Assembly (NCBI GenBank): GCA_963681505.1
Contig: OY811971.1
Span: 7,228,924 to 7,292,923, forward strand
Direction: 5' to 3'
Length of the DNA: 64,000 nt
Source of the DNA: Eunapius fragilis
Taxonomy: Eukaryota; Porifera; Demospongiae; Spongillida; Spongillidae
The notes below the pieces were generated by a model. It was not told where the DNA came from, searched no databases, and worked only from the letters and a program-made list of their open reading frames with translations. The position numbers and the translations under genes are program-made. Positions 1 through 64,000 of this stretch are shown piece by piece (the first letter of the stretch is position 1; each line of letters starts with the position of its first letter).

Positions 1-458
1 ATTAACTGTCCTTTTGTCCATTGCTTGTGTGCCCCACCCCTTACAGCCAACACCAGATATAGGTTGGAGTGTAGTTAATTCTTAGTGGTAGTTGTGCCAC
101 AACCGGACCCCTAAGGCTGTTCTGATATGAATTGCCACAGAGTCACTGAAAAAATCTGCCTGTGTAACCTAGCTCATGCCTCTACGGCACTGTAACTTGT
201 GTGCCTTTTAAAGATATCAATAACAACTTTAATCAATAACCATACAACTGTATAAATAAGTGTGTTAACAAGGCAATAAGAATGGAGCCACAGTTTCACA
301 ATGAAAATGTTCATATAATGACAGCTGCACAGGATTTCTCATTTCCTCATTGCCATAGTGGACGATAATCTATTGAATGAGAAGAAGAGGGTTAATGAAT
401 GGCCCGGCATATAACATGCACATTGTCAATGGGTTGGTTCCCAGTGGCAGGGCAACAT
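1..458. other. No gene recognised
   Basis: AT-rich sequence with no long reading frame, splice pattern or repeat that I can identify. It runs into a CA dinucleotide tract. Confidence 0.4.
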
Positions 459-459
459 G

Positions 460-547
<88 letters not shown>

Positions 548-553
548 ACACAC
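459..553. repeat. (CA)n microsatellite
   Basis: An almost pure CA run of about 90 bases. The short Thr-His reading frames that cross it are products of the repeat and not genes. Confidence 0.95.
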
Positions 554-743
554 AACACCAAGTAGGTCCAGTACAAACCAATGTGCAATGTCAAGCTGGA
601 GTGATTATGGGGGACATGCACACATCAGCATGTCTGCATTGCCACCGTATCCCCCTGGGCTTACAAGAGTACAGGGAATACTGTTATACATCAGATATTT
701 GGGTGATAAGCTTCTCTAGCAAGCTGTACATGTAATAAAAAAT

Positions 744-840
744 AGAGCCTCACAAATCCACAATCAGATAAAGGTACATATAGGCAGCTGGAACAAACAA
801 ATACACAACCACATATGTACGCTTTGGATATGAATATAAT
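744..840 (+). repeat. Direct repeat flanking minisatellite, copy 1
   Basis: About 95 bases, with the segments CCACAATCAGATAAAGGTAC and ACACAACCACATATGTAC, recur nearly identically at 2069-2177 in the same orientation. The 65/68-bp minisatellite lies between the copies, so the block may have arisen by a larger tandem duplication. Confidence 0.8.
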
Positions 841-952
841 ATTAACAAACAGTAGTTCCCTCAAAAGTACATCACACTCAGGGCTAGATCTGCTTGACCC
901 TGAAACACAGCTGACAAAAAAAGAACCCTGTGGGTGTGGTGAGGAGTGTGTG

Positions 953-1850
953 GATTGTCGGCTATGTTCCTTAACCCCTCCCACTCCTGGAAAATACACC
1001 ACACCCACAGGGGTCTTTTTAGTCGGCTATGTTACTTAACCCCTCACACCTTAACCAGAAAGTTCACCGCACCCACAGGGCTCTTTTTTGTCGGCTATGT
1101 TACTTAACCCCTCACAATCCTGGAAAATACACCACACCCACAGGGCTCTTTTTTGTCGGCTATGTTTCTTAACCCCTCACACCTTAACCAGAAAGTTCAC
1201 CGCACCCACAGGGCTCTTTTTTGTCGGCTATGTTACTTAACCCCTCACAATCCTGGAAAATTCACCACACCCACAGGGCTCTTTTTAGTCGGCTATGTTA
1301 CTTAACCCCTCACACCTTAACCAGAAAGTTCACCGCACCCACAGGACTCTTTTTTGTCGGCTATGTTCCTTAACCCCTCCCACTCCTGGAAAATACACCA
1401 CACCCACAGGGGTCTTTTTAGTCGACTATGTTACTTAACCCCTCACACCTTAACCAGAAAGTTCACCGCACCCACAGGGCTCTTTTTTGTCGGCTATGTT
1501 ACTTAACCCTTCACAATCCTGGAAAATGCACCACACCCACAGGGATCTTTTTAGTCGGCTATGTTACTTAACCCCTCACAATCCTGGAAAATACACCACA
1601 CCCACTGGAGTCTTTTTAGTCAGCTATGTTACTTAACCCCTCACACCTTAACCAGAAAGTTCACCACACCCACAGGGGTCTTTTTAGTCAGCTATGTTAC
1701 TTAACCCCTCACACCTTAACCAGAAAGTTCACCGCACCCACAGGGCTCTTTTTTGTCGGCTATGTTACTTAACCCCTCACAATCCTGGAAAATTCACCAC
1801 ACCCACAGGGCTCTTTTTAGTCCATTCCTTAACCAGAAAGCTCACCACAC
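953..1850 (+). repeat. Minisatellite with alternating 65- and 68-bp units
   Basis: The landmark GCTATGTT recurs at 961, 1026, 1094, 1159, 1227, 1292, 1360, 1425, 1493, 1558, 1623, 1691 and 1759. Steps of 65 and 68 alternate because two unit types exist: type A carries ATCCTGGAAAATACACCACA and type B carries CCTTAACCAGAAAGTTCACC. The dimer period is 133 bp. The alternation fails twice near the end, where A-A and then B-B neighbours occur. No coding function is visible. Confidence 0.9.
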
Positions 1851-2068
1851 ATCCTCTCCTACACTAAGCCCTTCAAAGGGGAGGAGGGGATGGGACATAC
1901 ACATACACATACACAGTACTTAGAGATAGAACTCACAACCAGAGCAACCTTGTTACAGGCCATCCACCATCCTGAAGAGAGCACAGGTGTCAGTATGATA
2001 TTTGGCTGGTCACAATAAGCTTCTCTTAATAGCTGGGAGATACCATGTACTTTATTTATCCCTGCAAT

Positions 2069-2177
2069 AAAAATAGAGACAAGTACAAGTATCCACAATC
2101 AGATAAAGGTACATGTAGGCAGCTGGAACAGACAAATACACAACCACATATGTACATAGGCATTGGATATGAACAAA
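2069..2177 (+). repeat. Direct repeat flanking minisatellite, copy 2
   Basis: Second copy of the block at 744-840. It is followed at once by CCAGGAAAAAGGGCTGGGAG and the long GT tract. Confidence 0.8.
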
Positions 2178-2204
2178 ACAACCCCAGGAAAAAGGGCTGG
2201 GAGA

Positions 2205-2338
<134 letters not shown>

Positions 2339-2339
2339 G

Positions 2340-3035
2340 TGTACAGACCACACCCAGGTATTAAAATGACCAGCGGCCCTTTCTGGGGTACAGGCCACAC
2401 CCAGACATTAAAACTACTAGAGAATCATTCTTGCCCAGACCAACTGCCCAGCATGCAGTTTGGGAGATTTAAACATTAACCCATTCTTGCCCATGGTACA
2501 GGCCACACCCAGGCAACTCAACTAGATAGATTTAACCCAATCTTTTCCAGGGTATAGACCACACCCACAACACACAACTGACTAGCAGCTTTAGATATTT
2601 AACTCCTTCTTGCCCAGGGCACAGACCAACTCAACCAGTTACATAAAGAGATTCATCCCACGAAAAAGAGCTGGGAGTATGCGTGTGTGTGTCTGTGTGT
2701 ATACACTGAAACACACACACACATATACACACATACACACACATACACACACACGTGCACATAGAGAGATTCTCCTAACATACATCCTAGGAAAAAGAGC
2801 CCACACACATACACACACATACACACACACACAGACACACATACTCACACATACTAGTACACACAACCCTGCTCAGGGTAAAGACCACGCCCAGATGACA
2901 TAAATGACTAGCGGCTAGAGGTATTTAACCCAGGGTACAGACCAACCCAACCGGTTAGTCCGCATCAGCTAAAGAGATTCTTAAAAGAGATTCTTCCTAA
3001 TATACACCCAGGAAAAAGAGCTGTGTGCGCGCGCG
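2340..3035 (+). repeat. Degenerate repeats: ACCACACCCAG blocks and microsatellite-tipped units
   Basis: Segments resembling 'GRCCACACCCAGRYATT' recur near 2345, 2393, 2502 and 2558. A second unit, AGGAAAAAGAGCTG preceded by an AGAGATTC-like box, recurs near 2650, 2770 and 2983 (and at 2180), each time running straight into a GT or CA/CG tract. No gene is visible. Confidence 0.6.
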
Positions 3036-3429
3036 TGGTGTACTTGTCATGCGCAATCATGTGAAGATATAGGAACGGACCGTTAACTTACGCAGTCGTA
3101 GAAAACAGGTTGACACATGCCGAGTGCATCTTCGTAGGCCGATGAAAGAAATTTTCAAACGTTTTGAACCAGACGAGCATTTAGAAAACGACACGCTCCT
3201 CCCACTCACACACGCACCAGCACCAGCATAACTTGTTCTATAAGGGCGCACCCACCATTGGCATGTTATTAATCATCATTAGCTCTAAATAAGATTATTA
3301 CGAAATTAACAAAAGTAATTAATTTTGTTGTTGATTCTTCTGCTCGCAAGATGAATGTGAAAAATAAAAGAATGCATTATTTATATTTTAAAAAATAATC
3401 CTACTGCGTTCATGTTAGAAAAAAATCAA

Positions 3430-3995
3430 ATACGTTACATGCGTTTTCGATGTACAGGCGTCTATGGATGTCCGAAATTGCTGGACATGCTGTCTGAAGT
3501 AATCTCTGTGGATGCTATCACAGCCTCACCCGTCCACCAAAGGATATACTGTCAAAGAAACTAGAGGACCCACCAGTTCTCATTGTTGTTGAAAGCATCA
3601 TCACCTGCTGACAACGCTCGGCTGCTCTCTGTGTCAGCACCTCATGCTGCATCCTGGCTACTGGTCACACCTCCTAGTCTTGACCTGAACTTTGAACACA
3701 ATGAACTGTAATTCTCCATCCAATGGTGGCTAGGGATGGAGATGGCTAGAGGCTCCTCATGTTCTTTGTACTCTGGCGCTACTACCTGTAAACAGGGTGG
3801 TGATGTTGTCACTGCATGGCCACAACCATCTGCGTAACGTGTATGTTGAGTTCTGCCATCGTGCCCATCTTCCAGGAGTGAGAGTAGAGTCAGGCAGTAC
3901 CATTACACCAGACCTAAGCCGTACCCAGCCAGCAGATGTACTTGTCCTCGATTGTGAGAGAGGGAATACATCCACTGGCCGGGCGGCTTAAGTCT
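3430..3995 (+). mobile_element. Non-LTR retroelement fragment, C-terminal endonuclease region
   Basis: Translated pieces in more than one frame read ADNARLLSVSAPHAASWLL, then QWWLG, CKQGGDVVT, HNHLRNVYVEFCHRAHLPG and RTQPADVLVLDCERG. In retroelements I know from corals and sponges this order is the C-terminal zinc knuckle followed by a restriction-like endonuclease with a P-x-D-V core. The frame changes several times, so this is a decayed tail. No upstream reverse-transcriptase domain is present. Confidence 0.7.
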
Positions 3996-3999
3996 GGTG

Positions 4000-6480
4000 T
4001 ACTGCCAAGATGGACATGGTGGCAGAACGCAGATGGTTGTACAACAATGGTTGTACAATTTTACAACGGTAGCAGATAAAAGGAGGGTGAGTGTTAACTA
4101 TGTAATTGCTGGTGTTAACAGCAAAGACAGTGTACAAATGAGCTGCAAACTCTTGGCAGGTACCTATATGAGCTCCTTGTTTTCTTTTCCCTAGCCTCCA
4201 CCAAGAAGCGGCCACACACTCTGCAACGCTCTTTGACTTTTGTTATGTGGTGCTCCATCCAAAGCAACACCTATTATTCATATAAACAAATGTCCTAGTT
4301 CTGAACATTGTATATATGCTCTCCCACGTGTGTTGTTGAGTGTTTTTAATCATGGATCCTGTTCTGTGGGTTAGTTCGATCGTACACCAAGCTTGAAGTA
4401 GACCCACCGAAGTTACATGGGCATAAATACTGGCTGCGTGTAACTATTAATCAAATCAGCTGCTCTTGCGCGTTGATACTTTTTTTTTTACTAGACTGGT
4501 AGGGTGTGTGCGGGAGCTATTTATTTGAGCGGAATTACTTAGAACATGTGGCTCGCCAAACAGACATGTATAATGCAAGGTACGAACATTACAGCTTTTG
4601 GCTTACATAGTATAGTCACATCAGACAAGAGTGTAACCTACCCGGCCACCCATACCTACACACCATCACATGTACACAGACCATCACCAACACACTATGA
4701 TGACATACCAGTACACCTCACACATGTGGATACTCAGCAGCAAAAATATGACCAAATGGCTGGATGTTATATTTTTACATGTACAGGCATCTGTATTGCT
4801 ACACACTCAACAGGTCAGTTTTTATAAAGTGGGAAGGAAAAGTTTACATAATCACCCACAACTACCTATATACATAGTTCTTATCTAAAAGACCAAGCCT
4901 CCTGTCTGCTTTCAGCAAGTCCATCAATACCAGCAACTATCCACATTCACACATACAGTTCTTACACCACCAAATACAAATGCCAAGCACACCACAAATC
5001 TACATGCATGCATCACATGAAGTCTGCAGAGAATTGTAGCTACTTGATGACCACACAAAGGCCGCAATGTCCCTTCTATATGAGTTGTTGCTGAAGCTTT
5101 TTGTCATGCTGGCTGTATCACATTGACCATACAGCCATCTAGGGAGCATTTCATGTGGAGTAGGAAAAATAAATAAAAAGAACTGTTAGTGTTCTTAGCC
5201 TATCCTGTTGATCACTACCCCTTTATGTTGGGCAGATGACCTCTGATAGGGGTAGGCTAAGAACACATGTAAGGCAGAATTATGGGTACATGTATGAAGG
5301 GAACTGCATATGGGAAAGTTTCCGAGAAAAGGGACCTAGCGTGTATTATAAAATAGCATAATAAAAATGCACCACGTTTGAAATGCTATAACTTCCGAAC
5401 GGTCAACGCTACCGTCTTCCTATTTTCAGCACTTCATAATACACCATTTCTCTATGATAAAATACATTTTGGGATCTTGAACATGCTCCATGCCAGTGTC
5501 GCGATGTCCGATACCCCTTGGGGTTCAAACTCCCCAAATCTTTCGGCAGGAAATCTCAATTCATTTCAAAATTGATTTATACGTAGAGGGATCCTGTGCC
5601 TATCGATTTGTCCTGTTCGTTAATTTTTACATTACCCGTTACAAAAATATTGCTTTGCAAAGTACGAACATATTTCCCGCTCGATTCGCGCCATTCTATG
5701 GCCAGAGACAGCATGAATATTAAACTCTTCCTGGCCTGTTGATAACCTATTACCACGCCTACAAGACCCTATTGCGTGATGGCGTTGCACATCGATCGTT
5801 GATTTGCTGTACAGCATACGGTAAGTTAAGATTGTCAACGTTCTTCGATGTAGGCACAGATAAGGCAGCATGGTGCCGTATAACACGAGTGGAGACGAGC
5901 CGACTCGTTAATTTGGTTGCAACGGTTAGGCCGGTACGATATTCAGGTCGAGGACGAGGACGGCGTGCATGGTTGAGAGCGTTGATGCTGATGACGATGG
6001 TAATAATGGCAATTTCGATGGTTATGATTGACGACAACGATGTTGACAAGAAATTTGATGACGGCGAGTCCAAGGTGAAGTGATAGTGGTAATGAAGGTG
6101 TTAATTGTAATGGAAGTTATGATAATGATGATGATGATGATGGTAGTGGTGGTGGTGGCTCAGGTGTGCGTTAAACCCGTCCAGCTGAATGTCTACCTCA
6201 CTAGAGAAGGTTACTGCAAAACAGCTGCTCAATGAAGTACGGTGATATGCTCACATTATAGATTGGCCAAGAAAACCAGAATGGTGCTGAGACAAGGGCA
6301 AAGGTCCTCATCTTGGCTTACACGTCCTTGTGAACTTTTGCACACACATGCATTGTTACTAGTACACCATTGTATGGCGTATTCCTGTACAAACACACAC
6401 ACATGCACATACATATCTTCACCCATATACACAAGCATTTTGTTCCATTTAACTCCTTGTATGTAATCTGTACCCCACTA
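4000..6480. other. No gene recognised
   Basis: AT-rich sequence with scattered short frames. It holds an imperfect hairpin near 5187-5266 (arms around TGTTCTTAGCCTA) and a GAT/GGT triplet run near 6121-6160. No exon could be supported. Confidence 0.4.
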
Positions 6481-6483
6481 CTC

Positions 6484-6805
6484 TAGACAGCCATGCAGTG
6501 GACACTACTGTAGGCAGCTGTGGAGTGGACACTACTGTAGACAGCTATGCAGTGGACACTACTGTAGACAGCTGTGGAGTGGACAAAACTGTAGACAGCT
6601 ATGCAGTGGACACTACTGTAGACAGCTGTGGAGTGGACACTACTGTAGACAGCTATGCAGTGGACACTACTGTAGACAGCTGTGGAGTGGACACTACTGT
6701 AGACAGCTGTGGAGTGGACACTACTGTAGACAGCCATGCAGTGGACACTACTGTAGATAGCTGTGGAGTGAACACTACTGTAGACAGCTGTAGAGTGGAC
6801 AGCTG
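6484..6805 (+). repeat. 27-bp tandem repeat array, left arm
   Basis: About 12 units. 27 is a multiple of three, so every frame stays open, giving VDTTVDSCG-type frames on the plus strand and YSSVHSTAV on the minus strand. These are not genes. Confidence 0.9.
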
Positions 6806-7887
6806 AATTCCATAGCTGTTTGGCGTGGGTCCACTTTAGTATGGCAAGTGTACAGTGCAGTAGACATATGATGTGTAGACTCTATGGCAGATACATGTAG
6901 CTGTCCTGGAGCAGACAGACAGCTTTGGAGTATGCACTACAGTCAACAACTGTGGAGTGGTCAATGGAGCAGACAGCCACAAAGGAGACCTTACTGCAGG
7001 CTATGGAGTGATTTACTATAACAGACAACTCTAATGTCAGACGAGCTAAATGCAGCAGACAGTTGTGAAAGGGACCCACCCCAGACCGTGTTATATATAC
7101 TAGTAGGTATATTTCAAGCAGATTACCCGAACACCTTTATGAACTGTAATTCCTGCTGTACATGCTTGTTCGTATCATGTGTGTAAAGTACATACCTCTG
7201 GAGGTTTCAAAACGTGCCTGGGCCTTGCATTCTGAGAACATTTCCCACCTATATAAACCTTACCACGGGCCCTGACCAACCCAAATCAGTAAGAGATAGG
7301 GCTAGTAATGATAATCACAATTCAAGCGTCTGTACCTCAAGTAATGAATATTGTTACTGGCTATCATATTGAATTTAGAAGGTCGGGCATTAGGAAAGAG
7401 CTCAGGTTGCATTGACTTGACTCAACAGCCATAGGATACTAGTAAGGTTAAACAAAGGTGTTCAAGTGATCTTTAAGAAATAGCAACTCATGATCATTTC
7501 TCTGCTTGAACCCACTCCCCTCAAGATCACCTCAAAACAATAGGTAAACCCTTACCACCGTCCTAACACTGTTGTGTGAAGTATACAACTGCAGTTCCTG
7601 TACATGTACAAGTACGTACAGCAATCCAGTTGTATCAGGTCAGCGTTCAACCTTACCAATCAGTAGTGAGACCTAGTAGTGATATTCATTGCTTAAAACA
7701 CCCGCTTGAGTTGTAAATATCATTACTAGCCCTATCTCTAACTGATTTGGGTTGGTCAGGGCCCGTGGTACAGTTTACATACGTAGGAAATGTTTTCAGG
7801 ATGCAAGGCCCAGGCACGTCACGTTTTGTAACTTCTAGAGGTACATATTTTAAAATGTAACTGAACAAGCATGTACAGCAGGATAAT

Positions 7888-8550
7888 AGCGTCCACTCCA
7901 CAGCTGTCTACAGTAGCGTCCACTCCACAGCTGTCTACAGTAGCGTCCACTCCACAGCTGTCGACTGTAGTGTCCCCTCCGCGGCTATCTATACAGTAGT
8001 GTCCACTCTACAGCTGTCTAGAGTAGTGTTCACTCCACAGCTATCTACAGTAGTGTCCACTGCATGGCTGTCTACAGTAGTGTCCACTCCCCAGCTGTCT
8101 ACAGAAGTTTCCACTCCACAGCTGTCTATAGTAGTGTCCACTCCACAGCTGTCTCCACTCTACAGCTGTCTACAGTAGTGTCCACTCCCCAGCTATCTAC
8201 AGTGGTGTCCACTCCACAGCTATCTACAGTAGTGTCCACTCCACAGCTGTCTACAGTAGTGTCCACTCCTCAGCTGTCTACAGTAGTGTCCACTGCATGG
8301 TTGTCTACAGTAGTGTCCACTGCATAGCTGTCGACAGTAGTGTCCACTCCACAGCTGTCTACAGTAGTGTCCACTCCACAGCTATCTACAGTAGTGTCCA
8401 CTCCACAGCTGTCTATTGTAGTGTCCACTCCACAGCTGTGTCCACTCTACAGCTGTCTACAGTAGTGTCCATTCCCCAGCTATCTACAGTGGTGTCCACT
8501 CCACAGCTATCTACAGTAGTGTCCACTCCACAGCTGTCTACATTATAGCT
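7888..8550 (-). repeat. 27-bp tandem repeat array, right arm (inverted)
   Basis: About 24 units in the reverse orientation to 6484-6805, with a few shortened units. The array stops within 15 bases of the 3' splice site of the Death-domain exon. Confidence 0.9.
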
Positions 8551-8563
8551 GTTTTATCCACAG

Positions 8564-8829
8564 GTAAAATACTAGATGAAGATATAAAACGAATTGCAGG
8601 GCATCTGCCACAGTGGCAAATTGTGGCACAGAATCTTGAAATGGGAGATGCAGAGATAAGAGATATTGAGAACAATTGTAAAGGAGCTGAAGATCAAAGG
8701 ATGTCATTTCTGAGAAGATGGACGGCGAAGGAAGGAAAGTATGCCACCTATAAATCGCTGAGCAAGGTACTGAAGTCGCTGGGGGAGCAAGGAGCTGCTG
8801 ACCAATTACGTGAAATTGCTCGACCATGA
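8564..8829 (+). CDS. Death-domain protein, last exon
   Basis: The acceptor GTTTTATCCACAG ends at 8563 and the exon opens in phase 1, reading KILDEDIKRIAGHLPQWQ and on to a TGA at 8827-8829 (87 residues). Death-domain features are the Trp of LPQW, the helix IVAQNLEMGDAEIRDIE, the spaced L-R-R-W, the AT(Y)KSLSKVLKSLG helix and a final GAADQLREIA. Death domains form six-helix bundles that assemble apoptosis and immune signalling complexes. The domain fills nearly the whole exon and ends the protein; upstream exons are not in the window or cannot be seen through the 27-bp repeats. Domain call is good, gene identity unknown. Confidence 0.82.
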
Positions 8830-9050
8830 AGCTAGATAGAACAAAAGTGGAACATTTTTAAAAAGAGTATAGTTATAGCATCAACTGATCCTTTAGTTTA
8901 ATATGAATTCGAGGAACATTTTCCCATTTGTATTTCAATCTAAAAATAAACTAGTACTACGGCTATTTACATGATGAAATCAATTAAGAGGCAGGGCTCT
9001 GAACGACGGAAAATAACATTGCGTCCGTTAATTAGGTCTAGCTCATAATA

Positions 9051-9345
9051 AACAAGTGAAGAAAAACATTCTCTAACCTAACGAGAAAGTTGGTGGGATA
9101 TAGGAATTGGAGGCAAAGGTGGTGTAAAAAGGAGAACAAGGTTTTGAGAAAAGGGTAAATGAGACAAAAATTCTATATTTAGCACTTCTTTTGGTTCTGT
9201 TACATTTACACGTGCAAAATATAGGATTTTTGTCTCATTTACTCTTTTCTCAAAACCTTGTTCTCCTCCTTTTTACACCACCTTTGCCTCCAATTCCTAT
9301 ATCCCACCATCTTTCTCGTTAGAGAATGTTTTTCTTTACTTGTTT
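9051..9345. mobile_element. Hairpin MITE, complete
   Basis: Two arms of about 125 bases are inverted copies: GTTGGTGGGATATAGGAATT, GGTGTAAAAAGGAGAACAAG and TTTTGAGAAAAGGGTAAATG on the left return complemented on the right. The ends are AAACAAGTGAAG and its complement. There is no coding capacity. Four relatives occur at 10695, 21756, 22338 and 27979. Confidence 0.85.
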
Positions 9346-10060
9346 CCTCTATTTTTTAATTATCATTTTTTATCGATTATTAATAGTGGCAAGTGCCCCC
9401 CCCCCCCCCCCCCCCCCCCCCTCTTCGCTTCAATTATAAGCTGGCTCGAGTTAATGTTTCGCATGTAGACGCGGAGTTACCCTGTGCGAGTGCATCGACA
9501 ACAGTATCGGAGGAACAAGAATGCAGCGGAGTTCTAGCCGTCACATTACAGTCCATAAATCGGAACCTACGCGAGTAGGTTCCATATAGGAATCCTACAG
9601 TATCATGACTGTCATTATAAAAACGTCACTCACGTCTAGCGGGACATTTAAGAATCGGGTCACTTCGCTCTTAGTGGCAATGGAGCGATATCAAAAAGGA
9701 TAATATTTCTGCGCTGTATCTGTGTCATAAGACGGTGTACTTTTAGAGAACGAAAATACTCGTCCCCATCGTCCGTACCCAGTCCCACCTAAAATTTCTC
9801 CTCCGTCGGCTTCTTATTCTTCTTCCTTCCGGAGAGTATAACTCACGACAGGAACGTTTGTAAAGCACGCCAAGTGTACCAATCGCTTCAGGATGCGTCC
9901 GCAGGTTATCTTTGGGGGTCCGTTAGACGCCTAACCGATCGGGCAATTAAATAAAGTGAGTAGTTCTTATTTGGCGTTGATCTACAAATAGCGCATTACA
10001 TCACTAGGTACATTACGCAGCCAATATAAAATAACCAGCCGTTATTAAATTCGTTGGTTT
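9346..10060. other. Poly-C tract and unassigned sequence
   Basis: A run of about 27 C residues at 9394-9421 creates a spurious proline frame. The rest to 10060 shows no supported gene. Confidence 0.5.
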
Positions 10061-10064
10061 TCCC

Positions 10065-10319
10065 ATGCAATCTAACACTTGGGCTAAAAAAATGAAACGA
10101 GCGGAATACCTCCAAACCAAAGACGAAGTGTTAGAAATAAAGTCATCGCAAGAGTGTAAAGCTAAAGCCCGTGCGCGCTATTTAGCAAATCCTGGGAAAA
10201 GGAAGGCCTCTGTTCGCGACAGCTACAAGGCAAATCCTGAGAAAAAGAAGGCCTCTGTTCAAAACGACCACCCAAAGGTACATTACGGCATCGATAAATG
10301 TTGGATCGATAAATTATGA
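10065..10319 (+). CDS. Lysine-rich repeat protein fragment, probably transposon-derived
   Basis: An 84-residue frame with a repeated ANPGKRKASVRDSYK / ANPEKKKASVQND unit. I recall long proteins in sponges and cnidarians with dozens of Y-x-A-(N/D)-P-E-K-K-K-A-S units at their N-terminus, usually on mobile elements; that link is memory, not shown here. A second short relative lies at 21451-21642. The frame ends soon after two units, so it is a remnant or first exon. Confidence 0.4.
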   Translation: MQSNTWAKKMKRAEYLQTKDEVLEIKSSQECKAKARARYLANPGKRKASVRDSYKANPEKKKASVQNDHPKVHYGIDKCWIDKL

Positions 10320-10694
10320 GCATGCATGGTATATTGCTAAAATGGAAGGAATAGATTAGTTACAGCGGTAGAGATACTGCGTCTCTCCGTTTTATAGTAA
10401 TGTGCGCTGTTTGAAATGTGTGTATAACGCCAAAGTTGCTTACGTCAATTTGGTCATGTATTGTGTAGAGTACATTTATCCTTTTTATTATATGGCTTCG
10501 CTTTTAACATTTATCAATCCTTTGCTCCTCAATGGAGATAGTCTGGGGACTAGTGTAATATTTGGTACACACCTCAACAGAATTGCAGATTCTAATATAA
10601 ACCTGTCATCATCGCGCAAGTTGACGTTTATGCTACCTGATTCTATGCGTTTCAAGAACTAAATACAATACCAAATCCACCAGAAAAATTTAGG

Positions 10695-10878
10695 AAACAA
10701 GTATTAAAAACATTCTCTACACGAGAAGGTTGGTGGTATATAGGAATCAAAGGTGATGGTGGTGTAAAAAGCAAGGGAACAAGGCTTCTGATTGAAAAGG
10801 AATAATGAAATAGACCTATATTAGCACGCACATTTAAATATGACAACATGCTGCTAATATAGGTCTATTTTATTTCTC
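10695..10878. mobile_element. Hairpin MITE, truncated by Gypsy fossil
   Basis: Same family as 9051-9345: AAACAAGTATTAAAAACATT, GTTGGTGGTATATAGGAAT, GGTGTAAAAAGCAAGG. After the loop the right arm starts (CTAATATAGGTCTATT) but stops at about 10878, where retroelement sequence begins. Confidence 0.75.
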
Positions 10879-12366
10879 CCCAGTCGAAGCGCGAAATGCA
10901 ACAATTTATGGGTCTGGCTAACTACTATCGGAAATTCGTCAAGAATTTTGCTGCCATCGCGAAACCATTACATCGTGACGTCTCACGAAGAAGAATACTG
11001 ACTTTAAGTGGACTGTCGAGTGTCAGCATGCCTTTGACGCGTTACGTTACGTGCATGCTTGATTTCTCCCCCTGTGCTCTCTTACCCAGATTATAGCCGG
11101 CGGTTTGTTCTCGACACTGATGCCAGTGATATTGGCATTGGAGCGGTCCTCTCACAGGTTGATGCCACTGGGTCCGAGGTAGTGATTGCATATGCCAGTC
11201 GTACGCTGAGTCGTCCAGAACAGCGTTATTGTGTAACCAGAAAGGAGTTGCTAGCGGCCGTCGAGTTTATCCACCACTTTCGGCAGTACCTACTGGGAAG
11301 GGAGTTTACCCTTAGGACCGATCACAGTTCATTAGTTTGGCTGCGTAACTTCAAAGAACCCGAAGGCTAATTAGCCCGCTGGCTAGAAAAATTACAGGAG
11401 TATAGCTTTTCGGTTGTACACCGTCAAGGCATTAAGCTCGGTAATGCAAATGCCCTATCACGTGTCCCCTGTCGCCAGTGCGGTAGAGAAAGTCATGAAA
11501 CAACACCCAAAGAAGATATCATTGAAGGAAGCGTGACGTCATTACCCTGCACATCCTATACTCCTCAATGGATGCGCCAGCAACAGTTAGACGACTGTTC
11601 AATTCGGCCAGTGTATCAAGCTCTGGAGTCCAAACTGATGGTGTCAGCAGATGAAGTCAGGCCATGGAGCCGTGAGAGCCGCTTACTATGGCAACAGCAT
11701 ACATCGTTGTATCTGAAGGATGGCGTATTGTGGAGGAGGGCACAAGGCGGTGGTGAGGGAAAGTTGCAGCTCGTTGTGCCTGCTAAGCTGAGGCAGGACA
11801 TTCTGCATGAAGGGGCTTTGTCTGCACATTTAGGGGAGGAGAAAATGAGGAATCTACTAAAGGAGAGGTTTTATTGGCCAAGTTGTGCAGATGACGTAAG
11901 TGAGTGGTGCTCATGTTGTGCTGTTCCAGAAAGACCCACGCCCCCAAAAGAAGAGCAGGTTTGCAAACACTACAGGTAGGGTATCCACTGCAAATGGTTT
12001 GCGTGGATATATTGGGGCCCCTGCCAGAGACTGAGACTGGGAGCAGATACGTGCTGGTAGCAGTAGATCACTTCACGAAATGGGCAGAGGCGTACGAAAT
12101 ACCCAATCAGGAAGCAGCAACAGTGGCCCGTAAATTAGTGGACGAAATGTTTTGTCGATTCTCACCACCGGAGCAATTACATAGCGACCAGGGCAGACAG
12201 TTCGAATCTGAGCTGGTGATAAAAGTGCATGTGCAAACTGCTGGAGATTAGGAAGACCCACACCACTCCATATCATCCGCAGCGCAACGGAATTGTGGAA
12301 CGCTTCAACCGCACACTTTTGGGCATGTTGGCCACTACCGTGCATAGGCGGCCCCAGGGGGGGGCC

Positions 12367-15300
12367 TGTCACGGCACAAAATGTCCTACCTAAAAATTGT
12401 CCGGCGGACCGATTATGGCTGCCAAATTTGGTCCGGGACCAAATATGGCTGCCATATTTGGTCCTACCGGACAGAATGTGGCTGCCATATTCGGTCCTAC
12501 CATGCCATATTATGTCCGCCCGAGGACCAAATGTCGCATCCATATTCTGTCCGGTAGGACCAAATATGGCAGCCATATTTGGTCCCGGACCAAATTTAGC
12601 AGCGATATTTGTCCGGGACGAAATGTTCCCAATTAAAAAAATATTTGCATACATTTCTTCATAAAAGTGACTGAAAACATGATAACACAATTAATTGGAC
12701 AAGCACACTTAGTCTAAATCATTGACAATCGTTGACAAAGAAACAGCACTAATTCTCAGTCCAACTTTTGCATTTCACACAAGCCCACTTTGTATGTGGC
12801 TGTTGGGAATCTGAAGATACTGACACGCATAAGTCAATATGATACCATGTTCCACAATAACTACACTCAATCATTTTAATTCCTTCCAATTTTGGCAATC
12901 TGCAAACACAATGTATTGGTACATTTGATGAGTGCCTCACTTTGGATCCATGGCGTCTTATCTTTTGTATTGGAAATGCAGTAATAGTTTGCTTCTCAAG
13001 GCTTTCAATTAAGTGCTTCCTCATTGCCTTTTGTTCATAGAAGAAGCTACCTGGTTGTTCTCCTCTAGCCAACGAAGTAGCAAATGCTATTGCAAATAGT
13101 CCACAGTCATCACAACCTTGCTGCATTTGCACATCCATGTAGGTAAGTTTGATAATGTCTTTGGGAGTGCAAATAATGCTTGCAATCTGGTTTAATAGGG
13201 AACTAGTTGGACCACCTGATGCACAATCGTAGACACGTATCTCTTCATAATTGCAGTTAATGTTTGAAACTGTTACCCAATGGTGTTTTCCAGTGTTCAT
13301 AATCTGAATGAACTCACTTTTTGCAATGCTATATGACAAAACCATACCCAGTGCAACCTCTTGAAGCCCTTGTATATGAGGATACATTGATTTCAGTAGT
13401 TTCTGACCAGCATCTACAATCTCATCACTTAGCCACCCACCACTTTTAATCATTTTCTTATCTTCTGTTGTCAACCCTGGTACCCAGTGTTGGACTTCAT
13501 TTTGAGCAAGAGGAACGTAGCTTTCAACTTCAATTGCTGGTCGACATGGTACAGTCATCTTTTTACTGTTTTGTCGCATCAGTTTAGCGACAAGCTTAGT
13601 TTTGGTATTGCACTCTAGTTTAGATCTAGTCCCATCTCCCTTAGGAAAAAATTCTGGAGTAGGTGTCAGAAGCTTTGGCTTCTCTGAGAGTAGCGATGGA
13701 TACTGAAGTTTACTTGTGTGATTACTTTCTTGCAGTACAGCAGATGCTAAATCCTTTGCAGTAGGAGAAAGAGCAAATGTAGTCTCATCCTTTGCAGGTG
13801 ACAGAGTCACAGCTGATCGTGAAGGAGAAGCACCTAATGTAGTCTCATCCTTTGTAGGTGACAGAGACACAGCTGATCGTGAAGGAGAAGCACCTAATGT
13901 AGTCTCATCCTTTGTAGGATACAGAGACACAGCTGATCGTGAAGGAGAAGCACCTAATGTAGTCTCATCCTTTGTAGGTGACAGAGACACAGCTGAGCGT
14001 GAAGGAGAAGCACCTAATGCAGGTGAATTTGAATGTGATTCATTGGAGGCTGATGGTGGCTGAAGTCTTCTTGAAGGTGAACAGAACAATGACTTGTACA
14101 CTTTAATATGAACATGGCTAACTCTTGGAATCGTGGTGACAGGACCTTTTCCACATGATTGTAGCTCATAAAAACCTTTTCCTAGACTTCTTGTGATCAA
14201 ATAAGGTCCAACCCATGGGAAATCTAGTTTGCCTCCTTTTCTTTTCTTCTTTCTGAAGTCTTTCTTCAGGACTTGTGTGCCTACACAGTAAAAGACTGCC
14301 TTACTGTGTTTTTTATCATACTGCTCCTTCTGTTTCTTCTGAGCAGAAATAATGTTTTTCTGCACTTCCTCCAGTATTGCTTTGTGCTGTGACTCTTTCT
14401 GCTGAATTTCGGTTTCCTGAGAACATATGGTCACTTCAGCTTCATTGCATGACCCTTGATGTACACCAGCATCAAGATCAAGAGGAAGGATGGCTTTGCG
14501 ACCAAACATAATCTCAAACGGAGTAAATTTTGTTGATTCGTGTTTTGAAGTGTTGTAAGCAAATGAGCAAGTGTCCAAATAATCATCCCATTGCTCTTTC
14601 TTTTCTTGTATGTACTTGCGAAGCATATTTTGTAGAGACTGATTAAATCTCTCAACTAACCCATTGCTCTGTAGACCAGAAGCAGTATAGCATTGTTATT
14701 CATTTAGTTACTGAGGTGTTTCATAAATTTACTCCAATGAGCAGTTTAACTTATAATTGCTGATAACATTCTATTATTGAGCATGCCCAAAATACCCAAG
14801 TTTACATGTATATACAGTAATTATTACTATCAAACAAATTTAAAATAACTAACAGCAATTATACTTCCTGACATCATATTAGATTACTCTATTATAAGTT
14901 TAATAGTGTTCGTTTAAGTTTAATAATTGCCATCTATATAGTCGACTAATAAATTCAAACCATATAGTTATCAACACATTGGTTTTTTGATTTCACTTAT
15001 TTAGGAGGAGATTTTGAGGTTTGAATCATTTTGACCTTTTCAGTTAATTATCTATTAGCATGTCTTTCTTTGCCGATAGGAATTTTAGCATTAATATTTA
15101 ATTATAGTTGATTTTGAAACACCCTGTAAATTTTATCAGTAGAATGATTAGTTATGTACACACCAAAATCAGTCAAATTAAAATGTCTAAAAGCTGCTGA
15201 TATTGCTTTTCTCAATTCCCAAAACATTAGACACAAAGATCTTTAATGAAATAGTGTGTGGTGTCAACTGATATCAACAGGTTTGAATTGCATTTTTGTA

Positions 15301-16409
15301 CTGATATATCAATTCTAAGTACTACATCCCCCCCCCCCCCCCCTTGATTTTGTCTACCTGAGGATGATATGCAGTTATCAGATGGTGCCTTATGTTCAGA
15401 ATCTTCATCATTTCATCATTGAGCTGGTTCTTGAATTCACTTCCTTGATCAGTAGTGATCACAGCTGGTAGCCCCATCTTCATAAATATCTAGCAAGTAC
15501 ACAAGTATTGGGGAAATGAATATATAATTAGCATCACGTATATACCTTAAACAGTGAGCTAGCTATTCCTGAGGCTTCTTTGGTTGGAAGAGCAACAGCT
15601 TCTATCCATTTTGTGAAATAATCACATAGGGTAAGAATGTAACTATTTCCCGAGGTGGTCTTAGGTGAAATAGGGCCAACAAAATCAATGCCCACGTGAT
15701 GCCAGGGTGAATGGACTGGAACTGGAAATAATTCTGGTGTTGCAATGGACAGTTTCTGGCTATTTCTTTGACAGAGGTCACAGGTAGAGATCTGTGTAAG
15801 AAACATATACATGTAATGAGAAATGAGATATATTATTCAACACTTACCATAATTTCTATATCCTTTATTACACCTTTCCAAAAAAACCGCTCCAAAACGC
15901 GATGGGAAGTACGCTTGACACCCATGTGCCCAGATGTTAGATCCACATGGCATGCCTTCAAGATGCGGCACCTTTCCTCGCTGCTGCGAACGTATCTGAC
16001 TTCAAATACCTCCTGTTTGATCGAAGTCATCAATGCATGCATGCATACAGAGCGCGCAATGTGTACATTTACCTTTTGCCCAGTCGAATTCTTTTTGGTT
16101 TTTTTGTAGAAGACCTCTCCATCTCTCAAAGTAAGTGTTGCAGCCTTTCTTCTGATGACTCTTTTTTCGTTGCTGGTACTACACTCAGGATACCTCCCAT
16201 CAAACAAGTAGAGACATGCCTTTTCGACCAGATCTTCATTTTCATCCGCACACATCTCTCTAGCAGTTTCTGATGCAGCTACACGTGCTTTCACACTTCT
16301 AAACGCATGCGCTTCGGGTAGGACCGTTTGTGGCGGGGGCGGACCAAATATGCTGGCATATTTTGTCCGGCCGGACCAAATTTTGACCCGGACCAAATAT
16401 TTCGTGACA
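12367..16409 (-). mobile_element. Ginger1-type DNA transposon, apparently whole
   Basis: The termini are TGTCACG (12367) and its complement CGTGACA (ends 16409), flanked on both sides by GGCC (12363-12366 and 16410-16413). Ginger1 elements are known for 5'-TGTNR ends and 4-bp target duplications, which this fits. Inside both ends lie repeated boxes of the type TTTGGTCC / GGACCAAAT in alternating orientations (about 12380-12640 and 16320-16405). The single gene on the minus strand fills the middle. Confidence 0.85.
12749..16255 (-). CDS. Ginger1 transposase: integrase, Ulp1-like protease and PHD finger
   Basis: Four exons with GT/AG borders, all in phase 0: 16255-15848, 15791-15546, 15489-15358 and 14668-12749, about 901 residues. 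The start at 16255 (MCADENEDLVEK) is my choice. Exon 1 has an H2C2 zinc finger (HVDLTSGHMGVKRT). The DDE core is spread over exons 2-4: GIDFVGP, TTDQGSEF and NGLVERFNQSL. A GPY/F-like stretch (FPWVGPYLI...GKGFYEL) follows, then three to four copies of TLGASPSRSAVSLSPTKDET. The protease part has HHWVTV, VYDC and QQGCDDCGLF, matching the C48 His, Asp and Gln/Cys sites. The end is a PHD finger (VHCVCRLP, CSYCGTWYH, WACVKC). Ginger integrases carry out cut-and-paste transposition; the protease role is unknown. No break is visible in this reading. Confidence 0.85.
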
Positions 16410-17447
16410 GGCCCAGGGGGCCATGGCCCCCCCCCTCCCCTGGTTATGGCGCCCCCCCAACCCCTATAAGTAATTTTTACTTTAGCGTTGCAATATGATT
16501 ACTACATGTAACTATGTGTAAAATAACTACAAACACTCATCTGAGCGTACAAATAGCGATTAACAAACGACTAAGATTGCAAAATTGATAATGCCCCTCC
16601 CCCTCTGGCGCCCTTCGTGACGTTGGCCCCTCCCCTTTTGGCGCCCTTCGTGGCGTTGGCCCCTCCCTTCGGTAAGCGCTGGGGCCGCCTATGCCGTGGA
16701 CTCTTACCCGTCCAGTTGGGAGCAAAATATTCGTCGGGTGTGCTTAGCGTACAATTCAAGTGTCCACGCATCGACTGGATTTAGCCCGTTCTTCCTGATG
16801 TTTGGAAGACAAGTTAAGTTGCCAGTGGATCTGATGTACGGTACCCCTCAAGGGAAAGAGAGTGCAGTAATGGAGTACGTGAAGAATTTGAAAGATGGCC
16901 TTTTGGAGGCATACGCTCTTGTTAGAGACAGATGCGAAACAGAGATAAAAGACAGAAGAGCATCTACGACAGAAAGGTTCATGGAGAACCATATAGTGAA
17001 GGTGATCTCGTTTGGCTGTATACTCCAGCTGTACCATCTGGACAGTCCCGGAAGCTGCACAGGCCCTGGAAAGGACCCTATAAAGTGGTGGAATGGCTCG
17101 GAGACGCCACCTACAAGCTGCAAGGTACTAGGGGAGGGAGACCACAGATCATCCATTTTGACAGGTTGAAACCCTGTCCACCTAATGTCAGGTTAGCTAA
17201 TGAACCTCGGCCAGAGCGTCCTCCAGCTGACAAAGTCGTGCCACCTACCCTCAAACCATGCAGGGTAACAATGCGAGTTGCTAGAGGATCGAGGATGAAG
17301 ATTATGCAGCGCCCATGGCCCCTCCAAATGAACTCCCTGCCGCTGGACCTGTCGATCAACCCGCTCCCCAAAGGCGATACCCGGAACGAAACAGACGTCA
17401 ACCTGACCGTTACGGACCATTCATCAAACATTAGAGAGGGAGTATAG

Positions 17448-17567
17448 TGCAAGATAATAAACGCATGCGCGGATGATCCCGCGCACACCCTCGATATATA
17501 ACATATATTTTTCTGTGGATATGATCAGTTCTGATACCTGTGAGACTGTTGTATACCCAGGTCTTAC
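17448..17567 (+). repeat. Possible remnant 3' LTR of the Gypsy fossil
   Basis: Sequence starting TGCAAGATAATAAACGCATG directly follows the purine tract, and a TTACA lies near 17567. No matching 5' copy exists in the window, so this is a position-based guess. Confidence 0.25.
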
Positions 17568-17599
17568 ACTAATTTTTAGTTTCATGTTAACAAATCATA

Positions 17600-17787
17600 T
17601 TGTTTTGATATCTCTGTCAAAAGTATGTGTATAAACGCAAAAGTAAGAAAAGCGTCTGGGGGCCTGGGTGAACTTACAGCGCTCCCCCAGACCCCTAGCT
17701 ATCACAGGAGGGGCACGCCCCCTCCCATATCAACCCCTACTTCTGATAATAGTTATTAGACCCTACCCTCCCGGATCCGCCCCTGAC
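17600..17787. mobile_element. Isolated hAT-type end
   Basis: GGATCCGCCCCTG at about 17775-17787 is the complement of the CAGGGGCGGATCC ends seen at 26272 and 41271. It is preceded by the same sort of C/G-rich subterminal sequence (GGCACGCCCCCTCCC). No partner end was found, so it is a remnant or a solo end. Confidence 0.5.
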
Positions 17788-18120
17788 ACACATGCATGTG
17801 AACCATGCATAAATTAGGACAGAGATGAAGAGACTAACAGGCCAGGCACAGTGCCAATCAATGACTGTATTGTAGAAGAAGCAAGGATTAAATCGCAAGA
17901 CTCCCAGAATTTGCTATTGTATAAGCTCGCAACTTAATAAAGCATACATGAATGCGTGCTCCACTATCCGCGGACGTTTTACCCAGAACGTTTCTCATAA
18001 TAATTGACATGTCTGCATTGGTATAGACATTGGATAGTACATTACACATCTACGGTACAACTATCCACTCAGCAAATATATTGAAGTGCAGCACAAAAAA
18101 ACATGATTGTATATCACGGC

Positions 18121-19128
18121 TTAAACCTGGATCGCGGGGTTGCGATACAGTTTTGTCACCACAATGTCACCTTCAAGTTCAGGTCGAGCGAGACATTTGA
18201 CGTACTGGCTAATGCTTGCTATCATCGTACGACGGATGGTTTTATGAATAGTGATGAACAGGAAGAGGATGCATACGGATTCGGTGGCTGTAAAAGCCAC
18301 GATTAGAAGAGTTGCGGCCAGGCTTCCGGTGCTATTTACCCAGAAGACGCACCCAAGCAAAGGAATCTTGAGAAAAAAAGCCGTCAAAATCGTAACAACA
18401 CTCATTGTAAGAACAGATTTTGCTACGCTGTGATCGCTGTCCATTTCAACGACACTGTTTTTTACTTTCTTGTGTAACATGCAGGACATCGCCAAGGTTA
18501 CAACTAGCGGTGTGATGTATCCCAATAAGGTGCCCATCACAATGGAAGGAAAACTGCCTCTAACGGCCTTGCCTGCAACTGCAACTGCGCACAGTGATCC
18601 ACGGATTTTGATGGCGCACCCACTCCCGTCCGCTCCCAACGTTCCTCCCACAGATGATATCACCATGGATACTAACACGAGAGCGGCTTGCACAATTAAT
18701 ACTTTCACGTAGGTTATTCGTTTTCCGTATTTTGTCACCAGAAACTGCACAGTGGCGATAAGTCCTACGGAGAATGAAACGGTAGTCCATTGAAACGGCC
18801 CTATAAAGACGACCAGATGTCTCGATTGATTGGTGCAGTCTCCAAATAGCGGTACGTCGACCAAAATCGCTAAAGCGGAAAGTAGGTCCAAGGGTGTTGA
18901 TAAAATCATCAGTAGTACTGTTACAGTAGCAATCAATGCTGAGACCGGATCTCGCAACTTTCTGTTGGTGAACAAGCAGTAAATGATCTCACAGCCAAGC
19001 AACATTGTGAGTAAGAACATGGTGATTAGGAACATCGCCAGAAGGATAGTAAAAGTGATTATATCCCCTCCACTTGAATCTGTCATATTTGAGTTACAGC
19101 TTTCGTCGACTTTGTCCGAACTATTCAT
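18121..19128 (-). CDS. Rhodopsin-like 7TM receptor, paralogue 1
   Basis: A single 335-residue frame, intact from MNSSDKVDESC to a short C-tail. The extracellular N-terminus has N-glycosylation sequons (NSS, NMT). Seven hydrophobic segments fall near residues 27-52, 63-88, 107-131, 140-163, 198-222, 240-265 and 275-300. A KLRDPVSALIATVTVLLM segment resembles TM2 of class A receptors. The usual E/DRY after TM3 is replaced by VTKYGK, and an NPxxY box is not evident in TM7 (TESVCILFLFITIHK), so it is an atypical class A receptor. Cysteines in GDCTNQS and GSGCAIK could form the usual extracellular disulfide. Ligand unknown. Paralogues lie at 25156-26151 and 63457-64000. Confidence 0.75.
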   Translation of the reverse strand: MNSSDKVDESCNSNMTDSSGGDIITFTILLAMFLITMFLLTMLLGCEIIYCLFTNRKLRDPVSALIATVTVLLMILSTPLDLLSALAILVDVPLFGDCTNQSRHLVVFIGPFQWTTVSFSVGLIATVQFLVTKYGKRITYVKVLIVQAALVLVSMVISSVGGTLGADGSGCAIKIRGSLCAVAVAGKAVRGSFPSIVMGTLLGYITPLVVTLAMSCMLHKKVKNSVVEMDSDHSVAKSVLTMSVVTILTAFFLKIPLLGCVFWVNSTGSLAATLLIVAFTATESVCILFLFITIHKTIRRTMIASISQYVKCLARPELEGDIVVTKLYRNPAIQV

Positions 19129-19194
19129 GATATCGTCGCGCTATTCCCAACCAGCCGATTAACTTAAATGATCGTTTGCTGATGTGTGTTGCTC

Positions 19195-19419
19195 TTAAGG
19201 CTTGCTATATGTGTCGTCACGAAGTAATTTAGGTGCGAACATCTTATAGCAACCTGACACTATGCCTTGGACCACGCGCAATTCGCACGTCCGGCCGGCG
19301 CCCTTCATCACCTCCACACCTGTCCCCCGGAGACCACTTGAGAAGAGCGAGAGAAGTTTCTCCCTCACATCTCCCATCCGTTTAAGACAGGGGAGGGAGA
19401 GTTGCATGCACTCATTCAC
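19195..19419 (-). other. Conserved leader ORF upstream of receptor
   Basis: On the receptor strand and about 70 bases upstream of it lies a 74-residue frame beginning MNECMQLSLPCLKRMGDVRE. Versions of its start recur upstream of the other receptor copies (27755-27955 and near 57500-57605). The DNA between frame and receptor (GGCTTGCTATATGTGTCGTC, TAATTTAGGTGCGAAC) is also conserved. It could be a 5' exon, an upstream ORF, or simply part of the duplicated promoter region. Confidence 0.35.
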
Positions 19420-19429
19420 ATTAATATTA

Positions 19430-19935
19430 CTTCCTGACCATGGAACCCAGTTCGGCCCTACAAGTGGTTACTAGTATTTTATTGCTCATCAGTTACTTAT
19501 GCCAACTTTAGATCATTAAAACATTAAAGATGGTATCCACAGGAACTATAGGAACGATGTGCATGCCAATGTACGCCAAACCCATGATTCAATGTCGACC
19601 CGCAAGCATTTTTTTTTTCACCGATGGCTATTTGTTTTCCCGTTACCGTAGTACTCAATACTAAGAATGGAAGAAGTAAGATTTTAGTTTACTGAGATAA
19701 AAATGAAAATGAATCCATCCCGCAGCTTGCGCTCTTTTCTTGTACAAAATGCCTTAAACACGTACATGATACATGTATGTTGTATCATACCCATCCGCCA
19801 CAATTGGCAGTTATAATATTCGCCCTTTTTACACAATTCAATAAGTACTGAGCAGTGCCAGCTAGACACCTCATGGTGGAACACCGCTCCACGCATGTGA
19901 CAAAGCCGCCACGTGGGGACATGTACGATATTTAG
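19430..19935. other. No gene recognised
   Basis: AT-rich spacer between the receptor leader and the LINE fragment. Nothing beyond short chance frames is seen. Confidence 0.4.
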
Positions 19936-19939
19936 AACG

Positions 19940-21240
19940 TTCTGAATTCAACCACACCCCAAGATCTCTTATAGATGATACGAATAGCAAAGGAATACCA
20001 GAAAGTGAGTAAGGTGTAGTAGGCTCATAACCAGGAGAACCAAAGGAAATGACAGAGCACTTGGATTAAGCAACAGACAGTTGCCATGTCTTGGACAATG
20101 AACATAATTGATTTAAGGATTGTATAAGTCGTGTTTTTTGATTTTCAGTATAACCAAGATACAGTTTTGTGTCATCGGCAAAGATTTTAATGCCAGCTGG
20201 AGATTGGACATGGTTAGGAAGGTCATTGACATATATCAGAAACAAGATAGGGCCAAGGACAGAACCCTGAGGTACACCAAATCAAGTCCTACATATACGC
20301 GTTGTGTGCGGTCGTTTAAAAAGGCTCTTATCCACTGAAGTAAGTTTGATTTAAAGCCATAAGCCTCAACCTTTAGCAATAATTTCGAATGGAAAACAGT
20401 GTCAAAGGCCTTAGCAATATCAGTATACACAACATCCACCTTCATGCCGTTGTCAACATTCAATGTCCAATTGTTCAGAGTTATCAATAACTGAGTACAA
20501 ACAGAACGTCGAGCGAGGAAACCAAACTGATCCTGTGAGATAAGATTATGAGTACGAAGGAAGGATATCATAGAAGATGATATAATACTTTCCATAACTT
20601 TACAAAGGATACACGTTTGTGAGATGGGTCTGCAGTTACTGGGCTGTTTACGTGAACCCTTTTTAAAGACAGGACATACAAATGCAGTCTTCCAAACTAA
20701 GGGTATATGTCTTGTACTCATAGACATCTCAAAAAGGAGTGATAATGGGAAAGCAATAGCTGGGGCTAAAGACTTTAAGAAAAAAGCGGGGAAGCCATCA
20801 GGAGTTTTAGAACATTTTGAGGGCAATGATTTTTAAGTCTTAAGAATCTTGTCAAATGGGAAGAGAACACGGATTTGTTTTCTGAGAGACGCGGCACAAA
20901 TTCTGGGAGCAAACCGTCGTCAGCAGTAAAGACAGAAGCAAAATAATCATTAAGCACAGTACATTTACGATTTGAGACGGCCAAATTGTCATTGGAGTCA
21001 ATGAGAGGGGGTATACACTGAGAGATATAGTAAGCTTGGAATTTACATATGAATTGAAAGATGCATGATAAGCTTTTCTTTTTGAGAACGTTGTTTTCCT
21101 GAGACACGATGAATTCTTTGACAGCCGTATCATACTTTCTAGCAAAGTGTTTATAGCGAACCTTGTCATTACTATACCACAACTTTTTCAATCCCAGCAA
21201 GCGCATGGGATAAGAAAGCGGTTTACGGCACTGATAACGG
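19940..21240 (-). mobile_element. LINE fragment: reverse transcriptase (Jockey/CR1-like)
   Basis: Minus-strand frames give the linker before the polymerase (NDYFASVFTADDGLLPEF, 20775-21206) and then the polymerase (KTPDGFPAFFLKSLAP; FKKGSRKQPSNCRPIS; DQFGFLARRSVCTQLL; VDVVYTDIAKAFDTV). After a frameshift near 20290 come GVPQGSVLGPILF and the catalytic box KIFADDTKLYLGY (FADD at 20171-20182). The endonuclease half and the 3' part are missing. At least two frameshifts mark it as dead. Confidence 0.85.
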
Positions 21241-21450
21241 CGAGGTACAAATTGGGCTATACAGGAATGTAGGTTTTAAACCAGAACATTTCAGCAGACT
21301 AACTATTTTGACACAAGTAAGACCAGTCAATATCCTTCATAATTGGGCGGGAACGTGTGGTTGAACACGTTCTACATTGCGCTATTACAGTTTTTGACGC
21401 GTTTGTACGGTGTACCAAAAGTTTGACGTGTCTGGTTTGTATTCTTCAAA

Positions 21451-21642
21451 ATGCCGTCACGTCGCTCGCGAAGAGAAATGAATCGCTCAAAGAAGATCGC
21501 AAAGTTCAATGATGACTGTAGTGTTGGCGAGTCGCAAGATATTGAGAAGCGCGACAGTTTTCAAGAAGCGCATGAAAAAAAGAAGCACTACAAAGCCGAT
21601 CCTGAGAGTAAGAAGGATAGCATGAAGGCCCAATGCATGTGA
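21451..21642 (+). CDS. Lysine-rich fragment related to 10065-10319
   Basis: A 63-residue frame, MPSRRSRREMNRSKKIAKF onward, ends in HYKADPESKKDSMKAQ, which matches the YKANPEKKKAS unit of 10065-10319. Only one repeat unit is left. As at 10065, a hairpin MITE follows within a few hundred bases. Probably the first exon or remnant of the same transposon gene family. Confidence 0.4.
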   Translation: MPSRRSRREMNRSKKIAKFNDDCSVGESQDIEKRDSFQEAHEKKKHYKADPESKKDSMKAQCM

Positions 21643-21755
21643 GCAGATCAAACGGTCTCTTGTGCTACGATGGAGTATGATTGTACGGTTTCCCAATACA
21701 TGCCTTAACATGCATATATACTTCCTCCGTTTATTCTCATGCATAAAAATGTGTG

Positions 21756-22048
21756 AAACAAGATATAAAAATTAAATTAAAATAAAATTGGTGATGTAGG
21801 ATTTGTAGACAGCAATTGAGTAAAAAGTAAGAAAACAAGGAATTACGGATATTAGGCATTCATTAATTATAAATATTACAGACCTACATTATGTAGCAAA
21901 TCTACCTCCTTGAAATTCTGTGCTAAATGTAGGTATGTAATATTAATAATTAAATGAATGCATAATATCCGTAATTCCTTGTTTTCTTACTTTTTACTCA
22001 ATTGCTGTCTACAAATCCTACATCACCAATTTTATTATTATATCTTGT
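21756..22048. mobile_element. Hairpin MITE, diverged subfamily
   Basis: Arms of about 120 bases: GGTGATGTAGGATTTGTAGA, AAGTAAGAAAACAAGGAATT and CATTCATTAATTA return complemented. It shares the plan of 9051-9345 (AAACAAG end, GTAAAAAG-AAG-AAACAAGG box, CTAAATGTAGG at the loop) but the sequence is largely different. Confidence 0.8.
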
Positions 22049-22337
22049 GTAAAACACAACTTAACTCTTAATAGCGTCGGTTTTTTAATCGTCGTGTGGT
22101 GTGCGAACTTTTTGCTAGTGAAGTTAATTTAATCAGTTAAAAGAAACCTGCGATGCAACAGTGATTTGGAAGTTAAAAAATGAAGGTAAATCATTACTCG
22201 ACTTATTTCATTAAAATCATCAGGTAATTCATAGAGGCAAATAAGCATTGAGATAGGTGACAAATGGCTTTAAGGAGCACTTACTGCCAATTAAATTTAG
22301 CATATTGTTTACCTTAAACAATTTCTTAATTAGAATG

Positions 22338-22516
22338 CATTCTAGAGAAATATAAACATTCTTTCTGTGAAAGTTGGTGGGATATAGGTTTTGCAGGCAA
22401 ATAGTATACTAGTGTAAAAAGCAAGGAAACAAGTTTTATCAGAAGTTAAAATGTAATATGTAATAGTCCTATATTTAGGGGCCATATGCCTTAGTCGAAG
22501 TGTGCTAAATATAGGA
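22338..22516. mobile_element. Hairpin MITE, right arm cut off
   Basis: AAACATTCTTTCTGTGAAAG, TTGGTGGGATATAGG, GTGTAAAAAGCAAGGAAACA and the loop-side TCCTATATTTAG/CTAAATATAGGA are present. The right arm then ends exactly where the duplicated segment with CACCAGTCCAGTACATAC begins. Confidence 0.75.
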
Positions 22517-23429
22517 CACCACCAGTCCAGTACATACAACCTCCTGTATTAACATCACACACATGGGTGCATGCACGCATATTGCGATGGTGTGATAGAT
22601 AATCGCCAGCCTGCCCACACAGTGCAGCGAATGGATAATAGTTGGCCCCTAACAATACAGGACGGTATTCCAAAGGCAAAATATTCCGCAGCACCACATT
22701 ATCTAAACAAAAGTCAACTGGAAAACCCAATACTATATGTAGTGCCGTTATAAAAATTTCAATAAGTGCGGTAACTTGAATAGAGCATGTGTTAATCTCT
22801 CCTACTCCAAAACGGAACGAGGATACTCGTCTTTCAGATTGTTACAGGGCTGAAGTGAAGTTCGATTCAGTAGTCAAGGATTTTGCAAGAAAGTTATTCA
22901 TTAGGGAGCATAGGTCTTTTGATACTTACAGGTAAATGGAATCTTTTCTAAAATAAAGAATGGCTCAAAATGTATGAAAATGTATGAACAACTGAAAAAG
23001 GTTTATAGTGTGTAAAAAATACAATGAATTATAGAAGTAATGTGGCAATAAGTCCTGATGAAATAGGAAAGACGTGGGTTGTTTAGCTTGGAAGATTTGT
23101 GGGTTTGAAATTGATGCATGCTCTAGTTCAATGTCCGCAAACCTGGTTATATGTCATAAAACGTCCCAAAGTTAGATTGCAGTTTGATATGCATGCTCGT
23201 ACTTATAGTTACTATGCTAATTCTAAATTTTAACCACTCATTTTGAATAGCACTACACCTCGTCCTTGTTCATTCAAATAACCAGAAGTAAACTTTTCAT
23301 AAGTAGACATGATGTGTGCTTGTGTTAGTCAATCTTTATGTTCTCATATGTAACCAGTCCCTAAACATGAAATCTCTAAAAATGATGTTTAGTGTAAGTG
23401 GCACAATAAGTATTACTTCGTACATTTAA

Positions 23430-23565
23430 ACACAAATGCCTCACACACACATACAAAAACACACACACAAACACACAAATGCACACACACACCAACACAT
23501 ACATACACAAAGAAAAAATACACACAAACACACACACACACACACAAATACGCACCAAAATTCAC
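23430..23565. repeat. CA-rich microsatellite
   Basis: Interrupted CACACA/ACAAAC tract shared with 61260-61400 in the other copy of the duplication. Confidence 0.85.
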
Positions 23566-24393
23566 ACATAACAATATACACATGCACAAAGAACAACCTT
23601 AGTCTTACTACATATACATTCTCGTACCACACGTTTTTCACTGTTGAATATCCCAGCTAACTCAATCACTCATCTGTGTGATGCTTTGGGAGAGATATAT
23701 AGATGGATGAACAGGGAAAGAGAGATAGAGTGATAGACAATGGAGATTCACATATAGCCACACACATATCTCACATTATACATGTTTTGCACAAATCACT
23801 ATCCCTTAGCTAACAAGGACTTGCCCACTGCCCATAATAGACATCTTCTGCTTCCAACATTGCACCAATGCTGCACACGTGCATGCCAGAATGGCTCCAT
23901 TGCACACTTTCAATAGCTCACACGTTTTCTGATTGCAGAGGGGTACAAGGAGGGGTCTCTAACCCAATGTGTTATAATTCCATGCATATTTCTTCATTCC
24001 GAGATACGTGTGATCAGTGATAACGCGTCAAATTCGGAGTGTATACAGAAAAGTAAGAAATTGATTTCTTCAGATCATTCAGTTTTTTTCTTACCCGTTA
24101 CGGAGAAAAAGCAAAGTAACTACATTTCGCGCCACTTTCGTCAGCAAACCAATTCCCATTTTTTTCCAAGATGATTGAACATATGATTACGAAATGTCAC
24201 GCCTTTTCCCCACGGCATGAACCACGCTATGATCGTAGTAGTGCTATACGTACTCTGTATGGTAGAGACCATTCATATTCATGATACGTGTATGCATGCA
24301 GTATCTATTTGCTGTCCATTGGGCATTGCTATATTAACCTAAACATCTAGGTGATGATTGAATAAGTCTTCACCTCTCCAGTAGGTGTAGTAG

Positions 24394-24696
24394 GTGGACA
24401 CAAATTCCTTCTGCATGCATAGTATTAATACTAGACCCCTTGTTAGCTTAAGTTCTGATCCGACTTGTTCTAGAACTGGTAAACCAATTTTGGAACTTGT
24501 CAGGCACTGTTTTACATGTTTTAGAGGAAGAATAAATGAATGCAATTTAATTTCTCGCGTAATGGAACCTTTATCCCAATACCTAGAGCGCGTCTACACT
24601 AGTTGGGCGTCGCTCGACCTTAAGCACTTTGTTGACAGAATAGTGCCGTATCTAGGAAACACAATCTCAACAAGCTATGTAAAAAGAATGAAGTAG
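24394..24696 (+). other. ORF kept in both copies of the duplication
   Basis: A 100-residue frame with DPTCSRTGKPILELVRHC and LERVYTSWASLDLKHFVDRI. The counterpart at 62705-63100 is 131 residues with many replacements. The opposite strand is also open in both copies (MHSFILPLKHVKQCL), so I cannot tell which strand, if either, is coding. No family recognised. Confidence 0.25.
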
Positions 24697-25155
24697 AAGC
24701 TAATACAAAATATTAATACACATAGTCACGGTAGTTAGAAATTTGAAGAAAAATAGCTCAGCACAAGGATAATTAAAGATTATGTGAGCAACATAGGGGG
24801 AACACCTATGGGCCATCCCCAGAACCCATACACAAATTGCAACAGAGATGAAGAGACTAACAGAATGACCTCAGCACAGTGCCAATCAATTAGAGGAAGC
24901 AAGAATTAAATCACATGACTCCCTGAATTGCGATGGTAATAATATTAAGCTCACATTAGGATGCAAACGTCCTAAAGCATACATGCTCCACTATCCGCGC
25001 GCGTTATATCCGGCTCGTTTATCATAATAAAATAAAAGTCCGCGTTGGTATAGACTTTGGAATACATGTAGTACACTACACATCTACGGTACAACCATCC
25101 ACTCAGCAAATATATTTTGCAGTGCAGCACAATAGACGTGATTGTATAACACGGC

Positions 25156-26151
25156 TTAAACCTGGATCGCGTGGTTGCGATACAGTTTTGTCACCACGAT
25201 GTCACCTTCAGGCTCGGGTCGAGCGAGGCATTTGACGTACTTGCTAATGCTTGCTATCATCGTACGACGGATGGTTTTATGAATAGTGACGAACAGGAAG
25301 AGGATGCATACGGACTCGGGAGCCGCAAAAACTACGATCAAAATAGATGCCGCCCGGCTTCCGGTGTTACTAGCCCAGAAGAGGCACCCAAGCATCGGAA
25401 TCTTGAGAAGAAAAGCCGTCAAAATCGTAAAAACACTCATTGTGAAAACAGATTTTGCTACGCTGTGATCGCTGTCCATTTCAACGACACTGTTTTTTAC
25501 TTTCTTGTGTAACATGTAGGACATCGCGAAGGTTACAACTAGCGGTGTGATGTATCCCAATGAGGTGCCGATCGCAAAGGCAGGTAAACTGCCTCCACGA
25601 TTGCCTGCGCACAGAGATCCACGCATTTTGATGGCGTATCCACACCCAACCGCTCCCCACGTTCTTCCCAGCAAGGATGACATCACCATAGATACAAACA
25701 CGAGAGCGGCTTGCACTATTAACACTTTCACTGTGGTTACCTGTTTTCCGTATTTTGTCACCAGAAACTGCACAGTGGCAATAAGTCCTACGGAGAATGC
25801 AACGGTATTCCATTGAAACGCCCCCATAATGAAGACCAGATGTCTCGATTGATTGGAGCAGTCTCCAACTAGCGGCACGTCAACCAGAATCGATAAAGCG
25901 AAAAGTAGGTCCATGGGTGTTGTTATAATCATCAGTAGTACTGTTACTGTAGCAATCAATGCTGAGACCGGATCTCGCAATTTTCTGTTGGTGAACACGC
26001 AGTAAATGATCTCACAGCCAAGCAACATTGTGAATATGAACATGGTGATTAGGAACATCGCCAGAAGGATAGTAGAAGCGATTATATCCCCTCCACTTGA
26101 ATCTGTCATATTTGAGTTACAGCTTTCTTCGACTTTCTCAGAACTATTCAT
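25156..26151 (-). CDS. Rhodopsin-like 7TM receptor, paralogue 2
   Basis: Intact frame of 331 residues if the start is the MNSSEKVEESC aligned with paralogue 1; an in-frame ATG three codons earlier also exists. It is roughly 85% identical by eye to 18121-19128. The same departures from class A hallmarks appear (VTKYGK after TM3, no NPxxY). It is shorter in the loop before TM5 (SLCAGNRGGSLPAF). Sequons NSS and NMT are kept. The reading frame has survived in both copies, which suggests both are or were functional. Confidence 0.75.
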   Translation of the reverse strand: MNSSEKVEESCNSNMTDSSGGDIIASTILLAMFLITMFIFTMLLGCEIIYCVFTNRKLRDPVSALIATVTVLLMIITTPMDLLFALSILVDVPLVGDCSNQSRHLVFIMGAFQWNTVAFSVGLIATVQFLVTKYGKQVTTVKVLIVQAALVFVSMVMSSLLGRTWGAVGCGYAIKMRGSLCAGNRGGSLPAFAIGTSLGYITPLVVTFAMSYMLHKKVKNSVVEMDSDHSVAKSVFTMSVFTILTAFLLKIPMLGCLFWASNTGSRAASILIVVFAAPESVCILFLFVTIHKTIRRTMIASISKYVKCLARPEPEGDIVVTKLYRNHAIQV

Positions 26152-26271
26152 CGTCAGCAACCAATCGTTTGCAGTTGTGCGTTGCTCTTAAGGCTTGCTA
26201 TATGTGTCGTCACGAAGTAATTTAGGTGCGAACATCATATAACAACCTAACACCATGCCTTAGACTAAGAC

Positions 26272-27806
26272 CAGGGGCGGATTCAGGTGGGAGGGGGGGG
26301 GGGGGGTCTTTGGGGTCTAAAGACCCCCCCTTGGCCCCAAGTAATGAATAATTAATTACATCCGTGGTTAAGTAATTTTACCGTGAAATGAAGCGATCGA
26401 AAGGCCGAGCTGTTCTACAGGATGTAAGCGCGTCAATTCAATGGATCTCAGATCCTTTTTCTCAGGAAACAGGTAGATCTAAGTAAACTAAATTTGAGCC
26501 TGCTAAGCATATAATATAAAACGCTCGATACACGTGTGTATTTGTTGATCACGGTGAGGCGTTGCGTTAATTACTGAGCAGCAGGAACCACAGCAGTGTG
26601 AAGAGCTAGACACAATTATCCCCTTGGATGTGTCATTTGCCCAATGAAAGACTCATGCCCAAGTCAGCCGTGTCTTACGGAAAAGGATATTATCATTAAC
26701 GTCTTCTTTGGACATACCCGAAGGGGCGCTTCATCCAGCAGTTGCCACTGGTGAGGCTATGGGTGCACACAATGGCGTTGCGTTAATTATTGAGCAGCAA
26801 GAACCACAGCAGTGTGAAGAGCGAGACACCAACTCCATCGGTCAAATACACCTGCAGTTAATGCTAGCCAGTATTACCGATGAACATTAACTATTCCAAT
26901 TCATGCTGGACCATTTAATTACTGAGCTTGACAATCGTTTTGAAGAAGAAGCAGCAGGCATTGTTGGAGAAATTCTGCCTTATGAATTCTGTTCAGCTAA
27001 ATGTCATTTCAAGGAGGTTTAAAGGATAAACTTCCATCAGCTAAGGCATGCATTACACACTGAGCTGAATCTATGGCGAACGAAACGGAAAAGTGAAACT
27101 GTCAAAGCAAACAGCTTGATATGCCTACAAAGGCTCTAAGTTTTGTTGTCAAGGATTACTTCCCAAAAATTTCTGTAATCCTTGCCATATCGGCTACTCT
27201 GCCAGTAACCCAGTAACTATTAATAGTTGTGAGTGTGAAAAGTCAATTAGCGTGCTAAAATTCACAGAAAAAAAAAAACGCAAATCATATTTTGATTCCC
27301 AAGTGATCTCATATTTGCATTCAAACTGTTATCAGTTTGGTACAGATATGAAAAAAAAAAAAAAAAACAGATCACTTGTGAAATCAAAATATGACTGATT
27401 TGCGCCTTTATTGCTGTGATAATTAAACATCACTTCGAAGCACGATGGGTAATGACAGATTAAATGGTTTGGCATTGATGCTGATTCATAGAGATGTGTC
27501 CAGAAGTGGTGGTTGAAGTGTTTTCTCGTCGTTACCCACGCAGGCTTTTGCTTTTGTTGATTAACCCTTTTTCAGAGTAGCTAACCCAAAGGTTATACTC
27601 GCGATGCCGTCAATAATAAGTTGTTTTGGAACAGTATCATTGTGAAAAGTGCTTTAATTTTCATGCCAAATAAATGGAAACTAAAAAAGCGGCTGGGGCT
27701 GTGCCCCAGGCCCCGCCACGGGTGGGGTAACGCCCCCTCCCGCACCCACCCCCTTCATGAATTTGATCTTAGACCCCCCCTTCCGGAATTCCTTGATCCG
27801 GCCCTG
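26272..27806 (+). mobile_element. hAT transposon, decayed
   Basis: Ends CAGGGGCGGATTCAGG and complement of CAGGGCCGGATCAAGG. Translated remnants are FLDHLITELDNRFEEEAAG near 26900 and the hAT dimerisation motif as SCECEKSISVLKF near 27230, with stops and frameshifts between them. It sits in the leader region of receptor paralogue 2. AAGAC on both sides may be what is left of an 8-bp target duplication. A relative with a large internal deletion is at 41271-41927. Confidence 0.75.
27281..27405. repeat. Inverted repeat inside the hAT element
   Basis: GCAAATCATATTTTGATT with AAGTGATCT returns as AGATCACTTGTGAAATCAAA and ATATGACTGATTTGC. A small nested MITE-like hairpin of about 125 bases. Confidence 0.65.
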
Positions 27807-27958
27807 AAGACCACGCGCAACTCGCACGCCGGCCCCTCCTCCATCACTTCCACCTCACACCTGTCCCCGGAGACCACACAAGTAGAAAGGAGTTTCTCCC
27901 TCACATACTCCATCCCTTTAGACATGAGAGGGAGAGTTGCATGCACTCATTCACATAG
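27807..27958 (-). repeat. Receptor leader segment displaced by hAT insertion
   Basis: Continues the leader region of paralogue 2 that is interrupted at 26271. It carries the conserved start of the leader ORF (minus strand; GAATGAGTGCATGCAACTCT). Confidence 0.7.
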
Positions 27959-27978
27959 AATATTTGCATTCAATTGAA

Positions 27979-28246
27979 TACAAGTAAATGAAAACATTCT
28001 CTTGTTGGAATATATAGGATTGACCAATGTTGGTATAAAAAGCATGGAAACAAGAGTGACAGAAATTTTACTGGAAAACTGAAATAGGCCTATATTTAGC
28101 CCATTACTCAGGCATGCGCTGTTATATTGTGAGTGTGCTAAATATAGGTCTATTTCAATATTTCTGTCACTCTTGTTTCCATGCTTTTTATCCCAACATT
28201 TGTCAATCCTATATTCCAACAACTCTCTGGTTTTTATTTACTTGTT
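27979..28246. mobile_element. Hairpin MITE, complete
   Basis: CAAGTAAATGAAAACATTCT, GTATAAAAAGCATGGAAACA, AGAGTGACAGAAATTTTACT and GAAATAGGCCTATATTTAG are mirrored on the right arm ending at TTACTTG. It has inserted at the end of the displaced leader segment. Confidence 0.82.
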
Positions 28247-28486
28247 TCATAAGCTTCTTTTCGTCCTGTCATAGCAGTATCGTAGTCAATAACCAAATGT
28301 ATGCAATAATTCAAATCTTTAAAAATGATTGTATTAATTATAAGAATTTGTCAAATTTATTAGAGTTTATCCACGCCCGCGCCCTCTTCTTCCACTGTGT
28401 AAAAAGGGTTGTTATACGATACTGTATAACAGTGAGTATGGAGACTTTATACGTAATACACACCGTTATACATATGTTATACGCTG

Positions 28487-28545
28487 CTCTTAAGGCTTGC
28501 TATATGTGTCGTCACGAAGTAATTTAGGTGCGAACATCTTCACGT
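28487..28545 (-). repeat. Solo fragment of receptor leader
   Basis: CTCTTAAGGCTTGCTATATG and GTAATTTAGGTGCGAACATC match the segment just upstream of the receptors, but no receptor sequence follows. Confidence 0.75.
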
Positions 28546-29820
28546 TTGTCCACCAGGCAGGGTCTCCCCAAGTCGCTAGTGTGTAACGAACTATTTGGTA
28601 GACAAAGTTTAGCCCTTGAGAGACAAACTCTCGAGCCATGCATCCTATCCCGCTCCCTATAAACTGTGCATGTTGATGCTGTAGGTAGATTTTGTAACAG
28701 TAAGGATAAATGAAAAGTACAACACAACAACATAATAGAAGCATCCACACCACACACCTCAATCCTTGTCCTCTGAATGCCGAAACCTTGCACGGGAGAG
28801 CAAGGCTCTAGCATTACAGCGAACTAAGGTCAGGTTAAGCCTCTAGTAGATGTTTATGATGGCCTTATATGCACTTGGGGTCATTGGCGTGGTGTTTCCT
28901 AGACTTAGTGGCCTGGGCAGCATCTGTGGCCGACGGTCCAGTTCTTTTAATGTATGCTGTTGACTGTGCATTTTTTATTCACATTTATACAAGGTACAAG
29001 AATACATAGATATTAAAACTCAAACATAAACCAATACACCAAATACTAAACACTACTAAAGTTCTAATTAACTCCCTCTCTTTCCATGACGGACCTTGCC
29101 ACAGACCTGACTAGAGACTACCATAAATGTTGCTACCAACTGAAGACTTTTGATTGACCTTGTCCTAGCAGAGTAGCCAAGCGTGAGAAAAAATTCTGGG
29201 ACTGGGTACGAGGACGGGCATTACCCTTTTGTTCTCAACAACCGTGTGGTTTTGCGACATAAAACAAAAGAATACTCACTTTTGTCTTCTCGTTCGATTA
29301 CAACTAGCTAAACTAGGGAGTCTTGTTTGGGCGTTTTTAATGATATTCATAGCCGGGGCAAATCATTTAAATTCAGGCCTACCAACTGATATAAACAGTC
29401 CGAAGGACTGTGAGAACTAGAAGAAAAAATTAGGGCTTAGGGTAGGGTAGGGCAACGCCGACCCAACTTTTCACCCCCTCTCCGAATCCGCACTCAAATT
29501 GCACCCGTCCCTCCCTCCCGACACTCTTCATTGAAACTTATAACTCACCCCTTCCTTAATAACCGCCATCTTGGCCGCCATCTTGGTGGACGGGGGCGCC
29601 TTCGGCGCCGTACTTGGCGCCTTCGGCGCCATACTCAACTAGTCTAGTACTCTCCCGCATCTCGCGGGAGTCTCACGCATTTACAACCACTCTCCCGCAC
29701 TCCCGCTAGCCATGTCCGTTCTCACGCATTACGATACCTTGATGATCCCGGCGCCGCCCTACTGGTCTTATAACCTTCGCTTAATAATACATGTAACTAT
29801 GATAGTTAATTATGTTATTC
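28546..29820. other. No gene recognised
   Basis: Contains inverted GGCGCCTTCGGCGCC boxes near 29600-29640 and CTCCCGCATCTCGCGGGAG near 29655, possibly ends of a further element. No supported exon. Confidence 0.35.
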
Positions 29821-29829
29821 TTTAACAGT

Positions 29830-30480
29830 CAGATATCATAGACCCCTTTTGAAAATGCCAGCAACATGTGATGGATGTGGTGCAGCCTTTAGTTATGAAC
29901 ATGCCCTGGACTGTAAGAAAGGGGGTCTCATTACCAGACGTTACAATGAAGTAAGAGACACTCTTGGTGACCTGTCATCTATTGTTTATAAGGACATTAT
30001 CAGGGAACTAGTGATACAAGAGGCATGTGAAGTAGCAGGCGAACCCTCCTTAATAGCTAACCTTGATGTACGAGGGGTTTGGCAGCCTCAGGCTCAAGCA
30101 CTTTTTGATGTACGTGTGATAGACACTGATGCACCCTCTCATGTTCAAAGAAGTGTGGCAGCAGTCCTAGCATGCAGCTGAAACAGAAAAAAAGAAAAAA
30201 TACAACAGTGCAGCTATTGCTAGACGAGCCACATTTACACCATTTGTGGTATCAGTTGATGGTGCCTTGGGATGTGAAGCAACCAACTATCTTAAACACC
30301 TCTTTGAGCACATCTGCATGAAATGGGAAGTCCTATGGAGAAGTGATGGGATGGCTGAGGGCCAGTATGTCATTTGCAATCATTAGAGCCACTGATTTGT
30401 GTCTCCGAGGATCTCGTATCAGATGGAGGAGTGTTATGGATATGGCTAATGGCATAGGACTTCCCTATATAGTAGAATAG
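29830..30480 (+). mobile_element. Non-LTR retroelement C-terminal region, second family
   Basis: The frame at 29849-30181 has the zinc knuckle CDGCGAAFSYEHALDCKKGG, then LITRRYNEVRD and ANLDVRGVWQPQAQALFDVR, the endonuclease-like core. In shifted frames the tail continues with GEVMGWLRASMSFAIIRATD and CLRGSRIRWRSV to a stop near 30478. The same arrangement ends many coral and sponge retroelement proteins I know. The 5' parts are absent. Confidence 0.7.
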
Positions 30481-31780
30481 TTAGTTCTTCCAATAATATT
30501 TCCCAGTATTTATGTGTTTATTTCGTTTCTTCTCTGGTATTATGGATTCTATACTTACTTAATTATTCTTTGTATGTATTCATGCAATGTGTTATGTATG
30601 ACACCAGTTATTCTTTAGTACTATTATTATCGTACGTTATTTTTTCTATCATAGATTATTTTATCTAATGTATTTACGTGCTGCATACGCCCGGCCGCAG
30701 ATGGGAATGATCCTGTTTCCGATCTAGATCCTGATCGAAATGGTACTTCCGACGATATGGACGAGCCACATTGTTCGTCCGTAATGCCGTTGCGGAAATT
30801 TGCTAACAGTAAATACGGCTAATTTTTGATGCTCCCGCACTTCGGCCCCTATATTACCCATTCTCCCGCAAATTCATGAACACGCTCACGCAAGCTATCA
30901 AAACATAGTTGGCAGGTGTCTGATTAATGCAAGTTTGTATTACTTTACTTTAATGACATAATTATCAAGATGTCAAGAGGCGGAGGTTTTGACCGCGTAG
31001 AAGTTCCTCAGCCGCACATTCCAGCGGTTTAATCGGTATGAAGGCTGTGCGGCCCGCATGAATTGCAAATGATTTATTGGTTTACAAAGTTGTGGTCTAC
31101 TATTGTGTCTATGAATCTCATCGCTACGAAAAACGGCTGAGTTCAATGGTCCGATTGCATCCATGCACGAAAAGTCCAAGTAGTTACAATTACTCAGCAA
31201 GGAAGAGACTGACGCAGGAAGTGAGCCATTGCTCGTTGGTGATCAATGCTGTATTTTGCCATTATAAGGTTGGTAATGACCTGAAGAGAGATACATAATG
31301 TCAGACCAAACCGCACATGACTAGAATAATTCACCTCGGGCCAAACAATTAGTTTGTTGGTTTGACTAAATGACACACACGCACTTCCTTTTTCATCGCT
31401 TTCAACTTCGGTTAAGTATACTAGTACCTCTGTTGCCTGTAATGCCAAAAAAATTGATACATTTTCCCTTACACTGTTAGTCAATAACAACCATATCTTG
31501 GCAATTTTCAAATGGCCAGAGTTGTCCAAACTTTGAAATCTTTTCTACTGCTTTTATACATTTCTGGAACTCAGATTTGTAGCTGCCTCTAAATATATTT
31601 CGTATTGTTGGCTGAAAGAAATTAATGCTTAAAGAGGTGTGACTTCATGGCATTATGCTACACCTCTAATTCCTTCACAGCTTTTCTTATGAAAGTCCTT
31701 GAAAATGGGCACTGTATTTCTCTTTGTAAAGAACAAAGATGGTGATAACATTTTCTAAAAACAAACATAGCATGCATAAG
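30481..31780. other. Mostly unassigned spacer
   Basis: No supported gene. The stretch 30985-31035 is the complement of 42020-42075 (AAACCGCTGGAATGTGCGGC), a short repeat of unknown origin. Confidence 0.4.
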
Positions 31781-31786
31781 ATTCAC

Positions 31787-34700
31787 TTACGTGAATGGCT
31801 TTCTTTTTACATGTGGGTAGAACCTAATGTAGTGCTCCTTTCCCCATTTGAGATCACATATGTCGTCATAGTCTGGAGTGTTTATATAAGTTGGAATGAG
31901 AATTGCCCCTTGCTCCACTTGATCATCTTTGGTCTCAGCTGCGTCATAGCTTTCTTCACTCTCTGAGCAAAACATACTACATCACTGTTAAATCCATTAA
32001 ATTTTACCATGGTACCTTCCCCACATGACAGAGGAGACTTTGGACTAGATGACATTGCAGCAGCAGCAGCAGCAGTGAGGGTAGCATCATTTTCTTCACC
32101 CTCTGAGCAAAACATACCACATCACTGTTAAATCCATTAAATTTTACCATGGTACCTTCCCCACATGACAGAGGAGACTTTGGACTTGATGACATTGCAG
32201 CAGCAGTGAGGGTAGCATCATTTTCATTTTCTGTACAAGATACTAGACTATGCTTTACTCAATATATAAACAATGTACTGACCCATCATTATGTCTGTGG
32301 ATGTTTGCAGTGGATACAATTTTCCCTGAGATAATTCATACACCATCTGGTGTCTAAACTTTTTAATCATTTCCTGCACGCATTAATTACAGGCTGTAAA
32401 TGGATATGGTAAATTATAAAATAATAAACCTGTGTATGTAGATACGGATAATTCTCCAGCTTGAGTCTTGCAGCCTAAAGGCATTACAAATGGTCAGTAG
32501 AAACAGAATTAATTTTAACTTACAAAGCATACAAATGCTCCACAGTCAACAGCATTGCTTTGTAATGGTAAATATGTGGAAGACTACACAATAATTGAAA
32601 ATCATGTAGATTGCTAAAATTATACAGATATTTTGTACCATTGAGTCACTGTAATTCCATTCTGAAGATGAACAATTGATCCTAAGATGATACTTTGATT
32701 CCATGGAGAGGTACAACCTTTTTACAAATGACAAGAAACATTATCATGAAACCAAGGTAAAAATATGTCCCACCAAATCCAATTGACAGCATCTTCATCA
32801 CTGTAATGAATTGAGTCTGCACAATGGATGGAATGAGATGCAGGAAATACAATCTAGGGATTGGAAGAACAAAATGTATCATTATTGAATATTTAAAAAA
32901 AATTTCTAACCAAAAGACTCCAATGCCTGGGTTTATGTATAGGGAACAACAGCATATCCATCTGCATAATATTCTCTCCCTTTAAAACAATTAACTTCAT
33001 CAAAAGCAATATATCAATATATTGTTACCTTGGAATGCCTTCTAATAGCATTATAACCTCTTGATTTAAACATTGGCAGAAAAGAGGGATCAAAACACAT
33101 CACTTTCTTTCCCATCTGAAAGCAAAGTTATTAGCATAGGTTATACGATATCTCCTACAACCTTGAGCCCATTCATTTGCAGTAGGTCATGCATGCTGAA
33201 ATAATCTTCAAAACGAATTGCACATATGACAGTGAAATACATCATGATGCAGTAATCACCTTTGAGTCTAAACATTGCCCATTGTATATTCTTTCCATAT
33301 CGAATTTTTCTAGTTGAAAACGTTTGTCAGGTGCTGGCAGCTTGTCGTTTATCTAATTGATTGCATTTAAATTGAGAAATGAAGGAATGTATTGATTTAC
33401 CTTTGTTTCAATTTGTGGGCTCAATCCTTCATAATTCTGACAAAAATTGGAATGGAAACTATAGGTACTTACAAGCTCTTTGCTAGGCAGTTCACATTGA
33501 AATGGAATGTCACTTCTGGCAATAATTGGCTTGGGAAACACGAAATTGAAAACTAGAGCAATTTTTAAAATAAATTAACTCACTGTTTCCATTGTGCATG
33601 TGTATATCACAATGCAGACGTTTTCCTACATACTTATATCATTGGCTTAAAAAAATGGTTTTGATTATGAATTCCCATACCTCTACAAGGCATGAAGAGT
33701 TATAAAATGGTGAGGAAATAGCAGTCGCAGTACTGTCATTATAGTGAATCCATTCATTCCTACTTCTCACTACACATGTATCTATTTTTAAAGAAACAAT
33801 CAATTAAAAAATCACCAACATTCAGTAGTTACAATGTCCAGAGTGGGAATGTCTTCCATGGTGAATCTAAATAAAATATGAAACATGTAAAGTAAAAGAG
33901 ACACTATACACTGATGTTTCCATACCACTACTGCATTCAGTTCATATATTGGTCTTGTTCTTGAGCATGAATGAATCATTTCACAAATTAAAATTTGAAA
34001 GGATCTATTATTTTTGACATTTGCATTGTTACTTATACATGCAATTGATGTACGTATTATTTTACCTTGGTAGTTGAATTGCATTTTGAATCTTTTTATT
34101 ACTTGATCTAGATACCCTATCACAATGAATGATCAAAACTGCTGGAAAAGCTATCTCCTTTTCCATATTCAGACGCTTGTTGCATACATTGCACACACTA
34201 TCAAAAAGTAGCATGAAATAAATACCTTGTTTGTCATACCCTTACACTTGAGGTCCTTTCATTGAACTCATGTAATCATTGAGCCAATCTTCCACCAGTT
34301 CATAAATACTTGATTTTTGGCTGCTTTCATGAATACTGCATGATATTACTAGCCATGATGTAGCTTCATACACATGCTGATTAAGAAATGTTAAATCAGG
34401 CAAAGAAGAGCAATGCTGTACCTTAGAACAACAATTGGATTGTTTACATATCATAGTTGAAAAAAGATTGGTGCAGTGGAGTGCCTATAGAATTATGTAT
34501 TTTGCATTGCCCATGTTATATGATGTACGTTTATTACAAAGGTATCTCAAAATACCTCAGTTCCAAGCAAAAGTTTATTAAGCAACAGTGTCATTCCTTC
34601 TGAGCAGTCATTCTGTATTCCATAGTTAAGATGACCAGTCTCTTTACATAGAGCAATCTGGTTTGAAGACAAATTAAATGAGTTTGCTAGCTATGTGTCA

Positions 34701-37700
34701 GAGATAAATCTTCTCTATGACACTATCAAGTTCACATATGAGTATGCTTTTGAACAGCTAAACTTTTTAGACACAACTGTCTACAAAGGACCTAGTTCAT
34801 TGACACTGGTATCTTGGATATCAAGACCCATGTGTGTATCCTGTTAATTTATACAGCATAACACCTTACAGCCAACGGTGTTGAGTCACATAGGAGTGTA
34901 GTGCTTCTCTCAAGTTCATCCATAACTTGTATAAAAAGATCTTGTATATAAGAATGCAATGATGGGTCAAGAGCTAAAAAGAAAGGTTATGTCAAAGACA
35001 ATATTTCAGCAGTACACTTAGTACCTTTCAATAACATGTGTAATGGAGTTGTTGCTATTGCTTGCAATGCAGCATTCAGCCAACACAGCCTAGTTGTGTT
35101 CTGAAGACCTTCGTTAGCCTTTCTTGATATGTGTAGCAAAGAGCCAGTTTGATACTTGAGATTTTAAAGTAACATTACAGTTCCATTCATGCATACAGGC
35201 TAACTTGCCTCATCAATGTGGGAAGTATATGGCCTGGGGTTATGAAAGAGCTATCATGGAAATTTAGTTGCTAATTATAGTTCTTACCCACTACGTCTTT
35301 CTATTTGGCATGTAACTGGTTCAGTTCCAACATGCACATCTGTTGCAGATCTATGTTCTTCTGCACTACTTCTGTGTGATGAGGACAGCTTTAGTACTGC
35401 AAAATACAAAAGTATTATCATCCACCTTATGTTCTCACTTGTCTGACCAACTATTGCCTCCTTATTCCCCTGTACATGTTCATTTACAATGTAAGGGGAG
35501 ATGCAGCTGTTTCTTTAATGTATGCAGTGACAGCAGACAGGTAAAGGCAATCAACCAGTAATCTTTAATGATAATTACCTTTGATGCAAAATTGTCAAAG
35601 GCTTGCTAGGCTTTTGTTGATAATATCCACAAGTTCTATTTGATTGTGAAGTTTTGGCCCTTTTTGACCACTTTTCTTTCAGCAGTGAGCTTGGCTTCCT
35701 TTTAGCTGCTTTCTATGATACGTATTCTGCACAAATCAATATAATAATCAATTTCATTTTACCTTCATTCGCTTTCGAAGTGGCTCATTAAGATCATCAT
35801 AGAACTGTCTATGACGACCAATAATGATGGGGTAGTGTTGGCAAATAAAGACATCAGGGCGCACATGCTTTTCTGGATGATCAACTTTTTAAAAATATAA
35901 TTCCATGCCTCTATGGTACCAGCTGTTGTGCAGTGGAAGACCTAAAAATAGTTGTGGTTAAATTTACAAATATCTTTATTTAGTACTGGCACCAACTTCA
36001 GCAGTATTTTCATAAGATTCATCCACGTGGTGATTCAAATCCTCTGTTTTTTTCAATGTGTTACTTAAGATTGCTTAATGAGAATGCTTACCTAGTAATA
36101 GTGAACTCCGAAATGGAACCATGGGTAATCAATGCTCCATAATTGCTTCAAAAAACTGTGGTTTGTAATACACATTCTCTGTATCCCCACAACCAGTGGG
36201 TTGGATTTTATCCATTCTTGCTGTAAAAAAGGCACCAAAAGGTTGTGTAGTGGAGGATACTGTGCAATTACTAATACCTGACTCAAAAGGCTCTTCAGCA
36301 TCACATTGGATCCTTTAATGAATTGATTTCCTTCACAAGAGCGTTGTAGGCTCCGATCATTTTTTCTGATTGCATTTTGGAACAGAAAACCAACTTCATT
36401 AATCCTGCTCTATGTGCTATCTGTTTCAGAAGAATAGAGTTCACAAGGAGTGAAAAACTACAAAATACAAAACTTATACTTCTCATTTTGGAACCTAAGA
36501 AAAGAGAAATACGTTCCTATTACTGTCATAATAAAATTTCAACAGCTATTATGCTTACCACTTTTTGCACTCTATTCTTGCAGAGTTCATCACGTGGCTT
36601 TTGCAAGCATGTGGTGAAACCTTCAGTGCATCTTTTGCTGTTCCAGCCCCAGTAACAACTCTAAATGTCCGATTTAAATAGTCTGGTAATGTTTTCATGT
36701 TGTAAACTTGGAGGAAGCTTAGCAGTAGAACCATACTTCTATCTATGATAATGTTTAGGGGTTTGACTGCATTCGCTGAACTAAACAATAAGCTTTCAGC
36801 TCTGCGAAAGTGTTGAAGAAAAAATGATATAGACAAAACTGTATGGTCTGCTGTTACTAGTTCAGCAACTGCTATAGGAGGCTTGTGTACAATAGTGTGC
36901 TTCACCACTAATGCATAATAGTACAGTGTAGGCTTCTTATTACAACTGTCCTTATAGGCAGTGAGACTACTGTTCCAGTTGCATCACAAAATACAGGCGT
37001 TTGCTAAGCAAGATCATGGTAGAGCCTAACTCCTGCTTCATTAAAACATATTACACCAAAAGGCATTGCATGAATATGCTGAATAAATCCTTCAATACGA
37101 GATTTTCTTCCAGGATTTGAAATGCTGCATTCAGCAATGCAAAAATGCCTTTGTAAAGTCATTAATGACACAATCAGGTCTCTGTCTGCCTCCATCAGAA
37201 GCCGTACCTCTGATGATATTTTTTAAAACACAGAAGTCAAGCAGCCAACTCCATCTCGATTTCCTGCAACATACAGCTCAGAGGACAACTGCATCAACTT
37301 TTTGTGGTACAGTTTTGATGGTGCCATTATATTCTCTTGGAACAAAGGAATAGCTGTGCTCGACTAATATGACGTGCATGTGTTTCTCCTGAAATGTGGT
37401 TTACTTTTCCAGAGAATGATAAATAAACCCTAACACTGTTGCTAACAAAGCTGTTGCTGTTCACAAAAAGTCTGACTTGAATGGAACAAGTTCTAAAAGT
37501 ACAATAGCCATCTGCTATGAATAAAGCTGACAGTACTTGGTTTCTTTTTCCAGTGCCTTTTGAAAGCAATGCTACAGTAGCAATTTACCTTGGATATTCC
37601 ATTGGCCATAACATGAACCCATGAAGGATTAATGTTACCATCAGAGAAAATTCCATCCCATTCTGATTTTGTCAGCTCAAAAGAACTGTTACTTTCTATA

Positions 37701-39151
37701 TCTTTTGTGAATACATGTCCTTGCGAGACAATGGATGACCGTGCCAAATGTTGTGAAGTACTTGGTGACAAGCATGTACCCTGAAGTTAAAATACTTAAT
37801 AATTGTAATCATGCTAACCAAAATGTAACACTTATGATGCGTAATGAGGAATAACAAACTAAGCCTTATATAAATTGTGAATGTTGTTTACATTTACTTG
37901 GTGATGAAATGATTCAGAAATGCATTGGTTTGAAGCATCAATTTCTGATGTCACTACATTCGTATGAAAAGGTGATGTTTGTTTTTAACAAGCTATGCAG
38001 AAAACATGTTTCACTCACTTTCATCATATATTGGTATAGATGCACATTTTTCAATGCACGATGAGCATTTGTATGTGTTTATGTGTTGCGACTCTAATTC
38101 TGTGACTCCGACACAATTTCCATGAAACCAATCGGCACAGTAGTCACAAGCAATCATGAATCTAATATGGATAAGCAGTAATGCCTTTATCATTGCACAT
38201 GTAATGCTTTTGCTCTAACCTATCAGGATCATATGGCTGTTGACATATGCAGTAAAGTTGTGTATCTTCCGTTTGAGTGTTGGTGGTAGCATTCACTGAT
38301 TCTAAATTTGCTTTAAAAGCATCAATAACTTTGAACTTTCCTCAATTATCCAAAATACTCACTCAAATACTCAGGCTTTGATCCTAGTCAGTGACAGTGG
38401 TTAAGCATTCACATACAGAACCATAATATGCATCAATATGTATAACCTTCAGTGTAGAATGGGCATTCTTCACACTGGACTGTGAGGGGCTTTTTAAAAA
38501 GATCATATACATGATGACAAATTATCATACATAGGAAATATCAGGAACATTATTGTTACCTCAATCTCTTCTCTACCAGTAAATGCTGATGTTTCAGAAC
38601 TTTCATTTTCAACTATGTTTGTTTTGTGCTGCTATGGTGCAGTGAAATTGATTTTAATACTGTTAATATAGTAAACTTTCACCTGCAATGGTGTGCTAAG
38701 CTCTTCTGCTGCAACTTCTGCTGAAACCATTTCGACTGACTCTCTGGAGCCCGTTGAACTCAAAAGGGTTTCTTTATGGTCATACCAAAATCGATACACA
38801 GCATCAATGTACCTCGATGAAGGGTATTTAAGGCCTGAAAGTGATCGAGCTACCAAGTACCAATACCCATGAGGTGGAAATCGTGATGCATTCGGTTGAG
38901 GTAAACCGTTCTCCTTTAGGACAGCTGCAAATCGTTCCAGCTCATATAAATACTTCTTCTTTCGCCTAGGCTGCATCAATGACGATTTAAAAAGTTAACC
39001 CTATAGCATAAAGAGCTACAAAAACCCTACCATGTCTTGACAAATAAGTGCCAAAGCGACGTGACAGCGATCGAGAGATCAGTATTGCAAAAAGAGGGAG
39101 GTACACGTCGGCTTGATAGGAGAGCTTGAGCTCCCCCCTAATTGACCACAT
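31787..39151 (-). CDS. Composite gene: PHD finger, DDE transposase core, USP-like and Ulp1-like proteases
   Basis: A minus-strand gene of roughly 20 or more small exons. It starts near 39151 (MWSIRGELKL; the junction to the next exon is uncertain) or at the exon 38970-38683 (RRKKKYLYELERF). In order it encodes a PHD finger, a transposase-like domain with candidate D, D and E residues, a C19-type Cys box, a C48-type His box and Cys box, and a charged C-terminal tail. Most junctions read as plausible GT/AG pairs. A one-base frame change in an A run near 35888 and a tandem duplication in the last exon suggest early decay or assembly error. I saw no terminal inverted repeats around it. It could be a transposon gene or one kept by the host. 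Confidence 0.6.
31963..32242 (-). repeat. 140-bp tandem duplication in last exon of composite gene
   Basis: Landmarks CTGAGCAAAACATAC at 31963-31977 and 32103-32117 are 140 bases apart and the whole unit between them is nearly identical, apart from a (CAG)n difference. The unit codes for MSSSPKSPLSCGEGTMVKFN on the minus strand. Confidence 0.85.
32310..33541 (-). CDS. Ulp1-like (C48) domain of the composite gene
   Basis: Exons read DKRFQLEKFDMERIYNGQ, GKKVMCFDPSFLPMFKSRGY, MDMLLFPIHKPRHWSLLV with the His of H-W-x-L-x-V (about 32925), and LPLQSNAVDCGAFVCF with the Q-x-x-x-x-D-C-G-x-F box, Cys codon at 32542-32544. MIKKFRHQMVYELSQGKL is the usual closing helix. C48 proteases cleave SUMO or related modifiers. 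One exon, near 33445-33480, contains a 36-nt GTAAGT...TGTCAG segment that is in frame and could be spliced or read. Confidence 0.65.
33925..35100 (-). CDS. USP-like (C19) domain of the composite gene
   Basis: GLQNTTRLCWLNAALQAI has the shape of the ubiquitin-protease Cys box (G-L-x-N-x-x-x-x-C-W/Y-x-N-x-x-L-Q), catalytic Cys codon at 35083-35085. Further exons read LDPSLHSYIQDLFIQVMD, ALCKETGHLNYGIQNDCSEG and DSVCNVCNKRLNMEKEIAFP followed by AVLIIHCDR, the zinc-binding and core region, and IYELNAVVV, the strand before the usual His box. A clear catalytic His box was not found. Confidence 0.6.
34655..34865 (+). mobile_element. Reverse-transcriptase fragment, Penelope-like
   Basis: Plus-strand frame reads EDKLNEFASYVSEINLLYDT, IKFTYEYAFEQLNFLDTTV and KGP. 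This matches the segment after the YIDD box in Penelope-like reverse transcriptases as I remember them. It lies between two USP exons of the composite gene, antisense to it, and is a small dead piece. Confidence 0.55.
35765..37771 (-). CDS. Transposase core of the composite gene
   Basis: Exons give WDGIFSDGNINPSWVHVM, YCTFRTCSIQVRLFVNS, HARHISRA, LQRHFCIAECSISNPGR, EGFIQHIHAMPFGVICFNEA and GVRLYHDLA. Then come PVFCDATGTVVSLP (candidate first Asp, about 36984), LNIIIDRSMVLLLSF (second Asp, 36741-36743), YLNRTFRVVTG, PHACKSHVMNSARIE, and AGTIEAWNYIFK (candidate Glu, about 35910), followed by HPEKHVRPDVFICQHYP. The order D, D, then C/H, then E resembles MULE and Zisupton/KDZ-type transposases. 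I recall uncharacterised sponge and coral relatives. Confidence 0.65.
38020..38290 (-). CDS. PHD finger exons of the composite gene
   Basis: Two exons give LYCICQQPYDPD and then FMIACDYCADWFHGNCVGVT with YKCSSCIEKC, a complete Cys4-His-Cys3 pattern. PHD fingers bind histone H3 tails; in transposases they are thought to guide insertion, which here is inference. The intron between the halves has a GTTAGA donor. Confidence 0.8.
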
Positions 39152-39264
39152 CAACACCACAGTTGACAGATAAGGTGATACATTACACACCACAGGTAAT
39201 TCTTTAAGAAAGAACAGTATGAAATAGTTCAAATGTGCAAGCCAAATAGTCATGATTTATGGTT

Positions 39265-41115
39265 CACAGCAGTGATGTAACTGCACTGAGGTCATTGACA
39301 GCATGCCATGGTCAACTTCAGTGATGTCAGCCATCTTGACCTCACACACTAGGCATGGCCTCTGTAGGAGGGTGCAACAGATACAAATGTGAAGCTATGC
39401 TGCAGAAATATTCAGGACTGCTTTTACTAACTGCTTAGGTACCTAACATCCAGTTTGAAACATCAGGGTTTCTACTAGCCATGGTCCACTTCAGTGATGT
39501 CAGCCATTACACACTTGGCATGGCCCCTGTAGGAGGGTGTAACAGATACAAATGTGAGGCTATACTGCAGTAAGACTCAGGAGTGATTGTACTAACTGCT
39601 CATGTACCTAACATCCAGTTTGAAACATCAGTGTTTCTACTAGCCATGGTCAGGTTCAGTGATGTCGGCCATCTTGACCTCACACACTTGGCATGGCCTC
39701 TGTAGGAGAGTGCAACAGAAACAAATGTGGGGCTATGCTGCAGTAAGACTCAGGAGTGATTGTACTAACTGCTCTTGTACCTAACATCCAGTTTGAAACA
39801 TCAGTGTTTCTACTAGCCATGGTCCAGTTCAGTGATGTCGGCCATCTTGACCTCACACACTTGGCATGGCCTCTGTAGGAGGGTGCAACAGATACAAATG
39901 TGAGGCTATGCTGCAGTAAGACTCAGGAGTGATTGTACTAACTGCTCATGTACCTAACATCCAGTTTGAAACATCAACTAGCCATGGTCCAGTTCAGTGA
40001 TGTCGGCCATCTTGACCTCAGACACTTGGCATGGCCTCTGTAGGAGGGTGCAACAGATACAAATGTGAGGCTATGCTGCAGTAAAACTCAGGAGTAATTG
40101 TACTAACTGCTCGTGTACCTAACATCCAGTTTGAAACATCAGGGTTTCTACTAGCCATGGTCCAGTTCAGTGATGTCGGCCATCTTGACCTCACACACTT
40201 GGCATGGCCTCTGTAGGAAGGTGCAACAGATACAAATGTGAAGCTATGCTGCAGAAAGATTCAGGACTGCTTTTACTAACTGCTTAGGTACCTAACATCC
40301 AGTTTGAAACATCAGGGTTTCTACTAGCCATGGTCCACTTCAGTGATGTCGGCCATCATGACCTCACACACTTGGCATGGCCTCTGTAGGAGGGTGCAAC
40401 AGATACAAATGTGAAGCTATGCTGCAGAAAGATTCAGGACTGCTTTTACTAACTGCTTAGGTACCTAACATCCAGTTTGAAACATCAGGGTTTCTACTGC
40501 CATGGTCCACTTCAGTGATGTCAGCCATTACACACTTGGCATGGCCCCTGTAGGAGGGTGTAACAAATACAAATGTGAGGCTATACTGCAGTAAGACTCA
40601 GGAGTGATTGCACTAACTGCTCATGTACCTAACATCCAGTTTGAAACATCAGGGTTTCCACTAGCCATGGTCCACTTTGGTGATGTCGGCCATCTTGACC
40701 TCACACACTTGGCATGGCCTCTGTAGGAGGATGCAACAGATACAAATGTGAGGCTATACTGCAGTAAGACTCAGGAGTGATTGTACTAACTGCTCATGTA
40801 CCTAACATCCAGTTTGAAACATCAACTAGCCATGGTCCAGTTCAGTGATGTCGGCCATCTTGACCTCACACACTTGGCATGGCCTCTGTAGGAGGGTGTA
40901 ACAGATACAAATGTGAGGCTATACTGCAGCAAGACTCAGGAGTGATTGTACTAACTGCTCATGTACCTAACATCCAGTTTGAAACATCAACTAGCCATGG
41001 TCCACTTCAGTGATGTCAGCCATCTTGACCTCAGACACTTGGCATGGCCTCTGTACGAGGGTGCAACAGATGCAAATGTGAGGCTATACTGCAGTAAGAC
41101 TCAGGAGTGCTACAC
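39265..41115 (+). repeat. Satellite-like array, 11 units of 164-174 bp
   Basis: GGCATGGCC recurs at 39352, 39517, 39690, 39863, 40027, 40201, 40374, 40538, 40711, 40876 and 41041. Two unit lengths (164/165 and 173/174) differ by losing either CTTGACCTC or GGGTTTCTAC-like blocks. The unit holds GATGTCGGCCATCTTGACCT and TAACATCCAGTTTGAAACAT. The array starts just 5' of the composite gene. Confidence 0.92.
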
Positions 41116-41270
41116 AAATTGCTCTATTGTACTTCATTTGGAATTTGATATTTCAGGCTGTGTTTACTTGTGAGTGCCTATCTTTACCTCGGTATTTTCA
41201 CTCCAATAAGCTTTGATGAACACGCACAGTAATGAGATTTCGGTTCTGCTGATGGCTCTATGTCCCAGTT

Positions 41271-41927
41271 CAGGGGCGGATCCAGGAATTCCGGAAGGGG
41301 GGGGGGGGGGGGTCTAAAATCAAATTCATGAAGGGGGTGGGTCTCGGAGGGGGTGTGCCCCCTCCCGTGGCGGGGCCTGGGGCACAGCCCCAGCCGCTTT
41401 TTAAAGTTTCCCATTTATTTGGCATGAAAATTAAAGCGCTTCACAGCCCAGCCGCTTTTTAAAGTTTCCCATTTATTTGGCATGAAAATTAAAGCACTTC
41501 ACAGCCCAGCCGCTTTTTTAAGTTTCCCATTTATTTGGCATGAATTAAAATTAAAGCACTTTTCACAATGATACTGTTCCTAAACAACGTAATATTGACA
41601 GCATCAAGTATAACCTTTGGGCTAGCTATACTCTGTAAAAGGGTTCATTAACAAAAGCAAAAGCCTGCGTGGGTAACGACGAGTTAACTCTTCAACCACC
41701 GCTTCTGGATTCAACTCCGGTCCACATCTCTATAGTTCCGCTGTCTTTGTCCCCACCAAACTTCCTGGCTACGGGCCTGTGTCAACGTATCAACCAGTAG
41801 AGCAACACGATAATCAATTCTGTTTTCACGACCAGCGAAGCACGTGATTAAGGTCAGTTAATTACGAAATCATCATTATTGAGGGGGGGTCCGGACCCCC
41901 AGGACCCCCTCGCTGGATCCGCGACTG
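41271..41927 (-). mobile_element. hAT non-autonomous element, related to 26272-27806
   Basis: Begins CAGGGGCGGATCCAGGAATT and ends with the complement of CAGTCGCGGATCCAGCG. Its interior matches the reverse of 27480-27806 (AACAAAAGCAAAAGCCTGCG, GTGGGTAACGACGAG), so it is a deletion derivative in opposite orientation. A 58-bp unit (CAGCCCAGCCGCTTTTTAAA and so on) is repeated three times at 41392-41560. Confidence 0.75.
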
Positions 41928-42160
41928 TAGTTGGCTTATAGAAAACACTTGCAACGTCAGGTTGTATTTGGTGCGCGAATATTAAAACAATGCGCACGCC
42001 GCTTTAATGTTATGCACTGTGGAAACCGCTGGAATGTGCGGCTGAGGAATGTGCGGCTAACTTCTACGCGGTCCTCCTCGTCCTTACCAGTGTATAGCGT
42101 TGCGAATGACCAAGGGAGCGGCGAGCTATTAACACGGCGCTCCTAGGAGTTGTGTTCGAC

Positions 42161-42208
42161 CAGAGATAATATATAAAATAATATATATATATATATATAT
42201 TATCTCTG
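42161..42208. mobile_element. 48-bp palindromic insertion with 7-bp flanking repeat
   Basis: CAGAGATAAT at the left and ATTATCTCTG at the right enclose an AT run. Flanks are GTTCGAC (42154-42160) and GTTGGAC (42209-42215), 6 of 7 identical. Removing it and one flank restores an uninterrupted VVFDMDGTL in the HAD gene. Same ends as 58141-58155. Confidence 0.72.
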
Positions 42209-42460
42209 GTTGGACATGGACGGCACACTCACCCTCCCATTTCGCCGAGATGAAGAGGCGCATCGGTGTCCCCCTAACTTCAGACATTCTGGCCTTTCTG
42301 GGTTCGGTCAATGCATGGGAGCATGGCGGTCATCGAGGAGATGGAAGACGAGGCCAACAGAAGGCTCCAGCTACAGCCGGGTACCGTGGACGTGCTCCAC
42401 TTTCTGGCCCAGTGTGGCCTGCACAGGGCCCTCATGACCAGAAATTCCGAGAAGGGTGAC

Positions 42461-43524
42461 CAGTGGCGGATACAGGGGGGGGCAAACCCGGCCTATGCCC
42501 CCCCTAACTAAAAAGGATACGCCTCCTGTCCATTGTAATGAATTTATTTACATGTAGCTCGTGCCTGTTAACTTGCTTACGTGTTAAATATCACCCCTGT
42601 CCCGTGGCCCTTTTTCTATTGTGCTATTGAGCGTTCAGTTCGTACATTGCAAATTTCAATTCAGTGCCGTCAGGAAAGTGCGGAGTCCCATGGCTAAGCG
42701 TCAGCTGACCATTGCTGAAGTATTTGCGGCGAGCAAAAGTGTACGTGCCAATGAATCATTACTGAATCAAACGACTCACACTTAAAATTCATTTTGTAGC
42801 GAAGAAAGCAGAGTAAACCAAACTCTCTAGTCACAACCATAGCAGACAGATATCCTACCATGTTCCCAAATATTACAACTATCATTAAATTACTGCTATT
42901 GACCTCTGTAACATCAAGTGGAGTGGAAAGAGCTAATTCCTCTTTTGAGATTTATTAATAATGTCTATCGCAGCACTATGGGAGAAGACATATTTAATGT
43001 GTTAATGTTACTGTACGTGCACAAATATATTGAACTTAATAGTGATGCTATCATTGACAGCTATATAGTCGACAATACCCACAATACTCTCGGAGGATGC
43101 TTCTATTTGTGAAGTGTGACTGCTATATAGGTCTCTTTAATCATTTGTATCCGTGAATACATAATTTCCAAAGTGCACATTAAATATGGCGATCCGTGTC
43201 AACGGAGATTTCGAGAACTCGCAGTGCACAGCTGCTGGTTTCTTGGTGCAGTACATCACGTGGGTAGAGACTGTTGTGTCGTGCTGGATCAACGTCTACG
43301 TTATGTCTTCGGGGTCCAGATGAACAAGCGAAAACACGAAATCACAGGAATCGGACTTAGTATTCTTCTATGCAAAAACAAAAACCCGGTGGCTAAGGTT
43401 TTTGGGGCGGATATGATGTTGCTTACTGCACTTTCCCAGACACCCTGGGAAGTTTGGAGGGGCACGCCCCCATTCCCATCCTTATTAATGCCCCCCCTAA
43501 CACAAAATCCTGTATCCGCCCCTG
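42461..43524 (+). mobile_element. hAT transposon, decayed, inside HAD gene
   Basis: Ends CAGTGGCGGATACAGG and complement of CAGGGGCGGATACAGG. The interior has the hAT C-terminal dimerisation region: a SSGVERANSSF-like piece and YRSTMGEDIFNVLMLLYVHK with NSDAIIDSY. It is only about 1.06 kb, so most of the transposase is gone. GGTG near both junctions may be a trace of a target duplication. Confidence 0.75.
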
Positions 43525-43774
43525 GCCGGTGTGCGGGTCTTTATGGAGTGCGTGCAGAAGCTGTGCACGTCAAACGCGGACAATTACTGTACCCGCTGTT
43601 TTCCCAGCAGTCGGTGTTCTCGCAGGTGTGTGTGTAGGTGTGGGTGTGTGTGTGTAAGAAAAGTTGTACATGTAAAATGTACATCTCTATTATCGAGAAT
43701 CCGCTTTTATTAATTGCGGAGGTGATCACGTGAATCCTGTTGATTGAGAGGTGATGTGGTTAGATGACATCTCC

Positions 43775-44010
43775 TTGTACCCCTCTCCCCTCCTACCCCC
43801 TCCTTGTACCCCTCTTCCCCTCCTTGTATCCCTCTCCCCCTCCTTGTACCCCTCTTCCCCTCCTTGTACCCCTCTCCCCCTCCTTGTACCCCTTACCCCT
43901 CCTCGTACCCCCTCTTCCCCTCCTTGTATCCCTCTCCCCCTCCTTGTACCCCCTCTTCCCCTCCTTGTACCCCCTCTTCCCCTCCTTGTACCCCTCTCCC
44001 CCTCTTCCTC
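43775..44010 (+). repeat. Pyrimidine-rich minisatellite in HAD intron
   Basis: About a dozen units of TCCTTGTACCCCTCTCCCCC type. It lies just upstream of the 3' splice site at 44031. Open frames through it on both strands are artefacts. Confidence 0.9.
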
Positions 44011-44316
44011 TTCTTTCTTTGTTCTGCAAAGATCATTACTAGGGAGTTCCAGCCGTGCAAGCCTGACCCCGCCCCCCTCTTCCACGTGTGTGAGAAGTGG
44101 TCCATGGACCCAGGAAGTGTGGTGATGGTGGGGGACGACAGGGTGGACATGGCTTGTGGCCGTGCAGCGGGGGCAGGTGGGTGGGAGGAGGGAGAGGGGA
44201 TGAGGGGAGAAGGGAGAGGGAAGGAGGGAGAGGGGAGAAGGGAAGGAGAGGCGATGAGGGAGGGAGGACGTAGCCAGAGAGATATGGTTAGTAATGAAGT
44301 GAGAGAAGTCAGCTAG

Positions 44317-44649
44317 TGTGATATATACCTGCCCTCTGTAGTGACAGTCTTGGTGTGATATATACCTGCCCTCTGTAGTGACAGTCTTGGTGTGATATAT
44401 ACCTGCCCTCGATCTAGTGACAGTCTTGGTGTGATATATACCTGCCCTCGATCTTGTGACGGTCTTGGTGTGATATATACCTGCCCTCTGTAGTGACAGT
44501 CTTGGTGTGATATATACCTGCCCTCTGTAGTGACAGTCTTGGTGTGATATATACCTGCCCTCTGTAGTGACAGTCTTGGTGTGATATATACCTGCCCTCT
44601 GTAGTGACAGTCTTGGTGTGATATATCCCTGCCCTCTGTAGTGACAGTC
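44317..44649 (+). repeat. 37-bp tandem repeats carrying a 3' splice site
   Basis: Nine units (starts 44317, 44354, 44391, 44430, 44469, 44506, 44543, 44580, 44617), seven-odd of 37 bases and two of 39. Each unit has GCCCTCTGTAG followed by TGACAGTCTTG, which is the acceptor and first exon bases of the HAD exon at 44642. Confidence 0.88.
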
Positions 44650-44879
44650 TTGCTGGCCAGTGGACAGCACTGCATGATGGACCACGCCCACCATGCTGAC
44701 CACACCATCACCTCTCAACAAGACCTCATCACCTTTCTCACCTCAGACATGACAGTGAGCAGGAAATGTTATGGTGGATAATTATGCGCATGTTGATCTC
44801 ACACTTACTCAATTGAAAATAATAATAATTGCCATAAAAATGTGGTTTAGCATATGGCAAAAAGCCACACACACCCTAC

Positions 44880-45883
44880 ACACACACACACACACCATCT
44901 TTTCTCACTTCCTGTCGCCACATTCAAGTCGCTGGCGGGGAAGACCTCCTTTATCTCCTCCAGGGGGAAACCAGCGATGAAGGGGACACCTGACCACACC
45001 CTTTTCTCAAAGTAGGCCTGAGGGCACCAATGATCGTTCAACGTTTTCAACAGTTTTTAAAAATTGTGACCAGCTTTGATGCTTGATTACCTGGAGAAGA
45101 GAGGTGGGAGGGTTCATGTAGTGGTGTACATGTGTAGTCTTCACTAAGATGCACCCGATGTGTACTTCTGACATATGGAGGGCCATTGGAATGGAACAAA
45201 GGTTTAAGACTGATGAATTACATGTGAGAGTCAGGTTGCCATGGTGATGAAGACTACAAGGTAGCCATGAGATGGTTGGACTGGGCACCACCAATCACCG
45301 TATTAGTAGATGTGTACCAAAGATGTCTCAAGTCATGGAAAAGGAGAACAACTTAGCAAACCCCTTACAGGACACTCCATGGATTGGTTGGGGGTGTGGT
45401 CAATGGACTCGCAACTGAAATGAAATAGTATATGTACTTCTCTTCTAAAACCCCACCCCCTGCCACACCCCTTGTCACTCACCCCCCTTCCTCCCCAGCG
45501 CCTCACTTCCTCAGGTGTCAGAGGAGACCCCATGTGATATCGGCAGTCACCAACAAACCTAAGCACTCTATCTCCATTTTAACTTGGCTGCATCAAGATT
45601 TAGCCCAATTCCATCAGACTTCCGATCCACACCTCTTATCTTTTGTAGAATGTTCTTGATAACTAGTTATCAGGTTCTGCTGATGTAAAGTCACACCATA
45701 GAGTAACCTCAATAACTTGTTCCATATAAGATCGTAATCACCAGCACTAACCACACCCATCACCACACACTCACCATCTCCCCCAGGTCTAGGGGTCTTC
45801 ACATTCCCAGACATCAGAAGTAGCAGGGATAACAGCTGTTGTCTGCTGTAAGTTGCCATGACGTTCCTAGCATGAGCCTCCAT
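44880..45883 (-). CDS. Unrecognised minus-strand gene, partial exons
   Basis: Three minus-strand stretches look like exons: MEAHARNVMATYSRQQLLSL (Kozak-like ATG at 45883, donor GTGAGT after 45775), FVGDCRYHMGSPLTPEEVRR near 45485-45558 (acceptor TGCTTAG, donor GTGAGT), and AYFEKRVWSGVPFIAGFPLE followed by EIKEVFPASDLNVA near 44905-45021 (acceptor GTGCCCTCAG). The phase between the first two does not match, so an exon is missing or one is wrong. Convergent with the HAD gene. I recognise no family. Confidence 0.35.
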
Positions 45884-46132
45884 GGTAAAAACACAGGGTA
45901 TTTCCCCTGGGCCCAAGGAGCATGAGAGGCGAGAATCTATCCAAAGCTAACGAGTTGTTGGTTAAAGCATTTACAGCCAATCTGGCTCTTGCCGATAATG
46001 CAGAGTTCACGAAAGTACTGTATCTGACGATCCCAGCATCTACAGCTCATTCAAAAAGTGTATTCCCAACTGCTCGCAGCGCTGCAGTACAGTACGAACA
46101 TTTTAATAATTCTGATTAGCTATTGGTTGTTA

Positions 46133-46160
46133 CATAGATATTGTACGTACAATATCTATG
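46133..46160. mobile_element. 28-bp perfect palindrome with 7-bp target-like repeat
   Basis: CATAGATATTGTAC followed by its exact complement. GTTGTTA lies directly on both sides (46126-46132 and 46161-46167). Its ends (CATAGATA) resemble CAGAGATA of 42161 and 58141. Confidence 0.7.
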
Positions 46161-46167
46161 GTTGTTA

Positions 46168-47450
46168 GTTATTGTACCTTCCGGGTCACATGCGCCTAGT
46201 TCTAATCTCACGTGAGGGAGTTGTTTCAAATTCTGCAGCTGAACTAGAGTGTAGGCCAGTTGATTATTGTTCTGGGTAGTATATTGAACATGAAATGGCT
46301 AGTGTGCGTGCGTTTACCGGTGTAGAGTGTATATAGCACTTTCGTAATGTGGGTCGTCGCAAAAGTCGAACGAGGATGCAAGAGTCTTATGATTTGTGCA
46401 GCGTAGGACTGCTCTGTAGAAGCGAACTGACATACGTGGCGAGCCATGGGTATGTGTCTATATGGTGGTTTGTCTAGGAACTCCAGCGGCCTTGGTGGTT
46501 AAGAAATATTAGAAAGAAACGCTTTCTTACTGCCAGTGTGAACAATGAACTTGCAAAGATATTGTCTGTGGAACAAGCACAGCGCCCAGTTGTCTGTGTT
46601 TAATGTTCTCTACTTACATGGCACTTTGTGCATATTGTATATTCCGGTACTACTGCATGTGTGTGTTGATGTGTTAGCGTGTAGCATGCATCTAGAGGCC
46701 TCAGAGATGTGCTTGGTATGGAGAATGGTTTGTTGGCTCATGTATATTTGTATCATCTATATGCATTGTGGTTTCTTCTATAATTCAGAGGCTATTGCTG
46801 TTGAGGGCTGTATTGCTTTTTGCTGCTCTGTTCTGTTCACTCCTTAACGAATCTGTGAGTTTTCTATATGCATTGCGACATTTGGTAGCATGTGCTTCTT
46901 GCTATCAAGATATAATTATGATCTGGCTGAAGGCTTACATCTCAACATACTGGGTTAACTGCCCTGCTGGTCATGTAGGACCGTTAGTTATGTTAACTGT
47001 ACCTCAAACCATGCACATCTATGGGATGGTGATCAGCACAAACACCAATAGCAGGTGTACCAACAGACATGTAAAGTGTGCAATTTGCGATGCATGCACT
47101 ATTTCAGCACTGTTCAATGTAAATTAATTCATGTTTATATAGATGTACCAAACTGTTCAGCACAAAGTAGCATATTGAATGGGACATCAGGTGATGTTTC
47201 TTTACAACAAGAGTGGGTACAGCTTAGGTTGGTACATGTACATGTACTTAGGGGTTATTATATATAGATTTTGTGTTGAAAAATTATATGTGTGCATTCT
47301 CAAGGTGATTGGTTTTTTGTTAACAGTAGATTTTATTTTGTTGTGTTTCAGTTTTGCAAGATGTTCAAAAGAAAACTGAAGAATCCCTTGGTTAGGATGC
47401 ATGTATAAATATATTTAAAAATTGTACTTTGGCCTTTTTGAGTAGGGAAG
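46168..47450. other. No gene recognised
   Basis: AT-rich, with several plus-strand frames of about 100 residues rich in Cys, Tyr and Leu but no domain, splice pattern or codon signature that I trust. Confidence 0.35.
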
Positions 47451-47454
47451 AACA

Positions 47455-47940
47455 TGGTTGTGGCACAAGGGGGGAACATGGTTGTGGTGCAAGAGGGGAA
47501 CGTGGTTGTGGCTCAAGGGGGGGAACATGGTCGTTAAGGGGGGAACATGGTTGTGGTGCAAGGGGGAACATGGTTGTGGCTTAAGGGGGAACGTGGTTGT
47601 GGCACAAGGGGGAACGTGGTTGTGGCACAAATGGGGGAACATGGTTGTGGTGCTACATGTAGATTTCACAAGCATTGCCACTCACTTCAGGACATAAGGG
47701 CCATTTGGTATGCTAATTGGGCAAATGTATACTATTGTAAGGAGATACGGTTAGTTGTGGCACAAGGGGGGAACATGGTTGTGGCACAAGGGGGAACGTG
47801 GTTGTGGCACAAATGGGGGAACAGGGTTGTGGTGTTACATGTAGATTTCACAAGCATTGCCACTCACTTCAGGACATAAGGGCCATTTGGTATGCTAATT
47901 GGGCAAATGTATACGTAAGTAAGGAGATACGGTTAGTCTG
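47455..47940 (+). repeat. 22-24-bp minisatellite and 175-bp duplication
   Basis: GGGGAACATGGTTGTGGCAC-type units are repeated about nine times to 47655 and three more times at 47755-47830. The sequence after each block (GTAGATTTCACAAGCATTGC, GGGCAAATGTATAC) is also duplicated, so a block of about 175 bases is tandemly copied. Confidence 0.9.
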
Positions 47941-49296
47941 GGAACCCTAGCATGATGTGGGGTCTGGAACCACGTGTATATCAAACTTTTTTTTTTTTCT
48001 ATTGTATGTGTATGCAATTTTCATAATCACGTGAACGTGACTCTAATGAACATCTGATCACATTTGCTGTAGTAGCATTGCTTTGGTGGCCAGTGCTGGT
48101 GCCATTTCTTAGGCTTCTGATATGCTGGTTCTTGCAGTCTTTACTATAGCAGTTGGGTAACAGCAGCACTCAGTAGTGGGAAGGAGGGTGAGCTGAAGGT
48201 GCCTGCGCCGTCAAATTGCACCCGTCTTAACTTGTAATGGCTCTCTCAATCTTTGCACTCTGTGGTCCCAGTGGACCAGTTCACCTTTCCTTAGTTCATA
48301 ATGCCACTAAATAGCATTAAAAATCCCATACTGTAAAAACTGCGAGCATAGATGAGGGTTGGGTCGAAGACTGTTTAGGATTGCAGAGTTTAGGGTGGTG
48401 CCTCTAATTGCACCCATCTCAACATTTATAGCTCCCTCAATTATTTCGTCTCTGTGGTACCAGGTGCCTACAGTGCCATACTGTGCGCTTCACGCTCCAA
48501 ATGCAAACTTCTATTGCTAGCTTAGTGTATTGCAATGAAGTGAGAGTATCAATCACATTATGATAGAAAGTTTAGATAAAGCATGTTTCACTGCCAGTTT
48601 GAGTTAGTGATTGAAACAATGCATGCTGAGAGACCACTTCTGCAACCTACATGTACAGTAGCTACGCCATTTTGTATGCCCTTATTGACACTTGCTCCAT
48701 CTGCTCTAAACCAACCAGTTGCAGGACAAGATATTCGACTGGCATACAGCAGTCAGTCTAGTCTAGCCAAATGAGCATCTTGCTATATGAAGGCTTTTAG
48801 TTAACCATGGCTATTCACGTATCAATAGTGAGATTTCAGCATTTTTTTGCCTCAAATGGCATACTGTTAAAGGACATTTCATCTTCAATTTTTTCATTAC
48901 ATAAGATCATCTTCCCATGCTTACAAATTCCATAATCTCATAGAATTTTAGTGCATTAGCTGTGCACTTTTTCAATTGCGCTCTATTATTTGTCTCAAAG
49001 GCATAAATTTATTATACATTATAGTTGATGAGTTGACTGTACAGCACATACACTTTTTAACCTATCTCGCACACACTTTCTGTTGGAACATGTGTTCACT
49101 ATCAACACACCTCAAAGGGATGTGACTAATATAAAGCGTAGAATGTACCCGCTTCTTATTGAATACATTTGAACGTTATTACTCCTGTTGCAACCCCATA
49201 CCCATGCAATGAAGTGGGTTGAGTCTATAGTATGTACTACTGAATGTTTTCATCATTAAAGTGCTTTTAGGCCTACAGTTAGAACTCTTGCACTGA
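47941..49296. other. No gene recognised; possible upstream region of next gene
   Basis: No supported exon. Any 5' exons of the kinase-like gene would have to lie here or further upstream. Confidence 0.35.
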
Positions 49297-49320
49297 TATG
49301 TGATTGTGCTTTTTTGCAAG

Positions 49321-51126
49321 GGAAGAAACCCTGTCACAATGAAGAATTACGGTTCTACACTGCTTTCTGCATCAGAATTATGTGGACTAGATAAGCCCTT
49401 TGATGACCTTACATTTGTAGAAGAAGCCAATTACACTCAGCTCGTGAAACGGTTAAATGAAATATGTCCTTATTCATTATCAGGCATACTAGATTCGACT
49501 GGATGCGGCACTCAAAAAATGGAAGTGCTTGCTGCATTGGGTATTGCAAACCTGTTCCACGATAAAGACATCACTTATGTAGAAGTGGAAGATGAACTGG
49601 TAGGAGTGGTGTGTCCCAATCATGAAATTATGGTAGTACCAGAGCAAATGTTTGCCGCCACCCTGTTGCAACCGTGGTTATGTCCGACAACCATTTTGCC
49701 AGATATCGCTGTGTATTCGTATTTAAATGGTGAGGATGTATCACAAGTTCAAGAAACGAATATTCCTTATTTTCTTGCTGAGTATTATTCCAAAAATATG
49801 CTTGCCACTGCAAGACAGTGTGCAATTAAATTGATAATTCTTTTACAGTTGAATAGATTACATGGTTGTACTGAGAATAAAGTTATTGGATTTGCATTAC
49901 CTCAAATGTCACCTAAAGCTGATATGTCATCAACACTGCAAGAGGTTAAAGAAGAGCAAGAACTGGTGGAGCAAGTGAACGAATTGCCCCTTCAAGACTC
50001 TGCAACGACTCCCAATATTAATAAGAAGAAAACAAGATTGAATGCAGTTGTTCAGGTAACTGTTGAATGGAATTTTAAAGCATTGCGATTTGTTGTAACA
50101 TACACAGTTCTGGAGAAGGTGAATGCTGCGTCGGTCATCATGAATGTGCTGACAAATCAGATACAACAAATGCAAGAATGTCATACAATCAAGGATTATC
50201 CCTCAATGTTCATTAAATTGACTGATATGGAACTGTATGACTTCAAATGCAACGTTGTGCAGCTCTTAGCCAGAAAATGGGAATCAGAGAAAACTAAATT
50301 CAGTGAATTAGGTGTTATAGAAACCAAAGCCATTTCATTTATGCAATCCAAAAGTTACGTCAACTGGAAGGAGGACTGCACAGAAATCGAGCAGTGCAAC
50401 AGCAGCATCTCTCTTGTCTTCAAATTGTTCAACACCAATGATGGAACCAGTTTATTCTTGAAATCATTTTCTCGACTAAGCGTGAGATCTAACCTTATAG
50501 ACATTGAGCAACACTTGACTCAAAGTAAAGTGCAACGTTCTCTTTGCAGCAGTTATATTATAGATGTATCTTTCACTGCATTTCATGTGTTTAGGGGACT
50601 GCATCACATCTACCGGGAGACTGCAAAAGATTGCCTTATTGATTTTCTTCAGAGCGTCAAGAAAGCTGTTGATGAGCTTCACAGCCATGATGTGGCTCAT
50701 TTGGATATTCGTCTAGCAAATGTATGTCTGAGAAAAACATCTGAGGGTAAATTTGAGGCTGTTTTGATTGATTTGGAGCGTTGCAAACAGCACATTACAT
50801 CACCCTGGAAAGAAGAGGTTTATAACGGCTGTATGTATAAAGGTACGTGCACTCTAGAGCAACTTGATTATGTGCAAGTGTTCTGGATGGCGTTCTGGAT
50901 CTTACTCAGTCCTGCTGATGTTGATTATCATGAGATGGATAATATCAATAGTGAGGATTTGGCAAGTCAGGAGTGCAGGGAGATCCTGTACTTTATCTTG
51001 GACTTCATTGAAGCTCCAACAAACTGGGATGATAAGGATAAACTCTGGAGTAATTTCATTGGAAAGATTGAAAGTACATCAACCCAACTGCGATGTAGTT
51101 GTTGTAGTACTTTAGTTGTTATGTAG
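49321..51126 (+). CDS. Large protein with kinase-like C-terminus (CRN-like architecture possible)
   Basis: Open without a stop from 49297 to the TAG at 51124. An acceptor GTGCTTTTTTGCAAG ends at 49320, or translation starts at the ATG 49339 (MKNYGSTLLSASELCG, 595 residues). Near the C-terminus, HSHDVAHLDIRLANVCL (Asp about residue 469 counted from 49300) has the catalytic-loop form H-x-D-x-R-x-x-N, and EAVLIDLERC takes the place of DFG, as in RIO/ABC1 and Crinkler-associated kinases. The N-terminal half has LPDIAVYSY and IPYFLAEYYSK with ARQCAIKL, reminiscent of a PD-(D/E)xK nuclease. I recall many such proteins in sponges. No Gly-rich loop or catalytic Lys is obvious, so activity is uncertain. 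Confidence 0.55.
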   Translation, partial: GRNPVTMKNYGSTLLSASELCGLDKPFDDLTFVEEANYTQLVKRLNEICPYSLSGILDSTGCGTQKMEVLAALGIANLFHDKDITYVEVEDELVGVVCPNHEIMVVPEQMFAATLLQPWLCPTTILPDIAVYSYLNGEDVSQVQETNIPYFLAEYYSKNMLATARQCAIKLIILLQLNRLHGCTENKVIGFALPQMSPKADMSSTLQEVKEEQELVEQVNELPLQDSATTPNINKKKTRLNAVVQVTVEWNFKALRFVVTYTVLEKVNAASVIMNVLTNQIQQMQECHTIKDYPSMFIKLTDMELYDFKCNVVQLLARKWESEKTKFSELGVIETKAISFMQSKSYVNWKEDCTEIEQCNSSISLVFKLFNTNDGTSLFLKSFSRLSVRSNLIDIEQHLTQSKVQRSLCSSYIIDVSFTAFHVFRGLHHIYRETAKDCLIDFLQSVKKAVDELHSHDVAHLDIRLANVCLRKTSEGKFEAVLIDLERCKQHITSPWKEEVYNGCMYKGTCTLEQLDYVQVFWMAFWILLSPADVDYHEMDNINSEDLASQECREILYFILDFIEAPTNWDDKDKLWSNFIGKIESTSTQLRCSCCSTLVVM

Positions 51127-51689
51127 TACTGTAGATGTTGACTGGTTGTTAAATTGTGTGATTGTTGAATTGTATGTGTGGCAGTTTACATGTATTAGTT
51201 GCTCAAGCAAACAATCTTTGCTTGATTTACTGTATTAACGTATTTTGATAAGAATGGCATGACTTTCATAAGAGAAGTGATATTTGGTTGTGTGTTGAAA
51301 TTTTGAGGAATGGGAATGGAACGCCAAACGTGTCAATAATCGATGTTATAAAATTGTATTGTTGCAATGATCGACTGCTTTTGACATTCAATGTTGCAAT
51401 AATCTATGCCGGAAACGCTGTTTAGATCAAAAATTAGGCACGTTAATCTGGTTGTGTTCGATGTAAGCTATTGATCATCGATCTGGCCCGTTGATGAGCG
51501 ATGTTGCCCATGGATCAGAACACGATTTTATGATTAGTTAAGGAAGGTAGCGATGAGTATTAAATATAATGCGAAGCCATTTGATTTGAATATTAACATG
51601 CCGCGTGAGCTAAACGTTACGCATACGTTACGTCGCACTGTATATTCAAGCCATTCTTGCGCGCAAGTATAATGCCACTGGCCGTGCTA

Positions 51690-52005
51690 GAATGGCTCGA
51701 GCCATTTCGGCACCAGAGGGCTCGAGCCATTCGGGAACGAACAGTTGCATTACCTTGAGTGCCAGAATGGCTCGCCATTCTGGCACGGGCATGCAGTTAC
51801 ATTACTTGCATGAGTGTAAGAATGGTTCGAGCCATTCTGGCAAGGCCAGTTGCATGACTTGAGTGCCAGAATGGCTCGAGCCATTCTTCATGGCACTCAA
51901 GTATTGCATATATGGCCGTGCCTGAATGGTTCGAGCCATTTCGACACTCCAGTAATGAACTGGCCATGCCAGAATGGCTCAAGCCATTATGGCACTCAAA
52001 TATTG
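51690..52005. repeat. Cluster of short palindromes GAATGGCTCGAGCCATTC
   Basis: About seven perfect or near-perfect copies of AGAATGGCTCGAGCCATTCT are spaced irregularly and joined by GTGCCAG, GGCACTCAAG and CCAGTTGCAT boxes. The cluster abuts the left end of the RecQ element but is outside its TIR. Confidence 0.8.
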
Positions 52006-52228
52006 TTGGCAAAACCGTGCTCTGAGCTACGTTTATGGTTTTCTGAGCTTAGTCTCGTACCCAGACCCACATCGCAGCTGCGGATGGACTACATCACCGC
52101 CTACGCGAGTAGTGGGTCTGGTGTCCTGTACAAATTTCTGTCCAGTTGCGCCGGAATGTTGTAGCGACCAATCAGATTTGAGGTATGCGCTAATTGCATA
52201 CTCTAGTTATCAATCGAAGTTATCGGTT

Positions 52229-53562
52229 ATGGCGGTAAGGCTAGAGATGGATGATGTACAGGTAATACGTGCGATTCAGTCGGCGGGTGAACGTATGGGG
52301 CATGAAAAAGGTAGGGACGAACAGTTCCGAGTCATCGAAGACGTGGTCCGTGGTCGGGACACGTTCGTAGCTTACCAACAGGATATGGGAAGTCAGTCTC
52401 TGTTACGGCGTTCTGCCATGGGTATTTGACGAGCTATCGAGGAATAGCACAAAGCGAAGCATCGTTATAGTCGTATCTCCCCTTATCAGTTTAACGGCTG
52501 ACCAGGTAGGTATATAGCTTAGTGAACTTGATTACTTCTTCTGTGGTTTTGTTTTACTCATAGATTAAGACGTTTTCGTCGAAAAGTTTAAATGTAGCAG
52601 CAGCCTCCGACAAAGCTAAGCAGGCTGATGTCATATCAGGAAGATGCCAGTTAGTTTACTTCAGCCCGGAAGAACTACTTTTAGTGGATCAGTGAAGGAC
52701 AATGATAATAAATTCAGTTTATCAGAGCAATCTAGTAGCATTCGTTGTTGGTGAAACCCATTGCATAACAAACTGGTTAGTCTATGCGTGTAGTGTCATT
52801 CCCTGAAAGCATAAACATGTCACTATTTTTCCCCCTGCAGGGGAAAGCGATTTCGGAAGGAATTTCACCAACTTGGTGATGTTGGTAGTCTCATACCATT
52901 GTCTACAACTGTGATGGCTCTCACTGCAACTGCCAGTATTGAAACACGGCAGGAGGTCATTAAGATTCTTGGTATGACCAATACATCTGTGCATGCTCTA
53001 TCGCCGCATAAGAATAACATCACGTACTGGGTTGGCAACAGAAAAGCACCCGACATATGTTTAAGTAGAGTTGTTCAGCAGCTCAAGGAGCAACGATGTG
53101 GATTACCTCGTATTATAATTTATTGTTCGAAGTACGAGGACTGCTGTATGTTGTATCGCTTTTTAAAAGTCTCATTGGGTGATCAGTTCACATACCCTAT
53201 TGGAGCTCCCCATTCAAGCCTAAGGCTGGTAGACATGTGCACTAGCTTGACCCGTGAAGATGTAAAAGAAGATATAATTAAACATTTTGGTGTCTCTGAC
53301 AGTCCCTTGAGAATGCTAATTTGTACTGCTGCATATGGCATGGGAATCGATTGTTCGAATGTACATCATTCACTGGGGTCCACCCGAAAGTATTGAAGCA
53401 TACATCCAGGAAAGTGGTCGTGCAGGACGAGATGGTAAACATGCTTGTGCATTACTACTGGTAAATGACAAAGATATTTCAAAGAAGTTCTTGCAACCTA
53501 ATATTGTAACGCACTGCAAAAATAGTAGTTTGCCGAAGATCTATTCTTCTTATGAGTTTTGA
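52229..53562 (+). pseudogene. RecQ-like helicase gene of the TIR element, degraded
   Basis: Exon 1 (52229-52505) has DEQFRVIEDVVRGRDTFVA, a Walker A LPTGYGKSV and VLPWVFDELSRNSTKRS, VVSPLISLTADQ, but in shifted frames around Walker A. Exon 2 (52564-52775) has SGRCQLVYFSPEELL, a stop, then AFVVGETHCITNW where RecQ enzymes have DEAH. Exon 3 (52841 on) has FRKEFHQLGDVGSLI, VMALTATA (motif III), IIIYCSKYEDCCMLYRF (IV), MLICTAAYGMGIDC (V) and, after a shift, YIQESGRAGRDG (VI). There is no RQC or HRDC domain. The loss of the DEAH Asp and the frameshifts show it is dead. Confidence 0.82.
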
Positions 53563-53809
53563 TCCAGTGGGCTTTAGAAAGGATTGTATGGGATGTACTG
53601 TATGTGTTGTGATGTATCTGCTTGTGAATGCATGTGTACATCTTGTGTCTGCTCTACTTTTTTTTATCCCTGTCTGATATTAAACATTAAACATACCCTT
53701 TATGTGAATTGAAACAAACACCTTACACTAAACCTCCACTTATCACATACACATTTACACAGTCAGCGATTAAGAAATGACATCTCAAGCCGGAGTAAAA
53801 ATTGTTTTT

Positions 53810-56480
53810 TCATCCATGTCTTAAGCTTATTACTGTCGATGGTGTAAAATAAATTAGCAGCAAAGTTGGGAAAGGATTGGTGGTATCGCCCTGGAACAAA
53901 ATCAAACACTGATGCTTATGCAGCTCAGTAACCATCGCTATTACATCTTTGTCATCAGAGTATGCTTTGTGCGACGATGAATTTAAAGGAATACTGAAAA
54001 TGTCTTCCGTGGTATCCATCAATCTAACTATAATTCCAAGTGCTTTACACATCTTGGTATGGAAGTAGGTGTTTTGTTTGCACCCAGGTGTGTAACAGCC
54101 AATTTACACATTCTGTTTAAATGTTCCATATGCAGGTCTGCTGGTATGTTTCGGCCCAGTCCACCATGCGAGTTTACAAATCGCCCCCAAATTAATTGTT
54201 CAGCAAGTCTAGGAGTAAATTGATAGTAATAATGTTTCAGTAGTGTCATAGCCTAATTCGTGATTGGAACCATAAAAACAATTATTTCCATCTGATCACT
54301 CACTCTATGACCATCTCCCTCTCTTATTGCATCTTGGAATTCTAAGTAAAATAGCCCCATGGTCATTACCTCCTTAGCATACTCCTGTTTGTGATCCAAG
54401 TGGGCTGCTTTATAGCTTGTTCTGTAGCTAATGTCAAAAAACTGATGAACCAATAAGTCAGCAGCTGCAAGCAGAATTGTGGTTATATCAGCAATATCAT
54501 GATCTTCATGGTCTGGTGGGAAGATGTTTTCGTCTGGCCTACTGTCATGACTCTCCATTCCAAACAGGCTGATAGCAGCTGCTATGATGGGTGAACGAAC
54601 AAAGCTTAGGAAAAAATCCTCACAAGCATTCACATCTTTGTCTGGTTTATTTCGGACATTCCTCCTGTTGATCAAATTTCTTAACTGATACATAGTTCCT
54701 TTGTTAGATGCGCTGGAATATTTATACAATCTTGACCAAATAAAGTAAATTGAGTTGTGACTGTGATGACATGCTGTCTTCCTCAGCTGAAGTGAGATCA
54801 TCATCATTTTGAAGATATGACATAAGCTCTGTCTGAAAAGAATCATCGCCAGTATTACAGCCACCATCATCATAGCAATTGTTGCCATTGTCTAACTTAT
54901 CATCATTACATCATTAGGATGTGTAACATCATCTCTTTCATCAGCATCACAATCTGATCACATTCCTCATCACTACCTCCATCTTCATCACCACCATCTT
55001 TATCGCCACCATCATCACCATAATAATCATCACCTCCAATACAATCATCTTCACCATCTGATTCACAACCACTACCACCATCATCACTATCATTGTCATC
55101 ATCACCCTCACCAGCCTCTTTATCACCATCACTGGCATCTTTATCACCATCATTGCCACCATTATGGCAGCAATCTAAGGAACATTTGGCATGCAGTGTC
55201 AATTTTTGAATGGAGATGAAATGCTTACAGAAGTAATCATTACCTGTTGAATTGTCAAATGAGTTTGCTGACACTGCAAAGGTATAGAATGAGACCAGCT
55301 TTCCTATACATTGCACAGGAAAAACGTTTACTATTAAAAGTATGCACAATTCTGCCCGGTCTCAAATAACCTGATCTGCTAGCAGCAACAACTTCAGATG
55401 GTTTATATGCTGTACAAGTTCTTCATCATGATCCTTTCCAAGATCAGCTATGATTTTATGTACCCAAGTATGGGACAAACAAACCCCAACCTTTTGCCGA
55501 AGTATTTCAAAGATCTGTGGATGGGTATACATACAATACAATGGAAGTAACCTGATTATTGCCCATGAGCAAATATCATGCACTTACGGATTTGCTTGCA
55601 AGTCCTGCATATAACGAAATTGATACTAGCTTCTGAAAAATCGTTGCCACCTTTCTGTTTGCCTTTGTCAGTACAGATATGCACATAAGAATCATAGGAA
55701 GTCCATCATGGTGATCTATGGAAGATCTAGGGATACAAGACTTAAACAGGGCAATCATTACTGGTGTGTGTATCTCTCTCTATAGCTCTTTCTGTAGTCT
55801 TGAGAGGGTGAGGGAACACAAATTCTCTTTTCTTAATTTGTATCCAGAAGAATGGGAGTGGATTTAAGAGCCATTATCTCCATTCTTACTGCTTTGGAAA
55901 TAAGTTTAATATATACATTTTGCATTTTACTATGCTTCAAAGAATATTTTGCCAAAGCATCATATCGGCGACGACCTAATACTATACCCATTGCTTTTCT
56001 GGAAGGCGTCAGATGGTATACCCGCGAGCCAGACGGGTAATCAACTTCTATCTGTAGCAAAAAAATGTATAAAAGAATGCATGCATCTGCATGCATAGCT
56101 TACGTTTACCTTGACTGGAGTAGCTTCGCTTGTGAAAGATGATTCCAAACGCTGGCGTTTTGGATCGGGTGTAATTCTACCCGCTGAACAGATAGTAGGT
56201 AAGAATGAAGACGCGAGCTCCCTAAGTTGCTGCTGGGTTGAAGACAGATTTGTCTTGAGCTTGTGCAGCTTATCTCCTACTCTCCAACGCGACCTGCAGA
56301 TGCATCCTTCAGCAAAGTAACGTGCCGCGGTATCATAATCCTGGATTCCAAGTCACGTTCATTGCTAAGCGTACTGGTAATTGCTTCCTTTATATGGGAA
56401 GATACTGTACTGAGAAGGGATCGACTCTTTTGCTCCAGTAATGTATTTGCACCACACAGCTTGCAATTATCCATGACACG
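53810..56480 (-). pseudogene. DUF6589-type gene of the TIR element, degraded
   Basis: Reading downward: MDNCKLCGANTLLEQKSRSL and, after a shift, YFAEGCICRSRWRVGDKLHK (four-Cys zinc region), PDPKRQRLESSF; exon VDYPSGSRVYHLTPSRKAMG; exon DHHDGLPMILMCISVLTKAN; exon IFEILRQKVGVCLSHTWVHK. Then an acidic GAT-repeat tract, then NKGTMYQLRNLINRRNVRNK, VNACEDFFLSFVRSPIIAAA, MGLFYLEFQDAIREGDGHRV, LIWGRFVNSHGGLGRNIPAD followed by LHMEHLNR. This order matches a family I know from sponges, corals and fungi as DUF6589. The usual middle part with a G-D-Q-L-T box is missing and replaced by the acidic tract. I suspect a transposase; unproven. Confidence 0.65.
54890..55170 (-). repeat. (GAT)n-like acidic tract
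   Basis: Imperfect ATC/ACC triplets, coding for DGDKDGGDEDGGSD-like sequence on the minus strand. It sits where the DUF6589 core should be. Confidence 0.8.
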
Positions 56481-56699
56481 CGTTTCTAAATAAAGCATTA
56501 ACACACTAATTGCATTGTTGCGGAAGATAATATTATTCATACATGACGTAACTGCATTCCTCCCGACGTTGGAATGTAAGTATTATGTAATCGCTGGACA
56601 GAAATTTGTACAGGACACCAGACCCACTACTCGCGTAGCGGTGATGTAATCCATCCGCAGCTGCGATGTGGGTCTGGGTACGAGACTTTTCTGAGCTAT

Positions 56700-57300
56700 G
56701 ATTATGAATGAATTAATTTTCAACGCAAAAAATGAATATAATTATCTAGCGGGGGAAAGTGATAGGACGCGGCAATTGCCCTACCTGCCCTATAGACTGC
56801 GCCGGCCCTGGTCCACAACGTCATTGTTTATTGTCTACCAAGAAGGCGGCGAGCAATGTTCGTGACGTCACGTGAATGCGCTCTATACAAAAAGTAGCGC
56901 CAAAAGCGCAGGCAGGAAAGCATATTCAATTAGAAGATTGAAAAATGAACGCGGACGCTCTGTTGAAGGTGAGTTGGCGCTGAGAGGGCTATGGTCCTCG
57001 TACCGCCCTCCTTGTCTTTCCCCGGCCCCAACCCTCGACCTCTAAGCTCTAGGCTAGGGTGGGATGATCTCATAGCGCCACGACTGAAGCTTGCAGCATT
57101 CCGATCACTGTCAGTCATTTGCTGCGCTAAGCCCTGGTGCTGTAGCTGATAGCATTACAACGTTGGGCTGGATGATCCGTAATGACAGTAACCTGCGACA
57201 ACAAACCCGAGTCGTTGTATCATTGTTTTATCGTGCAACAAAGCTGATATGATCTATGTTGGCCAATATGGATTGTTTATTTAGCCACCCCTTCTCTCGC
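56700..57300. other. No gene recognised
   Basis: No supported gene. It ends in a short CT run (about 57297-57315) at the edge of a receptor remnant. Confidence 0.35.
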
Positions 57301-57314
57301 TCTCTCTCTCTCTC

Positions 57315-57605
57315 ATTCTCAGAACTATTCTTCGTCGCGCAATTCCCAACCAGTCGATTAATGATCGTTTGCAGTTGCGCTGCTCTTATAAGGCTAGCTA
57401 TATGTGTCATCACGAATTCGTAGTAATTTAGGTGCGAACATCATATATATGTAGCAACCTAACACTATGCCTTAAACTAAAACCACGCGCAACTCGCAAG
57501 CCTGGCCCTCGGGACCACATGAGCAGAGCTAGAGGAGTTTCTCCCTCACATTTTCCCATCGTTTAAGACAGGGGAGGCAGAGTTGCATGCACTCATTCAC
57601 ATAGA
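57315..57605 (-). pseudogene. Receptor 5' remnant and leader
   Basis: Starts at the first codons of the receptor (complement of CAGAACTATTC) and continues through the conserved leader (GCTATATGTGTCATCACG, GTAATTTAGGTGCGAAC) to the leader ORF start (GAGTGCATGCAACTCTGCCT). The body of the gene is gone. Confidence 0.7.
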
Positions 57606-57689
57606 ATAGTATATTATATTACTCCGTGACCACACATAATTATAGAAGCTTTAAGTGCACAGTAGCTGCAGTTGTCATAGGGGGCAGGT

Positions 57690-58385
57690 CAAAATCATGC
57701 AAGCGTAGAAAAACTACTGTACACCCATGCATGTGCAGAGATGAAGGCTGAGATCGATTAATGCGATTGACATCAGCACAGTGCCAATCAATGGCTGCAA
57801 TGTTACAGTAGAGGAAGCTAGAAATAAGTCACATGGCTGGCAGAATCGCTATGGTATTAAACTCAGAAGTAATAACTTCACAAGTTATTACTGCTCCATA
57901 ATCCGCACGCGTTATATCCAGCTCGTTTCTCATAATAAATATGATAATACGGCACAAGTCTGCATCGATCCGTATAGACTTATAGGATAGTACACTACAT
58001 CTACGGTGCAACCATCCACTCAGCAAATATATATGCCTTGCAGCACAATGACCATGATTGTATATCACGGCCTAAACCTGGATCGCGTGTTTGCGATACT
58101 ATTTTGTCACTTCAGGTTCGGGTCGTGTGAGACATTTGATCAGAGATTATCTCTGATTTGATGTACTTGTTTTATTGCTATCATCGTACGACCAAAGCGA
58201 AAATTAGGTCCATGGGTAATCATCAGTAGTACTGATACAGTAGCAATCAATGTTGAGACAGGATGCGAACATCATATGGCAACCTATTATGCTATATGCC
58301 TTAGATCAGCCTCACCATCACTTCCATCACACCTGCATGTCCCTGGGGGTCCACACGAGCAGAGCCAGAGCCAGGAGTTTATCCC
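57690..58385 (-). pseudogene. Receptor copy with large internal deletion
   Basis: The 3' flank and last codons match the other receptors (CACGGCCTAAACCTGGATCG, TTGCTATCATCGTACGAC), then jump to the TM2 region (GGTCCATGGGTAATCATCAG, CAGTAGCAATCAATG) and straight into the leader (GCGAACATCATATGGCAACC). Less than a quarter of the coding region remains. Confidence 0.75.
58141..58155. mobile_element. 15-bp palindromic insertion with 7-bp target duplication
   Basis: CAGAGATTATCTCTG is flanked by ATTTGAT on both sides (58134-58140 and 58156-58162). The paralogous receptors read ACATTTGACGTACTGG with no insertion, so both the insertion and the duplication are seen directly. Confidence 0.8.
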
Positions 58386-58481
58386 TTCTTCGCTACATCA
58401 TATCAGCAGTGTAAACAGACCTGCAAATTGAATTGTCAACATTGTAGCCAGGTGGTTCACAAGACACTGTCCCATGTCATG

Positions 58482-58483
<2 letters not shown>

Positions 58484-58543
<60 letters not shown>

Positions 58544-58620
58544 GCACGCACACACACACACACACGCACACACATACCACACACACACACACACATACCA
58601 CATACACAGGTGTGAATTGT
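58484..58620. repeat. (CA)n microsatellite
   Basis: About 130 bases of CA with CGCA variants. A second CA run lies at 58836-58890. Confidence 0.95.
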
Positions 58621-58833
58621 CATGAAAGTCCCCTGCTGTGCTGAGCCATTTGAATGATACAGTTCAGAGCCATGGCCGGCTACCAACCATATTCGAGTAA
58701 GGTCTGGAGAAGAGAATGGAGGCCACTAACATGCGCATGAATCAAAATTTTGTATGTGTGTTATAGAGTTTGTTTGGTATTGTGAATCGGTGCTCTCCCA
58801 CATAAGCTGATTTCTGTGGCAATGGGCATATGC

Positions 58834-58890
<57 letters not shown>

Positions 58891-58893
<3 letters not shown>

Positions 58894-59790
58894 AACATTT
58901 AATGTTGATTCTCAGTTCTTCTATACTAATGTGTGGGGGGAGGGGGCAATGTCCATATCAATATGGAAATCTGACATCCTCCTGAGCAAGTGCCTTCATG
59001 CATGAAGCCAGCATCTATTTCAAAAATCATGTAACACGCACATACACAGTTGTGGGGTTATCAGCTCTCTATCAAACTTGTGGTGAACATAGTACATATA
59101 CATTGCAAGGTTTCAGTGATGTTGTGACAAAACCAGGCATGTGGTATGCCTGTTCAAACCCACATAGGTCTCTCTTCCATGCTGAACAACCCATGTCCTC
59201 TCTTCAGGACTTATTGCCACATCTGTTCTGCATCCTTTTACACTATGAGCCCTTTTACGCTTGCCCATACCAACCTTCAGGGTTAAGAACGCATAAAGGA
59301 GCGTCTCCCCACAGTCAAAATTGCAACATACCAGAAGGAGTCCTGTTGCTATCGGATTCTGCAGATCGTAGACTTTATAATCAAGATATTGATTATCAAT
59401 GTGAGAGCAATTATTCCAGTTGTTTCATGCAATTCTTTAATTTAGAAGAGATTCCATTCACCCGAGCCATGATGAATATTAATCATCATGCTATCATCTT
59501 GACTCAAGGCTATTGAGTATTGAACCTCACGCCCTAAACTGTCTGAAAGACGTGTGCTACCGTTATACTACGCCTAGAAGCTCATGAGTGGCAGAGAATG
59601 TTATGGGATAAATCCGTGCTCTACTAAAGTTACTGCACTTATTAGGTCCTTGGTTATAGGGTTTTCCAGTTGGTTTTAAAACATTAGAGCTCATGGTGCC
59701 GTGGACTCAAATTAGCTGTTTAGGCAGGCTGGTGATAATCCATCACACCATCACCATAGGCCTACACTCAAGCACAAGCATGTATATGTG
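58891..59790. other. No gene recognised
   Basis: A 172-residue plus frame at 58998-59516 has no domain or splice support. Near 59527-59575, minus strand, GGCGTAGTATAACGGTAGC and GGTTCAA resemble A and B boxes of a tRNA, but the stems do not pair. Confidence 0.35.
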
Positions 59791-59799
59791 ATGTGTGTA

Positions 59800-60410
59800 C
59801 AGGTGTACAGAACTGATATGTTGTATATACTGGACTGGTGGTGGGATGTATATGTATGTACTGGATTGGTGTATTATATGTACTGGACTAAGTGTGTTGA
59901 ACTGGACTGGTGGACAGGGCTGGTGTATTGGACTAGTGTGTAGTATATCCTGTTGTATGTACTCGACTGGTATTTTGTATGAGAGGGGATGGAAGGGATG
60001 GGGCATTGCCCCTGCAACTTTATTAAAGTGGGAGGGTGGTGGTGGTGGTGGTGGGTATGAATTTTAGGATCCCCCCCCCCCCCCCTTAGCTACTGTAGTT
60101 CACATCAGTTTGGTACATACAACACACCAGTCCAATTTATACAACACACCAGCCCAGTACATACAACACACCAGTCCAGTACAATCAACACACCAGCCCA
60201 GTACATACAACACACCAGTCCAGTACAATCAACACACCAGTCCCGTACATACAACACGCCAGTCCAGACCAGTCCAGTACATACAACAAACCAGTCCAGT
60301 ATATGAAACACACCAGTCCAGTACAACCAATCCAGTTCAACACACCAGTCCAGTACAATACACCAAACCAGTATATGCACCATACCACCAGTCCAGTAAA
60401 TACAACCTGT
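59800..60410. repeat. Inverted pair of 20-25-bp minisatellite arrays
   Basis: TGTACTGGACTGGTGTGTTG-type units run at 59800-59985, and the complementary ACACACCAGTCCAGTACAT-type units run at 60110-60410. The centre between them, near 60040, holds (GGT)n and poly-C. The right array continues into the segmental duplication. Confidence 0.85.
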
Positions 60411-61257
60411 ACATACATCACACACATGGGTGCATGCACGCGTATTGCGATGGTGTGATGGATTATCGCCAGCCTGCCCACACAGTGCAGCAAATGGGCA
60501 ATAGTTGACCTAACAACACAGGACGGTATTCCAAAGGCAAAATATTCCACAGCACACAAGCTCTAAACAAAGCCGACTGGAAAACCCTATACCATATGTA
60601 GTCCCATTATAAAAATTTCAGTAAGTGCAGTAACTTTAAGAGAGCATGGATTAATCTCCCCTACCTCAAAACAGAACGAGGGTACTCGTCTTTCAGATTG
60701 TACAGGGCGTGAAGTGAAATTCAGTAGTCAAGGGTTTCGCAAGAAAGTTATTCAATAGGGAGCATAGGTCTTTTGATACTTAATATAAATGGAATCTCTT
60801 CTAAAATAAAGAATGGCTCAAAATGTATGAACAACTGAAAAAGGTTCATAGTGTGTAAAAAATAGAATGAAATCTAGAAGTAATGTGGCAATAAGTCCTG
60901 ATAAAATATGAAAGACGTGGGTTGTTTAGCTTGGAAGATATGTGGGTTTGAAATTGATGCAGCTCTAGTTCACTGTCCACAAACCTGGTTATGTCATAAA
61001 GTTAGATTGCAGTTTGATATACATGCACGTACTTATAGTTACTATGCTAATTCTAAATTTTAACCACTAATGTTGAATAGCACTACACCTCGTCCTTGTT
61101 CATTCACATAACCAGAAGTAACTTTTAATAAGTAGCCATGATGTGTGCTTGTGTTAGTCAATCTTTATGTCCTCATATGTAACCAGTCCCCAAACATGAT
61201 ATATCTCTAAAAATGATGTTTAGTGTAAGTGGCACAAAGAGTATTACTTCATACAAT

Positions 61258-61400
61258 AAAACACACATACACAAACACACACACAAACACACACACATGC
61301 ACACACACACTAATGCATACACACACCATGCAACACACACATACACAAAGATAAACACACACATACACACACATACACACAAACTTGCACCAAAATTCAC
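61258..61400. repeat. CA-rich microsatellite
   Basis: Counterpart of 23430-23565 with a different repeat make-up. Confidence 0.85.
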
Positions 61401-62195
61401 ACATACCAATATACACATGCACAAAGAACAACCTTAGTCTTACTACATATACATTCTCGTACCACACGTTTTTCACTGTTGAATAGTGTACCTTCCCAGC
61501 TCACTCAATCTCTCATCTGAATGCAGTGCCACCTTTGGGAGAGATAGATGGATGAACAGGGAAAGAGAGGGAGAGAGTGATGGACAATGGAGATTCACAT
61601 ACAGCCACACACATACCGCACATTAAACTTGTTTTGCACAAATCACTATCCCTTTGCTAACTAGGACTTGCCCACTGCCCATAATAGCCATCCTCTGCTT
61701 CCAAGATTGCACCAATGCTGCACACGTGCATGCCAGAATGGCTCCATTGCACACTTTCAAACTGAAACTAGCACACAAGCTTTCTGATTGCAGAGGAGGT
61801 ACAAGGAGGGGTCTCTAACCCAATGTGTTATAATTCCACATTTCTCCATTCCGAGATACGAGTGATCAGTGATAACGCGTCAAATTCGGAGTGTATACAG
61901 AAAAGTACTGTAGCTATAGAAATTGATTTCATCAGATCGTTCAGTTTTTTTCTTACCCGTTACGGAGAATAAGTTTTCAAAGTAACTACATTTCGCGCCA
62001 CTTTCGTCAGCAAACCAATTCCCATTCTTCCAAGATGATTGAATATACGATTACGAAATGGTTACGCCTTTTCCCCAAATTTGAAGGTAGGGCATGAACC
62101 GCGCTATGATCGTACCAGTGCCATTCGTGGTATTTAAAGTAGATCAGGCGATCGTGATTCGTAACGTATGTTTTTTTTATATCGCTCGTTCATAA

Positions 62196-62373
62196 GTATA
62201 GAGAGGTTGCAGTGTCATCCCGGGAAGAGCGGCGGCCATGTTTTTTGGTGTCTCCAGTTCTGTTACAGAACGTTTCCAATCTGCAACAGATTATTTACAA
62301 CCTGTAACAGAACTGGGACACCAAAAAACATGGCCGCCGCTCTTCCCGGGATGACACTGCAACCTCTCTATAC
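62196..62373. mobile_element. MITE with about 70-bp terminal inverted repeats
   Basis: GTATAGAGAGGTTGCAGTGT, CATCCCGGGAAGAGCGGCGG, CCATGTTTTTTGGTGTC and AGTTCTGTTACAG are mirrored on the right with one or two mismatches, around a core of about 35 bases. It is absent from copy 1 of the duplication. No ORF. Confidence 0.85.
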
Positions 62374-62704
62374 GTGTATGGTTGAATGCCTGTGAATATT
62401 TCAACATGTTCACTGTATTTTATATTGATTGTGCAGTTTGTTGCATGTACATGTAAGCATGCATGTACCATGCCTTATATAATCATGGGACCACCTTCAT
62501 CAACCTCTACACTAGTCTGGGGATAAGATGACTCGCTTGCTCTACTCTGTATGGCAGACCATTCATATTCTTTTTCTCAGTACCATACATCATGATACAT
62601 GTATGCATGATGTATCTATTTGCTGTCCATTGGGCATTGCTATTTTAACCAAAACATGTAGGCGATGATTGAATAAGTCTTCACCTCTCCAGCAGGTGTA
62701 GTAG

Positions 62705-63100
62705 ATGGACACAAATTCCTTCTGCATGGTATTAATACTAGAGCCACATGTTCGCATAAGTTCTGATCCGACTTGTTCTAGAACTGGTAAACCAATTTCG
62801 GAACTTGTCAGGCACTGTTCCATATGTTTTAGAGGAAGAAAAAATGAATGCAATTTAATTTCTCGCGTAATGGAATCTGTATCCCAGTACCTAGAGCGCG
62901 TCTACACTATTTGGGCGTCGCTCGACCTTAAGCATTTTGTTGACAGAATAGTGTCAGTCGTATCTAAAAGGAAACACGATCTCGACAAGCTATGTAAAAT
63001 GAATGAAGTACAAGCTAATACAAAACATTCAGTACACATAGTCACGGTAGTTAGAAATTTGAAGAAAAAAAAAGAGATAGCTCTGCACAAGGATAATTAA
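62705..63100 (+). other. ORF kept in both copies of the duplication (copy 2)
   Basis: 131 residues; counterpart of 24394-24696 with a longer C-terminus (SKRKHDLDKLCKMNEVQANT). Coding status unknown. Confidence 0.25.
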
Positions 63101-63456
63101 AGATTATGTGAGCAGCATAGGGGGAACACCCATGGGCCATCCCCTGAACCCATGCACAAATTGCAACAGAGATGAAGGACTAATTAACAGAATGACCTCA
63201 GCACAGTGCCAATCAATTAGAGGAGCAATAATTAAATTACATGACTCCCTGAATTGAGATGGTATTAAGCTCACAGAGAAGGATGCAAACTTATTAAAGC
63301 ATACATGCTCCACTATCCGTGCGCGTTATATCCAGCTCGTTTCTAAATAACAAGTCTGCATTGGTATAGACTTTGGATAGTACACTACACATCTACGGTA
63401 CAACCATCCACTCAGCAAATATTTTGCAGTGCAGCACAAAAACCATGGTTATATAT

Positions 63457-64000
63457 CTAAACCTGGATCGCGTGGTTGCGATACAGTTTTGTCACCACGA
63501 TGTCATCTCCAGGTTCGGGTCGAGCGAGACATTTGACGTACTGGCTAATGCTTGCTATCATCGTACGACGGATGTTTTTATTAATAGTGACGAACAGGAA
63601 GAGGATGCATACGGACTCGGGAGCCGCAAAAACTACGATCAAAATAGATGCCGCCCGGCTTCCGGTGTTACTAGCCCAGAAGAGGCACCCAAACATCGGA
63701 ATCTTGCAAAGAAAAGCCGTCAAAATCGTAACAACACTCATTGTGAAAACAGATTTTGCTACGCTGTGATCGCTGTCCATTTCAACGACACTGTTTTTTA
63801 CTTTCCTGTGTAACATGTAGGACATCGCCAAGGTTACAACTAGCGGTGTGATGTATCCCAATGAGATGCCCATCACAAAGGCAGGTAGACTGCCTCCACC
63901 CTTGCCTGCGCACAGAGATCCACGGATTTTGATGGCGTACCCACACCCGGCCGTTCCTTCCACCAAGTATGACATCACCATAGATACAAACACGAGAGCG
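63457..64000 (-). CDS. Rhodopsin-like 7TM receptor, paralogue 3, cut by window end
   Basis: The C-terminal 178 residues of a receptor closely matching 25156-26151 (LHRKVKNSVVEMDSDHSVAK, YVKCLARPEPGDDIVVTKLY). It covers TM4 end to the C-tail; TM1-TM3 lie beyond 64000. The frame is open throughout what is visible. Confidence 0.72.
   Translation of the reverse strand, partial: ALVFVSMVMSYLVEGTAGCGYAIKIRGSLCAGKGGGSLPAFVMGISLGYITPLVVTLAMSYMLHRKVKNSVVEMDSDHSVAKSVFTMSVVTILTAFLCKIPMFGCLFWASNTGSRAASILIVVFAAPESVCILFLFVTINKNIRRTMIASISQYVKCLARPEPGDDIVVTKLYRNHAIQV

Follow-up and report, generated by a model that had tools for sequence, protein, structure and literature searches.

What kind of mobile element joins a RecQ-type helicase to a protein of the Pfam family DUF6589 (PF20231), and which of the two proteins would move it? 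The question is raised by a locus of the sponge Eunapius fragilis that lies within the window, the whole stretch of 64,000 nucleotides analyzed here. A sequence-only reading of this locus had described two genes between inverted ends and suggested a new combination of transposase and accessory helicase. We consider it highly probable that the element is a dead AcademH-type DNA transposon, with DUF6589 as its transposase and the RecQ-type helicase as an accessory protein; an element of this kind has very probably been described already.

Boundaries of the element

The inverted ends are about 95 bp long (52051-52145 paired with 56594-56687, in two arms with 98% and 100% complementarity), and an 11-base identity, TTTTCTGAGCT, is found at 52039-52049 and 56687-56697. 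Both features had been recognized in the sequence-only reading, which took the 11 bases for a target duplication; the features stand, whereas the limits and the length of the duplication are revised by comparison with other copies. A search with the left end across the same genome (219 Mb in 24 contigs; 40 of 938 candidates scored) yields 42 matches: the window itself, two weak pieces and, as the reading had proposed to look for, 39 close copies of the end at 93-97% identity. The best 20 of these 39 were fetched, and each of the 20 loci contains a two-ended element. Two further elements, with ends at 80-84%, are found in L011 and L014, for a total of 22. Counted with these 22 are the window element, two members of a second family and a relative (C2), the last three described below, for 26 two-ended copies in all. 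The right end of L022 was shifted 2 bases by hand, its repeat match having started at base 3, and an extra single end in L025 was left out of the element count.

Comparison with the 25 other two-ended copies sets the start of the element as TAGTCTCG and its end as CGAGACTA, so that the whole transposon, a degenerate copy of 4639 bp, occupies 52050-56688. By self-comparison and copy comparison, the left terminal inverted repeat spans 52050-52145 on the plus strand and starts TAGTCTCGTACCCAGACCC, and the right one spans 56594-56688 on the minus strand. A T precedes AGTCTCG at the start of all 26 copies, and the final base is A in 25 of them and T in the window copy. The 9 bases flanking the element match in 25 of the 26 copies, the window element included (one of the 25 is uninformative, standing in a G-run); at lengths of 5-8 and 10-13 the flanks match in a single copy only, one in a G-run. 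The exception is the C2 copy, which lies in a TG-rich repeat and has no match at any length from 5 to 13. The duplications have no fixed sequence among copies. That of the window element is TTCTGAGCT, at 52041-52049 on the left (flank comparison and empty sister sites) and 56689-56697 on the right (flank comparison). With the ends set by the terminal sequence, the 9-bp match rules out a duplication of 11 bp: the longer identity consists of the 9 bp plus two chance T residues, the left flank bases being equal to the last two bases at the right of the element.

Remnants of two convergent genes

Between the ends lie a helicase gene on the plus strand and a DUF6589 gene on the minus strand, convergent and tail to tail, as had been read from the sequence; both are matched by profiles, as remnants. 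The RecQ-type helicase remnant (52229-53562; the start is a frame reading, not a gene model) matches recQ_fam (5.2e-16 over 52815-53396) and recQ (1.6e-11 over 53320-53562), and its Helicase_C match falls under the cut-off. Frame reading places helicase motif I at 52378, motif II at 52750 (as GETH, where DEAH is expected), motif III at 52923 and motif VI at 53416, with a change of frame just upstream of motif I. Among solved structures, the best match of one piece of the helicase is the ATP-dependent DNA helicase 1oyw (7.4e-9), with RecQ, WRN and BLM chains lower.

The DUF6589 remnant, a putative transposase gene, extends over 53810-56582 on the minus strand, its outer limits taken from frame reading. 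DUF6589 matches in the element score 2.2e-7 and 3.2e-6; the profile match covers 54064-54768 and contains DLHMEHLN near 54126. Of the conserved boxes attributed to the window copy, this one is present, whereas GDQLT and DWH occur in no minus-strand frame of the copy and are found in longer relatives. Stops break both genes, which are no longer intact in the window copy, and some of the frame changes may be introns. An imperfect ATC/ACC-rich repeat within the DUF6589 remnant (54906-55200) would encode a long acidic run.

Helicase and DUF6589 pairs across the genome

The pairing extends well beyond the window. A DUF6589 profile search of the genome (the best 102 of 215 candidates scored) gives 116 matches grouped into 90 loci, some of which are fragments. 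The best 30 loci were fetched with 1500-bp flanks, and all 30 have a match to the window helicase downstream on the opposite strand, that is, in convergent orientation; in L056 and L057 this match is short, at 28 residues. The inverted repeat of the window element is found at none of the 30 loci within the 1500-bp flanks, which are too short for most ends; L036 contains the terminal 15-mer with up to 2 mismatches. Approached from the helicase, a RecQ (TIGR00614) search (the best 26 of 886 candidates scored) gives 25 loci. A DUF6589 locus is found within 1 kb of 21 of them, always in convergent orientation, and these 21 include L056 and L057. The remaining four, more than 170 kb from DUF6589, probably represent RecQ genes of the host itself. 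The generality that the sequence-only reading had left as a condition is thus borne out in this genome, from both sides of the pair. A divergent DUF6589 group (L049, L050, L051 and L055), in which DLHNEHVN replaces DLHMEHLN, is also paired with RecQ. In a comparison with 145 listed proteins, Ephydatia muelleri matches to the DUF6589 loci stand at 31-65% where this species is best, and other matches reach up to 99%. A search of viral contigs gave 31 pattern matches and no relatives among them.

Two further coding families share the end sequence of the window element. Five loci (L044-L048) have one and the same DUF6589 score, and two of them, C4 (5074 bp) and C3 (5094 bp), were read to their ends. 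They are 99.5% identical to each other, have perfect 87-bp inverted repeats starting TAGTCTCGTACCCAGACCC as in the window element, are flanked by 9-bp duplications (ACCATAGAT and GGCGCAAGG, respectively) and contain long open frames for both the helicase and DUF6589. The C4 helicase matches Helicase_C (4.2e-14) and the RecQ zinc-binding domain (6.3e-6). In each of L044-L048 the DUF6589 profile match crosses one TAG, which may be intronic. Such nearly identical copies at different sites suggest recent activity. The third family is represented by C2 (5354 bp, ends TAGTCTCG and CGAGACTA). Of the coding relatives at the 30 loci it is the closest to the window element, with about 70% DNA identity over parts of both genes.

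Substitution ratios indicate selection on both genes in at least one pair of sister families. Between L050 and L056, dN/dS is 0.14 for DUF6589 and 0.21 for the helicase; in the closer pair, L050 and L055, the values are 0.23 and 0.32. The ten DUF6589 pairs compared are all drawn from a single group of related loci, hence not independent, and the RecQ values come from hand-trimmed reading frames of four loci, used because no RecQ pair was in range in the first comparison. This agrees with the earlier suggestion of the helicase as an accessory gene. Across families of one genome, transposase and helicase are retained together.

A predicted transposase fold for DUF6589

DUF6589 is likely a DDE transposase, as had been proposed; the assignment draws on predicted structure. 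In a structure comparison of the DUF6589 model, the P element and Hermes transposases top the list with modest scores, and the entries that are not transposases, such as clamp-loader subunits, receptors and proteasome, align with different regions or over short segments. A relation to transposase families missing from the list is conceivable. Foldseek alone returned nothing at E <= 0.001 for either of two DUF6589 models, a sequence search of the PDB with the A2 profile returned nothing at E <= 10, and scanning P0007 and P0011 against Pfam-A at E <= 0.1 found DUF6589 only, with no MULE transposase domain by sequence profile; a distant kinship with MULE would be compatible with this. The first model has residues 236-293, which hold GDNVD, at pLDDT below 50; the second, for which the alignment contained more full-length sequences, forms a strand in the GDNVD region.

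The acidic triad had been sought in GDQLT, DWH and EHLN. The model makes a set formed by GDN[VI]D, GDQLT and HMEHLN more likely, since the match in structure already starts at the GDNVD strand, further upstream. The predicted fold may share with the P element and hAT (Hermes) transposases an RNase H core with a helical insertion. P elements and hAT elements are not known to carry a RecQ gene and make 8-bp duplications; the element described here has 9 bp.

Relation to described transposons

AcademH is reportedly the helicase-encoding lineage of the Academ superfamily. The nuclease of AcademX is XPG, and XPG_I was found at two places in the genome, each separated by more than 100 kb from the closest DUF6589 match listed (the exons were searched apart, which makes this a weak test). 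The sequence-only reading knew of no described superfamily that joins the two genes, a statement that two papers contradict: a 2013 paper refers to "RecQ Helicase in Academ" (PMC3627910), and a 2023 paper gives duplications of 9 or 10 bp for AcademH and 3 or 4 bp for AcademX, tied to the encoded helicase and nuclease, respectively (PMC10045372). AcademH has a helicase, a separate putative transposase and inverted ends, all of which are found here, together with a duplication of 9 bp against 9 or 10 bp in AcademH. The element has a RecQ-type helicase and inverted repeats of about 95 bp (87 bp and perfect in C4 and C3). AcademX, of the same superfamily, has a nuclease in place of the helicase and is ruled out by duplication length, 9 bp against 3 or 4 bp. 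A 2024 paper places AcademH in fungi and, among the domains of AcademH, KolobokH or Helitron origin, lists Helicase_C and DEAD (PMC10799480), and curated Academ elements of bivalves are given a mean length of 5565 bp in a further paper (PMC10294476). Among the listed literature matches on sponge or Ephydatia transposable elements, Academ is not mentioned.

The fit to AcademH comes from the helicase, the duplication length and the inverted ends; the likeness is one to published descriptions of the lineage. It is therefore conceivable, if improbable, that DUF6589-RecQ elements form a superfamily of their own outside Academ, AcademH-like only in the helicase and the 9-bp duplication. Such a superfamily would be marked by ends specific to it, a duplication fixed at 9 bp and a helicase as obligate partner, and public DUF6589 proteins would be its unrecognized transposases; this stronger form is equally improbable. 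No published link of DUF6589 to transposons or to AcademH was found in a library of open-licence papers, as a separate superfamily would lead one to expect, but two independent descriptions fit the element: RecQ in Academ and the 9-10 bp duplication of the helicase lineage. Under the AcademH reading, naming DUF6589 as the transposase of helicase-bearing transposons may be new, and a Pfam family of unknown function gains a concrete putative role.

As an AcademH-type element, the transposon would move by cut and paste rather than by a copying route. The DUF6589 protein, a putative RNase H-fold DDE transposase with a long helical insertion resembling those of P element and hAT, would recognize the common TAGTCTCGTACCCAGACCC ends and join them to the two target strands at cuts staggered by 9 bp, which would leave the 9-bp duplication; DDE catalysis is what the predicted fold points to. 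For the RecQ-type helicase, the probable role is to open or remodel either the ends or the intermediate of strand transfer, or to aid later repair, and short copies would be mobilized in trans. The 99.5% identical copies, with the recent activity that they suggest, make the role of a RecQ helicase in DDE transposition testable.

It is very doubtful that the helicase itself drives mobility, for instance by Helitron-like copying, with DUF6589 as the accessory. Such a route would agree with the helicase match at all 30 loci tested and with the conserved helicase frame in one family pair; inverted ends and precise 9-bp duplications, however, are typical of DDE strand transfer, and Helitrons are not known to have either inverted ends or target duplications. 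Slighter still is the probability of a KolobokH-type element, in which a Kolobok transposase would accompany RecQ. KolobokH encodes RecQ, and a red-alga Kolobok carries it on the complementary strand, as here, but Kolobok duplicates the 4-bp TTAA and KolobokH is reported from fungi only (PMC9587614). The 9-bp duplication without fixed sequence, set against this TTAA, rules KolobokH out, provided that the TTAA length applies to every Kolobok.

Copies without the genes

None of the 22 two-ended elements (from 20 fetched loci) carries the two genes. They match the window element only over the first ~70-390 bp, the last ~70-330 bp and a short piece near element position 4038-4121, which is kept in 17 of the 22; their centers have no match. 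The first 390 bp reach the helicase start and the 4038-4121 piece falls within the DUF6589 remnant; fragments of both genes are thus retained in most copies. We read the 22 as non-autonomous relatives, since most keep these 5' fragments and since other families show the pairing independently. Ends enclosing unrelated DNA had been named beforehand as a sign against the element; that sign is seen here, and is outweighed by the genome-wide pairing and the second family. The absence of the genes from all 22 elements is also what would be expected if the helicase and DUF6589 were host genes trapped between unrelated inverted repeats, a reading that has next to no probability given the convergent pair at 30 of 30 best DUF6589 loci and the same end sequence in three coding families (window, C4/C3 and C2), and that is refuted by the perfect ends and duplications of C4 and C3.

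The shared ends are not due to chance: the genome contains 2173 occurrences of the terminal 17-mer and none of a reversed control. Among the 100 17-mer places listed, 29 adjacent facing pairs lie less than 7 kb apart, and 19 of these are 54-206 bp long and likely represent miniature non-autonomous elements. One facing pair is found at C1:320284-320416. L018, L022 and L011 are longer non-autonomous copies (2.7-5.8 kb) whose enclosed DNA is unlike the window element, with repetitive reading frames in that of L022. Two of the longest gene-less copies gave no clear protein family.

The insertion site

Joining the flanks of the window element via one TTCTGAGCT gives a sequence that, with 40 of 109 candidates scored, matches at least 8 other genomic places over the junction at 77-84%. 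In an alignment of five of these, every one is continuous through one TCTGAGCT at the junction and lacks the element. The exact 9-mer TTCTGAGCT is present in none of the five, the first base being different, and a 4-base gap beside the insertion site distinguishes all five from the window. The empty sites that the sequence-only reading had asked for are thus found, as sister copies of a host repeat without the element and not as alleles. A 17-bp near-repeat by the left end is part of the host repeat into which the element inserted.

A second site of this type lies within the element. In L011, a 789-bp relative is inserted in the body of a sister element with the 9-bp duplication ACGTATTAC, and the window copy has the empty version of this site (52262-52270, minus strand). 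Directly left of the window element, short palindromic units around GGCTCGAGCCATT are clustered at 51614-52010, and part of this cluster matches many clustered places elsewhere in the genome.
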